In this document: positions 1 through 51,422 of the stretch, one piece after another | Layout of the letters: each line of letters starts with the position of its first letter | Numbering within the stretch: position 1 is the stretch's first letter | Assembly (NCBI GenBank): GCA_020853615.1 | Contig: JADYYO010000201.1 | Coordinates: forward strand, 1 to 51,422 | Source: Thermomicrobiales bacterium | Lineage (GTDB): Bacteria > Chloroflexota > Chloroflexia > Thermomicrobiales > UBA6265 | Reading direction: 5' to 3' | Length of the DNA: 51,422 bases | Position numbers and translations under genes: made by a program | The notes under the pieces: model-generated | The model's database searches: none | Seen by the model: the letters and a program-made list of their open reading frames with translations, nothing else | What the model was told of the DNA's origin: nothing

Positions 1-529
1 AGACCGTCTGGATCGAGTCGACGATCAGCAGGCCCGGATCGGCGTGCGTCGCCTCAGCCAGGATCACATCGAGATCCGTTCCCGAAAGGACCAGGACGTT
101 GTCGGAGAGGACGCCGAGCCGGTCGGCCCGGATCCGGATCTGCTGCGCCGACTCTTCCGCCGAGACGTAGAGCACCGGCTTGCCAGCGCCCGCGAGCGCT
201 GCCGCCGCCTGCAGCACCAGCGTCGACTTGCCGATGCCCGGGTCGCCACCGATCAGCACCAGTGTCCCCGGCACCAGCCCGCCGCCCAGCACCCGGTCGA
301 GCTCAGCGAGCGGAACGGGAATGCGGTCGATCGTGGACGCCCCGAGCGCCGTCAGCGGCCGCGGCCGCTCTCCCGGCGAGCGCACGGCAGCGACGGCAAC
401 CTGAGGCCGCCGCTCCTCGATCGTCTCGATCATGGAGTTCCAGGCGTTGCAACCGGGGCAGCGCCCGAGATAGGCCGGGCTTGCCGCCCCGCACTGTTGA
501 CAGATGAAGCTGGTTTTCGCCTTGGCCAT
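1..529 (-). CDS. radA: DNA repair protein RadA, N-terminal part (runs off the window)
   Basis: RadA/Sms is a RecA-like ATPase that helps process recombination intermediates. About 176 codons are visible; the C-terminal half, with the Lon-like domain, lies beyond base 1. The protein opens MAKAKTSFICQQCG and has a four-cysteine zinc finger (CxxC near residue 10 and CPGC near residue 28). A Walker A motif, GGDPGIGKST, follows near residue 85, then VLYVSAEES and LLIVDS (Walker B). The ATG at 529 is chosen because GAGGAG lies 3-4 nt upstream on the minus strand. The gene lies downstream of clpC in the same direction, the clpC-radA order known from Firmicutes and other bacteria, separated here by 100 nt with a strong hairpin. 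Identification is secure from the finger plus Walker A. Confidence 0.95.
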   Translation of the reverse strand, partial: MAKAKTSFICQQCGAASPAYLGRCPGCNAWNSMIETIEERRPQVAVAAVRSPGERPRPLTALGASTIDRIPVPLAELDRVLGGGLVPGTLVLIGGDPGIGKSTLVLQAAAALAGAGKPVLYVSAEESAQQIRIRADRLGVLSDNVLVLSGTDLDVILAEATHADPGLLIVDSIQTV

Positions 530-568
530 GGCCTCCTCGCCGCCAGATGCGCACGGGCATGAGATGCC

Positions 569-596
569 GATAGGGCGGCATATCTGCCGCCCTATC
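569..596 (-). terminator. Perfect 12-bp hairpin between clpC and radA
   Basis: A 12-base arm (569-580), a 4-base loop (TATC) and a perfectly complementary arm (585-596) lie 34 nt beyond the clpC stop and 40 nt before the radA start. No T-run follows on either strand. It could be a U-tail-less terminator, a processing/stability element between the two genes, or an attenuator of radA. The pairing is seen directly; the role is inferred. Confidence 0.5.
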
Positions 597-629
597 GACG
601 TTCAATTCAACGATGGCGGCTCGGTCGCC

Positions 630-3095
<2,466 letters not shown>

Positions 3096-3154
3096 CCGTG
3101 GATCTCCAGTCGCCCTCGGTCAATGGCGATTCAGCCACCGCCGCTCGTACCTCT

Positions 3155-3184
3155 ATGATAGTCCCATGGGACAAGGGTGTCCTA
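3155..3184 (-). promoter_or_regulatory. Candidate clpC promoter with a palindromic operator in the spacer
   Basis: On the minus strand a -10-like TATCAT (bases 3155-3160) is preceded by an 18-nt spacer and a weak -35-like TAGGAC (3179-3184). The spacer includes the perfect palindrome GTCCCATGGGAC at 3161-3172, directly beside the -10. A repressor bound there would block RNA polymerase. No CIRCE element or CtsR heptad repeat was seen. The palindrome is observed; operator function is inferred. Confidence 0.4.
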
Positions 3185-3248
3185 CGCGCCCCAATCTGCG
3201 TGTATAGGGAGAACGCCGCAGGCGTTCGTTCCGTTCCCTGCAAACGCA

Positions 3249-3275
3249 AGCGGCAGGCCACTCGGGCCTGCCGCT
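3249..3275 (-). terminator. 11-bp hairpin between the S1-like gene and clpC
   Basis: Arms 3249-3259 and 3265-3275 pair perfectly around a 5-base loop. The element lies 57 nt after the S1-like stop codon on the minus strand, and a TGCGTTTGC stretch follows. It is probably the intrinsic terminator of the S1-like gene, placed just upstream of the clpC promoter. The T-rich tail is poor, so termination efficiency is uncertain. Confidence 0.55.
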
Positions 3276-3331
3276 CGCACTCTTCGAACAGTCCTGCATC
3301 GCGGGGTGAACATTGCCATCCCGCGCCAGCC

Positions 3332-5023
3332 TCATTCGGAGGAACCGCCTTCCCGCTCGGCGTTCGGCTCGGCCTCGTCTTCACCCGTCACCTCGGCGAC
3401 GAGATCGGCAGGCGCGCCCGCCATCGCGAAGGCCATCGCCATCGCCGAGAGTTCGCCGTCCAGGTCGTCAGGCAGTTCGATTGACGGCCGCGACGATTCC
3501 CGGCGCGGCTTCGGCTGGGCCGTCGGCCGCGGCGCCGGCTCCGCGGCTGCTGCCGCAACGGCCGCTGCCCGCTCGGGCATCGGCGTCGGCTGGCCCGGCT
3601 CCTCACCGCGTGTCGGCGCCAACTCGGTTGCCGGACCCGCGGACTTCGCGGCAGCCTGCGCCTCCGCCGAGAATGCATCGCCCAGGACGATGCCCTCCGC
3701 CTCGAGCCGCGCACGAATCCGCTCGATCAGCTCATCGCGCTCCTGCAGCGCCTCGGGCCCGAAGACCCCGGCGAGCTCGCTGTCGGGCGTATCGAGCGCC
3801 CGTCGCAGGCTGAGGCCCATCCGCCGCCGCTGCGGATCGATGCGGATGATCCGCAGCAGCAAGTCGTCGCCTTCGGAGACAACCTGCTTCGGATGCGTAA
3901 CCCGGTCGTCGACCAGCTCGGAGACGTGGACCAGGCCCTCGATGCCATCCTCGATCCGCGCGAAGGCGCCGAAGTTCGCCAGCTGCGTCACGGTGCCGCG
4001 AACAAGCTGTCCCACCTCATAGGCGGTGGCAACCCGGCTCCACGGCTCGGCCTGCGTCCGCTTGATCGAGAGGGCGATCTTCTTCTCCTGCGCGTTGATG
4101 CCGAGGACGTAGACATCGACCTCCTGACCGACGCGCAGCACCTCGCTTGGGTGGCGGACCCGGCTCCAGGAAAGCTCTGAGAGGTGCACCAGCCCGTCCG
4201 CGCCGCCGATGTCGACAAAGGCGCCGAAGTCGCAGATCGAGGAGACGCGGCCCTTGCGAACCTCGCCCTCGCTCAGCTCCTCGATCAGCCGCTCCTTCAT
4301 CACGTCGCGCCGCTCCTGAACGGCCTGGCGCTCCGAAAGGATGAGCCGGTTCCGGTGCCGGTTGATCTCGATGACCTTCAGCGGGAGCGTTCCACCGATC
4401 AGCCGGGCCATGTCGGCCTGCTTGCTCGCCTCGTCGCCGCCGCGAATCTCGGTCACCTGCGATGCCGGGACGAAGCCCCGCACGCCGTCGAGGTTCACCA
4501 GGAGGCCACCCTTGTTGTAGTTGGTGACTTCGGCCTCGATGACCTCGTTCGCCTCGTAGATCTCCTGCAGCCGTCGCCAACTCTTCTCCTGGCGGGCGCG
4601 GTCGATGCTGACGACCGCGTGCCCTTCCTGGTTTTCAGGCTGGACAACGAAGACGAGGATGGTCTCGCCGATGGCGAGCGCCTGCCGCTCCTCCGGCGTC
4701 ATGCTCGAGTACTCGCGGGAGGGCACGATGCCCTCCGACTTCGAGCCGATGTCGACGAGGATTTCGTCCCGGTCGAGGTGCATGATCACCCCATCCATGA
4801 CGTCCCCGTACTTCAGGCTTTTGTAGTCGTGGCTGGGGTCGTTGAGGAACTGCTCCATGAGCGACGCTGCATCGAGCTCGCCCTCGTCGGCAGAATCCAC
4901 CGCCGGGGCGCCCAACTCGACCGAATCCGAAGCAGACGCGGCACCGGCGGGGGGCACGCCGTTCGACTCAGCCTCTTCCACCGCTGAACTGTTCGTCTGC
5001 TCGCGCACGTCAGTATTATCCAT
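3332..5023 (-). CDS. Ribosomal protein S1-like RNA-binding protein with four S1 domains
   Basis: A 563-residue protein with four S1 (OB-fold) RNA-binding domains at roughly residues 75-140, 160-225, 245-315 and 332-400. The third and fourth carry the classic FGAF and GLVH(L/V)SEL signatures. The family is bacterial 30S protein S1, which binds mRNA during initiation; shorter forms with four to six domains are common outside Proteobacteria. The N-terminal 70 residues are acidic and low in complexity. The last 130 or so are rich in Ala, Pro and Glu and probably disordered. The start at 5023 is preferred over one at 5110 because GGAAGG lies just upstream and the upstream stretch contains the putative promoter. 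A general S1-domain protein rather than true RpsA cannot be excluded. Confidence 0.88.
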   Translation of the reverse strand: MDNTDVREQTNSSAVEEAESNGVPPAGAASASDSVELGAPAVDSADEGELDAASLMEQFLNDPSHDYKSLKYGDVMDGVIMHLDRDEILVDIGSKSEGIVPSREYSSMTPEERQALAIGETILVFVVQPENQEGHAVVSIDRARQEKSWRRLQEIYEANEVIEAEVTNYNKGGLLVNLDGVRGFVPASQVTEIRGGDEASKQADMARLIGGTLPLKVIEINRHRNRLILSERQAVQERRDVMKERLIEELSEGEVRKGRVSSICDFGAFVDIGGADGLVHLSELSWSRVRHPSEVLRVGQEVDVYVLGINAQEKKIALSIKRTQAEPWSRVATAYEVGQLVRGTVTQLANFGAFARIEDGIEGLVHVSELVDDRVTHPKQVVSEGDDLLLRIIRIDPQRRRMGLSLRRALDTPDSELAGVFGPEALQERDELIERIRARLEAEGIVLGDAFSAEAQAAAKSAGPATELAPTRGEEPGQPTPMPERAAAVAAAAAEPAPRPTAQPKPRRESSRPSIELPDDLDGELSAMAMAFAMAGAPADLVAEVTGEDEAEPNAEREGGSSE

Positions 5024-5111
5024 AGAGCCTTCCGAAAAATCCGAACATGCCGTAAGCCTTCCGGGACTCATTCCCCCCACGGAGAACGCCAGCCGGAAAG
5101 CCTGAGACACC

Positions 5112-5141
5112 AGTATAACGAAGGATGAACGCCCCGCGCAA
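5112..5141 (-). promoter_or_regulatory. Candidate promoter of the S1-like gene
   Basis: On the minus strand TATACT (bases 5112-5117) is a good -10, with an 18-nt spacer to the -35-like TTGCGC (5136-5141). The predicted start of transcription is about 80 nt before the chosen ATG at 5023. The -35 overlaps the 3' end region of the upstream aminotransferase gene, which ends at 5144. Confidence 0.5.
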
Positions 5142-5143
5142 CG

Positions 5144-6280
5144 TCAGGATGCCGCTTTTGCGAGCTGTACCGCGACTCCGGCCCCGTCCGACTCGCCACG
5201 TCGCAGGCGGCTCGCGGCATTGCTGATCGCGGCCAGCGCCTCCCGCATCTCGGGCTCATGCACCCAGCCCATGTGCCCGACCCGCACGATGGCATCGGCG
5301 AGGTGACCCTGCCCCGCCTGCGCTTCCACCCGGTAGTCCTGCCGCAGCATCGCCAGCATCGTCTTCGCGGAGACGCCCTCCGGCGGGAAGAAGGCCGTCA
5401 CGCTATCGCTTTCATACCCCTCGGCCGCCAGGAGGCGCAGCCCCGCATCCCGGATTCCCCGTCGAGTCACCTCCCCGATGCGCCGATGGCGCGCCCAGAC
5501 CTGCTCGATCCCCTCGTCATCGATCATCCGCAGCGCCGCATGGAGCGCGTAGATGAGCGAAAGGGGCGCCGTCGTCGGCGTCATCCCGTCTTGCGCCATC
5601 GTCCGCGCATCGGCCATGTCCCAGAAGAAGCGGGGGTAGCCGGCACGCTGCTGGGCGTCCCAGACGCGGGGACCCGCCGCCACGATCAGGAGGCCCGGCG
5701 GGCACATCCACGCCTTCTGCGAGCCCGAGAGGACCAGATCGATCCCCCACGCATCCATCTCCAGCGGCAAGGCCCCCGCCGCGCTCACCGCGTCGACGAC
5801 CAGCAATGTGCCATGCTCGCGCACCACCGCCGCCAGCTCGCGCAGCGGGTTCGTCACCGCCGTCGACGTCTCGTTGTGGACCAGAAAGACAGCGCGAACG
5901 TCGGGGTTCGCGGCCAGCGCGGCTCGCAGATCCTCGGGCCGCACCGGCTCACCCCACGGAATCTCGAGCCGCCGCACATCGAGCCCGAGCCGCTCGCCCA
6001 CCTTCGCGAACCGCTCGCCAAAGTTGCCATTGGCCACGGCCAGCACCGGGTCGCCGGGCGACAGCAGGTTGACGATTGCCACCTCCCAGCCTGCCGACCC
6101 TGTCCCCGCCCAGACGAGGACATCGCCAGCGGTCCGGTGCGCCTTCCGGGCCAGATCGAGCGTTTCGGCAAAGAGCGCCCGGAATGCCGGGCCGCGATGT
6201 GGGATCATCTCCTGGCCCAGCGCTTCCACCACCTGCGGCGGCAGTGGCGTCGGACCCGGAAGGCGGAAGTTCATGGACAT
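5144..6280 (-). CDS. Class V aminotransferase (alanine-glyoxylate / serine-pyruvate type)
   Basis: A PLP-dependent fold-type I aminotransferase of 378 residues, the usual length for this subfamily. It opens with NFRLPGPTPLPP, the typical substrate-loop start of alanine-glyoxylate and serine-pyruvate aminotransferases. The PLP-binding lysine lies in VLSGSQKAWMCPPG, and AVSAAGALP follows the conserved aspartate in LLVVDAVSAAG. It would interconvert glyoxylate or pyruvate with small amino acids such as Ala, Ser or Gly; substrate preference cannot be read from the sequence. The start at 6280 has GGAGAG 7 nt upstream. Earlier in-frame ATGs have no such site. The gene is divergent from the AI-2E-family permease. 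Confidence 0.85.
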   Translation of the reverse strand: MSMNFRLPGPTPLPPQVVEALGQEMIPHRGPAFRALFAETLDLARKAHRTAGDVLVWAGTGSAGWEVAIVNLLSPGDPVLAVANGNFGERFAKVGERLGLDVRRLEIPWGEPVRPEDLRAALAANPDVRAVFLVHNETSTAVTNPLRELAAVVREHGTLLVVDAVSAAGALPLEMDAWGIDLVLSGSQKAWMCPPGLLIVAAGPRVWDAQQRAGYPRFFWDMADARTMAQDGMTPTTAPLSLIYALHAALRMIDDEGIEQVWARHRRIGEVTRRGIRDAGLRLLAAEGYESDSVTAFFPPEGVSAKTMLAMLRQDYRVEAQAGQGHLADAIVRVGHMGWVHEPEMREALAAISNAASRLRRGESDGAGVAVQLAKAAS

Positions 6281-6347
6281 CGTGCATCTCTCCAGACGAC
6301 GTGACGTGAGCGCAGGCACGCACCATGCGATCTCACGATTGGCATCA

Positions 6348-6356
6348 TGCTAGAAT
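6348..6356 (+). promoter_or_regulatory. Extended -10 promoter upstream of the AI-2E-family gene
   Basis: TGCTAGAAT fits the TGn-TATAAT extended -10 pattern with one mismatch in the hexamer. No good -35 is present, as is usual for extended -10 promoters. The same TGCTAGAAT string recurs on the minus strand at 25931-25939 in front of the flavoprotein gene. It would leave a leader of about 105 nt before the ATG at 6467. Confidence 0.4.
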
Positions 6357-6466
6357 TCGCCCATCGATTCGGGCAAATCGCGGCTGTCGCTCCGCGTTCG
6401 CAGGGGGTCAGAACTCAGGCGGCCCGGCTCGGCGAGAAGGCCAGCCCCCCGCTGTCTGAACCAGAC

Positions 6467-7822
6467 ATGGAAGTCACCCTATCGCCTCGTGCTCGCGCGA
6501 CGGTCGCCTGGATCGGTGTTGCGCTCGGGCTGGTCGTCCTCTTCCTGGCGCGTCATGCCCTCGCCCCGTTCATCTGGGCGGTCATCACCGCCTATCTCGT
6601 CCACCCCACTGTCGCCCTGATCCAGCGCAAGACGCGGCTGCCGAAGCAGCTCGTCGCGCTCTGGTTCTACCTCCTCCTCGGCCTCCTCCTGACCATCCTT
6701 TTCATCAACGTGACCCCGCTCCTCATCGAACAGTTGGAGCAGGTCCAGCAGCAGGTCATTCCCGGCGTCCTCGCCGATGTCAACCACTGGGTCGAGACGC
6801 GCGCCCGCTTCGATCCGCGGTTCGCCGCATTCGACACGCAATTCATCGAAAACCGCGTCAACCTCATGGGCCGCCAGCTCGCCGACCTCCTCGGCGCCGA
6901 GGCGATCCCGCTCCTCCTCTCCACCTTCTCCTTCGCCATCGAGCTCTTCATCTACCTCTTTTCATCGTTCTACCTGGTCGTCTTCGGCCCCCGGTTCCTG
7001 CAGACGTTCCGCGATGCGTTCAATCGGCGGTACCACGGCGAGTTCGATCGCCTGATGAACGACGTCAACCGGACGCTCGGCGCCTACCTGCGCGGACAGG
7101 CCCTCCTCGTCTTCATCATGTCGACCGCCTCGTACATCGCCCTGCGCATCCTCGATGTCGACTATGCGCTCTCCGTGGCGATCGCCACCGGCTTCCTCGA
7201 GCTGATCCCCCTCATCGGCCCCTGGACTGCCGGCGCGATCGCGGTGACAATTGCGCTCTTCCAGCCGACGGCCCCCTTCGACTGGTCGAACACGACCCTC
7301 GCGATCGTCGTCGGGATTGTCTACTTCGCGCTCCGCCAGCTCGAAGACGCTTTCGTCATCCCGATCGTCATCGGGCGGATCGTCCACCTCAACCCGTTCA
7401 CCGTCATCTTCGCCCTCGTCGTCGGGACATCGGTCGCCGGCCCGCTCGGACTGATCCTTTCGGTCCCGGTCGCCGCGGTCATCAAGATCATCGTGCAGTT
7501 CTTCCACATGAAGATCGTGGCGCGGTCAGTCAGGCACGTGGAAGAGATCCGGACATCCTCCGACCTGCTCGCGGTCTCCGAGAGCTTCGTCACTCGCACG
7601 AACGCCACAATTGTCCTCATGATCGCCCCCGGCGCGCTCGACTGGAGCGATCTTCCGCTGGTGCAACGCGTCGCGGACGAGGCCGAGCGCGCATTCATCG
7701 ACCTGTCGGCGGTCACTCCGGACGGCGTCGCCGGCACCCTCACCACCGCGGTCGGCATCACCACGGCAACCCTGCCATTCAGCGCCGTCGCCGGCGAGCC
7801 GGCGGCGATCGCGGCCTCCTGA
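6467..7822 (+). CDS. AI-2E family transporter (PerM/YdiK-type membrane protein)
   Basis: A 451-residue polytopic membrane protein of the AI-2E exporter / PerM family. Family members include the AI-2 exporter TqsA and Na+/H+ antiporters, so the substrate is open. It has N-terminal hydrophobic helices (FLARHALAPFIWAVITAYLV), a central amphipathic region, and a conserved C-terminal core with LELIPLIGPWTAG and FVIPIVIGRIVHLNP, the signature of the family. After the last helix, near residue 370, about 80 extra residues with an alternating hydrophobic pattern follow and are not typical. The ATG at 6467 is chosen because the upstream in-frame stretch is not membrane-like and contains the promoter. 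It converges with the phosphodiesterase gene, leaving only 7 nt between stops. Confidence 0.85.
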   Translation: MEVTLSPRARATVAWIGVALGLVVLFLARHALAPFIWAVITAYLVHPTVALIQRKTRLPKQLVALWFYLLLGLLLTILFINVTPLLIEQLEQVQQQVIPGVLADVNHWVETRARFDPRFAAFDTQFIENRVNLMGRQLADLLGAEAIPLLLSTFSFAIELFIYLFSSFYLVVFGPRFLQTFRDAFNRRYHGEFDRLMNDVNRTLGAYLRGQALLVFIMSTASYIALRILDVDYALSVAIATGFLELIPLIGPWTAGAIAVTIALFQPTAPFDWSNTTLAIVVGIVYFALRQLEDAFVIPIVIGRIVHLNPFTVIFALVVGTSVAGPLGLILSVPVAAVIKIIVQFFHMKIVARSVRHVEEIRTSSDLLAVSESFVTRTNATIVLMIAPGALDWSDLPLVQRVADEAERAFIDLSAVTPDGVAGTLTTAVGITTATLPFSAVAGEPAAIAAS

Positions 7823-7829
7823 TTTCGGG

Positions 7830-8426
7830 TCAGCGCGCGATCCCCTCCAGGTCCGCAGGATCGTCGAAGAGGATCAGCTCGGGATCGATCTCGTCGTCCG
7901 AGACATCAATGAGTCCGACGCCGAAGTGCGGGTTCCAGCGACGTTCGACCGGCGAACCGGGGTTGAAGAGGATCGTCTGCCCGGCGAGCTCGATCAGCGG
8001 CAGGTGGCTATGCCCGAAGACGATCAGATCGACCTCGCGCGTGGCGAGGGCCTGGACTGTCTGCCGCGCTGTCTTGCCGTGATGGCCGTGCGTCAGCAGG
8101 AGGGTGCGGCTCCCCGACTGGAACCAGATGCGGTCGGGCAGCCGGTCGAGCAATGCCCTCGGGTCGGCATTGCCCCGGACCGCGAAGACCGGGGCGACCT
8201 CCGCAAGCGTCTCGAGTAGCGATGGATCGCCCACATCCCCCGTGTGCAATATGCAATCGACTCGGGCGCGCCGGAACAGATCGATGGCCGCGTCAATGCC
8301 CGGCCGGCGACGGCCCGGCGACTGGTGCGTATCCCCGATGGCGCCGATGCGCACCGGCGACGGGAGCGTTTCGTGCTCCTCGACGATGGTCAGTTTTCGC
8401 GTCCACGTCCCTCGACTCAATGCCAC
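7830..8426 (-). CDS. Small metallophosphoesterase (YfcE/MJ0936 type)
   Basis: A single-domain calcineurin-like phosphoesterase of up to 198 residues. Metal-binding motifs appear in order: GAIGDTH, HTGDVGD, VRGNAD, LTHGHHGK and FGHSH. These match the MJ0936/YfcE family of small phosphodiesterases, whose physiological substrates are generally unknown. The GTG at 8426 has no clear ribosome-binding site. A TTG at 8420 has GGGAG 5 nt upstream and may be the true start, so the N-terminal 25 residues before VRIGAIGDTH are uncertain. It is divergent from the HxlR-family gene. Confidence 0.85.
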   Translation of the reverse strand: MALSRGTWTRKLTIVEEHETLPSPVRIGAIGDTHQSPGRRRPGIDAAIDLFRRARVDCILHTGDVGDPSLLETLAEVAPVFAVRGNADPRALLDRLPDRIWFQSGSRTLLLTHGHHGKTARQTVQALATREVDLIVFGHSHLPLIELAGQTILFNPGSPVERRWNPHFGVGLIDVSDDEIDPELILFDDPADLEGIAR

Positions 8427-8545
8427 TCCCGACGCGCCGCCCTGGCGGCTCTCCCCGTGCTATCGTAGGTTCCGGCTAACGCCGCTGACGACTGAGTGCG
8501 TGGAGCCTCCGATCAGCCCATGACGCACACCCGAGTGAACTGTTG

Positions 8546-8869
8546 ATGGCCAATATCGACGGTATCTGCTGCCCGATAGCGCGTACGGCAACCCTGATCG
8601 GCGACCGCTGGACACCCCTTATCGTCAGAGACCTCGAGATCGATTGCCGGCGCTTCAGTGAGCTCCAGCGCTCGCTCGTGGGGATCAGCCCAAAGACGCT
8701 CGCCGATCGCCTCAAGCGGCTCGAAGAGGCCAGCATCGTCGACCGCACCTCCTTCGCCGAGCGGCCGCCTCGCGTCGAGTATTGTCTGACCGAGAAGGGC
8801 CGCGCTCTGCTGCCGATCCTCGAAAGCATGCGCGAGTTCGGGGTTCGCTGGTTGACGGCGGTCGGATAG
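8546..8869 (+). CDS. HxlR-family winged-helix transcriptional regulator
   Basis: A 107-residue protein with the HxlR (MarR-like) winged-helix layout. It opens ICCPIARTATLIGDRWTPLI, where the conserved Cys-Pro and the GxxW dipeptide are family hallmarks. The recognition helix follows as FSELQRSLVGISPKTLADRLKRL and the wing as YCLTEKGRALLPIL. HxlR proteins bind DNA as dimers and often sense aldehydes, quinones or disulfide stress through the N-terminal cysteine. Two adjacent cysteines (ICCP) are present here. It is divergent from the phosphoesterase gene and 145 nt upstream of trpS. Its target is unknown. Confidence 0.88.
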   Translation: MANIDGICCPIARTATLIGDRWTPLIVRDLEIDCRRFSELQRSLVGISPKTLADRLKRLEEASIVDRTSFAERPPRVEYCLTEKGRALLPILESMREFGVRWLTAVG

Positions 8870-9014
8870 GCCGGGGCGAGGGCAAGACAAACAAAGGCTG
8901 GCGCTGGCCGCAATCCAGGCGCCCCCGCGCCGAAGACGGCGCTTCTCGCTGATGATACTCGTGAATCGTGACAACCGCGCCCGGCAGCAGGCGCGTCGAA
9001 TACTGGGAGGAATT

Positions 9015-10067
9015 GTGCCAGACGCTCTCGAAACCTTGACGGCAACCGCGCCGGAAACCACGCGCCCAATCGCCAGGCTCACCCGCAAGAGGGTCTTCTC
9101 GGGCATCCAGCCGTCGGGCAGCTTTCACCTGGGGAACTACCTGGGCGCTATCCGCAACTGGGTCGATCAGCAGGGCGACTATGACAACGTCTTCTGCATC
9201 GTCGATCTGCACGCGCTCACGCTGCCGACGACGCGAGAGACACTCCGCTCCAATATCATCGGCCTCGCGAACACCCTCCTCGCCGCAGGTCTCGATCCAG
9301 CACAGTCGATCATCTTCATCCAGTCCGATGTGCAGGAGCACGCCGAGCTCAGTTGGCTCCTCAGCTCGACCACGCAATTTGGCGAACTGCGGCGCATGAC
9401 GCAGTTTAAGGACAAGGCGGCGGGATCGGAGGAGGTGAGCGCCGCGCTCTTCATCTATCCCGTGCTCATGGCGGCGGATATCCTCCTCTACGACACGGAT
9501 CTCGTCCCGGTCGGCGAGGATCAGAAGCAGCACCTCGAGCTGACGCGCGACGTTGCCACCCGGTTCAATGCGCGATACGGGGAGACCTTCGTCCTGCCGG
9601 AGCCCGATATCAAGCCGGCCGGCGCCCGCATCATGTCGCTCGAAGACCCGCTGAAGAAGATGAGCAAGAGCGACGCGAACCCGAACGCCGCGATCGCCCT
9701 CACTGATACGCCGGACGTCATCCGGCGCAAAATCCGGCGGGCCGTTACCGACTCGGGCACGGAGATCGTCGCCACTCCGGACAAGCCGGCGTTGACGAAC
9801 CTGCTGACGATCTACTCGCTGCTGAGTGGTGAATCGATTCCGGACCTGGAGGAGCGGTACGCCGGCAAGGGGTACGGCGCGTTCAAGAGCGATCTCGCTG
9901 ACGTCGTGGTCGAGGCGGTCGCCCCGATCCAGACGAGGCTGGCCGAGTTGAATGCCGACCCCGAGATCGCCCGCGAGATCCTCGCCGAGGGAGCCGAGCG
10001 CGCCCGCGTCCGTGCGGCCGCCAAGATGGCCCAGGTTCGTGACCGTATGGGCCTCGGCCTCGGCTGA
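9015..10067 (+). CDS. trpS: Tryptophan--tRNA ligase
   Basis: A class I aminoacyl-tRNA synthetase of about 350 residues that charges tRNA-Trp in the cytoplasm. The HIGH-type motif is in GIQPSGSFHLGNYLGA and the KMSKS loop in LKKMSKSDANPN. VLMAADILLYDTDLVPVGEDQKQHLE is the typical active-site segment of TrpS. The GTG at 9015 is chosen because GGAGG (9006-9010) sits 4 nt before it; an in-frame ATG at 8952 has no such site. The roughly 15 residues before the catalytic core are variable. A perfect hairpin spans its stop codon. I looked for a tryptophan T-box in the 145-nt leader and saw none. Confidence 0.95.
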   Translation: MPDALETLTATAPETTRPIARLTRKRVFSGIQPSGSFHLGNYLGAIRNWVDQQGDYDNVFCIVDLHALTLPTTRETLRSNIIGLANTLLAAGLDPAQSIIFIQSDVQEHAELSWLLSSTTQFGELRRMTQFKDKAAGSEEVSAALFIYPVLMAADILLYDTDLVPVGEDQKQHLELTRDVATRFNARYGETFVLPEPDIKPAGARIMSLEDPLKKMSKSDANPNAAIALTDTPDVIRRKIRRAVTDSGTEIVATPDKPALTNLLTIYSLLSGESIPDLEERYAGKGYGAFKSDLADVVVEAVAPIQTRLAELNADPEIAREILAEGAERARVRAAAKMAQVRDRMGLGLG

Positions 10068-10075
10068 CCGAGGCC
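10056..10075 (+). terminator. Hairpin spanning the trpS stop codon
   Basis: GGCCTCGG (10056-10063), loop CTGA and CCGAGGCC (10068-10075) form a perfect 8-bp stem. The loop contains three bases of the TGA stop codon (10065-10067). Only GTCTCC follows, with no T-run, so this is a weak terminator candidate or a 3'-end stabilising element between the convergent trpS and moeB-type genes. Confidence 0.35.
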
Positions 10076-10136
10076 GTCTCCAGCCCCTCGAACGACGGGC
10101 CCGCCGCGATGACCACGCGGCGAGCCTCCTGCTTTG

Positions 10137-11312
10137 CTAGACGGCGGCGAGCGCCGGGATGAGGCAGCCGACATCCGTGTATTCGATATCGTCGAGCGAG
10201 GTCGGCGCTCCCGGACCGCACATCGGGCACTCGGCGTCACGGCTGAGCCGGAGCTCCCGGAAGGTCATCTCCAGCGCGTCGTACGTGAGCAGCCGGCCGA
10301 CGAGCGGCTCGCCGATGCCGAGGATCAGCTTCGCCACCTCCGTCGCCTGGATCAGCCCGACCATGCCCGGCAGCAATCCCAGCACGCCGGCCTCGGCGCA
10401 ACTCGGCGCCAACTCCGGCGGCGGGGGCGTCGGGAAGAGGCAGCGGTAGCATGGCCCCTCGCCGGCGATGAAGGTCGTTGCCTGTCCCTCGAAGCGAAAG
10501 ATGCTGCCATGCACGTTCGGCTTGTGCAGGAGCACGCAGGCGTCGTTGATCAGGTAGCGGGCCGCGAAGTTGTCCGTACCGTCGAGAATGATGTCGTACG
10601 GCGCGAAGATGTCGAGGACGTTGCTCTTGTCGAGCCGTGTCTCGTGCGTCACGACGTTGACATCGGGGTTGAGGGCCTCGATCGTCAGCCGCGCGGACTC
10701 GACCTTCGACATCCCGATCCGGTCGGTCGTATGGATCACCTGCCGCTGCAGGTTCGAATCGTCGACGACATCGGCATCGACGACGCCGATCGTGCCGACG
10801 CCGGCGGCGGCGAGATAGAGCGCGGCCGGGGAGCCGAGCCCGCCCGCGCCGACCAGCAAGACCTTCGCGTCGAGCAGCTTGCGCTGCCCCTCCTCACCGA
10901 CCTCCGGGATCAGCAGGTGGCGGCTGTAACGCCGGCGCTGCTCGGGGGTGAAGGTTTGTGGCACCGACCATGGAAGCCCCGCCGCCTTCCATCCGCTGAA
11001 TCCGCTGGACATCGACGAGACGTTCTCGTAGCCGAGCTGGTTCAGGGCGTCGGCGCCGAAGAGCGACCGCACCCCGCCCGCGCAGTAGACGACGATCGGC
11101 GTGCTTCGGTCGCGCACCGCCTCCTCGATCCGCATCTCGAGGAACCCACGTGGAATGTGGAGCGAGTCCGGGATCGCGCCCTGCTCGACCTCGTCCTGCT
11201 CGCGGACATCGACGATGACCGCGCCCCGCTCGCGCAGCTCCGCTGACTCGCGAGGGTCGACCTCCCGCACCGTGGCCCGCTTCTGCTCGAGCATCTCCTG
11301 ATATGTCGCCAT
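10137..11312 (-). CDS. Rhodanese-MoeB/ThiF fusion (sulfur-carrier adenylyltransferase)
   Basis: A 391-residue two-domain protein. Residues 1-115 or so form a rhodanese domain with the catalytic cysteine in VVYCAGGVRS. Residues 130-390 form an E1-like MoeB/ThiF domain, with the nucleotide-binding loop VGAGGLGSPAALYLAAAG, the arginine-finger region SNLQRQVIH, DGTDNFAARYLIND and two zinc CxxC pairs (CYRC and CPMC). Such enzymes adenylate the C-terminal Gly-Gly of MoaD- or ThiS-type sulfur carriers, and the rhodanese domain passes on sulfur. In the better-known MOCS3/MoeZ layout the rhodanese follows the adenylyltransferase; here it precedes it. The start at 11312 has AGGAG 7 nt upstream. No carrier-protein gene is adjacent. 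Confidence 0.88.
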   Translation of the reverse strand: MATYQEMLEQKRATVREVDPRESAELRERGAVIVDVREQDEVEQGAIPDSLHIPRGFLEMRIEEAVRDRSTPIVVYCAGGVRSLFGADALNQLGYENVSSMSSGFSGWKAAGLPWSVPQTFTPEQRRRYSRHLLIPEVGEEGQRKLLDAKVLLVGAGGLGSPAALYLAAAGVGTIGVVDADVVDDSNLQRQVIHTTDRIGMSKVESARLTIEALNPDVNVVTHETRLDKSNVLDIFAPYDIILDGTDNFAARYLINDACVLLHKPNVHGSIFRFEGQATTFIAGEGPCYRCLFPTPPPPELAPSCAEAGVLGLLPGMVGLIQATEVAKLILGIGEPLVGRLLTYDALEMTFRELRLSRDAECPMCGPGAPTSLDDIEYTDVGCLIPALAAV

Positions 11313-11390
11313 GTGACGCTCCTGCCGTGGCATATTCTTGAGTTGTTGGTCAATTTTAGGAGGGATCTCGTCCGCACGCCAGTCGCTTCA

Positions 11391-11399
11391 TGCTACGGT
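11391..11399 (+). promoter_or_regulatory. Extended -10 candidate upstream of the PaaI-type thioesterase
   Basis: TGCTACGGT resembles an extended -10 (TGn plus TACGGT). It lies 54 nt before the ATG at 11454 in the divergent region between the MoeB-type and thioesterase genes. No convincing -35 was seen. Confidence 0.3.
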
Positions 11400-11453
11400 G
11401 TTGCCCGGCCACATGCGAGGGTCGACTCCCTCGCCAACCCGAGGAGGTCCCCC

Positions 11454-11945
11454 ATGTCGACCGGATCAACGATACAGGAAGGGGCCGACACGCTCGCCTC
11501 CGTGCGTGCCGACCACGACTGCTTCGGCTGCGGCGCGCGCAACCGGATCGGCCTGAAACTCCGCTTCCGCCCGGCCGGCGACGGGGTCAGCGCGGCCTTC
11601 ACTCCGGCACCGGAACATCAAGGATATGAGAATGTCATCCACGGCGGCATCATCTCCACGCTCCTCGACGAGGCGATGGCGTGGGCGGTCGCGACGCGCG
11701 GCATCTGGGCGGTGACCGGCGAGATGCGGGTCCGGTTTCGCCACCCGCTTCATGTCGGCGAGCCGGTCACGGCCTCGGGAAGCGTCGTCGAGGAGCGAGG
11801 GCGCATCGTGAGCGCCGCCGGAACGATCGCCCGCGACGAGGATGGCGCGACAATTGCCAGCGCGACCGGCACCTTTGTCCGCGTCGACAAGGAGACAGAG
11901 GCGGCATGGCGAGCGCGCTATCTTGCCGCCCGGAATGGCGAATAG
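11454..11945 (+). CDS. PaaI-family hotdog-fold thioesterase
   Basis: A 163-residue single hotdog-fold protein of the PaaI/YbgC-like acyl-CoA thioesterase superfamily. The N-terminal CFGCGARNRIGLKLRF and the active-site region IHGGIISTLLDEAMAWA are typical; the acidic residue in LLDEA and the HGG turn form the catalytic site in related enzymes. It would hydrolyse an acyl-CoA thioester; the acyl group is unknown. The start is fixed by a strong GAGGAGGT at 11441-11448. It is followed 60 nt later by cdd on the same strand, so the two may be cotranscribed. Confidence 0.88.
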   Translation: MSTGSTIQEGADTLASVRADHDCFGCGARNRIGLKLRFRPAGDGVSAAFTPAPEHQGYENVIHGGIISTLLDEAMAWAVATRGIWAVTGEMRVRFRHPLHVGEPVTASGSVVEERGRIVSAAGTIARDEDGATIASATGTFVRVDKETEAAWRARYLAARNGE

Positions 11946-12005
11946 CCGACCGGGCGTCGAGCCGGTGAAGGCGGCCCTGCGGCCATCCGACGGAAGGAGA
12001 CACGC

Positions 12006-12479
12006 GTGACGCCTCGTCCCGACCTCGACCGCGCAACTGCCGATGCGCTCCTGGAGCGTGCCCGGGAAGCGGCGCGCAACGCTTACGTGCCCTACTCGGA
12101 ATTCCCGGTCGGCGCGGCCGTCCTCACGGAAGATGGCTCGATCATCGCGGGCTGCAACATCGAGAACGCCAGCTATCCGCTCACGATCTGCGGCGAGCGC
12201 AGCGCCGTCGCCGCGGCGGTCTCGAGCGGTCACCGCGAGATTCGCGCCGTCGCCGTCAGCGCGCCGCGCGTGCCCGGCACCACGCCCTGCGGCGCCTGCC
12301 GGCAGGTCCTCAATGAGTTCCGTCCGGTGAACGGCGATATGGTGGTCATCCTCGACGATGGGAAGTCCGGCATCCATCTCACCCTCGACGACCTCCTGCC
12401 TCGCGCATTCGGCCCCCGCAATCTCGAAGCGGCCGCGGCATCGCCGGCACATGCGGGAGGCGCGGCAGATGCCGGGTAA
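12006..12479 (+). CDS. cdd: Cytidine deaminase
   Basis: A 157-residue homotetrameric-type cytidine deaminase that converts (deoxy)cytidine to (deoxy)uridine in pyrimidine salvage. The substrate loop PYSEFPVGAAV, the zinc/catalytic motif CGERSAV (Cys ligand and proton-shuttling Glu) and the second zinc motif PCGACRQVL are all present. The C-terminal 25 residues are Ala-rich and run over the start of the next gene. AGGAGAC lies just upstream of the GTG/ACG boundary; the first in-frame start codon is at 12006. The 11-nt overlap with the primase-like gene suggests translational coupling of nucleoside salvage to a nucleotide polymerase. Confidence 0.95.
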   Translation: MTPRPDLDRATADALLERAREAARNAYVPYSEFPVGAAVLTEDGSIIAGCNIENASYPLTICGERSAVAAAVSSGHREIRAVAVSAPRVPGTTPCGACRQVLNEFRPVNGDMVVILDDGKSGIHLTLDDLLPRAFGPRNLEAAAASPAHAGGAADAG

Positions 12480-13290
12480 GTACCTCGACTACTACGCGGA
12501 CGTCGCGGATCGCATCCTGCCGTTTCTCGCCGGCCGGCCCGTCGCCATCGAACAGCGGTTCCCCGGGTCCGACCGGACGGTCTACCGGCGCCACACCGGC
12601 GCGGCCGGGGATGACACCTGGATTCGCATCGACAGCCGCGACGAGCTCCTCGAGTGGGTGCGCAAGTACGCCGAGGGGATCCACGCCAACATCCGCTCGA
12701 CCGATCGCGGCGCCTGGTTCGTGATCGACATCGATTCGCGCGAGCTCCCGACGGAGATGGCGAAGATCGCGGCAATCCATGCCGCGGACGTGCTCGCCGA
12801 GCAGCAGCTCGAGCCGCTGGTCAAGTTCTCCGGCTCCGACGGCTACCACCTGATGTGGGACGTTCCTGATCTGCCCGGGATCGACGACGCCGAGCTGTGG
12901 GAGATGGAGCGAGAGGTCGTCCGCGCCGTCGCCTGCGAGGTCGAGCGCCGGCTGGCCTCCGATCCGGCCGCCGCGCCGATTCGCGCCGCGGTCGGCGAAG
13001 GCAAGCCGACGATCACGACCAGTTCGGCCGATCGCGAGAGCCCGAACGCGCTCCTCTTCGACGAGTACATCCTGAAGGAGAACGCCAACTTCCGCGTGCC
13101 CTTCTCGATCCACCCGACAACCGGGCTCGCCGCGGCACCGATCCCGCGCGATCGCCTGCCCGACTTCGAACCGACCGAAGCGAGCCCCAAGCGCGTCGCG
13201 AGGGAATGGCCGATGGTCTCGCTCCCTCGCCATTCCCTTGCGCAGGTGCGCGCCGCTCTCGAGGCATGGCGCGCCGACGGGTGCGCGTAA
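12469..13290 (+). CDS. Stand-alone archaeo-eukaryotic primase (PriS / LigD-Pol-like) protein
   Basis: A 273-residue protein of the AEP superfamily (primases, PrimPols and LigD polymerase domains). The N-terminus (YYADVADRILPFLAGRPVAI) resembles the start of LigD polymerase domains. Motif I is VIDIDS with Asp at 87 and 89. Motif II is FSGSDGYHLMW (121-130). Motif III resembles the RxPxSxHxxTG signature of archaeal and eukaryotic PriS: FRVPFSIHPTTGL (208-220). The third metal-binding acid is probably Asp198 or Glu204, which I could not settle. No ligase, helicase or zinc domain is attached, and no Ku or LigD gene is nearby. The start at 12469 has GGGAGG 8 nt upstream and overlaps cdd by 11 nt. 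Likely role: primer synthesis or gap filling; this is inference. Confidence 0.75.
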   Translation: MPGKYLDYYADVADRILPFLAGRPVAIEQRFPGSDRTVYRRHTGAAGDDTWIRIDSRDELLEWVRKYAEGIHANIRSTDRGAWFVIDIDSRELPTEMAKIAAIHAADVLAEQQLEPLVKFSGSDGYHLMWDVPDLPGIDDAELWEMEREVVRAVACEVERRLASDPAAAPIRAAVGEGKPTITTSSADRESPNALLFDEYILKENANFRVPFSIHPTTGLAAAPIPRDRLPDFEPTEASPKRVAREWPMVSLPRHSLAQVRAALEAWRADGCA

Positions 13291-13315
13291 CCGAAATGGA
13301 GGATGCGCGCGGCGG

Positions 13316-14425
13316 TCAGGCGGCGACGGCCGGGTCGTCCGGGACGACGGTCACGTCCTGAAGTCGCAGCAGAATCTCCCGCTGTTCCTTGTCGAGGAGC
13401 GTCAACCGCTCGAGCCCGCCCGAGATCACCTTGAGCGGCGTGCCGTCGACATCGACGGTCAGCCGCACTGTCGGCCCCTCGAAGACGATCTGATCGACCC
13501 GGCCCCGAACGATGTTCGGCGCGTCCGCGACATGCCCATTAGCGAGGACCTCGATATTCTCGGGACGGACGAAGGCCACGACCTTGTCACCCGGCCGCAC
13601 GTTTCCGGGATCGAGGCCGCGCATACGGATGCCTCCGGCAACAAGATCGACCAGGCGCGGCTCGCCCTCACCTCCCGGAGCCACCAGCCCGGTCACCTCC
13701 CCCGGAATCCCGTTGTTGTCGCCGACGAAGTTGGCCACGAACTCGGTCTGCGGGCGCAGGTAGATATCGAGCTGCGAGCCTGCCTGCTCGATCCGCCCCT
13801 CGTTCATGACGAAGATGCGGTCGGAGATGGCAAACGCCTCCGACTGGTCGTGGGTCACGTAGATCGCCGTTTTGCGCGTCCGCCGCTGCAACTCCAGAAT
13901 CGAGTACTTGAGCGAGTCGCGCAGGTTGCGATCGAGCGCAGAAAGAGGCTCGTCGAAGAGGAGTACGCGCGGATCGGTCGCCAGCATCCGCGCCAGCGCG
14001 ACGCGCTGCTGCTGGCCACCCGAGAGTTGCGCCGGCATTCGATTCGCGTAGTCGCCGAGCTCGACCATCTCGAGCATCTCGGCCACCCGCCGCTCGGTCT
14101 CCGCCTTCGGCGTGCCCTTCACCTCCAGACCGAACGCGACATTCCGCGCGACGGTCAGATGCGGGAAGAGCGCATGGCTCTGAAAGGCGAGCCCGATGTT
14201 GCGCTTGTGCGAGGGGACCGCGTTCATCGGCTGGCCATCGAAGCGGATAACGCCTCCGCTCGGATCGACCAGCCCGGCGACCATCCGCAACGTCGTCGTC
14301 TTCCCGCAGCCCGAGGGCCCGAGGAGCGTGACGAACTCGCCGTCGGCGATGTCCGCGTTGAAATGCTCGACCGCCGCCGTCGGGCCGTAGCGCTTCGAAA
14401 TATCGACCAGTTGCACTCGTGTCAT
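13316..14425 (-). CDS. ABC transporter ATPase, Pot/spermidine type (PotA-like)
   Basis: A 369-residue nucleotide-binding subunit with Walker A GPSGCGKTT, Q-loop FQSHALFP, signature LSGGQQQRVALARM, Walker B VLLFDEPLSALD and the switch THDQ. The C-terminal 120 or so residues form a TOBE-type domain (PGDKVVAFVRPENIEV), typical of importers for polyamines, iron, thiamine or opines. The start is placed at 14425 (MTRVQL). The open frame continues much further upstream, but that part is antisense-like shadow of the permease gene. It is the last gene of the operon binding protein, permease, permease, ATPase. Substrate is not determinable; polyamine is the family default. Confidence 0.9.
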   Translation of the reverse strand: MTRVQLVDISKRYGPTAAVEHFNADIADGEFVTLLGPSGCGKTTTLRMVAGLVDPSGGVIRFDGQPMNAVPSHKRNIGLAFQSHALFPHLTVARNVAFGLEVKGTPKAETERRVAEMLEMVELGDYANRMPAQLSGGQQQRVALARMLATDPRVLLFDEPLSALDRNLRDSLKYSILELQRRTRKTAIYVTHDQSEAFAISDRIFVMNEGRIEQAGSQLDIYLRPQTEFVANFVGDNNGIPGEVTGLVAPGGEGEPRLVDLVAGGIRMRGLDPGNVRPGDKVVAFVRPENIEVLANGHVADAPNIVRGRVDQIVFEGPTVRLTVDVDGTPLKVISGGLERLTLLDKEQREILLRLQDVTVVPDDPAVAA

Positions 14426-14454
14426 GCATTGCCTCGTGGGGCGCTCGCGCCCGG

Positions 14455-15288
14455 TCAGATCAGATAGGTCCCCTTGAGATAGCGCGAGCCGAAAAAGTGG
14501 AAGAAGAGGAGGACGACCGTAAAGGAGACGAGCTGCATCGTCGTCGCCAGGGCCGCGGTCGACGGCTGGAAACCGGCCGTCCGGGCCAGGTTGTAGACCC
14601 GGAGCGCGGCCGTGGTCAGCCCGGGACCGGCGATGAAAAGCGTCACCAGAAACTCGTTGAAGATGATGACGAAGGTTAGCAGGATTCCCGCGCTGATGCC
14701 GGGCCCGAGCAGCGGCAACTCGACGCGCCAGAACGTCTGCATCCGGGTGGCGCCGAGCGTCCGCGCCGCCTCCTCGAAGACCATCGGCAGGTCGCGCAGC
14801 GCCACAATGATCGGCACCAGCATCAACGGGAAGGTCCCGACCACATAGGCGCCGATCAGGCCGATCATCGTCTGCGGGATGCGGAAGAGAAAGGCGTAAG
14901 CGATAACGAGGCTGACGCCCATCACCGCCGCCGGCGTGTAGAGGGAGAGGTTGAGCGTCGATAGGATGAAGCTCTTCCCCGGGATCGGGTAGCGCACGAT
15001 CGCGTAGGCTGCCGGGATGGCGATCAGCAGATTGATGACGATCGTGATCAGGGTCGTCTCGAATGAGAGGAGCAGGTTTTCGCGAAAACTCCCGAAGACG
15101 TATTGGTAGTAGCTGAACGTCCAGACTCCATCCGGCGTCCGCAGCGAGTAGATGAGCGTCGCCAGGAACGGCAGGGCGAAGATCGCCATCCACGCCCAGA
15201 CATAGCCGTGCGCGAGGGCATTCCAGAACCACCTCGGGCCAGAACCCCGCCCCGCGTGAGGCGAGACGTCGACCGTCATGCTCGCCAC
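14455..15288 (-). CDS. ABC transporter permease, PotC-like
   Basis: A 277-residue inner-membrane permease with six predicted helices. The EAA loop EEAARTLGATRMQTFWRVELP contacts the ATPase. It pairs with the upstream permease to form the transmembrane channel of the importer. The GTG at 15288 is chosen because AGGAG lies 7 nt upstream; the ATG at 15279 is possible. It starts 10 nt after the stop of the preceding permease gene, and the ATPase gene begins 29 nt after its stop, so all are cotranscribed. Confidence 0.87.
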   Translation of the reverse strand: MASMTVDVSPHAGRGSGPRWFWNALAHGYVWAWMAIFALPFLATLIYSLRTPDGVWTFSYYQYVFGSFRENLLLSFETTLITIVINLLIAIPAAYAIVRYPIPGKSFILSTLNLSLYTPAAVMGVSLVIAYAFLFRIPQTMIGLIGAYVVGTFPLMLVPIIVALRDLPMVFEEAARTLGATRMQTFWRVELPLLGPGISAGILLTFVIIFNEFLVTLFIAGPGLTTAALRVYNLARTAGFQPSTAALATTMQLVSFTVVLLFFHFFGSRYLKGTYLI

Positions 15289-15298
15289 GAATCGACTC

Positions 15299-16195
15299 CT
15301 AGGCCCCGAGGGCGCCACGCGAGAAACGCAGCGACACCCAGGTCACCGCGAACGCCATGACCATCAGCAAGACTCCCAGCGCCGCCGCGAGGCCATAGTT
15401 GAACTGGACGAGCCCCTTCAGGAACATCTGCAGGGAGATCACCGACTGCTCCTTCGGCGAGCCGAGGAGCTGCGGTTGCACGAAGACCCCGAGATTCCAG
15501 CCAAAACACATCAGGAATCCGGCGACGATGCCGCCCCAGCTCAGGGGAAAGAGGACCCGGGTGAAGATCTGCCACGGCTTCGCCCCGAGGGTCCGCGCCG
15601 CCTCCTCGAGCAGCGGATCGACGTTCGCCAGCGCCGCGCCGATATTCATCACCATGAACGGAAAGGTGAAGACGGCCATCGAGAAGAGGACGGCGGCCTG
15701 CGAGAAGAGGTACTTCGCGATATCGACTCCCAGGAGGACGAAGACGCCGCCCAGCGGGCCCGTCGGCAGGAAGACGTAGAAGAGGCCGAATGCCAGGTAG
15801 AGTGGCCCGAAGAGCGGGAAGGTCATCATCGTCCGCACGAACTCGCGGTAGCGGATCTTGCGGATCAGGATGTAGGCGAACGGGTAGCCAAGGACGAGAT
15901 CGAGGATCGACGCCACCCCGGCAAGGTAGACCGTCTCGATGATCGCCGACCGGTAGCGCCCGAAGACATTGAGATAGTTGTCGGCGGTGTACTCGGCGTT
16001 GAAGAAGAATGACGACTCCCGCGTCAAGCTGACCTGGAAGAGATAGATCAGGGGGATGATCGAAAAGAGGACCGCCACCAGAATCGCCGGCGCGAGCAGC
16101 AGCATCCCGCGCGCTCGCGGTGTGCTCAGCCAGCGGCGCGGCGATCGCTCCGCGATCTCGTATTCGATGGCGATTTCCGCCGGGGCGTGGGTCAT
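15299..16195 (-). CDS. ABC transporter permease, PotB-like
   Basis: A 298-residue membrane protein. After an N-terminal cytoplasmic stretch of about 30 residues there is a first helix (GMLLLAPAILVAVLFSIIPL), and the rest follows the binding-protein-dependent permease pattern. The EAA loop reads LLEEAARTLGAKPWQIFTRV. It is the first permease gene after the binding-protein gene, separated from it by 120 nt that hold several hairpins. The ATG at 16195 (MTHAPAE) is chosen; it has only a weak ribosome-binding site, consistent with lower expression than the binding protein. Confidence 0.87.
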   Translation of the reverse strand: MTHAPAEIAIEYEIAERSPRRWLSTPRARGMLLLAPAILVAVLFSIIPLIYLFQVSLTRESSFFFNAEYTADNYLNVFGRYRSAIIETVYLAGVASILDLVLGYPFAYILIRKIRYREFVRTMMTFPLFGPLYLAFGLFYVFLPTGPLGGVFVLLGVDIAKYLFSQAAVLFSMAVFTFPFMVMNIGAALANVDPLLEEAARTLGAKPWQIFTRVLFPLSWGGIVAGFLMCFGWNLGVFVQPQLLGSPKEQSVISLQMFLKGLVQFNYGLAAALGVLLMVMAFAVTWVSLRFSRGALGA

Positions 16196-16222
16196 CTGCG
16201 TTTCGCCGTATGTGCTCAATAA

Positions 16223-16294
16223 CGCGCCGTGGCGATGCGTGAGCCCGCCACGGCGCGATGCTCTCCTAAACCTGAGCCGGTTGACCACCGGCTC
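16223..16294 (-). promoter_or_regulatory. Intercistronic hairpins between binding-protein and permease genes
   Basis: Two stems lie in the 120-nt gap. The first pairs 16223-16234 with 16246-16257 (12 bp, perfect, 11-nt loop). The second pairs 16274-16281 with 16287-16294 (8 bp, 5-nt loop). Further GC-rich pairing with 16295-16317 is possible. No T-run follows. In many ABC operons such stems after the binding-protein gene protect its mRNA or attenuate transcription, giving excess binding protein. The pairing is seen; the role is inferred. Confidence 0.55.
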
Positions 16295-16315
16295 GGCCGG
16301 TCCACCCGAGCCGGC

Positions 16316-17593
16316 CTACTGGCCGATCCCCTTGGCGTAGTAATCCATCCACTCGCCGACGTGCTCAGCGTAGTAGTCCCAATCGACCGTCTTGAAGTTC
16401 GTCGTCAACTGCTCGATCGTCGGGTAGAAGTTGAAGTAGTCGTCCTTGAACCAGTCCGGCACGAGATCGACGTACGACTCGCCGAGCACCCCTTCGTTCA
16501 GCTCCGCCCACGGCCCATGCTCAAGGCCCCAGCTCTCCGGCGGGAACTGCGCCTCGTCGCTCAGCCGCCAGTCGGCGAAGATCTGCGCCAGCACCGGGTG
16601 CTGCGTCCCCTTCGGAATCCACATGTAGCCGTTGACGAGGTACTGGCCCGACTTCGCGAAGAGGAAGGCGGTGTTCGTCTGCCCGTTCAGGAACTCCATC
16701 CGCCCCAGCGAGTCCCAGAACCCGACCGCATCGACGACGCCGGCGCGCAGAAGCTGCTGCATGGTGGCGCTGTCGGTCGTGTATTGGAGCACGTTCGGGT
16801 GAATCTTCTGAATGGCGAAATCGATCGCCTGCGTCATCTCCTCCGGCTTCTTGTAGTCGAGCTTGAGCGCTTCGGCGAGGCCGAGGAGCATCCCGCCCGC
16901 GGTGATGTCGCCCGGCAGGGGCATCGTCAGCCGCTGCTTGAGCCGCTCGTCCGCCAGGTCCGTCCAGTCGGTAATGAACGAGGCGCGCTCCTTGTCATAG
17001 ACGATCCCCGGTGTCGCCGACGCCTGGAACCCGACGGCCGTCGGCGCGTGATTGAACATGTCGAGAACCCGCTCGGCATTCGGCACGAGCCCGGAGGGGA
17101 GGAATTCTTCCGCCACCGGCTCGGGCTGCGACATCGCCTCGGCCCAGTAGTTCTCCTCGATCGCCATCACGTCATACGACGGAGCGCTGCCGCTCTGCAG
17201 AGCGGTGTAGAGGTTGGTGATGTAGGTGCTCGGCGCCTGGCTCGCCTCGTAGTTCAGTCCGACGTCGACGCCATAGGTGTCCTTGACGTACTGCTTGAAC
17301 TTGGCGATCAACGTGTCGTTCGCGGTGTAGGTCCAGTTCCCGACGTTGACCTCGCCCTCCTTCTGGATCTCGGCGACGATCTCGTCGTGCGTCATCTCCT
17401 TGTTCAGGATCGACACCTTCACCGGTTCGTTCTGCGCGGCCCGGGCCGCTGCCGGCACCCGGGTCAACGCCGAGGCGATCGCGGAAGCGGACATCCCGAG
17501 CGCGATTCCGCGCCGGATGACGTCCCGCCGCGACAGCCGCCCTTCGACTGCCTCTGCCACCAGCGACGATACGCGAGCGTTCATTGCGGTCAC
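16316..17593 (-). CDS. ABC substrate-binding protein, spermidine/putrescine type, Tat-exported
   Basis: A 425-residue extracellular solute-binding protein (PotD-like class). A twin-arginine signal is present near residues 20-50: RLSRRDVIRRG followed by a hydrophobic segment ending AAARAAQ, suggesting export in folded form. The mature part opens with EPVKVSILNKEM. It contains the aromatic-rich segments MAIEENYWAEAM and NGYMWIPKG that fit the family's polar-ligand pocket. The GTG at 17593 is chosen because GGAGG lies 8 nt upstream; the ATG at 17584 is in frame. It is the first gene of the importer operon, behind a TTGACA-type promoter. Ligand could be a polyamine or another small organic cation or carboxylate. 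Confidence 0.85.
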   Translation of the reverse strand: MTAMNARVSSLVAEAVEGRLSRRDVIRRGIALGMSASAIASALTRVPAAARAAQNEPVKVSILNKEMTHDEIVAEIQKEGEVNVGNWTYTANDTLIAKFKQYVKDTYGVDVGLNYEASQAPSTYITNLYTALQSGSAPSYDVMAIEENYWAEAMSQPEPVAEEFLPSGLVPNAERVLDMFNHAPTAVGFQASATPGIVYDKERASFITDWTDLADERLKQRLTMPLPGDITAGGMLLGLAEALKLDYKKPEEMTQAIDFAIQKIHPNVLQYTTDSATMQQLLRAGVVDAVGFWDSLGRMEFLNGQTNTAFLFAKSGQYLVNGYMWIPKGTQHPVLAQIFADWRLSDEAQFPPESWGLEHGPWAELNEGVLGESYVDLVPDWFKDDYFNFYPTIEQLTTNFKTVDWDYYAEHVGEWMDYYAKGIGQ

Positions 17594-17681
17594 TATCGGC
17601 TCCTCCACACGGATACAGACGCCATCGTTGGCGCGGCGAACCCGTTCGGGCCAGGCGATCGGATGTAACCCCTGCCAGCGT

Positions 17682-17710
17682 ACGGTAATCAGCCCGGCGC
17701 AACCTGTCAA
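17682..17710 (-). promoter_or_regulatory. Promoter of the Pot-type importer operon
   Basis: On the minus strand a perfect -35, TTGACA (bases 17705-17710), and a -10-like TACCGT (17682-17687) are separated by exactly 17 nt. This is the best sigma-70-type -35 found in the window. It predicts a leader of about 80 nt before the GTG start at 17593. Confidence 0.6.
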
Positions 17711-17769
17711 CCTACCCCTGCATGCCGATCGTCGTTCGCGGGCTGGACACGTCCCTCCGGAAACATCTC

Positions 17770-18900
17770 CTACCAGGTGGCCGCGGAGACGACCGCGTTG
17801 CTCAGGCGGGCCCAGCGGGTGAGGATGTAGCTCCACATGCGCGTCACCGACCGGTTGGCAAAAACCGCCAGCGCCAGGTCGCGCTCCGGATCGGCCCACA
17901 GCAGCGTGCCGGCGTGGCCGAAATGGCAGAAGGTCCGCGCTGACGTCAGCTCCCCCGTCCAGTGGCGACGCTTCTCCCCCTTGACCTCCCAGCCGAGCCC
18001 CCAGCGGCCGGGATCCCAGCTCACCTTGGCGCTCTCCACGCCACCGGGGACGCCGAGCGTCTGGTCCGTCGTCATCATGCCGGTCGCGGCGGCGGAGAGG
18101 GCTCGCTCGCCGGACGGGAGGAACGCGCCCGCGAAGCGGGAGGCAGCGGACGGCGTGCCGAAAAGCCCCCCCCAAGGGAGGGCCAGGCTTCGCCAGTAGG
18201 CGCTGTTGTACGTCTCGACGTCCGTGCCCGCATGAAGGGTGTCTTCGAGATGCGCGACCATCTCCCGGCGTCCTCCCGAGGGATCGGCGACGATGTCGGC
18301 CAGGCCGAGCGGGTCGAGCGCGCGCGCGCGTGTCAGCGCCCAAAATGGCGCGCCGCCGACGCGCTCGGCGAGACGGGCCAGCACGGCGTAACCGGCGTTC
18401 GAATAGCGAAGCTCCGTCCCCGGCGCCGAGACGAGGGGCAACGCGCACATCTGGTCGATGACCTCGTCGATCGACACCTTCTCCGTGTATCGCGATTCGC
18501 GCGGACCCAGATCTTCCGGCAGCCCGGACACATGGCAGAGGAGCTGGCGCGCCGTGATCGTCGCTCGCAACCGCTCCAGCTCCGGATTGACGCCTTCCGC
18601 CCCGGCGGGCGGACCCGCGCGAAACTCTGGCACGAGGCGGCCCACCGGCTCGTCCAGTCCCACCTCACCATCGTCGATGAGCGACATGACGGTTGCCGCC
18701 GAGATCGGTTTCGTCACCGACGCCATCGGGAAGAGCGTCTCCCGGCTCACCGGCTTGCCCGGCCTCGCCTCCCCTGCGTAGTACTCCGCGACGACATCGC
18801 CCTGCCACCAGACCGCCGCGCCAACCCCTGGCGGCCCCTGGGGACCGATCCAATCGTCGATCTGGCGAAGCGCGTGCGCGAGACGCGAATCAGCCGACAT
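17770..18900 (-). CDS. Serine hydrolase of the beta-lactamase / penicillin-binding class C family
   Basis: A 376-residue protein with the SxxK motif in MASVTKPIS (catalytic Ser near 64), the YxN motif in LRYSNAGY and a C-terminal HAG turn in CHFGHAGTLLW that replaces the KTG box. This layout is typical of class C beta-lactamase-related esterases and D-aminopeptidases (PF00144). No signal peptide is visible, so it is probably cytoplasmic and more likely an esterase/amidase than a drug-resistance enzyme. The start at 18900 has GAGGAG 6 nt upstream. It is divergent from nagB. Confidence 0.87.
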   Translation of the reverse strand: MSADSRLAHALRQIDDWIGPQGPPGVGAAVWWQGDVVAEYYAGEARPGKPVSRETLFPMASVTKPISAATVMSLIDDGEVGLDEPVGRLVPEFRAGPPAGAEGVNPELERLRATITARQLLCHVSGLPEDLGPRESRYTEKVSIDEVIDQMCALPLVSAPGTELRYSNAGYAVLARLAERVGGAPFWALTRARALDPLGLADIVADPSGGRREMVAHLEDTLHAGTDVETYNSAYWRSLALPWGGLFGTPSAASRFAGAFLPSGERALSAAATGMMTTDQTLGVPGGVESAKVSWDPGRWGLGWEVKGEKRRHWTGELTSARTFCHFGHAGTLLWADPERDLALAVFANRSVTRMWSYILTRWARLSNAVVSAATW

Positions 18901-19019
18901 CGAGTCTCCTCTCATCCGTCAATTGCCACGCGGGCGAGGCGCTGGAGATCCCGTCCGGCAAACCCGCTCGGCTATGATGCCATTCAGAATTGGAACAGGA
19001 CCGAGGATGCCGTCACGAC

Positions 19020-19874
19020 ATGAGCACCGAGTATCGAAGCCCCGAAGGGTGGACGCTGGCAATCGTTCCGGACATCGCCGCGATGAGCGCGCGCGCGGCA
19101 GACCGCGTCGAAGCGACACTTCGCGATAATCCCGGCGCGGTCATCAGCCTGCCAACCGGCACGACGCCGCTCCACCTCTTCGACATCCTCGCGGCGCGCG
19201 TGGCGCGCGGCGAGCTCGACTTCTCCCACGCCGACTTCTACTGCCTCGACGATTATCTCGGCCTCCGCGGCGACGACCCGCACAGCCTCACCCACTGGCT
19301 GCGGGAGGCGTTGATCGCGCGGGTCAACCTCGCGCCTTCGCACGTCCACGAGGTGCCAGCCGCCGCCCCGGATCCCGACGTCGAGGCCGCCAACTACGAC
19401 CGGGACCTCGCCGAGCACGGCGGCCTCGATCTCGCCGTGGTCGGCATCGGCCCGAACGGGCACGTGGCCTTCAACGAGCCGGGCGCGGAGAGCACATCCC
19501 GAACCCGAGTCGTCGATCTGAAGCCGGAGACGATCGCGCAAGCGACAGCCTACTGGCAGCATGCTCACGCGATGCCCTCGAAGGCGATGACGATCGGGAT
19601 CGCCAACCTCCTCGAAGCACGGCAAATCGTCCTGATCGCGTCCGGTGCCGCGAAGGCGCGAGCGATTCAGCAGGCCCTCGAAGGCCCCATTGGCCCCGTT
19701 CTTCCGGCATCGTTTCTGCGACGTGCTGGCAGTCGCCTCGAAGTCATTCTCGACGAGGCGGCCGCGGCCGATCTCACCGTGTTCCCGACGGCGGGCATTC
19801 GCGAGCGTAACGGAGGGGAATCCCATGGCCGAGCAACCGGAGTTGCGGCCACGCCAGCCGATCCGTCGCTTTGA
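19020..19874 (+). CDS. nagB: Glucosamine-6-phosphate deaminase
   Basis: A 284-residue sugar-phosphate isomerase-fold enzyme converting glucosamine-6-phosphate to fructose-6-phosphate plus ammonia. Recognised by SLPTGTTPLHLF, the catalytic-site segment YCLDDYLGL and the hallmark GIGPNGHVAFNEPG. Related 6-phosphogluconolactonases lack that last motif. It is longer than the usual 240-265 residues: about 20 residues after LTVFPTAGI are unlike the family and lie over the start of the next gene. The ATG at 19020 has no strong ribosome-binding site, so the mRNA may be nearly leaderless. No nagA or transporter gene is adjacent. Confidence 0.9.
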   Translation: MSTEYRSPEGWTLAIVPDIAAMSARAADRVEATLRDNPGAVISLPTGTTPLHLFDILAARVARGELDFSHADFYCLDDYLGLRGDDPHSLTHWLREALIARVNLAPSHVHEVPAAAPDPDVEAANYDRDLAEHGGLDLAVVGIGPNGHVAFNEPGAESTSRTRVVDLKPETIAQATAYWQHAHAMPSKAMTIGIANLLEARQIVLIASGAAKARAIQQALEGPIGPVLPASFLRRAGSRLEVILDEAAAADLTVFPTAGIRERNGGESHGRATGVAATPADPSL

Positions 19875-20259
19875 CGTCTTCGCCGAGACGAAGCGACTCG
19901 AGGCACTGGCGCACGGGGAGCCCGAGGACGTCGCCAAGGGCTATGGCATCCGTATTGCCAAGATCGTCGCCAGCCGGCGCTTCGGCGGCGCGGCGAAGAA
20001 GCCGCACAAGGCCAAACCGGCCGAGGGAGAGCGGGAGCCGGGGAGCCGCTTCGCCGGCAAGGGCGGCAGTAAGTTTCGCGCGCTGGATGGCGAGTTGCAG
20101 ACGGACGAGACGTTCGACCGCGAGATCATCGACCGCATGGGACCCAAGTTCTACGACACCGTCTTCGCTCCCGCGATCCGGCACGCGCTCGATGAGGGCC
20201 GGAAGTACGAGCAGATCCGCGACACCATTCGCAAGGATTGGAAGCCAGGCCACTCCTGA
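19825..20259 (+). CDS. Conserved-looking small protein of unknown function
   Basis: A 144-residue hydrophilic protein that I do not recognise. It opens MAEQPELRPRQPIRRFDVFAE, has a Lys/Ala/Gly-rich basic middle (FGGAAKKPHKAKPAE), and ends with a helical segment (MGPKFYDTVFAPAIRHALDEG, then YEQIRDTIRKDW). No signal or membrane helix is seen. The start is well supported by GGAGGGG 6-7 nt upstream. It overlaps the 3' end of nagB by 50 nt in another frame, so the pair is probably translationally coupled. The basic patch would suit nucleic-acid binding, but that is speculation. Confidence 0.7.
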   Translation: MAEQPELRPRQPIRRFDVFAETKRLEALAHGEPEDVAKGYGIRIAKIVASRRFGGAAKKPHKAKPAEGEREPGSRFAGKGGSKFRALDGELQTDETFDREIIDRMGPKFYDTVFAPAIRHALDEGRKYEQIRDTIRKDWKPGHS

Positions 20260-20278
20260 ATCGCTCTGGCAATGACAC

Positions 20279-20310
20279 GGGGCCGGTGAGGATCGCCCCC
20301 TGTCGGCCCC
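20279..20310. terminator. Hairpin between convergent genes
   Basis: A 7-bp perfect stem (GGGGCCG 20279-20285 with CGGCCCC 20304-20310) encloses an 18-nt loop. It lies in the 78-nt gap between the convergent unknown gene and the aquaporin gene. No T-run follows on either side, so terminator strength is doubtful. Confidence 0.35.
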
Positions 20311-20337
20311 GAACCATTCACGCGATGAATTGCGCCA

Positions 20338-21153
20338 CTACCGGCGCCGGCTGCCGCGACGCCGCCGTGCTGGGGGCGCCGCGGCGATCGGCTCGACCCT
20401 CGGCATCGTGACGTCGACCCCGGGAGCCGGTTCACGCCGCACTTCCGCAGGAAGATCAGGCGGCTCCAGCCAGAGGTACTTGTAGCCGAGCGCGGCGATG
20501 AGCCCCCCGATGATCGGCCCGACCCAGTAGATCCACCAATTCGTGAAATCCTGCTGCACGAGCGCCGGCCCGATCGAGCGTGCGGGGTTCATCGCCGCGC
20601 CGCTGATCCGCCCGCCCGCCAGGATGTCGACGGTGATGATCAGGCCGATCGCCAGCGGCGCAATCGTCCTCGGGCCGCTAGGATCAACGGCGGTGCCGAA
20701 CACCGTCAGCACCAGAAAGAAGGTCATGATGACCTCCATGATCAGCGCGCCGCTCACCGTGACGTCCGGCCCCAGCCCTGGCAGGCCTAGATTGACCCCG
20801 GGGTTGTTCCGCCCCATGGGTCCGAGCGCGGGGAAGACGACAGTCAGCAACCCCGCGCCCACGATCGCGCCGAGCACCTGCGCCACGACGTAGACGACCG
20901 TACGCTGCACGCTGATTACCCCGGCAGCGAGCGCCCCGATGCTGATCGCCGGGTTGAAGTGCCCGCCGGAAAACTGGCCAACCGCCGCGATCATCAGGCC
21001 GATCGCCAGACCGTGCGCCAGCGCCACCGCGACCAGATTGCCGCCATCGGCGAGGTTCTGCGTCGAAATGATCGCGCCGACGCCGGCGATCACCAGGGCG
21101 AATGGTCCCAGAAACTCGGCGATTGCCGCTTTCCACAGATCCCGGTCGTCCAT
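20338..21153 (-). CDS. MIP-family aquaporin/glycerol channel
   Basis: A 271-residue membrane channel with the two half-helix signatures HFNPAIS and AMNPARS and six hydrophobic segments. NPA motifs in both halves are intact. The residue after the second NPA is Arg, the selectivity-filter arginine. The small residues around it do not settle water versus glycerol. The C-terminal 50 residues are Pro/Arg-rich and cytoplasmic. The start at 21153 has GGGAGG just upstream. It lies downstream of the lipoprotein gene in the same direction, separated by 164 nt in which I see no other gene. Confidence 0.92.
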   Translation of the reverse strand: MDDRDLWKAAIAEFLGPFALVIAGVGAIISTQNLADGGNLVAVALAHGLAIGLMIAAVGQFSGGHFNPAISIGALAAGVISVQRTVVYVVAQVLGAIVGAGLLTVVFPALGPMGRNNPGVNLGLPGLGPDVTVSGALIMEVIMTFFLVLTVFGTAVDPSGPRTIAPLAIGLIITVDILAGGRISGAAMNPARSIGPALVQQDFTNWWIYWVGPIIGGLIAALGYKYLWLEPPDLPAEVRREPAPGVDVTMPRVEPIAAAPPARRRRGSRRR

Positions 21154-21317
21154 ATCTCCCTCCCCCGGCCGTCCTGAACCATCGCGAGCGCGTCCGGTGT
21201 TCGCCGGTGCTCGAGATGGCGCCTTCCCGTGCCGGATTGTATGGCCGCCCGAGGAGGGAGGCAACGGCGGCGCCGGCGACTCATGCGCGGCCTTCGGACG
21301 CAGATCCCGCCGTTGCG

Positions 21318-22043
21318 CTATCCCTCACCCGAGTTCGCGGCAAATGTCGCCGTCGGGGCATTCTCGACCGGGGCCATGCCCGGCGGCGGCAACGTCGACC
21401 GCACCTGCGGATTGACCGGAATGTCAGGCAGGAGCTGCGCGGATGTGCCCACCCCCGTGACGCCGAAGGCCAGCGACCCGAGCGTGCGATTGCCCGAGAG
21501 CACGAAGACGCCATACTCGCCCGGCGCGAGTTCGGCGGGCAGCCCAATCGGCAACGCAATCCACCGGTCGACGGCCCCCGGCGTGATAGCGACCTCCGGC
21601 GTGGCGATCTCGTTTCCCCAGGCGTCCGTCACGATGCCGCGAATGACCAGTCCCGCCGAGAGATCAACGAGATGCGCGGCGGCGTAGGCGGTCCCCGCTC
21701 CCGCCGGAACGCTCGCGTAGCTACCGTCCGGCGTGCCGTCCGGCCGAAAACCGAACGTGATGACCAGCTCGCTCATCGCCGGAGCGGGCGGCTCCGTCGG
21801 CGCGGGGGTCGCCGTCGAGGGAAAGTACTTTTCAGCCGTGTGCGTCGCCTGCTCGGCCGCCAGGACTGCCGGCAGGCCCGCGTCCTTCGCCTTTTCCCGC
21901 GCCGAATCGCGTGCACTCCCTGATGCGCACCCCGTGAGAACCAGTCCCATGAAAAACAGGGTGATGACGAATCGGCCACGGGCCTCAATCCGCGGCAGTC
22001 CCAGCCGGAGGGCGATACTGTCCGAAAGCGTCCTGATACTCAT
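21318..22043 (-). CDS. Secreted lipoprotein of unknown function
   Basis: A 241-residue protein with a lipoprotein signal: hydrophobic FVITLFFMGLVLTGCAS, lipobox LTGC, Cys near residue 37. After the lipid site comes a charged stretch (ARDSAREKAKDAG) and a Thr/Pro linker (STATPAPTEPPAP). A compact beta-rich domain follows from ELVITFGF to PVNPQVRS. I do not recognise the domain; the alternation of short strands (YASVPAG, GEYGVFVLSGNR) suggests an immunoglobulin-like or beta-sandwich fold. The first 59 nt overlap the end of the tyrosine recombinase gene. GAGG lies 6 nt upstream of the ATG. Confidence 0.75.
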   Translation of the reverse strand: MSIRTLSDSIALRLGLPRIEARGRFVITLFFMGLVLTGCASGSARDSAREKAKDAGLPAVLAAEQATHTAEKYFPSTATPAPTEPPAPAMSELVITFGFRPDGTPDGSYASVPAGAGTAYAAAHLVDLSAGLVIRGIVTDAWGNEIATPEVAITPGAVDRWIALPIGLPAELAPGEYGVFVLSGNRTLGSLAFGVTGVGTSAQLLPDIPVNPQVRSTLPPPGMAPVENAPTATFAANSGEG

Positions 22044-23058
22044 CCGCGACCTCGACCGCCGACTTGTGAACGTAAATGCGCGTTGTCGCCGGCGAAGCAT
22101 GACCCAGAATGGTCTGTACGGTCGACTCCCGCACCCGCCGTCGCACCAACTCCGTCGCCAACCCATGCCGGAACGAGTGCGGCGTCACGTCGCTCTCCAC
22201 CCCGGCGCTCTCGGCGAGCCTGGCGACGATATGCTCGACCGTACGCGGGCTGATCGCCGAGCCCGGGGCGCCAGGTTTATCCCGCCCGCTGAAGGCAGGC
22301 AGCGCCCCTGCTCCCCGGATCGGGTCGCCACGCAACGCCCAGTATGCGGTGAGCGCGTCCGCGGTCGCCGCGTCGAAATGGACGGTGCGGCTCTTGCCTC
22401 CCTTGGCCCGATAGATGTTCGCGGCGCCCTCGGTCAGATTGATGTCGCGGCGGCGGAGCGCGCAGAGCTCGGAGACGCGAACGCCCGAGCGAAAGAGAAA
22501 GCGGATCATCGCCCGCACCTTCAAGCGCCTGAGCTCGAGCGCAGGTTTCTCCTCGCGCGGCAAGGCATCCAGATGCGCCACGATGCGATCGAGGTCGGAG
22601 AGCTTCACGTCAGGGGGCGGCGGAGTGAAGCGCGGCATCATCGCCGAGATGCGCGTCTTGATGCGGTCGCCCGCGAGATGGTCGTTCAGGTCGTAGCTGG
22701 AGAGATACGAGCAGAACTTGCGCACGGCCGAGATATTGTTCTGCGCGGTCCGCATCCGCGACACCTCCTCCGGCGTGCGGATGTCGGGCGGCACCAGAAT
22801 CGCCGCGAACGAGGTGACATGCTCGGCGCGCAGCGCGTCGACCGAGGCGACCTCCGGGTCGATCCCCTCGTGTTGTGCCAGGTGCCGAAGAAACTTCGCG
22901 ATCCCGTGCCCGTAGGTCTTCTTCGTCCTCGGCGCGAGCCGCAGATCGCCGAGAAACTGGTCGACTGCCCCGGAAATCGTCAGCCCCGCGTCGCCACCCC
23001 CCACGATGGCGTCGTCCATCTCGATCGGGTCTGTTGTGTCAACGCTGGGGAGCGCCAT
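21985..23058 (-). CDS. Tyrosine recombinase (XerC/XerD-like integrase)
   Basis: A 357-residue site-specific recombinase. The N-terminal SAM-like core-binding domain (SGAVDQFLGDLRLAPRTKKTY) is followed by the catalytic domain with the full set of residues: Arg in FRSGVRVSELCAL, Lys in RAKGGKSRTVHFD, His-x-x-Arg in PHSFRHGLATEL, His in ILGHASPATT and the nucleophile Tyr in RIYVH. It is longer than typical XerC/D (about 300) because of a longer N-terminus. No att site, excisionase or phage gene is nearby, so a chromosomal Xer-type or stand-alone recombinase fits better than a prophage integrase. The start at 23058 has GGAAGG 5 nt upstream. Confidence 0.9.
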   Translation of the reverse strand: MALPSVDTTDPIEMDDAIVGGGDAGLTISGAVDQFLGDLRLAPRTKKTYGHGIAKFLRHLAQHEGIDPEVASVDALRAEHVTSFAAILVPPDIRTPEEVSRMRTAQNNISAVRKFCSYLSSYDLNDHLAGDRIKTRISAMMPRFTPPPPDVKLSDLDRIVAHLDALPREEKPALELRRLKVRAMIRFLFRSGVRVSELCALRRRDINLTEGAANIYRAKGGKSRTVHFDAATADALTAYWALRGDPIRGAGALPAFSGRDKPGAPGSAISPRTVEHIVARLAESAGVESDVTPHSFRHGLATELVRRRVRESTVQTILGHASPATTRIYVHKSAVEVADEYQDAFGQYRPPAGTAAD

Positions 23059-23159
23059 CCTCGCCTTCCCGCACCTGCGCCCTCGCTGAACGAGGGATAC
23101 GCCGTTCAAGTGAGCGGGGATACCGGCTCAAGATAGCATGGGATCGGGAGGCGCACCGA

Positions 23160-23561
23160 CTACGCGCGCCGATACCGCTCGATAAGCTCGGCGGCTTGCT
23201 GCTGGAACTGGCCGTTGGAGACGATGCGCGTCACCCCTGCAGCCTTTGCCAGCCGCCGATTCTCGACATCGGTGTGCGGCCCGAAGGCGAGCGTCGGCGG
23301 CGGGTTCGCTGCCCCCCGTAGCGCCGGGGCCAGCACCTCCCAGTCGACAGCGCTATTCATGTCGATGATGCCAATGGCGGCGTCAGCGCCGACGGCGCGC
23401 AACGCCTCGATGAACGATTCCGTATTCGGCGTCACCCTCGGGGTGAGCCCGAGGATGCCGAGGGCGCCCCGGATCCGCGAGCCGAAGAGGAGATCGCGAT
23501 TGAGCACGATCGCCGTGCGCCCGGAATCCCCGGTCGTTCGCGGCGAAATGGAATCAGTCAT
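23160..23561 (-). CDS. Degenerate response-regulator receiver-like protein
   Basis: A 133-residue stand-alone protein with a CheY-like alternation of strands and helices. The first strand is TAIVLNRDLLF, and an Asp-bearing third strand (AIGIIDMN) sits where the phosphoacceptor Asp would be. The usual Thr/Ser of strand 4 is replaced (LAFGPH) and the conserved Lys of strand 5 is missing (RIVSNGQ). It therefore may not be phosphorylated and might act as a partner-binding domain. No kinase gene is nearby. The start at 23561 (MTDSIS) is preferred over an earlier Arg-rich extension. It is divergent from the UroD-family gene. Confidence 0.6.
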   Translation of the reverse strand: MTDSISPRTTGDSGRTAIVLNRDLLFGSRIRGALGILGLTPRVTPNTESFIEALRAVGADAAIGIIDMNSAVDWEVLAPALRGAANPPPTLAFGPHTDVENRRLAKAAGVTRIVSNGQFQQQAAELIERYRRA

Positions 23562-23640
23562 TGCCGGCCGTCGCCTTTCTCTCTCGATCGAATGTCTCCG
23601 GCAACGCCTGCCCGCCCTCAGTCCGGCGGCAGAAGGCATA

Positions 23641-23649
23641 TGCTACGAT
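23641..23649 (+). promoter_or_regulatory. Extended -10 candidate upstream of the UroD-family gene
   Basis: TGCTACGAT matches the TGn-TAnnaT extended -10 pattern and lies about 95 nt before the GTG at 23744 in the 182-nt divergent region. No -35 was recognised. Confidence 0.35.
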
Positions 23650-23743
23650 CCCGGACGGTTCCGCGAGGTCTATCGTGCGTGGCGCGCGTATGCGGTCTTC
23701 CCGAATCGGCATGGGTGTCGCCTGACGCAGGAGCAGTGCTGCC

Positions 23744-24739
23744 GTGTCCAGAAAGCATAACGAAAACGCCTCCGATCGCCGCCTTCGCGTCGACTACATG
23801 ACGAGAACCGAGCGAGTCCGCGCCGCGGTCATGGGCGAGGAGGTCGATCGCGTTCCTGTCTGCTTCTGGCACCACTTCCAGCCGGAGGGCTCGGGCCGGG
23901 CAATGGCGGAAGCCACCCTCCGCTTCTTCGACGAGGAGTACGACCTCGACATCGCGAAACTGATGCCCGATATCCCCTACCCCTTCCCGCGCAAGTCGAT
24001 CGCCTCGATTGATGACTGGCGCCTCTTCGAGCCGATCGATCCCATCCGCTCCCGCTTCTTCCGGGAGCGAGTCGAGGCGATCGCCGTCCTGCGCGAGGCC
24101 CTCGGCTTCGAGACGCCGATCATCGTGACCCTCTTCAGCCCGCTGGCGGAGGCCATGTACGCCGCCCAGAGCCGGGAGCAGTTCCTGAATCACGCGCAGG
24201 AGCATCCGATCCTGATCCACGAGGTGCTGGCGACAATCGCCGACAACCTGGCAATGCACATCCGGGAGATGATCAACGCCGGTGCCGATGGCGTCTTCTT
24301 CGCCCTGCAGGGCTGCACCACGACGATCATGTCGGAGCAGCAGTACCGGGAGTTCGGTCGCCCCTACGACCTGATCGCGCTGCGCGGCGGCTCGGGTGGC
24401 TGGCTCAACGTCCTGCATATCCATGGCGAGAAGGACCTGATGTTCGATCAGGTCCTCGACTACCCGGTGCAAGTCCTCAGTTGGTCCGACCGAATTGCCG
24501 GTCCGAGCCTGCGCGAGGCGCGGGTGCGCACGAGCAAGTGCCTGATGGGCGGCTGGAACGAATTCGGCGCGCTGCACAAGGGCCCGGTCGAGCAAATCGC
24601 GGCCGAGGCGCGCGATGCCATCGCCCAGACCGGCGGGCGCAAGTTCATCCTCGCCAATGGCTGCTCCGTCCCGGATGACACCGATCCGCGGTGGCTCGAG
24701 GCCGCGCGATCCATCGTCGACGACCTGCCAGTAAGCTGA
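23744..24739 (+). CDS. Uroporphyrinogen decarboxylase-family protein
   Basis: A 331-residue TIM-barrel protein of the UroD superfamily, which includes true HemE and corrinoid methyltransferase MtaA-type enzymes. TRTERVRAAVMGEEVDRVPV is the typical start, and GADGVFFALQGC, LHIHGEKDLMF and KFILANGCSVPDDT correspond to the later barrel strands. True HemE has an FxGxPFT-like segment with the catalytic Asp early in the protein; I see VCFWHHF instead, so heme synthesis is unlikely. A methyl-transfer or unknown role is more probable. The GTG at 23744 has AGGAG 10 nt upstream; the ATG at 23798 is the alternative. A good terminator follows. Confidence 0.82.
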   Translation: MSRKHNENASDRRLRVDYMTRTERVRAAVMGEEVDRVPVCFWHHFQPEGSGRAMAEATLRFFDEEYDLDIAKLMPDIPYPFPRKSIASIDDWRLFEPIDPIRSRFFRERVEAIAVLREALGFETPIIVTLFSPLAEAMYAAQSREQFLNHAQEHPILIHEVLATIADNLAMHIREMINAGADGVFFALQGCTTTIMSEQQYREFGRPYDLIALRGGSGGWLNVLHIHGEKDLMFDQVLDYPVQVLSWSDRIAGPSLREARVRTSKCLMGGWNEFGALHKGPVEQIAAEARDAIAQTGGRKFILANGCSVPDDTDPRWLEAARSIVDDLPVS

Positions 24740-24745
24740 AACGGC

Positions 24746-24774
24746 ACGAGCCTGGCGCGCGCCGGGCTCGTTTT
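24746..24774 (+). terminator. Rho-independent terminator of the UroD-family gene
   Basis: ACGAGCC-T-GGCG and CGCC-G-GGCTCGT form an 11-bp GC-rich stem with one T-G position (24746-24771). A TTTT run (24771-24774) follows on the plus strand. It lies 7 nt past the stop codon and also sits at the 3' end of the convergent flavoprotein gene, where it may act in both directions. This is the most canonical terminator in the window. Confidence 0.75.
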
Positions 24775-24788
24775 CCCACTCGCGCCGG

Positions 24789-25871
24789 CTAATCCTCGGC
24801 CGCGGCCGCGCTCGTTTCGGCCTTCTCCCGCTTCTCCATGATGTTGGTCGAGTGGCCGGGATCGAGCCGGGCCTTCGGGTCGTAGTAGGTCACCGCGTGG
24901 TTGACCGCCGTCACCGCCTCCGCAGCGCCCGTCACGATCAACTTGAACTTCGCTGGATAGGCCGCCACATCTCCCGCCGCGTAGACCCCGGGGATGCCCG
25001 TCTCCATCGTCGTCTTGTCGACGACGATCTGGTTCCGCTGCAGCGTAAAGCCCCAGCGCTTCATCGGCCCGAGATCGGCGATAAAGCCGATCGCCACGAT
25101 CAGATCGTCGGCCGGGATCGCGCGCTCCTCGCCGTCTGGCCCCTTGAACGTGACCCCCTTCAGCCGGCCATCTTCCCCCCCATCGAGGATCGAGACGATC
25201 TCGTACCCGGGGTAGTTCACGTCGACCGTGGAGGCCTCGAGCTGGCGAACTGTCGCCTCATGCGCCCGGAACTTCGAGCGGTGGATCAGGGTGACTTGCG
25301 CCGCGATCGGCTCCAGCGTCACGGCCCAGTCGACCGCCGAATCGCCACCGCCGACGATGACGACATGGCGATCGCGAAAATCCTCGACGTGCTTGGCGAA
25401 GTAGTGAACACCCTTCCCTTCCAGCTCGCGCAGCCCGGGCACATCGAGCCGTTTCGGCTCGAACGCGCCGACCCCCGCGCAGACGATGACCGTCCGGCTC
25501 CAGCGATCGCCCTTGGTCGTGCCGAGACGAATCAGCCCGTCGGGCAGCACCTCGAGCTCGAGCACCTGCTCCTTGAGCCGAATCGTGGGGTCCGCCTGCC
25601 GCGCCTGAATATCGCAATGGGCCACGAAATCCTTGGCCAGCACCCGGGGAAACCCGATGACGTCGTAGATGTACTTCTCCGGATAGATCGCGGTCAGCGC
25701 TCCGCCCGGCTCCTCGAGCGCATCGATGACCTGCGTTCGCGCGCCGCGAAGGCCAGCGTAGAACGCGGCAAACTGGCCGGTCGGCCCGGCGCCGATGATG
25801 GTAATGTCGTAAATATCGTCGCCCGGAATGGCGCGCGGGGCATCGATCACGGCCCGCGTTGCATCCGACAT
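24789..25871 (-). CDS. Ferredoxin/flavodoxin--NADP reductase, thioredoxin-reductase type
   Basis: A 360-residue FAD flavoprotein with two Rossmann folds. The FAD motif is IIGAGPTGQFAAFYAG near residue 25, the NADP motif IVGGGDSAVDWA near residue 170, and the FAD-binding signature GVYAAGDVAAYPAKFKL near 300. The redox CxxC of thioredoxin reductases is absent. The C-terminal tail with NHAVTYYDP is typical of the YumC-type ferredoxin-NADP reductases of Firmicutes, Chlorobi and relatives. It would pass electrons between NADPH and ferredoxin; no ferredoxin gene is adjacent. The start at 25871 has AGGAG 9 nt upstream and an extended -10 promoter in the divergent region. Confidence 0.9.
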   Translation of the reverse strand: MSDATRAVIDAPRAIPGDDIYDITIIGAGPTGQFAAFYAGLRGARTQVIDALEEPGGALTAIYPEKYIYDVIGFPRVLAKDFVAHCDIQARQADPTIRLKEQVLELEVLPDGLIRLGTTKGDRWSRTVIVCAGVGAFEPKRLDVPGLRELEGKGVHYFAKHVEDFRDRHVVIVGGGDSAVDWAVTLEPIAAQVTLIHRSKFRAHEATVRQLEASTVDVNYPGYEIVSILDGGEDGRLKGVTFKGPDGEERAIPADDLIVAIGFIADLGPMKRWGFTLQRNQIVVDKTTMETGIPGVYAAGDVAAYPAKFKLIVTGAAEAVTAVNHAVTYYDPKARLDPGHSTNIMEKREKAETSAAAAED

Positions 25872-25930
25872 GATTGGAGACTCCTGATGGGCGGCCACCT
25901 GACCTGGCGGCCCGCGCACTGCTGTCCGCG

Positions 25931-25939
25931 ATTCTAGCA
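25931..25939 (-). promoter_or_regulatory. Extended -10 promoter of the flavoprotein gene
   Basis: On the minus strand the string TGCTAGAAT is identical to the one at 6348-6356 upstream of the AI-2E-family gene. It is placed 60 nt before the ATG at 25871. No -35 hexamer is evident, as expected for an extended -10 promoter. Confidence 0.45.
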
Positions 25940-26052
25940 TCGGGGCAGTGGCCCGCTCCCGCTGCCGGCTGTGCGCTCCGCCCAATTAATGCCCTGCTGG
26001 CCGCGCCCCTCCTTCGAGACGGCCCCGTCGACCGTGAAATGGCGCGGACCGT

Positions 26053-26058
26053 TAGAAT
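26053..26058 (+). promoter_or_regulatory. Candidate -10 of the class I/II aminotransferase gene
   Basis: TAGAAT at 26053-26058 lies 45 nt before the ATG at 26103. A loose -35-like TCGACC lies 19 nt upstream of it. Assignment is tentative. Confidence 0.35.
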
Positions 26059-26102
26059 GACCCGAGACCGGCAACACGGCACCAGAGACGATCGGAGATT
26101 CG

Positions 26103-27326
26103 ATGATCGCCCAGACTTCTTCCTCGCACCTCGACGCGCTCCTTTCGCAACGCGCGCGGCAGGTCAGTCCCAGGCCGCTCCTGCAAGGCATGGACGACGC
26201 CGGAAAGCGCATCTCCTTCGTCTTCGGCTTTCCCGATCCCGCCTCGCTGCCGGCTGACGAGGTCTCCATCGCGACCGAAAAGGCGCTCGCCGAGCGGGGG
26301 CGCGCCGCGCTGCAGTACGGCGACAATGCCGGCTACTCCGGGCTGATCGACGCGCTGCGGGAGAAGCTGGCGCGCGACCAGGGGATCGTCGCGGAACGGG
26401 AGAACATCCTCGTCACCGCCGGCGGCTCACAGGCCATCGGCCTCCTGCTCGATGCGCTCGTCGATTGGGGCGATACGATCGCCAGCGAGATGCCGACCTG
26501 GCTCGGCGCGGTCCAGGCCTTCCACAACGTCGGCGCTAACGTCGTCTCGATCCCGGTCAATGAGGAAGGCACTGATGTCGTGACGCTGGAGCGCGAGCTG
26601 GCTCACCTGCGCTCACAGGGGATCACGCCGAAGTTCGTCTACGCGATCCCGAACTTCCAGAACCCCACGGGCGTGACCATGTCGCTGCAGCGCCGTCAGG
26701 ATCTCCTCGACATCGTCCGCGCCGCGGGCACCCTCCTCATCGAAGACGACGCCTACTTCGACCTCCGCTACGACGGTGAGAACCTCCCCGCGATCTACAC
26801 CCTCGATGACAGCCAGAGCGTCGTCTACATGGGGACCCTGTCGAAAACGATGGGGCCAGGCATGCGCCTCGGCTGGCTGGTCGGTCCGCCAGCGCTGATC
26901 TCGCGACTTACCGCCCTCAAGGTTGACGGTGGCACGAACGTCTTCGGCGCGCATGTCGCCGCGGAGTGGCTGCCGGAGAAGCTGCTCCCCCATGTCGACC
27001 GGCTGCGCGCCGTCTACCGTCGCCGCCGCGACCTGATGCTCGCCGCGCTGGAGCGGCACATGCCACCGGGCGTCACCTGGACCGTGCCCGACGGCGGCTT
27101 CTTCATCTGGGTCACGTTCCCCGAGGGAATCGACACCGCGGCCATGCACCCGCAGGTCAATGAGCTTGGGGCAGAGTATCTCCCCGGGCCGACCTGTTTC
27201 GCCGATGGCTCCGGCCCCAATCAGCTCCGCCTCTCCTTCTCGTTCGCGCAGGACGAGGAGATTGACGATGGGATCCGGATCATCGCCGATGTGGCCAGGG
27301 CGGAGCTTCGGGAGCAGGCGCGTTAG
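26103..27326 (+). CDS. PLP-dependent class I/II aminotransferase (LysN / MocR-catalytic type)
   Basis: A 407-residue fold-type I aminotransferase. It has an early substrate segment ISFVFGFPDPASLP, the Tyr-bearing LQYGDNAGYSGL and the cofactor stack ILVTAGGSQAIGLLL. The pyridine-binding Asp lies in LLIEDDAYFDLRY, the PLP lysine in YMGTLSKTMGPGMRLGW, and the substrate-carboxylate Arg in QLRLSFSFA. This pattern matches the 2-aminoadipate/branched-chain group related to MocR catalytic domains. No helix-turn-helix is attached, so it is an enzyme, not a regulator. Substrate is not determinable. It is followed by a 231-nt gap and the peptide-type importer. Confidence 0.88.
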   Translation: MIAQTSSSHLDALLSQRARQVSPRPLLQGMDDAGKRISFVFGFPDPASLPADEVSIATEKALAERGRAALQYGDNAGYSGLIDALREKLARDQGIVAERENILVTAGGSQAIGLLLDALVDWGDTIASEMPTWLGAVQAFHNVGANVVSIPVNEEGTDVVTLERELAHLRSQGITPKFVYAIPNFQNPTGVTMSLQRRQDLLDIVRAAGTLLIEDDAYFDLRYDGENLPAIYTLDDSQSVVYMGTLSKTMGPGMRLGWLVGPPALISRLTALKVDGGTNVFGAHVAAEWLPEKLLPHVDRLRAVYRRRRDLMLAALERHMPPGVTWTVPDGGFFIWVTFPEGIDTAAMHPQVNELGAEYLPGPTCFADGSGPNQLRLSFSFAQDEEIDDGIRIIADVARAELREQAR

Positions 27327-27352
27327 GTGGCGCATGCGGCACTTCAGACGAG

Positions 27353-27408
27353 CCGTTGTAAACGGTTGCTGAAAGCAGTTGTTGTCGTGCAACCGATGGG
27401 CATACCAT
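27353..27408 (+). promoter_or_regulatory. Palindrome/cre-like operator and promoter upstream of the peptide-type importer
   Basis: CCGTT-GTA-AACGG (27353-27365) is a perfect 5-bp inverted repeat. It overlaps TGTAAACGGTTGCT (27357-27370), which fits the LacI/CcpA-type cre consensus at 12 of 14 positions. Just downstream a -35-like TTGTTG (27379-27384), an 18-nt spacer and TACCAT (27403-27408) could form the promoter. A GGTTGC...GCAACC inverted repeat also flanks the -35. The rest of the 27327-27557 gap shows no gene. Confidence 0.35.
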
Positions 27409-27557
27409 TGCGCCACTCGACAATGGAGCCGGCGTTCGATCTCGTCCCCCGCCATTTCGACTGAGCCACACCGGGCCGGAGTCCAGGGACGCCATTTTCA
27501 ATTCGCCGCCCAGTAGCAATCGGTCGTGCGATTCGAATGGAACGTGGAGGTTTCAAC

Positions 27558-29285
27558 GTGGAAAACGCTCACGTGGGTCGGCTATTGAAGCTCGCCCGGT
27601 CGGGCCGAGCCTCGCGGCGGCAACTGCTCGAGACGGGCTTGCGTCTCGGTCTGGCGTCGCCAGTCATCCTCTCGCTCATTGAGGCGGCGCCTCGGACCGC
27701 CTCCGCCGCGTCGTCGGCGCCACCTGCCGCGACCGAGCCAGCGCCGGCCGCCGCACAGGAGACCTCGAGCGGCGCCTTCACCGTTCTTCTGACCTCGGGA
27801 ACGGAGGATATCGACCCCCACTACACCTATTCCGAAATCGCCTCGGCCCTCGCGCTCGGCGTCTACGAAATGCTCCTGATCCTGAAGGGCGACAGCACCG
27901 ACGAGTTCGAGCCGATGCTCGCCGAGTCGTGGGAGGTGAGCGACGACCGGTCGACCTACACCTTCCACCTCTACCCGGACGTCATGTTCCAGGACGGCAC
28001 GCCGGCGAACGCGCAGGCGGTCAAGGATTCCTACACCCGCTGGATCGAGCTCGGCGGCTCGCCAGTCAACGTCATCACCCGCTTCTGCGACTCTCCCGAC
28101 AAAATGGAGGTGGTCGACGAGACGACCCTCCGCTTCAATCTCGGCTCGCCCCAGCCCCTCTTTCTCTCCGCCATGGCGTCCTCCTACGGGCCGATGGTGA
28201 TCAGCCCGACCGCGATCAAGGAGAACGCCACCGCCGACGACCCCTACGCGCACGAGTGGGCCAAGCAGTTCGCCGTCGGCAGCGGCCCGTACACGCTCGA
28301 ATCGAACTCGGTCAGCGAAGGGATGGTCCTCAAGCGCTTCGACGGCTACCACAAGGGGTGGGAGGGGAATCACTTCGACACCATCATCTTTCGCGTCGTC
28401 CCGGAAGACGCCACGCGCCGCCAGCTTCTCGAGCGGGGCGAGGCTGATGCCGCCTCCCAGAACCTCTCCATCGACGTCGTCGACCAGATGCGCAGCGAGC
28501 CGAACGTGCAGGTCATCGAGTATCCGACGACCTACGTTCGCTGGGCGATCATGAACTCGCCGCGCCTGCTGACCAAAGAGGTGCGCCAGGGCTTCTCCTA
28601 CGCCTACCCCTACGACGATCTCATTAACGTGGTCTTCAAGGGGATGATGAAGCGTTCCGGCCCGATCCCCGACAATGTTCGCGGCTACGACCCCAACGTC
28701 TTCCTCTACCAGACCGACCTCGAGAAGGCGAAGCAGTTGATCCTCTCCGGCGGCTTCAAGGAGGGGGAGATCTTCGAATACATGGCCGACGCGAACGAGC
28801 AGACCGACCAGACGATCGCCCAGCTCTTCCAGGCCAACATGCAGCAGATGGGGTTCGGTCTCGATATCATCTCGGTCGACTACGCGACAGTGGAATCGAC
28901 CGTCTACGGTGATGCGCCGGCGGAAGAGAAGCCCCACGTCATCGGCGGCTGGGGCTGGTGGCCCGACTACAACGACCCCTGGAACCAGCTCGCGCCGAAC
29001 TTCCTCAAGGACCAGATCGGCGGCGGCGGGTCGAACGGCGGCGCCTGGGTCAACGAGCGCTTCGAAGAGATCATGGCGCAGGCCGAGCACTTCGAGTCGG
29101 AAGAGCAGCTCGACACGCTCATGAAGGAAGCGCAAAACATCCTCACCGAGCAGGATCCGCCGGTGATCTATGTCGGCCAATCGATCAACTACACGGTCCT
29201 CGGCAAGGATATTCGCGGCTTCGTCCCGAACCCGCTCTACCTCCAGAGCTACAACTTCTACAGCATGTCGCGCGAGAAGGCCTGA
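27558..29285 (+). CDS. ABC substrate-binding protein family 5 (oligopeptide/dipeptide type)
   Basis: A 575-residue extracellular solute-binding protein of the OppA/DppA family. A Tat-like signal is seen early: RASRRQLLETG, then a hydrophobic stretch ending in an Ala/Pro-rich linker (TASAASSAPPAATEPAPAAA). The mature domain has the family markers LAESWEVSDDRSTYTFHL, FQDGTPANAQAVKDSY and SGPYTLES. Aromatic-rich pocket segments (GGWGWWPDYNDPW) lie near residue 470. The start is placed at the GTG at 27558 because GGAGG (27546-27550) is 7 nt upstream; an in-frame ATG at 27537 has no site. Peptides are the family default, but nickel, sugars and other ligands occur. Confidence 0.9.
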   Translation: MENAHVGRLLKLARSGRASRRQLLETGLRLGLASPVILSLIEAAPRTASAASSAPPAATEPAPAAAQETSSGAFTVLLTSGTEDIDPHYTYSEIASALALGVYEMLLILKGDSTDEFEPMLAESWEVSDDRSTYTFHLYPDVMFQDGTPANAQAVKDSYTRWIELGGSPVNVITRFCDSPDKMEVVDETTLRFNLGSPQPLFLSAMASSYGPMVISPTAIKENATADDPYAHEWAKQFAVGSGPYTLESNSVSEGMVLKRFDGYHKGWEGNHFDTIIFRVVPEDATRRQLLERGEADAASQNLSIDVVDQMRSEPNVQVIEYPTTYVRWAIMNSPRLLTKEVRQGFSYAYPYDDLINVVFKGMMKRSGPIPDNVRGYDPNVFLYQTDLEKAKQLILSGGFKEGEIFEYMADANEQTDQTIAQLFQANMQQMGFGLDIISVDYATVESTVYGDAPAEEKPHVIGGWGWWPDYNDPWNQLAPNFLKDQIGGGGSNGGAWVNERFEEIMAQAEHFESEEQLDTLMKEAQNILTEQDPPVIYVGQSINYTVLGKDIRGFVPNPLYLQSYNFYSMSREKA

Positions 29286-29294
29286 TCGATCTCG

Positions 29295-29329
29295 GAGGCG
29301 ACGCCGGGCGGTATCGCTGGCGTCGCCTC
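29295..29329 (+). promoter_or_regulatory. Intercistronic 11-bp hairpin after the binding-protein gene
   Basis: GAGGCGACGCC (29295-29305) pairs perfectly with GGCGTCGCCTC (29319-29329) around a 13-nt loop, 10 nt past the binding-protein stop and 108 nt before the permease start. No T-run follows. It mirrors the hairpins at 16223-16294 in the other importer operon and probably shields or attenuates so that binding protein exceeds permease. Confidence 0.55.
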
Positions 29330-29437
29330 TGGCACATTCACGTGCTGTGCCGGCATTCACGAGTCGCGAGGGATCCTGGCGATGACCACGATGTTGCAGC
29401 GCATTCCGCAGCTTGACATCAGTTTCAGGAGCGCTGG

Positions 29438-30448
29438 ATGATCGTCCGTCTGATTGTCCGCAGGTTGATCTTTCTTGTCTTCGTCCTCTTCGGGCTATCG
29501 CTCATCACCTTCGGGCTCTCTCACGTCGTCCCGGGCGACCCCGCTCGGCTTATGGCGGGCCCGCGCGCCAGCAAGACCGCCGTGGCCAAGATTCGCGAGA
29601 AGTATGGTCTCGACGATCCCTTGCCGCAGCAGTACGCCAACTACATCGCTGGCCTGACCCGCGGTGATCTCGGCACGTCGTTCACCACGCGGCGCCCGGT
29701 CTCCGAAGACCTGAAGCGCTATCTGCCCGCCACGCTCGAGCTCGGACTGGTCGCCTTCGTCCTCTCCTCGGTCATCGGGGTCCCGCTCGGCGTCATCTCC
29801 TCCGTTCGTCGCGACAAATTGCCCGACCACATCGCCCGCTTTGTCTCGATCTCCGGCCTCGCGTTGCCCGTCTTCTGGCTGGCGATCATGGCCCAGTTCG
29901 TCTTCTTCGGAAAACTCGGCTGGCTTCCGGACGGCGCCCGGCTCCCCATCGGCACAGACCCACCGCCGCAGGTGACCGGGCTCTACACCATCGACTCGTT
30001 GATCGCCGGCGACTGGGGCCTCTTCCGGCTCTCGGTGCTCCACCTCCTCATGCCGTCGGTCGTCCTGGCGTATGGATCGCTCGCCGTAGTCACGCGCATG
30101 GTGCGCGGCGGCATGCTCGAGGTCCTCAATCAGGATTACATTCGCACCGCCCGGGCAAAGGGAATCTCGGCCAGAAGCGTCATCCTCGGCCACGCGCTGA
30201 AGAACGCGCTCCTGCCGACGGTGACCTCGCTCGGCCTGGAGATCGGCCTCCTCCTCTCCGGGGCGTTCCTGGTCGAGATCGTCTTCTCGTGGCCCGGCAT
30301 CGGCCGCTACGCCGTTGACGCGATCCAGCGGCTCGACTATAACGCGACCATGGCGACGACGCTGGTGATCGCCCTGATCTTCGTCCTGATGAATCTCTTC
30401 GTCGACATCCTCTACCTCTTCCTCGACCCAAGGATTTCCTACTCATGA
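29438..30448 (+). CDS. Peptide-type ABC transporter permease (DppB/OppB-like)
   Basis: A 336-residue inner-membrane permease. The N-terminal helix LIFLVFVLFGLSLITFGLSH is followed by the family motif VVPGDPARLMAGPRA, and the periplasmic segment has YGLDDPLPQQY. The EAA loop contains YIRTARAKGISARSVILGHALKNALLPT, typical of DppB. It overlaps the next permease by 4 nt (ATGA), indicating translational coupling. Its own start has no strong ribosome-binding site, fitting lower expression than the binding protein upstream. Confidence 0.92.
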   Translation: MIVRLIVRRLIFLVFVLFGLSLITFGLSHVVPGDPARLMAGPRASKTAVAKIREKYGLDDPLPQQYANYIAGLTRGDLGTSFTTRRPVSEDLKRYLPATLELGLVAFVLSSVIGVPLGVISSVRRDKLPDHIARFVSISGLALPVFWLAIMAQFVFFGKLGWLPDGARLPIGTDPPPQVTGLYTIDSLIAGDWGLFRLSVLHLLMPSVVLAYGSLAVVTRMVRGGMLEVLNQDYIRTARAKGISARSVILGHALKNALLPTVTSLGLEIGLLLSGAFLVEIVFSWPGIGRYAVDAIQRLDYNATMATTLVIALIFVLMNLFVDILYLFLDPRISYS

Positions 30449-31404
30449 GCATGGAGACGACGGCGAGCGCCGATCCCTCGGGAGGCGTCGCGCTTGCACC
30501 CAGCCCATCGATCGTCAAACCCGTCACGCTCGAAGGCGCGTCGGCGCCGTCTGGCCAACATCAGCTTCGCCGCAACCTGAAGCGGTTTTTGATCGGGAAC
30601 AAACTCAACCTGGCCGGGCTGATCATCGTCGTCGTCTTCCTCATCCTGGCCATCTTCGGCCAGGCGCTCTCCCCCTACGATCCCTACGCGCAGGACATCA
30701 CCGGTTCGAAGCTCCTCCCGCCATCGCTCGCGCATCCGCTCGGCACCGACGAGCTCGGCCGCGACCTCCTCAGCCGGGTCATGACCGGCTCGCGCATCAG
30801 CCTCCAGGTCGCCGCCGTCGTCCTCACCTTCGCCGTCGCCTTCGGCACCCTGGTTGGCTCGGTCGCCGGCTATTTCGGCGGCATCGTCGACGAACTGCTG
30901 ATGCGCTTCACCGACATGTTCCTCGCCTTCCCGGCGCTGATTCTGGCCATCGCCATCGCCGCCTCGCTCGGCCGCGAGCTCTACTGGACGATGGTCGCCC
31001 TGGCGACAGTCTTCTGGCCCTGGTACGCGCGCCTCGTGCGCGGCCAGATCCTCTCCATTCGGGAGCGCGATTTCGTCACTGCGGCCGAGAGCGTCGGCCT
31101 CTCCGGCCCGCGCCTCCTCATGCGCCACATTCTGCCGAACGCGGCCTCGGTGGTCATCATCCAGATCACGCTCGACATCGGCTACGCGATCCTCGCCACC
31201 AGCTCCCTCTCCTTCATCGGCCTCGGTGCGCAGCCGCCGTCGCCGGAGTGGGGCACGATGATGTCGACCGCGCGCAACTACTTCCGGGAGGCGTGGTGGT
31301 ACACCACGTTCCCCGGGCTGGCACTGACGTTGACCGTGTTCGCCTTCAATGTCCTCGGCGACGGGCTGCAGGACGCACTCGACCCGCGCTCCGGCCGCCG
31401 CTAA
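30445..31404 (+). CDS. Peptide-type ABC transporter permease (DppC/OppC-like)
   Basis: A 319-residue permease. A cytoplasmic N-terminus of about 45 residues precedes the first helix (LAGLIIVVVFLILAIFGQ). The HPLGTDELGRDLLSRV motif is the DppC/OppC signature, and the EAA loop reads DFVTAAESVGLSGPRLLMRHILPN. It pairs with the preceding permease. The expected ATPase genes (dppD/dppF) do not follow: the next gene is on the other strand and its stop shares the bases CTAA with this one. The ATPases must be encoded elsewhere or shared. Confidence 0.92.
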   Translation: MSMETTASADPSGGVALAPSPSIVKPVTLEGASAPSGQHQLRRNLKRFLIGNKLNLAGLIIVVVFLILAIFGQALSPYDPYAQDITGSKLLPPSLAHPLGTDELGRDLLSRVMTGSRISLQVAAVVLTFAVAFGTLVGSVAGYFGGIVDELLMRFTDMFLAFPALILAIAIAASLGRELYWTMVALATVFWPWYARLVRGQILSIRERDFVTAAESVGLSGPRLLMRHILPNAASVVIIQITLDIGYAILATSSLSFIGLGAQPPSPEWGTMMSTARNYFREAWWYTTFPGLALTLTVFAFNVLGDGLQDALDPRSGRR

Positions 31405-31910
31405 CGGCCGGGGTTCGCCTTCATAAAGAGCGCGACAACCTCCGGCGGAATCCTGCGCGGGCGGCCTGTCGGGCTGGCGAAGACCCACTCGGTCGTGGCA
31501 CTCACCACCAACTCGCCCCCTGCCGCGGGCGAGGTCGCGACGATCGGCCGGCCAGAGCGCTCACTCCCCGGCGGCAAATCGGCCTCCTCATAAATGCGGT
31601 AGTTCCGCATGACCCGGGCGCCGCTTGGCGGGTCGAGCCAGGTCTCGACCCGCAGAAGAGCGCCCGCATAGGCGGGCCGGTGAAAGACGATCTCGTGCCG
31701 GTGCGCAACGAACACGCCCCCGAGCGCTTCGAGCCGCGGCAGATCGAGGCCGAGATGGGTCGCGTGGTCGATGGCCGCCTGCTCGATGTAGTTCAGGTAT
31801 GAGGCGTTGTTGACGTGGCCGAGCGCGTCCACCTCATGAAAGCGCACCCGAAACCAAGCGGCGAACGCGGGGGCCGCCCGTCCTTCGCCTGGCTCCGGCT
31901 CGTCCCTCAT
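31401..31910 (-). CDS. Acyl-CoA thioesterase, 4HBT hotdog family
   Basis: A 169-residue protein of the 4-hydroxybenzoyl-CoA thioesterase/YbgC group. The active-site signature RFHEVDALGHVNNASYLNYIE carries the catalytic Asp. The later VFHRPAYAGALLRVETWL strand pair fits the hotdog fold. It would hydrolyse an acyl-CoA of unknown chain. The ATG at 31910 overlaps the stop of the large upstream gene (ATGA), so the two are coupled. Its stop overlaps that of the convergent permease gene. Confidence 0.85.
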   Translation of the reverse strand: MRDEPEPGEGRAAPAFAAWFRVRFHEVDALGHVNNASYLNYIEQAAIDHATHLGLDLPRLEALGGVFVAHRHEIVFHRPAYAGALLRVETWLDPPSGARVMRNYRIYEEADLPPGSERSGRPIVATSPAAGGELVVSATTEWVFASPTGRPRRIPPEVVALFMKANPGR

Positions 31911-33769
31911 ACCTGTGATTCGAGCGGCTGGTTGCGCCGGGGCAGGATCAACCCGGACGCTTTCTGCCCGATTGCCTGATGGAAGACGCGGCGCAGAATG
32001 GCGATGGTCGACGCGTACGTCGAATCCATCCCGTAGTAGGAGAGCCCGCGCGCTCCGAGCGTCTGCGCGCGCGTGTACGGCGTGTCGGAGGCATAGTGGA
32101 TGATGCCCAGGTCGAATGCCCCGCCGCGATGATTCTGCAGGTTGATCGCCTCGCCCGAGGGGTAACGGCGTAGATTGAGATCCTCGTAGAGCGCGTTGAG
32201 ATATGGCCCGGCTTCCATTTCGACCACCGTGAAGTTCTCGCGGTAGAAGAAGTCGAGATAGCCCTCGTTCTGCAGGAATGTCCCCTTGACCGTCACGGCC
32301 TTCTGGTTGTCGAGCGCCGCGCCGTACTCGAGATAGGGCGCCAGATCGGCGTAGCTAAAGGCGTTCTCGAACCAGTAGGTGTTGCCCGAGTGCTCGTCGT
32401 AGACGACGTCGGAGATCATGACATCGCCGATGCGCCCGTTCAGGGTTGCGGCTTTGCCGAGAATGTAGACCCCCTGCAGTTCGTCGGTGCTCATGCCGAC
32501 CTGCGTCATGATGTTGTAGGCGGCCAGACCCAGGGGATAGTTGACGTTCACGATGATGGCATCTGAGCCGCGTGGGTCGAGGCAGACGCCGTCCTCCGAG
32601 CAGAGGCGCGGGTCGAAGTTCGCCGGGTCGAGCTTGGCCAGCTCGATGATCTGAATGCCGACGTCGATCGGCCCGGTCGGCTCGATGTGGTGAATCCCGA
32701 TCGCGCGCTCCTCGTGGCTGCGCGCGCGCCGTTCGGTTTCGCGGCGCTCACCGTTGAAGTACGGGCGCGCCGCGAAGTAGAGGAGATTCTCCCAGTTGGA
32801 TCTGCTCTCCCCCGCCTCGAGCCGGGCCAGCTCCTCTTTGAGTTCGGGCGCGCCTTGCTCGCGGATGTAGGCCGTCAGCGCATCCTTCCGTCGCCGAGCC
32901 GTGCCCGACAGCACGTTGACAATCGAATGGGTGTTGGACGACACGAAGTAGACGGGGCGCTCGGCCGCGGCAAGCTCGCGCAGCACCTGTTCGGCCGGCG
33001 TCCACCACTGCCGTGTCGAGCGCGCATTGTCGAGGTAACTCCCCCCGATCATCCGGACGGTGAAGCGCTTCCGCTCCCGGGCAACCAGCCCGAGATTGCG
33101 CCAGGTGGCGGCGTCCCAGACGCTCTGCAGCCGCTGCCAGTCGCCCGGCTGGAGAAGGAGCCCCTCCCCGACGGCGGCGACTTCCGCCTCGTCGAGGACG
33201 GCTCCAGCGGCGGCGCGGCCAATGAGCTCCTTCAGGGGTGCATCGCGCGCGATGATCGCGTGCATCTTGTTCCACTCGATCTGGTACGCCACGATCGAGG
33301 GGATGAGATCATCGAGGTCGGATGCCGAGGCGATCGTCGCCGCCAACGTCGCACTTCCGTCGTAGCGCCAGCGCCGCCGCCGCCCGGGCGCCGAGACGAT
33401 GGTCCACGACTCAAGGCCGACGAATCCATGGCGGCGAAAGCCGCGCATCGACTGCCCGAGCACGATATCCGTCACCTGAACGACGCATTCGGGGATGCGC
33501 TGCGCCGAGTAGATAAAGGCGCTCAGATCGGGCTGTGGTTCTTCTGCCCCGGCGTGCAGCGACGACGAGGCGGTGAGATGCGCGGGGATGAGGCTCGAGA
33601 TGGGCACGGCCCCGGAGCTCTGCAGCAGGGTCGTGTACGTGCGGACGTAGAGATCGACCTCGCGCTTCCCTGGGACGCGCTGTGAATCGCTGAACCCCAG
33701 CGCGGCCAGCTTGTTATTCAGATTGCGCCGCTCGTGTTCGATGTCGCTCCCCGATTCTGACGCCGTCAT
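31907..33769 (-). CDS. Large protein with nucleoside-phosphorylase-like C-terminal region
   Basis: A 620-residue cytoplasmic protein that I cannot assign to a named family. The N-terminal half is mostly helical (VDLYVRTYTTLLQSSGAVPI) with an Arg-rich segment SAPGRRRRWRYDG. The region near residues 400-520 resembles nucleoside phosphorylases: GVYILGKAATLNGRIGDVMI matches their glycine-rich strand-turn followed by GD, and VVEMEAGPYLNALYE matches the substrate-ribose MExE-type motif. It may be an enzyme acting on a nucleoside or sugar-base compound, or a domain that lost activity. The start at 33769 is chosen because a -10-like TATACT lies about 60 nt upstream. It is coupled by a 4-nt overlap to a thioesterase gene. 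Confidence 0.6.
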   Translation of the reverse strand: MTASESGSDIEHERRNLNNKLAALGFSDSQRVPGKREVDLYVRTYTTLLQSSGAVPISSLIPAHLTASSSLHAGAEEPQPDLSAFIYSAQRIPECVVQVTDIVLGQSMRGFRRHGFVGLESWTIVSAPGRRRRWRYDGSATLAATIASASDLDDLIPSIVAYQIEWNKMHAIIARDAPLKELIGRAAAGAVLDEAEVAAVGEGLLLQPGDWQRLQSVWDAATWRNLGLVARERKRFTVRMIGGSYLDNARSTRQWWTPAEQVLRELAAAERPVYFVSSNTHSIVNVLSGTARRRKDALTAYIREQGAPELKEELARLEAGESRSNWENLLYFAARPYFNGERRETERRARSHEERAIGIHHIEPTGPIDVGIQIIELAKLDPANFDPRLCSEDGVCLDPRGSDAIIVNVNYPLGLAAYNIMTQVGMSTDELQGVYILGKAATLNGRIGDVMISDVVYDEHSGNTYWFENAFSYADLAPYLEYGAALDNQKAVTVKGTFLQNEGYLDFFYRENFTVVEMEAGPYLNALYEDLNLRRYPSGEAINLQNHRGGAFDLGIIHYASDTPYTRAQTLGARGLSYYGMDSTYASTIAILRRVFHQAIGQKASGLILPRRNQPLESQV

Positions 33770-33825
33770 CTCGCCGCGCGATCGCGGAAACAGGAGCAAT
33801 GCGGCTGCTCCGAACGTCGGATCGG

Positions 33826-33831
33826 AGTATA
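33826..33831 (-). promoter_or_regulatory. Candidate -10 upstream of the large unknown gene
   Basis: TATACT on the minus strand (bases 33826-33831) lies about 57 nt before the ATG at 33769. No clear -35 was seen. A GGAGCA...TGCTCC inverted repeat lies at about 33803-33821, between this element and the start, and could be an operator. The rest of the 180-nt gap to the Crp-family gene shows nothing else. Confidence 0.35.
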
Positions 33832-33949
33832 CCGAACGCTCCCTCGCCGGCCTCCGGATGTCTGGCATCCGCCGTGTCCGCCAGGCGGAGCCATGGGCGC
33901 GGCATCACCACGCCGGCCAGCAATTTCCGCTTGCCGATGGATGACGGGC

Positions 33950-34771
33950 CTACTCGAGATTGGTGTGCGAGGCGCTGGCAGCCTGAGCGTGCGCCAGAAG
34001 CTTGTCCGGCGCGACGGCGATCGAATTCCTGCCGAGCGAGCGAACGGCCCCCAACTCCTGCAACTCCAGGAGCTTCCTCGTCACGGTGACGCGGTTCGAG
34101 CCGATCATGTTGGCGAGGTTCTGATGCGTCATCGGCAGGGTGATCGCCGTCAGCCCGTCCGCGGTGGGGCGGCCAAACCCCCGCGCCAGCGACAGGAGCG
34201 TCGACGCTAGCCGCACCGAGGTATCGCGCGCCAGCAGATGCTCGGCCAGCATCTGCAACTCGGAGAGCCGGCGCGACATGCCGTGGACGACAGCGGTCGC
34301 CAGATCGGGCGCACGCTGAATCAGGTCGGCGAGGTCATCGGTCGAGACGACGGCGACGGTTGAATCGACCAGCGCTTCGGCCGTCGATCCGCTGGCCAAT
34401 CCGTCCGGATCGACCTCTTGCGTAAAGACCGTGTTCGGCCCGAGGAGCCCGAGGTTGATCGAGCGGCCATCCGGCAGCGACTTGTAGAGACGCACACAGC
34501 CCGACCTCACGATGTAGACCAATCCCGTCCCCTTGCCCGGGCCAAAAATCTCCTGGCCGCGATTGAACGAGACGGTCGCGGTCTTGCTCATCGACGAGAC
34601 GCCGTTGCCGGACGGCTCGCCGCGCGGAGAGGCTCCATTGCTGGTGGGCGCCCGTTCCGTCGACGATGAGTGCAGCGGTTGCATCGGTGCCCCGTGCGCG
34701 GCCGCATACCACCCCGGCGCAGTCACCGCGAGGGTTCGGGCCGTCGATCCTTCTCGGGAGGCGAACTTCAT
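33950..34771 (-). CDS. Crp/Fnr-family transcriptional regulator
   Basis: A 273-residue regulator. An N-terminal extension of about 60 residues, low in complexity, precedes the cyclic-nucleotide-binding-type beta-roll (GQEIFGPGKGTGLVYIVRSGCVRLYKSLPDGRSINLG). A dimerisation helix (VVHGMSRRLSELQMLAEHLL) comes next. The C-terminal helix-turn-helix reads MTHQNLANMIGSNRVTVTRKLLEL. No N-terminal iron-sulfur cysteine cluster is present, so it is not a canonical FNR. The residues for cAMP binding are not clearly conserved. The start at 34771 has AAAGGAG 7 nt upstream. It follows the M20 peptidase gene after a 192-nt gap in which I see no gene. Target genes are unknown. Confidence 0.88.
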   Translation of the reverse strand: MKFASREGSTARTLAVTAPGWYAAAHGAPMQPLHSSSTERAPTSNGASPRGEPSGNGVSSMSKTATVSFNRGQEIFGPGKGTGLVYIVRSGCVRLYKSLPDGRSINLGLLGPNTVFTQEVDPDGLASGSTAEALVDSTVAVVSTDDLADLIQRAPDLATAVVHGMSRRLSELQMLAEHLLARDTSVRLASTLLSLARGFGRPTADGLTAITLPMTHQNLANMIGSNRVTVTRKLLELQELGAVRSLGRNSIAVAPDKLLAHAQAASASHTNLE

Positions 34772-34963
34772 CAGAGTCTCCTTTGTCGACCGCGAGTCGT
34801 CTCCGTCAACAGGCTTCCTGCACAGGAGAAGGCAGAAAGACCCTCGATCCGAACCCGCTTCGTGACCGAACATGCCGCGGTGGTCCGCGCGTACCGTGCG
34901 CGCGAGAGCGACGTCGTGGAACCCCTCTATTCGGACGTGCCTCAGGCGACGACCGGGATCGAC

Positions 34964-36253
34964 CTACGCCTCGACGATCCCGCACCACTCGGCGATGAAC
35001 ACCGATGTAGTAGCAATTGCCGTGCCTGAATCGTCCAGGGGGATCGATTCGTCCGGGGCATGCGCGAGTCGGACGTCGCCCGCGCCAAACATGACGCAAT
35101 CGGTCGCTCCCGACATGATGAAGTGGCGCATATCAGCGCCATAGGTGACAGCTTCGACCCGAGGCGACGTCCTTGTCACCTGCCGCCACGCATTGCCCAA
35201 GGTCGTCACGAGCGGCGAGTCGACGGCCACGTCGGCGGGAACGAACTGGCCATCCAGCCATTCGAGCCGCGGCGGATGCTCGCGCAGCCACGGATCCTCG
35301 GCGGCGAGGGCCCCGACCTCCGCCGCCAGCCGCTGTTTGAAGGCGTCGAGCGTTTCCCCCGGGACCAGGCCAGCGCGGCCCTCGGCGACGACGAACTCGG
35401 GGACGGACGAGGCCCAGGAGCCACCCCGGATCGTGCCGATATTGATCGGCGCCTTGTTGCGCATAGTGGCGTAGAGCGGGTGCGAGATCTCCCGGTTGTG
35501 CCGCGCTTCGAACGCGAGCAGGCCCTGATGAAGATAGGCAAACTTCTCGATCGCGCTGACCCCTTCGTCGCGCGCGCAGGCATGGGCGGAGAGCCCCGGC
35601 ACATGGAGCCGGAACATGAGGGAGCCGCCCTGCGCCGGAACGATGGCCAGGTTCGTCGGCTCGGAAATCAACGCCGCATCCGCGACGTAGCCGCGCAGCA
35701 CGGCAGCGAGCGCGCCGGCGCCTCCATCCTCTTCCGAAATCGTGCTCTCCAGAATGAGCTCACCGGCTGGTTCGTATCCCGCCAGCCGCAGCGCGCGCAG
35801 CGCGAAGAGGTTCGCGACCAGGCCGCCCTTCATGTCGCAGGAGCCGCGGCCGTACACGCGGCCGTCACGTACGAGGCCGCCCAACGGATCGACCGTCCAG
35901 GCCGCGGCATCCCCAGTCTCGACAGTATCGATGTGCGCGTTGAGGATCAGCGAGCGACCGCGCCCCCGGCCACGCGCAACGCCGACGACATTCGGCCGCC
36001 CGGCGTAGCTCGGCTCCAGCGTCACGAACTCGGCAGACGGCCGCAGCGCCTCGACGTCCGGTTCCCAGACGTCGACCTCGAGCCCCTCTTCGCGCATCAA
36101 CGCCGCGACACGCTCCTGAACCGCACCCTCCGCGCCCGTTTGGCTGGGGATCCGGACCAGACTCGCCAGCGTCTCCGCGAATTCGTCCTGCAGCGCCTGC
36201 ACGGCGCCTTCGATCCGCGCGACAAGCTCTGGGCTCACGCCTCCGCCGCTCAT
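34964..36253 (-). CDS. M20-family metallopeptidase/deacylase (ArgE/DapE type)
   Basis: A 429-residue dizinc hydrolase. Motifs in order: LNAHIDTVETG (first zinc His and Asp), GRGSCDMKGGL (bridging Asp), ESTISEEDGGAGA (general-base Glu and zinc Glu), ISEPTNLAI and the C-terminal zinc His in HAPDESI. The dimerisation domain lies between about 190 and 300. The family includes acetylornithine deacetylase, succinyl-diaminopimelate desuccinylase and peptidases; without an adjacent pathway the substrate is open. Its ATG overlaps the stop of the CHAD gene by 4 nt (ATGA), so it is the third gene of a coupled cluster. Confidence 0.9.
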   Translation of the reverse strand: MSGGGVSPELVARIEGAVQALQDEFAETLASLVRIPSQTGAEGAVQERVAALMREEGLEVDVWEPDVEALRPSAEFVTLEPSYAGRPNVVGVARGRGRGRSLILNAHIDTVETGDAAAWTVDPLGGLVRDGRVYGRGSCDMKGGLVANLFALRALRLAGYEPAGELILESTISEEDGGAGALAAVLRGYVADAALISEPTNLAIVPAQGGSLMFRLHVPGLSAHACARDEGVSAIEKFAYLHQGLLAFEARHNREISHPLYATMRNKAPINIGTIRGGSWASSVPEFVVAEGRAGLVPGETLDAFKQRLAAEVGALAAEDPWLREHPPRLEWLDGQFVPADVAVDSPLVTTLGNAWRQVTRTSPRVEAVTYGADMRHFIMSGATDCVMFGAGDVRLAHAPDESIPLDDSGTAIATTSVFIAEWCGIVEA

Positions 36254-36846
36254 GCTGCTTCACCGGCTTCTTCTGGCGCCTTCCCGGCCGGCGCGATCGA
36301 CAGCGCGACCAGCGCTTCGCGCATGCGGGACGACTCGGCGTCGTCCCAGACCTCGCGAAATCGCTCGTACGCCTCGCGCCTCGCCGCGTGCTCTCGCCCG
36401 AGCAGGCCGATCAGACCGCGACGGGGATCGTCAGGCGGGGGCCGCAGCGCCGCAGCGGCAATCGCGCTCAGCTCATCCGGCGTGGCCTCCGCGATCGCCA
36501 ACCGCATCTCCCGGCTCTGCTCGACCATCAGCCGCGAGAGCTCATCGCCGATCACATCGATGCGGACATCGTGATCGTGCAGCGCGCCGAGCGCCTCCTG
36601 CACCGATTTCAGGCGATCGATCAACGGCTCGCTCTCCGCGCCCAGCCAGGGCTGGAAGAGCTCGAGCGTGTAGCGAAGTCGCTTAGCGGCGATGCGCATT
36701 TCGTGCAACTCCCGCGAAAGCACTGGATGGGCGACGATCGGCGCGAACGCGTAGAACTCCGCGATCCGGACCGCGAGCAGGCGCCGGGCGTTGTCGAGCA
36801 CCGGGGCGTCCGCGTCGATGCCGTGCCTCGGCCAGGTCCTGCTCAC
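36250..36846 (-). CDS. CHAD-domain protein, second half of a CHAD fold
   Basis: A 198-residue all-helical protein carrying one CHAD repeat. Its LHEMRIAAKRLRYTLELF has the H-x-x-R-x-x-x-K-R-L-R core that gives the domain its name (conserved histidine alpha-helical domain). It continues with VQEALGALHDHDVRIDVIGDEL. CHAD domains bind polyphosphate. A normal CHAD domain has two such repeats; the preceding gene ends with the first and this one supplies the second. The GTG at 36846 shares four bases (GTGA) with the preceding stop and has GGAGG 6-7 nt upstream, so separate translation is plausible. A -1 slip on the GGGGG run just before would instead join the two frames. Confidence 0.8.
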   Translation of the reverse strand: MSRTWPRHGIDADAPVLDNARRLLAVRIAEFYAFAPIVAHPVLSRELHEMRIAAKRLRYTLELFQPWLGAESEPLIDRLKSVQEALGALHDHDVRIDVIGDELSRLMVEQSREMRLAIAEATPDELSAIAAAALRPPPDDPRRGLIGLLGREHAARREAYERFREVWDDAESSRMREALVALSIAPAGKAPEEAGEAA

Positions 36847-38336
36847 GCGCCCTCCTCCCCCTGACGCTCCTCGGGCTCCGAGGGCGCCTCCAGCGGCCCG
36901 AACCGCCGCTCGACCTCGCCCCAGAACGGACCGCCGAGGAGCGCGCAAAGATACGCCTCCATCTCCTCTCGCGCCTTGCAACGCTCGGCTTCCACATGGG
37001 CGATCAGCCGGTCGATCCCGGGGCGCTCCGTCAACGGCGCGGCATCCCGATCCGCCCGTAGCGATTCCACCATCACGTCCAGATCGCGCACCGCGCCCAG
37101 CTCGCGCGTGACCGCTTTGGCTTCTCGGTGCAGCGTCCTGAACCACTTGTGAGGAAAGACCGGACCAGCAACATCCATCGCCGCGCGCAGCCGCCGCGAG
37201 GCGACCCGCACGTCGTGAACGCCCTCGGGGTCATTGGCATCCAATGCCCGCGGAACCAACGCCTTAAGACGCGCCCAACGCTCGGCGATGAGCGACAGCA
37301 TCGCGTCCTGAAAAATCGGCATTCCACTGGCGCTCGCGCGCGGCGTGGGCCGCGCGCCCGCCTCCTGCTTGCGGTGTGATGTCTGCTTCCCGGAGCCGCG
37401 GCCGCGATCGGGCTGCCCGGGATGGGCGAACGCCTGCAACAGGAGCCCGGTGCGAATCCCGCTGCGCGCCACCTGGATCTGTTCCGTCCCGATCCGGTCC
37501 GCGATGGCGGCGACGATGGCAATGCCAGCCGGAAGCACGCGCGCTCGCGCCTCGGGCGCTTCGATCTCGTCGGCCAGCTCCGCAGTCGTCAGCACCGCCA
37601 GCTTGCCCAGGACCTGGCGGACCGTTTGCGGCTGAATCGCGCGCTCATCGGGAACCAGCCGCGCCATGAACTCCCCTGTCCCGCCGACGACGATCAGGCG
37701 GACATCCGGGCCGACGGGCAACCGCACGGCCTTGGCCACCCGCGCAATCGCTGCTGCGGCGTCCGCCTCGACCAGGGCCAACTCTTCCGATGTCGGCGGA
37801 TCGGCGTGCACGAGACGATCGGTAAGGCGGCCCGATCCGAGGGGGATGGAGCGCGCCCCCTTGACCGTTCCCCCGTCGGCGACGATCACCTCGGTGCTGC
37901 CGCCCCCGATATCGGCCACCACCACCCGCCCGGAGAGATCGGTCGTCGCGCCGAGGCCGCGAAAGGTCAGCGCGGCCTCGTCAAGACCGCTCAGCAGCCG
38001 CACCTCGATGCCGGTTTCGCGCCGCACCCGCTCAAGAAATGCCTTCCCATTCTGCGCCGAACGGGTCGCTTCCGTCGCCACGGCCAGAATGCGCGAGGCG
38101 CCGTGGACGCGCGCGCGCTCGGCGAATCGCTTCAGCGTGTCGATGGCGATTTCGATCCGGTCGTCATCGAGCCGGCCCGTGCGATCCAGGTCCTGACCCA
38201 GGCGCACGACCTCGGAAGCCCAGTCGATCTGCTCGACCCCGCCGACGCCGTCGGGCCGGCCGATCGTCATCTTGATCGAGTTGGACCCGATGTCGATCGC
38301 CGCCGCGATCGGGCGGTCCGCGTGCTGAGCGGTCAC
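36843..38336 (-). CDS. Ppx/GppA phosphatase fused to the first half of a CHAD domain
   Basis: A 497-residue protein. Residues 10-300 form a Ppx/GppA domain of the actin-like ATPase fold: AAIDIGSNSIKMTIG (phosphate-1 loop), VATEATRSAQNG, VVADIGGGSTEVIV (phosphate-2 loop) and a conserved Glu in STEV. It should hydrolyse polyphosphate or pppGpp. A basic linker (near 305-345) leads to a CHAD repeat, VHDVRVASRRLRAAMDV and ELGAVRDLDVMVESL. The C-terminal third of the Ppx2-type proteins is replaced by the CHAD part. This couples a polyphosphate-binding module to a polyphosphatase. The missing second CHAD repeat is encoded by the next gene. The ATG at 38336 was kept; a weak ribosome-binding site precedes it. 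Confidence 0.88.
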   Translation of the reverse strand: MTAQHADRPIAAAIDIGSNSIKMTIGRPDGVGGVEQIDWASEVVRLGQDLDRTGRLDDDRIEIAIDTLKRFAERARVHGASRILAVATEATRSAQNGKAFLERVRRETGIEVRLLSGLDEAALTFRGLGATTDLSGRVVVADIGGGSTEVIVADGGTVKGARSIPLGSGRLTDRLVHADPPTSEELALVEADAAAAIARVAKAVRLPVGPDVRLIVVGGTGEFMARLVPDERAIQPQTVRQVLGKLAVLTTAELADEIEAPEARARVLPAGIAIVAAIADRIGTEQIQVARSGIRTGLLLQAFAHPGQPDRGRGSGKQTSHRKQEAGARPTPRASASGMPIFQDAMLSLIAERWARLKALVPRALDANDPEGVHDVRVASRRLRAAMDVAGPVFPHKWFRTLHREAKAVTRELGAVRDLDVMVESLRADRDAAPLTERPGIDRLIAHVEAERCKAREEMEAYLCALLGGPFWGEVERRFGPLEAPSEPEERQGEEGA

Positions 38337-38425
38337 GGCGATGAGCCAGTGATAGCGCGGGGTATCATGGGCAGAAGTCTACCGGGAAAATGGCCAGAGT
38401 GAGGCGCGTTTTCTGGAAGGAGCGT

Positions 38426-38698
38426 ATGACCGAGAGCGATGAGCCGCGCGAGCCCGTGCCGAACGCCGTGGAACTCCTGCGCGAAGGGGCGAGCGCGGAA
38501 AAGCGGCTGCTGAAGCAGGAGCGAAAAGCCGAGCGCCGCCTGGCGAAAGCGCGCGAGGCGCTGGCCGACGACGAGGCGCGGCTGCAGAAGGCGCAAGAGC
38601 GCGCGGCGCGCAGCCGCCAGGAGGTCTCCACCGCCGAGAATGCGCTGCGCGAGGCTCAGACGCGACGGGCGATTGGACCGCTTCGCTCCGCCGATTGA
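38426..38698 (+). CDS. Small highly charged coiled-coil protein
   Basis: A 90-residue protein with a heptad-like, Glu/Arg/Lys/Ala-rich helix spanning most of its length (EKRLLKQERKAERRLAKARE and onward). No membrane or signal segment is present. I do not recognise a family; such proteins can be structural, nucleoid-associated or spurious in high-GC DNA. The start at 38426 is supported by GGAAGGAG 5 nt upstream. The 3' end overlaps the convergent CapA-type gene by 43 nt, which slightly weakens the case. It is divergent from the Ppx-CHAD gene. Confidence 0.6.
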   Translation: MTESDEPREPVPNAVELLREGASAEKRLLKQERKAERRLAKAREALADDEARLQKAQERAARSRQEVSTAENALREAQTRRAIGPLRSAD

Positions 38699-40341
38699 GC
38701 GTCGCCGTCGCGCGCCGCCCGGCGGTCGGTCGCGGCCCAGAAGCGGTCCATGATCGCCGCATGCTCCCCCGCCGTCATCGGCCGCGGCTGATGAAAATCT
38801 TCGATCTCCACCCCGTGGAACCGGAGTCCCCGCACCATCGAGCCGACCAGGTCGATCTCCAGGACAAGACCGGAGCGCACCTCCGCCGCCCACATCTGAT
38901 CGAGAATGAAATTCCCCGGCGAGTAGACGATCGGCTTGCCGGCATACCGCTCCATCCCCTGCACGAGGTGCGGATGATTCGTCACCACGGCGGTGGCTCC
39001 CGCGTCGATGGCGACCCTCGATGCGGCCGTGGCCCAGGAAGGCGGCACCGCGATGTACTCGGCGCCGAAATGGAAATAGGGGATCACGACATCGGCGATC
39101 TTCGTGGCGGCGGCGATATCCTCGTTGACCTGCCACGCCAGATACGGGTTGGTCCCCGGCCGATCTCCAGTCGCTCCCGCGTCGAAATCGAGGACGCCGT
39201 TGGCGACACCCGGTTCGACCTCGTAGTTCGCGGTCACGCCGTCGATGCCGAGGAAGGCGATGCGCGTTCCGCCAACTGTCGTCACGAAAGGCGCCCGGGC
39301 CGTCGCCAGGTCGCGGCCGCCGCCGAAATAGGGCATCCCGGCCGCCTCCAACGCGCCGATCGTGTCGAGGAGCCCCTGCACGCCCCACCCTTCACTGTTC
39401 CAGACGGTGTGGTTGTTGGCGAGGGTCAGGGCATCGATCCCCGCCAGCGTCATCCCCTCGACCATCGCCGGGTTGGAGACGAAGCTGAACGAATGCGGGT
39501 CCGTCGGCTGCGGCAGGGTATCAGAGAGGTTTCCCTCGAGGTTCGCGATGGTCAGGTCGAAGGAGCGCAGCAACGGCGCGACCCGCAGAAACGGCCGCGT
39601 GAAATCGCCATACTGCTCCATGTGCAAATGGACATTCCGTCCGGGAACGATGTCGCCGATCACGCCGATGCGCACCGGCCGCGCCCCCCCGATCGGCGCT
39701 CGGAAGGGATCCTCTTCGCCAACCGTGAGCGCCTGGACCCGGAAGTCAATGAGGTCCGCGGGCACGAGGGCCACCGCGCCAGGATCACTCGCCAGAGTCT
39801 CTGCCAGCGCATCGTAGTCATCGAAAGTGCGATCGGGGCGCGTCCCCCCGAGGATCTGCGACCTCAGCGCGAGGGTGCGAACCGGGAGCGGCACGGCCGA
39901 GCCGACGGCCCCCCAGTTCGTGATGCGGCCCGTCAGCAGCCGCCAGGGATCCTCTGGCCCGACGCCCGGGAGGGGCAACCGAGGCGACGCGACCAGCGCC
40001 ATCCCCTCGGGGACGCCCATATTCGGCAACGCGCGAATCGGCCCCGGAGTCTGCTTGACCGGTGTCGCAATCGCCGTGGACGTGGGCGTCGCGACCGCCT
40101 TTGGCGTAGCCGCCGCCACGGGAGGTGTCGCTGCCGCCTGCGGTGCGGCGGCCGGCGTCTCCGGCGCCGGCGCGTTCGCGCTCTGCGAGAGCTGCATGGC
40201 GATCGAGCCGGCCGCGCCCAGCGCCGCGGCCACCACGGGCGCCGCGCCGATCATCAACGCCCTGCGGCTGAACGGGCGTCGCCCCTGCGCGGCGCCCAAC
40301 GCCGGCATGCGCGGCGCGACGTGATCGGTCGATTCGGTCAT
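38656..40341 (-). CDS. CapA-family protein with N-terminal PBP-like segment
   Basis: A 561-residue exported or membrane-anchored protein. A Tat-like/membrane signal (RPFSRRALMIGAAPVVAAALG) is followed by an Ala/Pro/Thr linker of about 50 residues. Residues 130-215 (LLTGRITNWGAVGS, DPGAVALVPADLIDFRV) resemble the second half of phosphate-binding-type PBP domains. Residues 220-530 are a CapA/PgsA metallophosphatase-like domain: IGVIGDIVPGRNV, IANLEGNLSD, LANNHTVWN, VIPYFHFGAEY, NHPHLVQGM and SPGNFILDQ. CapA proteins act in poly-gamma-glutamate synthesis, but the partner genes pgsBC are absent here, so another envelope role is likely. A TAGAAT -10 overlaps the amidase stop codon just upstream. 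Confidence 0.85.
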   Translation of the reverse strand: MTESTDHVAPRMPALGAAQGRRPFSRRALMIGAAPVVAAALGAAGSIAMQLSQSANAPAPETPAAAPQAAATPPVAAATPKAVATPTSTAIATPVKQTPGPIRALPNMGVPEGMALVASPRLPLPGVGPEDPWRLLTGRITNWGAVGSAVPLPVRTLALRSQILGGTRPDRTFDDYDALAETLASDPGAVALVPADLIDFRVQALTVGEEDPFRAPIGGARPVRIGVIGDIVPGRNVHLHMEQYGDFTRPFLRVAPLLRSFDLTIANLEGNLSDTLPQPTDPHSFSFVSNPAMVEGMTLAGIDALTLANNHTVWNSEGWGVQGLLDTIGALEAAGMPYFGGGRDLATARAPFVTTVGGTRIAFLGIDGVTANYEVEPGVANGVLDFDAGATGDRPGTNPYLAWQVNEDIAAATKIADVVIPYFHFGAEYIAVPPSWATAASRVAIDAGATAVVTNHPHLVQGMERYAGKPIVYSPGNFILDQMWAAEVRSGLVLEIDLVGSMVRGLRFHGVEIEDFHQPRPMTAGEHAAIMDRFWAATDRRAARDGDAQSAERSGPIARRV

Positions 40342-40373
40342 CGGCGCCCCTGTCCCTCTCTCCGTCGCGTATT

Positions 40374-41639
40374 CTATGCGCCCGGCGGATAGCGCTCGAA
40401 GTATTCGACGATCGCGTTCTCGTAGGCATTGGCGATCGCGTGCTCGCCTTCCCGCGAGGCGAGAACCGCCGCGTCGCCATCGTTGGAAATGAAGAGGGCC
40501 TCGACGATCGCCCCGGGCATCTTGCTCGGAACGATGACGCCCGGAATCTCCGGCCCCGTGATGATGAAGTGCTTGTAGAGCTCATGCTCCTTCTGCACAT
40601 CGGCCGTGGAATCCGGGAGAACGCCCCGCTCTTCGTCCTTCGGCAGCACGTAGCCGATCCTGGCGAACTGCTCCTTCATATGGGCGTACGCCAGCGTGGC
40701 GAACATGGCGTTGCGGTCGCCGAACGGCCGCTCGCGGGTGAACCAGGTCTCGTAGCCGCGCGGCCGGCCATTGGAATAGCCGTTGATGTGCATCGACACC
40801 AACAGATCCGCTTTCGCCTTGTTGCAGATGTTGATGCGTGCCTGGATCTCGTCGAGCACCTTGTTCTTGTCCGAGCGGGGCGGGTCGTGCGCGGCCGTGC
40901 GGCCATCCCCGTTGACGTCCTTGCCCTCTTCGTTGACGGCGGTGTTGGTCTCCCGCGTCATCACGACGGTGTAGCCGCGGTGCCGAAGTCGATCCGCGAC
41001 TTCCAGCGCCTCCTCGAGGACGATATCGGCTTCCTCCATCTCGGGCGAGCCATCGTCGCCGTAGCGCGTGAATCCCCGGTCGCCTCCTCCGTGCCCCGGG
41101 TCGAGACAGATCACCGGCGCCCGCTTGAACGCGGCCGGCAGCGGAATCTGCGTCGGCTCGGGAAGAGGTTCGGCGGGCGCCGGGGCGGCATCTTCCTCAG
41201 GCACGTCGGTGGCAATGATGGCCAGCTCGGCAGGCGGGCCAGCGCTCCCGGGGGAGACTTGCGCGCCGGTCGCCGGCTCTTCCGGCGGCGGCTCCACCCT
41301 GCCGAACAGTCGCCCGCCCGCGAACGCCAGAATCGTCAGGGCGATGATCAGCAGTGTTCCCGAGACCGTGATGATCGGCGAGCGGACTCTCGTATCCTGC
41401 CGCGTCTTCGGCATCCGGGGCACTGGCCGGGAATGCCGCGGCGCTTCGCCGGGGGAAGCGGCGGGCACGACCTCGGATCGCCGCGCCCGCGCCTCGCGCC
41501 GCTCGCGCATCGCGCGGCGCTCGGACGCCGACAGGCGGCGGCCACCAGAACCCGCGGCATCCCGAGGGGACCAACCGGACGAACTGCCGGGCCATCCCTC
41601 CGAGCGCCGCGAAAGTTCGGTTCGATCCCACACACTCAT
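40374..41639 (-). CDS. N-acetylmuramoyl-L-alanine amidase (Amidase_3), membrane-anchored
   Basis: A 421-residue cell-wall hydrolase. An Arg-rich cytoplasmic N-terminus of about 85 residues precedes one membrane helix (IITVSGTLLIIALTILAFAGG). A Pro/Glu-rich linker leads to the zinc amidase domain: ICLDPGHGGGDRGF (zinc His), EEADIVLEEALEVADRL (zinc Glu), VSMHINGYSN (zinc His) and VEALFISN (catalytic Glu). Between strand 2 and the following helix is an insertion, DVNGDGRTAAHD, that looks like a calcium-binding loop (DxNxDGxxxxxD). It would cut the amide between muramic acid and the stem peptide. It is 53 nt downstream of a paralogue on the same strand, a likely tandem duplication. Confidence 0.9.
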   Translation of the reverse strand: MSVWDRTELSRRSEGWPGSSSGWSPRDAAGSGGRRLSASERRAMRERREARARRSEVVPAASPGEAPRHSRPVPRMPKTRQDTRVRSPIITVSGTLLIIALTILAFAGGRLFGRVEPPPEEPATGAQVSPGSAGPPAELAIIATDVPEEDAAPAPAEPLPEPTQIPLPAAFKRAPVICLDPGHGGGDRGFTRYGDDGSPEMEEADIVLEEALEVADRLRHRGYTVVMTRETNTAVNEEGKDVNGDGRTAAHDPPRSDKNKVLDEIQARINICNKAKADLLVSMHINGYSNGRPRGYETWFTRERPFGDRNAMFATLAYAHMKEQFARIGYVLPKDEERGVLPDSTADVQKEHELYKHFIITGPEIPGVIVPSKMPGAIVEALFISNDGDAAVLASREGEHAIANAYENAIVEYFERYPPGA

Positions 41640-41692
41640 GTCAGGCTACATGCCGCGCACTAGGCTTCTCCCACGCGGGCCCGGCGGGATCC

Positions 41693-42661
41693 TCACCCCG
41701 GATAGAGGGCAAAGTAACGCTTGATCGCCGCCTCATAGGCGCTGGCAATGGTCTCCACGCCCTTGTCCGACGCAATGAAGTCGGCATCGGCCTCGTTCGA
41801 CAGGAACAATCCCTCGACGACCACCCCCGGCATGTCGCTCGGCACCAGCTTGCCCGGGCGTGCGGGGCCGGTCACGGCGTGATCCTCGATCCCGATGCCC
41901 CGGTCGGTCGCGTCGTATCCCGCGTCCGCGTACGCCTTCCCCAACTCCTCATGCATGATCGTCGCAAACGCCTTGCTCCGTCCACTGAACGGCCGCTCAT
42001 CGTTGTACCAGACCTCGTAGCCCTTCAGAAATGTATTTTCTGCCCCATTGTAGTGAATCGAAACCAGAAGATCGGCGGACGCCAGATTACAGATATTGAC
42101 GCGGGCCTGCAGATCGTCCAGCTCGTCGGTTTTCGCCGGCCCCCCTTCGGGGGCAACGGTCGCGTCGCCATTGACATCCTCGTTCGACGGATTGACCTCG
42201 CTGTCCGTCTCGCGCGTCAGGACGACCTCGAACCCATCGCTGCGCAGCCTATCGGCGAGCATCTGGGCCGTCTCCAGTGTGAAGTCCTTCTCCTGCAGGA
42301 CGATCTTGCCATTCACCACCCGCACGTTGCCGAGATCTTCCCCCCCATGCCCCGGGTCGAGGCAGACGATCTGCCGCCCATCCTGGGCGTAGTACTCGTC
42401 AACTCCCGCGACGGGGACCGGCACGGGCGTCGGCGTCGGCGGTTGCGGCCGGGGCGTCGGCGTCGGCGCTGGCGGATGGGGCGTGGCCGTTGCCGTCGGC
42501 ACGGCGGTCGCGGTCGGGAGCGGCGTTGGCGTTGGCAGAGGATCCGCGAATCGCGCGCTCCCAGCGCGGAAGAGGACGATCAACGCCGAAATGACGACCG
42601 CCGCCAGCAGGATCGTCGCCCCCCGGGCAACATCGTCCCGTCCGCCCTGTCGCCGGTCCAT
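41693..42661 (-). CDS. N-acetylmuramoyl-L-alanine amidase (Amidase_3), paralogue
   Basis: A 322-residue amidase with a single N-terminal membrane helix (ATILLAAVVISALIVLF) and a Pro/Thr-repeat linker (PTPTPLPTATAVPTATATP) of about 50 residues that could span the wall. The zinc amidase domain has VCLDPGHGGEDLG, LQEKDFTLETAQMLADRL, VSIHYNGAENT and VVVEGLFLSN, the full catalytic set. The calcium-loop-like insertion is present but degenerate (DVNGDATVAPEGG). The start could be ATG 42661, GTG 42664 or TTG 42670; GGGAG best fits GTG 42664. The upstream 210-nt gap shows no gene. Confidence 0.9.
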   Translation of the reverse strand: MDRRQGGRDDVARGATILLAAVVISALIVLFRAGSARFADPLPTPTPLPTATAVPTATATPHPPAPTPTPRPQPPTPTPVPVPVAGVDEYYAQDGRQIVCLDPGHGGEDLGNVRVVNGKIVLQEKDFTLETAQMLADRLRSDGFEVVLTRETDSEVNPSNEDVNGDATVAPEGGPAKTDELDDLQARVNICNLASADLLVSIHYNGAENTFLKGYEVWYNDERPFSGRSKAFATIMHEELGKAYADAGYDATDRGIGIEDHAVTGPARPGKLVPSDMPGVVVEGLFLSNEADADFIASDKGVETIASAYEAAIKRYFALYPG

Positions 42662-42870
42662 CACGTCCAATTACTCCCGGGTTGCGCCACGATCATCATT
42701 GCTTCCGGGCACTCCTCGTCAGCCCGGCAACTCCGTTTCAAGTAGGGCGGGGATGCGAAAAGCCTAGCCCGTGGGCGGGCACTGCACAAGCCCGCGCACT
42801 CCAGCGCGCCGTCCGGGAGTCGCGGTTGGGCCGCGAATTCAGGACGATTGGAGCGATTTGTCACCGTGGA

Positions 42871-43662
42871 TCAGAAGAAGAGGAGCATCGCCCCGGCGAC
42901 GACCGGGACAGCGACGACAGCGACCCGCAGCACCTGCCGCGGCATCCGCCGCGTAAAGCGCGCGCCAATGAACGCGCCGGAGGCGAGCCCCAGCGTCAGT
43001 CCGATGAGATGGGGCAACGAGACGTCCCCGTGGCGCGCCATGGCGATGCTGCCGGCGGCGCTGATGAAGACGAGCGCCAGCATCGTCGTGCCGATGGTCT
43101 GGCGCAGCGGGAGGCGATGCAAGACGAGAAACCCCAACTGGAGAAACGGCGCCATGCCGACGCCGAAGAAAGCCGCCGCCGCGCCGCCGACCGCGCCCAG
43201 GCCCACGCCCGAGACCCACTCCCGCGGCGAGCGGCTCGTCTCCCCCGCCCAGACCTGCTCGACGCGCGCAATACCTGTCAGGCGCGTGCGCGCCCAGACG
43301 AGGAGGGCCAGGCACCAGAGCGCGAGGCCGGCGCCGATCCCCAGGATCCGCTCCGGCACCAGTTGGCTCGTGTCAGCGCCCAGCACGGCGCCCGCCGCTC
43401 CCGCCAGGCCGACAACCAGCCCCAGCCTGTAAGCGACGTTCCCCTCGCGATAATGCGAGAGCGCGCCAGAGAAGGTCACGAAGAGCATGGCCGCGATCGC
43501 CGTGCCGATCGCGGTATGCACCGGAAGTTCGAAGAGGGTGGTCAGGATCGCGACGGCGATGCCGGCGCCGCCAGCGCCGATGAAGCCAACAATGAGTCCG
43601 ATGATGAACGTCACCGCCGCAAGCTCGGCGATCAAGCGCAGATCCTGCGCCGCAAGACTCAC
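42871..43662 (-). CDS. TauE/SafE-family sulfite/anion exporter permease
   Basis: A 263-residue membrane protein with eight or so hydrophobic segments and internal two-fold repeat typical of TauE/SafE (DUF81). The first half has IVGFIGAGGAGIAVAIL and AIGTAIAAMLF; the second repeats this as FFGVGMAPFLQL and TIGTTMLALVF. The family exports sulfite, sulfoacetate or other small anions; no sulfur-metabolism gene is adjacent to specify one. The GTG start at 43662 overlaps the preceding stop (GTGA). It is the last gene of a leader ORF, small membrane protein, permease cluster. Confidence 0.87.
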   Translation of the reverse strand: MSLAAQDLRLIAELAAVTFIIGLIVGFIGAGGAGIAVAILTTLFELPVHTAIGTAIAAMLFVTFSGALSHYREGNVAYRLGLVVGLAGAAGAVLGADTSQLVPERILGIGAGLALWCLALLVWARTRLTGIARVEQVWAGETSRSPREWVSGVGLGAVGGAAAAFFGVGMAPFLQLGFLVLHRLPLRQTIGTTMLALVFISAAGSIAMARHGDVSLPHLIGLTLGLASGAFIGARFTRRMPRQVLRVAVVAVPVVAGAMLLFF

Positions 43663-43955
43663 CGGGCGCGCGGCTCGCGCACCACACCGCGCACTTCAAT
43701 CGAACTCGGGTTCGGCGGATAGACCCGCTCCGGTGTGGAGCGGAACATCGGCGCGATGAACTTCTTCCAGGCGAGAACCGCCAGCACGAGCGGGATGATA
43801 ATCAGCGCTGCCAATCCAAGACGCACGACCGCGCCGACGAATCCGTGGAACATCCACCCCATCAACAGCCCGACAAGGACACCCGCGAGGAAGCCGTAGC
43901 TCCCCCATTGCATCCGGCCCGAGCCGGAGCCGTTCATATTCTGGTGATGATTCAT
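43659..43955 (-). CDS. Small two-helix membrane protein
   Basis: A 98-residue protein that opens with a His/Asn/Gly-rich stretch (MNHHQNMNGSGSGRMQW). Two membrane helices follow (FLAGVLVGLLMGWMFHGFVG and AALIIIPLVLAVLAWKKF), then a basic tail. No family recognised. Its start codon overlaps the stop of a 33-codon ORF upstream (ATGA) and its stop overlaps the TauE-type start (GTGA). Both overlaps point to one cotranscribed unit. The His-rich N-terminus could bind metal, but that is a guess. Confidence 0.75.
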   Translation of the reverse strand: MNHHQNMNGSGSGRMQWGSYGFLAGVLVGLLMGWMFHGFVGAVVRLGLAALIIIPLVLAVLAWKKFIAPMFRSTPERVYPPNPSSIEVRGVVREPRAR

Positions 43956-44053
43956 GTCAATCCTCTCGCCGCGATCAGCGGATCAGCGGCCAGGTCGCGG
44001 GACGACGCAATGCTCTGACTAGCGTACCGTACCGCCTGCCGCCCGTCCTTCAT
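43952..44053 (-). CDS. 33-residue coupled leader ORF upstream of the small membrane protein
   Basis: A 33-codon ORF not obvious by length alone. ATG at 44053 has a strong GGAGG (44058-44062) 4 nt upstream, and its TGA shares four bases (ATGA) with the start of the membrane-protein gene. The peptide starts MKDGRQAVRYASQS and ends PLIAARGLT. No signal or membrane helix is seen. Such a leader could set translation of the downstream genes by coupling or attenuation. It may be a chance ORF, but the ribosome-binding site and overlap argue for a real one. The sequence upstream has a CATATTT direct repeat. Confidence 0.5.
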   Translation of the reverse strand: MKDGRQAVRYASQSIASSRDLAADPLIAARGLT

Positions 44054-44195
44054 ATTTCCTCCATATTTCGCGTGTTTCGGCCCAATTTCCGCGCTTCCCC
44101 GAACGGCACGGCCCCATTCGCCGTCACTTCCGGATTCGTGCGGTACCCTTCCCCGGTTCAGCGGCCATCGCGCCCCGTTGCATGCAGGAGGATTT

Positions 44196-45659
44196 GTGTC
44201 GACCATCTTCGAAGACCGGCTCGAAGCCGCCGAGGCTTCGCCCGCGCCAGGGGTGATCCCGGAATTCGAGCCGCAGCCGATCGAAGGGGCCGAAGGTCCG
44301 ATGACGCAGCGGCGCGTCCTCGCGCTGGCGACGCCCATCATCGGCGAAAACCTGCTGCAGACGGCGGTCGGCGCCGTCGACACGCTGATGGTCGCCCGGC
44401 TGGGCGCATTTGCTGTCGCCGGCGTTGGCGTCGGCTTCGAGATCGTCTTCTTCATCATCTCGATCCTCTCCGCCATCGACATCGGGGCGACCGTTCTTGT
44501 CTCGCAGGCGATCGGGGCGGGTGAGTCGCGGCGGGCCAACCACCTCGCCCGGCAGGCGATCGTCTGGGGCGTCATCCTGGCCATCCCGATCTCGATCGCC
44601 ATGTTCTTCGCCGCCCCCTGGATCATCGCCCGCTTCGGCACCGCGCCGGATGTCGCGGCGGCGGCGGTCATCTACCTGGAGATCATCGCGGCCACCAGCG
44701 TGGCCCTCTTCCTCTCCTTCGTCTGCGGCGCGATCCTGCGCGGCGCCGGCGACAGCCGCACCCCGCTCTCCGCCGCCATTCTGGCCAATATCGTCAACAT
44801 CGTCGTCGCCTATGCGCTTATCTTCGGCAACTTCGGCCTGCCCGCACTCGGCATCGCCGGCAGCGCCTGGGGCGCCGCGATCGGCCGGGGTTCGGGCGCG
44901 GCCTACATGCTGGTGCAGATGGCGCTCGGACGAAAGAAGGTCTCCCTGCGCGGGGGCTGGGGCTGGTCGCCGGAGCCAGGCATCGCGCGGCAACTCTTCA
45001 CCCTCGGCATCCCGGCCGCGCTCGAGCAGATGCTCTCCTCCGGCGCCTTCATGACGCTGATCGCGGTCGTGGCGCTCATCGGCACGCCGGCGCTCGCCGC
45101 GCAGCAGATCGCCTTCACGGCGTTTTCGACCGCCTTCCTGCCGGGGATCGCCTTCTCGATTGCCGCTACTGCGCTCGTCGGCCAGAGCTTCGGCGCCCGA
45201 AATCCGGCCGATGCGCGCACGGCATGGCGGATCTCGATGCGCTGGGCGCTCGTCTGGATGGGGATCGGCGGCCTGCTGGTCTTCGTCTTCTCAGCGCGGC
45301 TGATGGAGATCTTCACGTCCGACCCCGAGGTGATCGCCGATGGCGTCGAGGCCTTGCACGCGCTGAGCGTGGCTCTCCCCTTCTGGGCGCTCTGGTTCGT
45401 CAGCAGCGGCAGCCTGCGCGGCAGCGGCGACACCCGCACCCCGTTGATCGTCGGCGCGACGACCATGTGGCTCTCGGTCCTGCTCGCCTGGATCGGCGTC
45501 CACTGGTTCGGTGGCGATCTCGGCTGGGTCTGGACCGCCTTCGTCCTGACCTCGACGCCCGCCGCCCTGCTGATGTTCCTCCTCTTCCGCCGGCGCGTCG
45601 GCGATTACGAGTCGGGGCGGCGCGAGCTGCCGGTCGTCACCGAGGCTGTCGCGCCCTGA
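44196..45659 (+). CDS. MATE-family multidrug/cation efflux transporter
   Basis: A 487-residue transporter of the NorM/DinF (MATE) family with twelve predicted helices. After a 40-residue cytoplasmic start comes the first helix with LALATPIIGENLLQTAVGAV, followed by VDTLMVARLG, the typical helix 1-2 region. GAGDSRTPLSAAI and GSGDTRTPLIVGA are the two-fold repeat markers of the family. It should export cationic compounds by Na+ or H+ antiport. The GTG at 44196 is chosen because AGGAGG (44186-44191) lies 4 nt upstream. It converges with the kinase-like gene with 9 nt between the stops. Confidence 0.93.
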   Translation: MSTIFEDRLEAAEASPAPGVIPEFEPQPIEGAEGPMTQRRVLALATPIIGENLLQTAVGAVDTLMVARLGAFAVAGVGVGFEIVFFIISILSAIDIGATVLVSQAIGAGESRRANHLARQAIVWGVILAIPISIAMFFAAPWIIARFGTAPDVAAAAVIYLEIIAATSVALFLSFVCGAILRGAGDSRTPLSAAILANIVNIVVAYALIFGNFGLPALGIAGSAWGAAIGRGSGAAYMLVQMALGRKKVSLRGGWGWSPEPGIARQLFTLGIPAALEQMLSSGAFMTLIAVVALIGTPALAAQQIAFTAFSTAFLPGIAFSIAATALVGQSFGARNPADARTAWRISMRWALVWMGIGGLLVFVFSARLMEIFTSDPEVIADGVEALHALSVALPFWALWFVSSGSLRGSGDTRTPLIVGATTMWLSVLLAWIGVHWFGGDLGWVWTAFVLTSTPAALLMFLLFRRRVGDYESGRRELPVVTEAVAP

Positions 45660-45668
45660 CCAGCCAGA

Positions 45669-46493
45669 TCACCACCAGCCGTAGGGGACGTTCCGCCGCG
45701 GATTGAGCATCGGGTAGCGCCCGCAGTCGTGGAGGCGCTCGATGCGGCGAATCAGCGCCTCGATCTCATCGGCGGAGATCACGCCGGCGAGCAACTCGCG
45801 CAGCTCTTCTTTCCGCTCGCGCATCGCGCCAAGCTCCGCCATCAGCCCGGGCGAGATCGGCTCGCCGACGAACTGCCAGAGCGCGATGCGCAGCTTCGTA
45901 TCACGGTTGAACGTCAGCCCGTGGTCGATGCCCCAGACCTTCCCATCGACGTCGCGCAGACAATGCGTCAGCTTGCGGTCGGCATTGTTGGCGATATGGT
46001 CGAACAGCACGAGCCGCTCGACATCGGGCCGGCGCTCGCCCCAGAACGACTCCCGGTCCCCCTGCTCCGTGCCGGGCTGCACGTAGAGCTGGACGCTGCC
46101 GGGCCCGTGCGGCCCCTCGCGCACGACCGTGGGCGGAACGAGATCCCACTCCGCCCAGTCGCTGAGCAGGTAGGCGGCAAGCTCGCGCAGATAGAGCGTG
46201 CCATCCGGGAAGTCGTAGAGGGGCACTTCCCCCTCGCGCGGCTTGTAGATCGCGAGCCGCGATGCCCCATCCGCCCCTTCCAGGGCGACGGCGAACGAAT
46301 AGTTCGATCCCCAGGGAATCAGGCGCGAGGCGACGAACTTCGCGTTTCGCAGGAATTCGAGCGCGTCGTCTTTCGCCAGTGGGGCGGGTGTCTGTTCGTC
46401 GCCTCCGGCATCATCCCGGAGTTCGAGAAAGAGGTCGGGCATAAGGAGATCCGGTTCCAACGCGTCGTCGTGACGCATCGTGCCAGCCGCCAT
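45669..46493 (-). CDS. SCO1664-family protein (phosphatidylinositol-kinase-like)
   Basis: A 274-residue cytoplasmic protein of the SCO1664 family, a conserved group with a PI3/4-kinase-like fold. It shows SRLAIYKPREGEVPLYDFPDGTLY, which has the lysine-bearing strand and GT loop, then YLRELAAYLLSD. The later catalytic-type segments are FDHIANNADRKLTHC and WGIDHGLTFN, comparable to the HxxN and D-H-G metal-binding regions of such kinases. The biological substrate is unknown; lipid kinase activity is not implied. Family members in actinobacteria sit beside other conserved genes, not seen here. Start is uncertain: 46493 or 46478. It is divergent from the FAH-family gene. Confidence 0.78.
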   Translation of the reverse strand: MAAGTMRHDDALEPDLLMPDLFLELRDDAGGDEQTPAPLAKDDALEFLRNAKFVASRLIPWGSNYSFAVALEGADGASRLAIYKPREGEVPLYDFPDGTLYLRELAAYLLSDWAEWDLVPPTVVREGPHGPGSVQLYVQPGTEQGDRESFWGERRPDVERLVLFDHIANNADRKLTHCLRDVDGKVWGIDHGLTFNRDTKLRIALWQFVGEPISPGLMAELGAMRERKEELRELLAGVISADEIEALIRRIERLHDCGRYPMLNPRRNVPYGWW

Positions 46494-46571
46494 TCTACCC
46501 CGTGGAGGTGTCCGAACCGCGAGCGACACCGGTCTGGCACGGCACGCCCGCTACCAGACCGCACCATTCCG

Positions 46572-46577
46572 TACAAT
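46572..46577 (+). promoter_or_regulatory. Candidate -10 of the FAH-family gene
   Basis: TACAAT at 46572-46577 lies 50 nt before the ATG at 46627. No good -35 is present, so an unusual sigma factor or activator dependence is possible. Assignment is tentative. Confidence 0.35.
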
Positions 46578-46626
46578 CGGCCGGACGCGCCAGGTCGAGT
46601 TAGGGAAGGAAAGGTGAGACCAGGTC

Positions 46627-47421
46627 ATGCGCATCGTTCGGTTCCACGGTCCGGGAGAGGAAGTCGTCCATTGGGGGCTCCTCGACGGTCGGCAGGTTCG
46701 TGGACTGTCCGGGGATCCCTTTCGGGGCGCCGCGGAAGAGACGGGCGACCTGCTCGGTGATCTCGGATCGGGCGCCTTGCTCCCGCCCGTCGACCCGACC
46801 AAGATCGTCTGCGTCGGTTTGAATTACCTCGCCCACGTCACGGAGCGCGATCCGACCCGGAAAGTGCCGGACGAGCCGGTCCTCTTCATGAAGCCCCCTT
46901 CGGCGTTGCTCGGCCCCAAGGAGTCGATTCGCATCGCCTTCCCCGATCATCGGACCGACCACGAGGCGGAGCTGGCCCTCGTCATCGGCCGCCGCGCCTC
47001 GAACGTTCCTGAAACCGACGCCCTCGACTACGTCGCCGGCTACACGGCGGCCAACGACGTCTCCGACCGGGATCTGCAGAAGCAGGATGGGCAATGGGTG
47101 CGCGCCAAGGGCTTCGACACCTATTGCCCCATCGGCCCGTGGGTCGAGACCGAGCTCGACATCGCCAATCTGCCCGTGCAGTCGCGGGTCAACGGTGACG
47201 TGCGGCAGAACCAGACCACCGCGAGCATGATCTGGTCGCCGGCATTCCTGATCTCCTACATCAGCCGCGTCATGACGCTCGAGCCTGGCGACGTGATCCT
47301 GACCGGCACCCCGGAAGGGGTCGGCCCGCTGCGCCCCGGCGACACGGTCGAGATCGAGATCGGCGGCATCGGGGTGTTGCGCAACCCGGTCACAACGCGC
47401 GAGGCGCCGCCGAACCGCTAG
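46627..47421 (+). CDS. Fumarylacetoacetate hydrolase-family protein
   Basis: A 264-residue FAH-superfamily enzyme that typically cleaves C-C bonds of, or decarboxylates, beta-ketoacid-type substrates. Markers: KIVCVGLNYLAHVTE (substrate loop), DHEAELALVIGRRA (metal-binding Glu pair), GYTAANDVSDRDLQ (Asp metal ligand), AKGFDTYCPIGPW, and the C-terminal GDVILTGTPEGVGPL turn. Family members include acylpyruvate hydrolase, 2-hydroxyhepta-2,4-diene-1,7-dioate isomerase and oxaloacetate decarboxylase; the exact one is not decidable. It converges with the DUF255 gene, stops abutting. Confidence 0.9.
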   Translation: MRIVRFHGPGEEVVHWGLLDGRQVRGLSGDPFRGAAEETGDLLGDLGSGALLPPVDPTKIVCVGLNYLAHVTERDPTRKVPDEPVLFMKPPSALLGPKESIRIAFPDHRTDHEAELALVIGRRASNVPETDALDYVAGYTAANDVSDRDLQKQDGQWVRAKGFDTYCPIGPWVETELDIANLPVQSRVNGDVRQNQTTASMIWSPAFLISYISRVMTLEPGDVILTGTPEGVGPLRPGDTVEIEIGGIGVLRNPVTTREAPPNR

Positions 47422-49497
<2,076 letters not shown>

Positions 49498-49542
49498 GGT
49501 CGCTCACTTTCCGTCTGATCGAAAATCGACGCGCCGGACAGA

Positions 49543-49571
49543 TTCGGCCGTCGTCACGCCGCCACTACAAT
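49543..49571 (+). promoter_or_regulatory. Candidate promoter of proC
   Basis: TTCGGC (49543-49548), a 17-nt spacer and TACAAT (49566-49571) form a weak sigma-70-type pair. The -10 lies 33 nt before the ATG at 49604. Confidence 0.4.
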
Positions 49572-49603
49572 GGTGGCACAGGTCAGACGCTTGGAGGATG
49601 TCA

Positions 49604-50485
49604 ATGCCCGAAGGATCTGCAGAGGAACAGGACGACTCGCCACAATCAGCAGCCCCGCTCGCCAACGCTCGCATCGCCTTCATCGGGGCGGGCGTCATGG
49701 GCGAGTCGATGATCGCCGGCCTGGTGAAAGAGTCCCTCGTCTCCCCCGGCCAGATCGTCGCCAGCCACCCGCGCGAGGATCGGCGACGGCGCCTCGCCGA
49801 GCGCTTCGGCATCGAGACGATGGAGAGCAACCGCGAGGCGGCCGAGGGCGCGGGGATCGTCCTCCTCACGATCAAGCCGCAGGTGCTGCAGGGCGTGATG
49901 CGCCAGCTCTTCGGATCGCTGGCGCCGGATCAGGTGGTGGTCTCCGTCATCGCCGGCGCGCCAATCGAGACCCTCGTCCAAGGCCTCGGGCATGATGCGC
50001 TCGCCCGGGTCATGCCGAACACCCCGGCGCAGGTCGGGCAGGCAATGAGCGTCTGGACGACGACCCCCGAAGTGACCGACGCCCAGCGAGAGGCGGTGCA
50101 GGCGATCCTCGGCGCGCTCGGCGAAGAGCTCTGGGTGGAGGAGGAGAAGTACGTCGACATGGCGACGGCGCTCTCCGGCACCGGCCCGACCTACGTCTTC
50201 CTCATGATGGAGGCGCTCATCGACGCCGGCGTCCACATGGGCTTTCCCCGCCGCATCGCCGAGCAGATCGTGCTGCAGACCGTCTCCGGCTCGGTCGCCT
50301 TCGCGCGCGATTCGGGCAAGCACATGGCCGAGCTGCGCAACATGGTCACCTCGCCCGGCGGCACCTCCGCCGAGGCGATCTACCAGATGGAGAAGGGCGG
50401 CCTGCGCACCGTCCTCTCCCGCGCGGTCTACGCGGCCTATCAGCGGACGCAGGTGCTCGCCGGCAAGGATCGCCCCGGGTCCTAA
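49604..50485 (+). CDS. proC: Pyrroline-5-carboxylate reductase
   Basis: A 293-residue enzyme that reduces 1-pyrroline-5-carboxylate to proline with NAD(P)H. It has the nucleotide-binding IAFIGAGVMGESMIAGL, VVVSVIAGAPIETL, RVMPNTPAQVGQAMSVW, and the C-terminal catalytic/dimer segment SGTGPTYVFLMMEALIDAGV plus MVTSPGGTSAEAIYQME. GGAGG at 49593-49597 lies 6 nt before the chosen ATG. The first 25 residues (EEQDDSPQSAAPL) are an acidic, low-complexity extension. The stop shares the bases CTAA with the stop of the convergent rnz gene. Confidence 0.95.
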   Translation: MPEGSAEEQDDSPQSAAPLANARIAFIGAGVMGESMIAGLVKESLVSPGQIVASHPREDRRRRLAERFGIETMESNREAAEGAGIVLLTIKPQVLQGVMRQLFGSLAPDQVVVSVIAGAPIETLVQGLGHDALARVMPNTPAQVGQAMSVWTTTPEVTDAQREAVQAILGALGEELWVEEEKYVDMATALSGTGPTYVFLMMEALIDAGVHMGFPRRIAEQIVLQTVSGSVAFARDSGKHMAELRNMVTSPGGTSAEAIYQMEKGGLRTVLSRAVYAAYQRTQVLAGKDRPGS

Positions 50486-51399
50486 CCCCTCTCCTCGGCA
50501 AAGGTGAGCTGGGTGCTGAGGCCGTCGTGGCCGATCGTCGTCTCGGCGAAGATCTCTCTGGCGTTTCCCGCGAAGTCCATCGGCCTGTCCAGACCCGGGC
50601 TGAAGTGGGTGATCCAGAGCTGGCGGGCGCCCGCCTCGCGCGCGAGGGTTGCCGCCTCGCGGAAGGTCATGTGCGTGTTGCGGATCGCCTTGGGCAGCTC
50701 CTCGTCATCCCCGTACGTCCCCTCGCAGACGAGCAGATCGACATCTCGGGCGAGCGCGACGAAGCGAGGCAGCGGGCGGGTATCAGTGATGTAGGCCATC
50801 GCGATCCCGGAGCGGGGCAGCCCGAGAACCGCATCCGCCGCCACACGCTGGCCGTCCCACGCGACATCGTCGCCCTGCTGGAGTTTGCGCCAGAGCGCGA
50901 CCGGCACGCCCAGCGACTCGGCGCGGTCACGCAGGAATGCTCTGCCTCGTCGCTGCTCGACGCGGTAGGCGAGGACCGGCAGCGCGTGCTCGCCCGCTTC
51001 GCAGCGGCCGGTGAGACCGGCCGGCAACGGAAACGCTTCGCCCCCATGCAACTCGTGGACGCGGAGCTCGTAGGGCAGCACCGGGGCGATCGTCCGCAGG
51101 CCCCGCACGACCGCGTCGAGCCCGACCGGCCCGAAGATGTCGAGCGGCTCGGTGCGGCGCGCGTTGGAGACGGCATGGAGCAGCCCGGGCAGCCCGGCGA
51201 TGTGGTCGGCGTGAGTGTGCGAGATGCAGATGGCGCCGAGGCGGCGGAAGCTCCAGCCCGCCTGCCGCCAGGCGATCTGCGTCCCTTCGCCGCAGTCGAA
51301 GAGGACCACCTCCCCCTCGGTGCGGATGAGAAGACTCGACAGCCAGCGGTCCGGCAGGGGGAGCATGCCGCCGGTGCCGAGGAGAACGACGTCGATCAT
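50482..51399 (-). CDS. rnz: Ribonuclease Z / metallo-beta-lactamase-fold tRNA 3' nuclease
   Basis: A 305-residue metallo-beta-lactamase-fold nuclease. It has the opening LLGTGGMLPLPDRWLSSLLI with CGEGTQ, the zinc motif ISHTHADHIAGLPGLL, a histidine in HMTFREAA and the last motif ITHFSP. This matches RNase Z, which trims the 3' end of tRNA precursors. The length is the bacterial short form. The FP..-type flexible arm (GLTGRCEAGEHAL region) is present but divergent. The ATG at 51399 is near the window edge; the 23 bases beyond hold no visible gene. Confidence 0.9.
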   Translation of the reverse strand: MIDVVLLGTGGMLPLPDRWLSSLLIRTEGEVVLFDCGEGTQIAWRQAGWSFRRLGAICISHTHADHIAGLPGLLHAVSNARRTEPLDIFGPVGLDAVVRGLRTIAPVLPYELRVHELHGGEAFPLPAGLTGRCEAGEHALPVLAYRVEQRRGRAFLRDRAESLGVPVALWRKLQQGDDVAWDGQRVAADAVLGLPRSGIAMAYITDTRPLPRFVALARDVDLLVCEGTYGDDEELPKAIRNTHMTFREAATLAREAGARQLWITHFSPGLDRPMDFAGNAREIFAETTIGHDGLSTQLTFAEERG

Positions 51400-51422
51400 G
51401 ACATGCCCATCCGCACGGCCGC

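Follow-up and report, generated by a model that had tools for sequence, protein, structure and literature searches.

A conserved two-gene form of the CHAD domain beside a Ppx-type phosphatase in Thermomicrobiales and further bacterial lineages

Introduction

Among the modules dedicated to polyphosphate (polyP) binding, the CHAD domain is the best characterised one, and it is regarded as a domain formed by a single chain. Mutational tests of CtCHAD addressed H253, R256, R260 and R296 of the first helix bundle as well as R418/Y419 of the second, and the CHAD domain of ygiF stimulates ygiF activity (PMC6537752). With regard to polyphosphatases of the Ppx type, the C-terminal region of E. coli PPX accounts for most of its polyP binding, and short forms are less processive, i.e., only quasi-processive (PMC3411833).

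Here, we analyse a locus in a 51,422-nt stretch of DNA from a Thermomicrobiales bacterium (contig JADYYO010000201.1), in the following called the window. The original prediction, made from the sequence, placed one CHAD repeat at the end of a Ppx/GppA-type protein and the other in the next, overlapping gene, and offered three options, namely a real split, a programmed -1 frameshift or a sequence error. In the literature that we searched, we found no description of a split, half or heterodimeric CHAD domain.

Results

Both ORFs are present on the reverse strand at the coordinates given by the original prediction. The first, ppx-chadN (36843..38336, 497 aa), encodes a Ppx/GppA phosphatase of the short form that continues into the first (N) half of a CHAD domain; the second, chadC (36250..36846, 198 aa), encodes the second (C) half. 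The two share a GTGA stop-start overlap (36843..36846), upstream of which lie the GGAGG-type ribosome-binding site of chadC (GGGGAGGAGG, 36851..36860) and the adjoining GGGGG run (36857-36861), i.e., all three described junction elements are found in the sequence. Directly downstream of chadC, an M20 peptidase gene on the same strand (34964..36253) overlaps it by a 4-nt ATGA (36250-36253). This gene is a conserved neighbour of the ppx-chadN-chadC cassette in the family; it is probably on the same transcript as chadC and its function is probably unrelated to the CHAD cassette.

The Ppx part comprises an ASKHA core (residues 1-305; 37422..38336, reverse strand) with a Pfam Ppx-GppA match at residues 42-301 (PF02541, E 7.5e-52) and both motifs of the phosphate-binding loops, DIGSNS from residue 15 and DIGGGSTE from residue 142. 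Its closest solved relative by sequence is the Aquifex Ppx (2j4r/1t6c). Searches with Pfam and TIGR03706 gave no match to the domain III/HD of long-form Ppx in the ppx-chadN product, and its TIGR03706 (exo_poly_only) score of 214.6 bits is below the 307-bit cut-off. Exopolyphosphatase activity is a prediction from family membership. The core is followed by a low-complexity linker of about 40 residues (37305..37421, reverse strand), in which an in-frame ATG at 37322 (residue 339) is a potential internal start, and then by CHADN, the first four-helix bundle of CHAD (36927..37304, reverse strand), located by its Pfam profile match.

The division of the CHAD domain is directly visible in the Pfam profile matches. 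Residues 350-463 of the 497-aa protein cover profile positions 3-116 of 228 (E 2.1e-25), and residues 14-98 of the 198-aa protein cover positions 142-226 of 228 (E 2.4e-18), such that the combined halves span the profile apart from about 25 boundary positions and the gene break falls between the two pseudo-symmetric four-helix bundles. The CHAD motifs quoted in the original prediction are found in both proteins, i.e., VHDVRVASRRLR from residue 373 of the first and LHEMRIAAKRLRYTLELF from residue 47 of the second. Since each half is individually far above the CHAD cut-off and the two are the sole CHAD matches of the genome (metagenome-assembled, 413 contigs, 4.2 Mb, 86% complete), the matches are not due to chance. 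The same genome has one PPK1 match and one Ppx match, the latter being ppx-chadN itself.

We also compared the halves with the polyP-contact residues of CtCHAD, assigning equivalence by motif and constant spacing. All six basic polyP-contact residues of CHAD are present and divided 4+2 between the proteins: the equivalents of H253, R256, R260 and R296 (H374, R377, R381 and R417) sit in Ppx-CHADN, those of R418 and Y419 (R58 and Y59) in ChadC. These six residues are invariant in 55/55 split pairs, where the invariance of R418/Y419 is partly built in as the loci were found through KRLRY[TS]LE[LM]. Binding of polyP by the divided CHAD site is predicted.

To what extent the split is conserved can be seen from 150 related genomes that we searched. 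The C half is present in the majority of the window's family, N and C halves are separate ORFs at every family locus that we read, and the start of chadC overlaps the stop of chadN as ATGA or GTGA in 16/16 family junctions. A fused frame in all close relatives, which together with an indel in the G-run would have refuted the original prediction, is contradicted by these loci. The split inside CHAD is a deep and constant feature, unlike the fusion of Ppx and CHADN. That is, ppx, chadN and chadC are three genes in most family members, and the Ppx-CHADN linker region of most relatives contains a stop followed by a new start. A single ORF for Ppx and chadN was read in the window and two of three congeners (G001 and G002; G003 has three ORFs); the fusion is thus a local feature of 3/4 genomes read in the genus, and it is also found in Ktedonobacteria.

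The gene order amidase, CapA-like, ppx, chadN, chadC, M20 peptidase and Crp-type regulator is conserved within the genus and in part outside it. From Thermomicrobiales to Ktedonobacteria, chadC shows a conserved leader M(S/A)(K/R)A..V.G(L/I) directly from its start codon onwards, in favour of independent initiation. Among further families of the same taxonomic order, f2 has an 8-nt overlap in another frame relation and f5 an 8-nt gap between the half-genes. The f2 pair comes without an adjacent ppx; the Ppx partnership is therefore not universal.

Two side observations concern families of the same taxonomic order. In f2 (L050, L051, L053, L056), the N-terminal leaders of chadN and chadC resemble each other (M(A/V)(K/R)A..V.G(L/I)), a picture reminiscent of tandem duplication of the half-genes or of one start copied onto the other. 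In f4 (L097:3937-6537, L057), ppx is followed by an 870-910-residue protein with a calcineurin-like phosphoesterase and a complete CHAD domain (domain content by Pfam for L097).

The relation of the halves to ordinary CHAD domains was assessed in two trees, from which the doubtful pairs L137 and L144 were excluded. In the first, built from 168 halves, a single branch (length 0.61, SH-aLRT 99) separates the 84 N from the 84 C halves, regardless of whether they are split or fused, which places each half as the positional orthologue of the N or C half of an ordinary CHAD domain. The second, concatenated tree (55 split, 29 fused) implies about 9 changes of state (7-9 in bootstraps), with at least three changes required by the starred branches. 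In it, the window belongs to a split clade of 16 members with full support.

Using the C-half alignment as seed, we scanned 84,980 species genomes and obtained 80 named loci, which we classified; as the seed pattern favours split members, locus counts are not to be read as frequencies. The split CHAD recurs in Chloroflexota/Thermomicrobiota, Acidobacteriota, Armatimonadota and Eremiobacterota. The identical layout, i.e., Ppx-CHADN plus CHADC, is found in Ktedonobacter racemifer, K. robiniae, Ktedonospora formicarum and at least four Thermogemmatispora, with isolates among the Ktedonobacter and Thermogemmatispora examples. Further split pairs are found in Armatimonadota (including Chthonomonas calidirosea), Blastocatellia, many Bryobacterales/Solibacter and Eremiobacterota. 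The original prediction had considered it unusual that the polyP-binding module of a polyphosphatase is completed by a second polypeptide. The split itself is real, but it is no one-off given its presence in at least four phyla, and the attachment to Ppx is only local.

Several loci deviate from the adjacent arrangement. In three Acidobacteria (G150-G152; L160-L165), chadN follows ppx on one contig and chadC lies on another, always behind the same conserved, unrelated gene; these are metagenome-assembled or draft genomes, but all three show the unlinked pattern and an identical neighbour gene. As the two halves cannot be translated jointly in these genomes, co-translation is not a requirement. 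In Thermosporothrix hazakensis, Ppx and CHAD are encoded by a single ORF of 657 aa (L102:4480-6450), which looks like a re-fusion, since it is nested in the split Ktedonobacteria clade and its linker retains the AKA of the chadC leader. Finally, the Ppx beside the split CHAD of the Acidobacteriota locus L131 is of the long form with domain III, i.e., CHAD is not simply a replacement of domain III everywhere. In Thermogemmatispora (L085, L087, L088, near 5995-6003), the TAA stop of chadN and the ATG start of chadC are in the same frame, six bases apart; with this geometry, low-level stop readthrough would yield a fused protein.

For the structure, we used AlphaFold2 on the Thermogemmatispora aurantia pair read through its single stop, i.e., on a joined chain of a distant relative, where the joining favours contact between the halves. 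The CHAD part of this proxy was modelled with pLDDT 90.6 and pTM 0.87 as eight long helices in two bundles, and the only stretch below pLDDT 50 (residues 145-152) spans the stop (residue 147). Among PDB entries, the CtCHAD-polyP complex 6qva matches it best (E 5e-7, TM 0.73/0.76), and all matches below E 0.001 are CHAD entries. The full proxy of Ppx and CHAD reached a pTM of 0.58, and we thus make no claim on the placement of CHAD against Ppx.

Discussion

The conserved two-gene CHAD is a variant of a known domain and real in nature. That the halves are separate genes is near certain, and that they form a heterodimer is likely. Taken together, we consider it probable from sequences and model that the two stable genes, which many lineages retain separately and under constraint, encode products which assemble in trans into one heterodimeric CHAD domain, where the physical assembly of the two products is what we infer.

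In such a system, ribosomes ending ppx-chadN at the TGA would re-initiate at the overlapping GTG and thereby couple the production of ChadC to its partner, beside which it is made. ChadC would dock on the Ppx-borne CHADN bundle and complete the basic polyP channel. Since this Ppx belongs to the short forms and lacks domain III, it is plausible that the assembled CHAD provides the grip on polyP, in analogy to ygiF; it may serve binding, processivity or granule attachment. In relatives with three genes, ChadN and ChadC would build this module as a complex of their own next to Ppx.

The role of ChadC could also go further, i.e., it may be an exchangeable regulatory subunit that switches the polyP grip of Ppx on or off or that is shared with other polyP proteins. 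Its separate production, in some Acidobacteria even from an unlinked locus, would be what enables such control. We regard this as rather unlikely; if true, half a domain would act as a regulator.

Less probable still is that the halves do not pair, such that Ppx-CHADN and ChadC homodimerise individually into CHAD-like modules, each with its own role. Homodimers are geometrically conceivable, as the internal twofold symmetry of CHAD is almost perfect (PMC6537752), and the unlinked chadC of the three Acidobacteria would be in line with separate roles. However, N and C halves retain distinct conserved features that match those of fused CHAD domains, they are adjacent in the large majority of cases, and both occur in every genome checked.

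We consider it very unlikely that chadC is a decayed or neutral remnant and that Ppx alone is of relevance. The end branch of the window copy (0.36) is indeed longer than those of its congeners (0.06-0.12), which may reflect either accelerated evolution of the lineage or a sequence of lower quality. On the other hand, ChadC is 60-67% identical within the genus, its polyP residues are invariant, and start, ribosome-binding site and synteny are retained.

A programmed -1 frameshift that joins the frames into a protein of about 690 residues has hardly any probability left. The chadC frame is indeed -1 relative to chadN in the window's family, and in the window the G-run is just upstream of the junction. 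However, a G-run near the stop is found in only 4/22 junctions and at differing positions, while an X_XXY_YYZ slippery heptamer near the stop is found in none of the 22 pairs (one pair has one 384 nt upstream). Furthermore, the frame relation varies by family (-1, +1, or in frame with a stop), the chadC frame of some pairs is open for just 5-6 codons before the chadN stop, and, as the most telling natural evidence, the halves are unlinked in three genomes. Lacking a conserved heptamer and a kept G-run and given the varied geometries, we consider this option ruled out.

Least probable of all, to a degree we take as negligible, is that an ordinary fused gene for Ppx-CHAD was broken by an assembly error or by a recent frameshift mutation (pseudogene). 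The origin of the window from a contig of a metagenome-assembled genome and the single ORF of T. hazakensis would suit this reading, but it is refuted for the lineage since congeners and family are split at the same point with start codon and conserved leader, and isolates show the same layout. Among the three options of the original prediction, relatives, isolates and junction geometry thus leave the real split as the supported one.

With the trans-assembled heterodimer as the preferred reading, the lasting two-gene form in isolates and at least four phyla would mean that a CHAD domain can be assembled in trans. It offers a natural split pair for polyP sensing tools, and a comparison of Ppx-CHADN with and without ChadC would directly test in which way a polyphosphatase benefits from CHAD. 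For annotation, it is a warning that the half-genes are not to be merged or dropped as errors.

When compared with known systems, residues 1-305 share the two-domain ASKHA core of the short-form Ppx/GppA proteins (Aquifex 1t6c/2j4r, M. tuberculosis PPX1). The difference lies in what follows, i.e., half a CHAD domain here, nothing in the short form and domain III in the long form. With regard to CHAD (PF05235; CtCHAD 6qv7/6qva, RcCHAD 6qv5, ygiF), profile and model point to the same fold with the same polyP-contact residues, while the known structures are single chains and the bundles here are separate polypeptides. The single-ORF protein of T. hazakensis has the same domain order, i.e., Ppx, CHADN, CHADC, but in one gene. 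Finally, TTM/CYTH-CHAD fusions such as E. coli ygiF likewise use CHAD as the polyP-binding partner of a polyphosphatase; they belong to another catalytic family and carry an intact CHAD, unlike the split pair described here.
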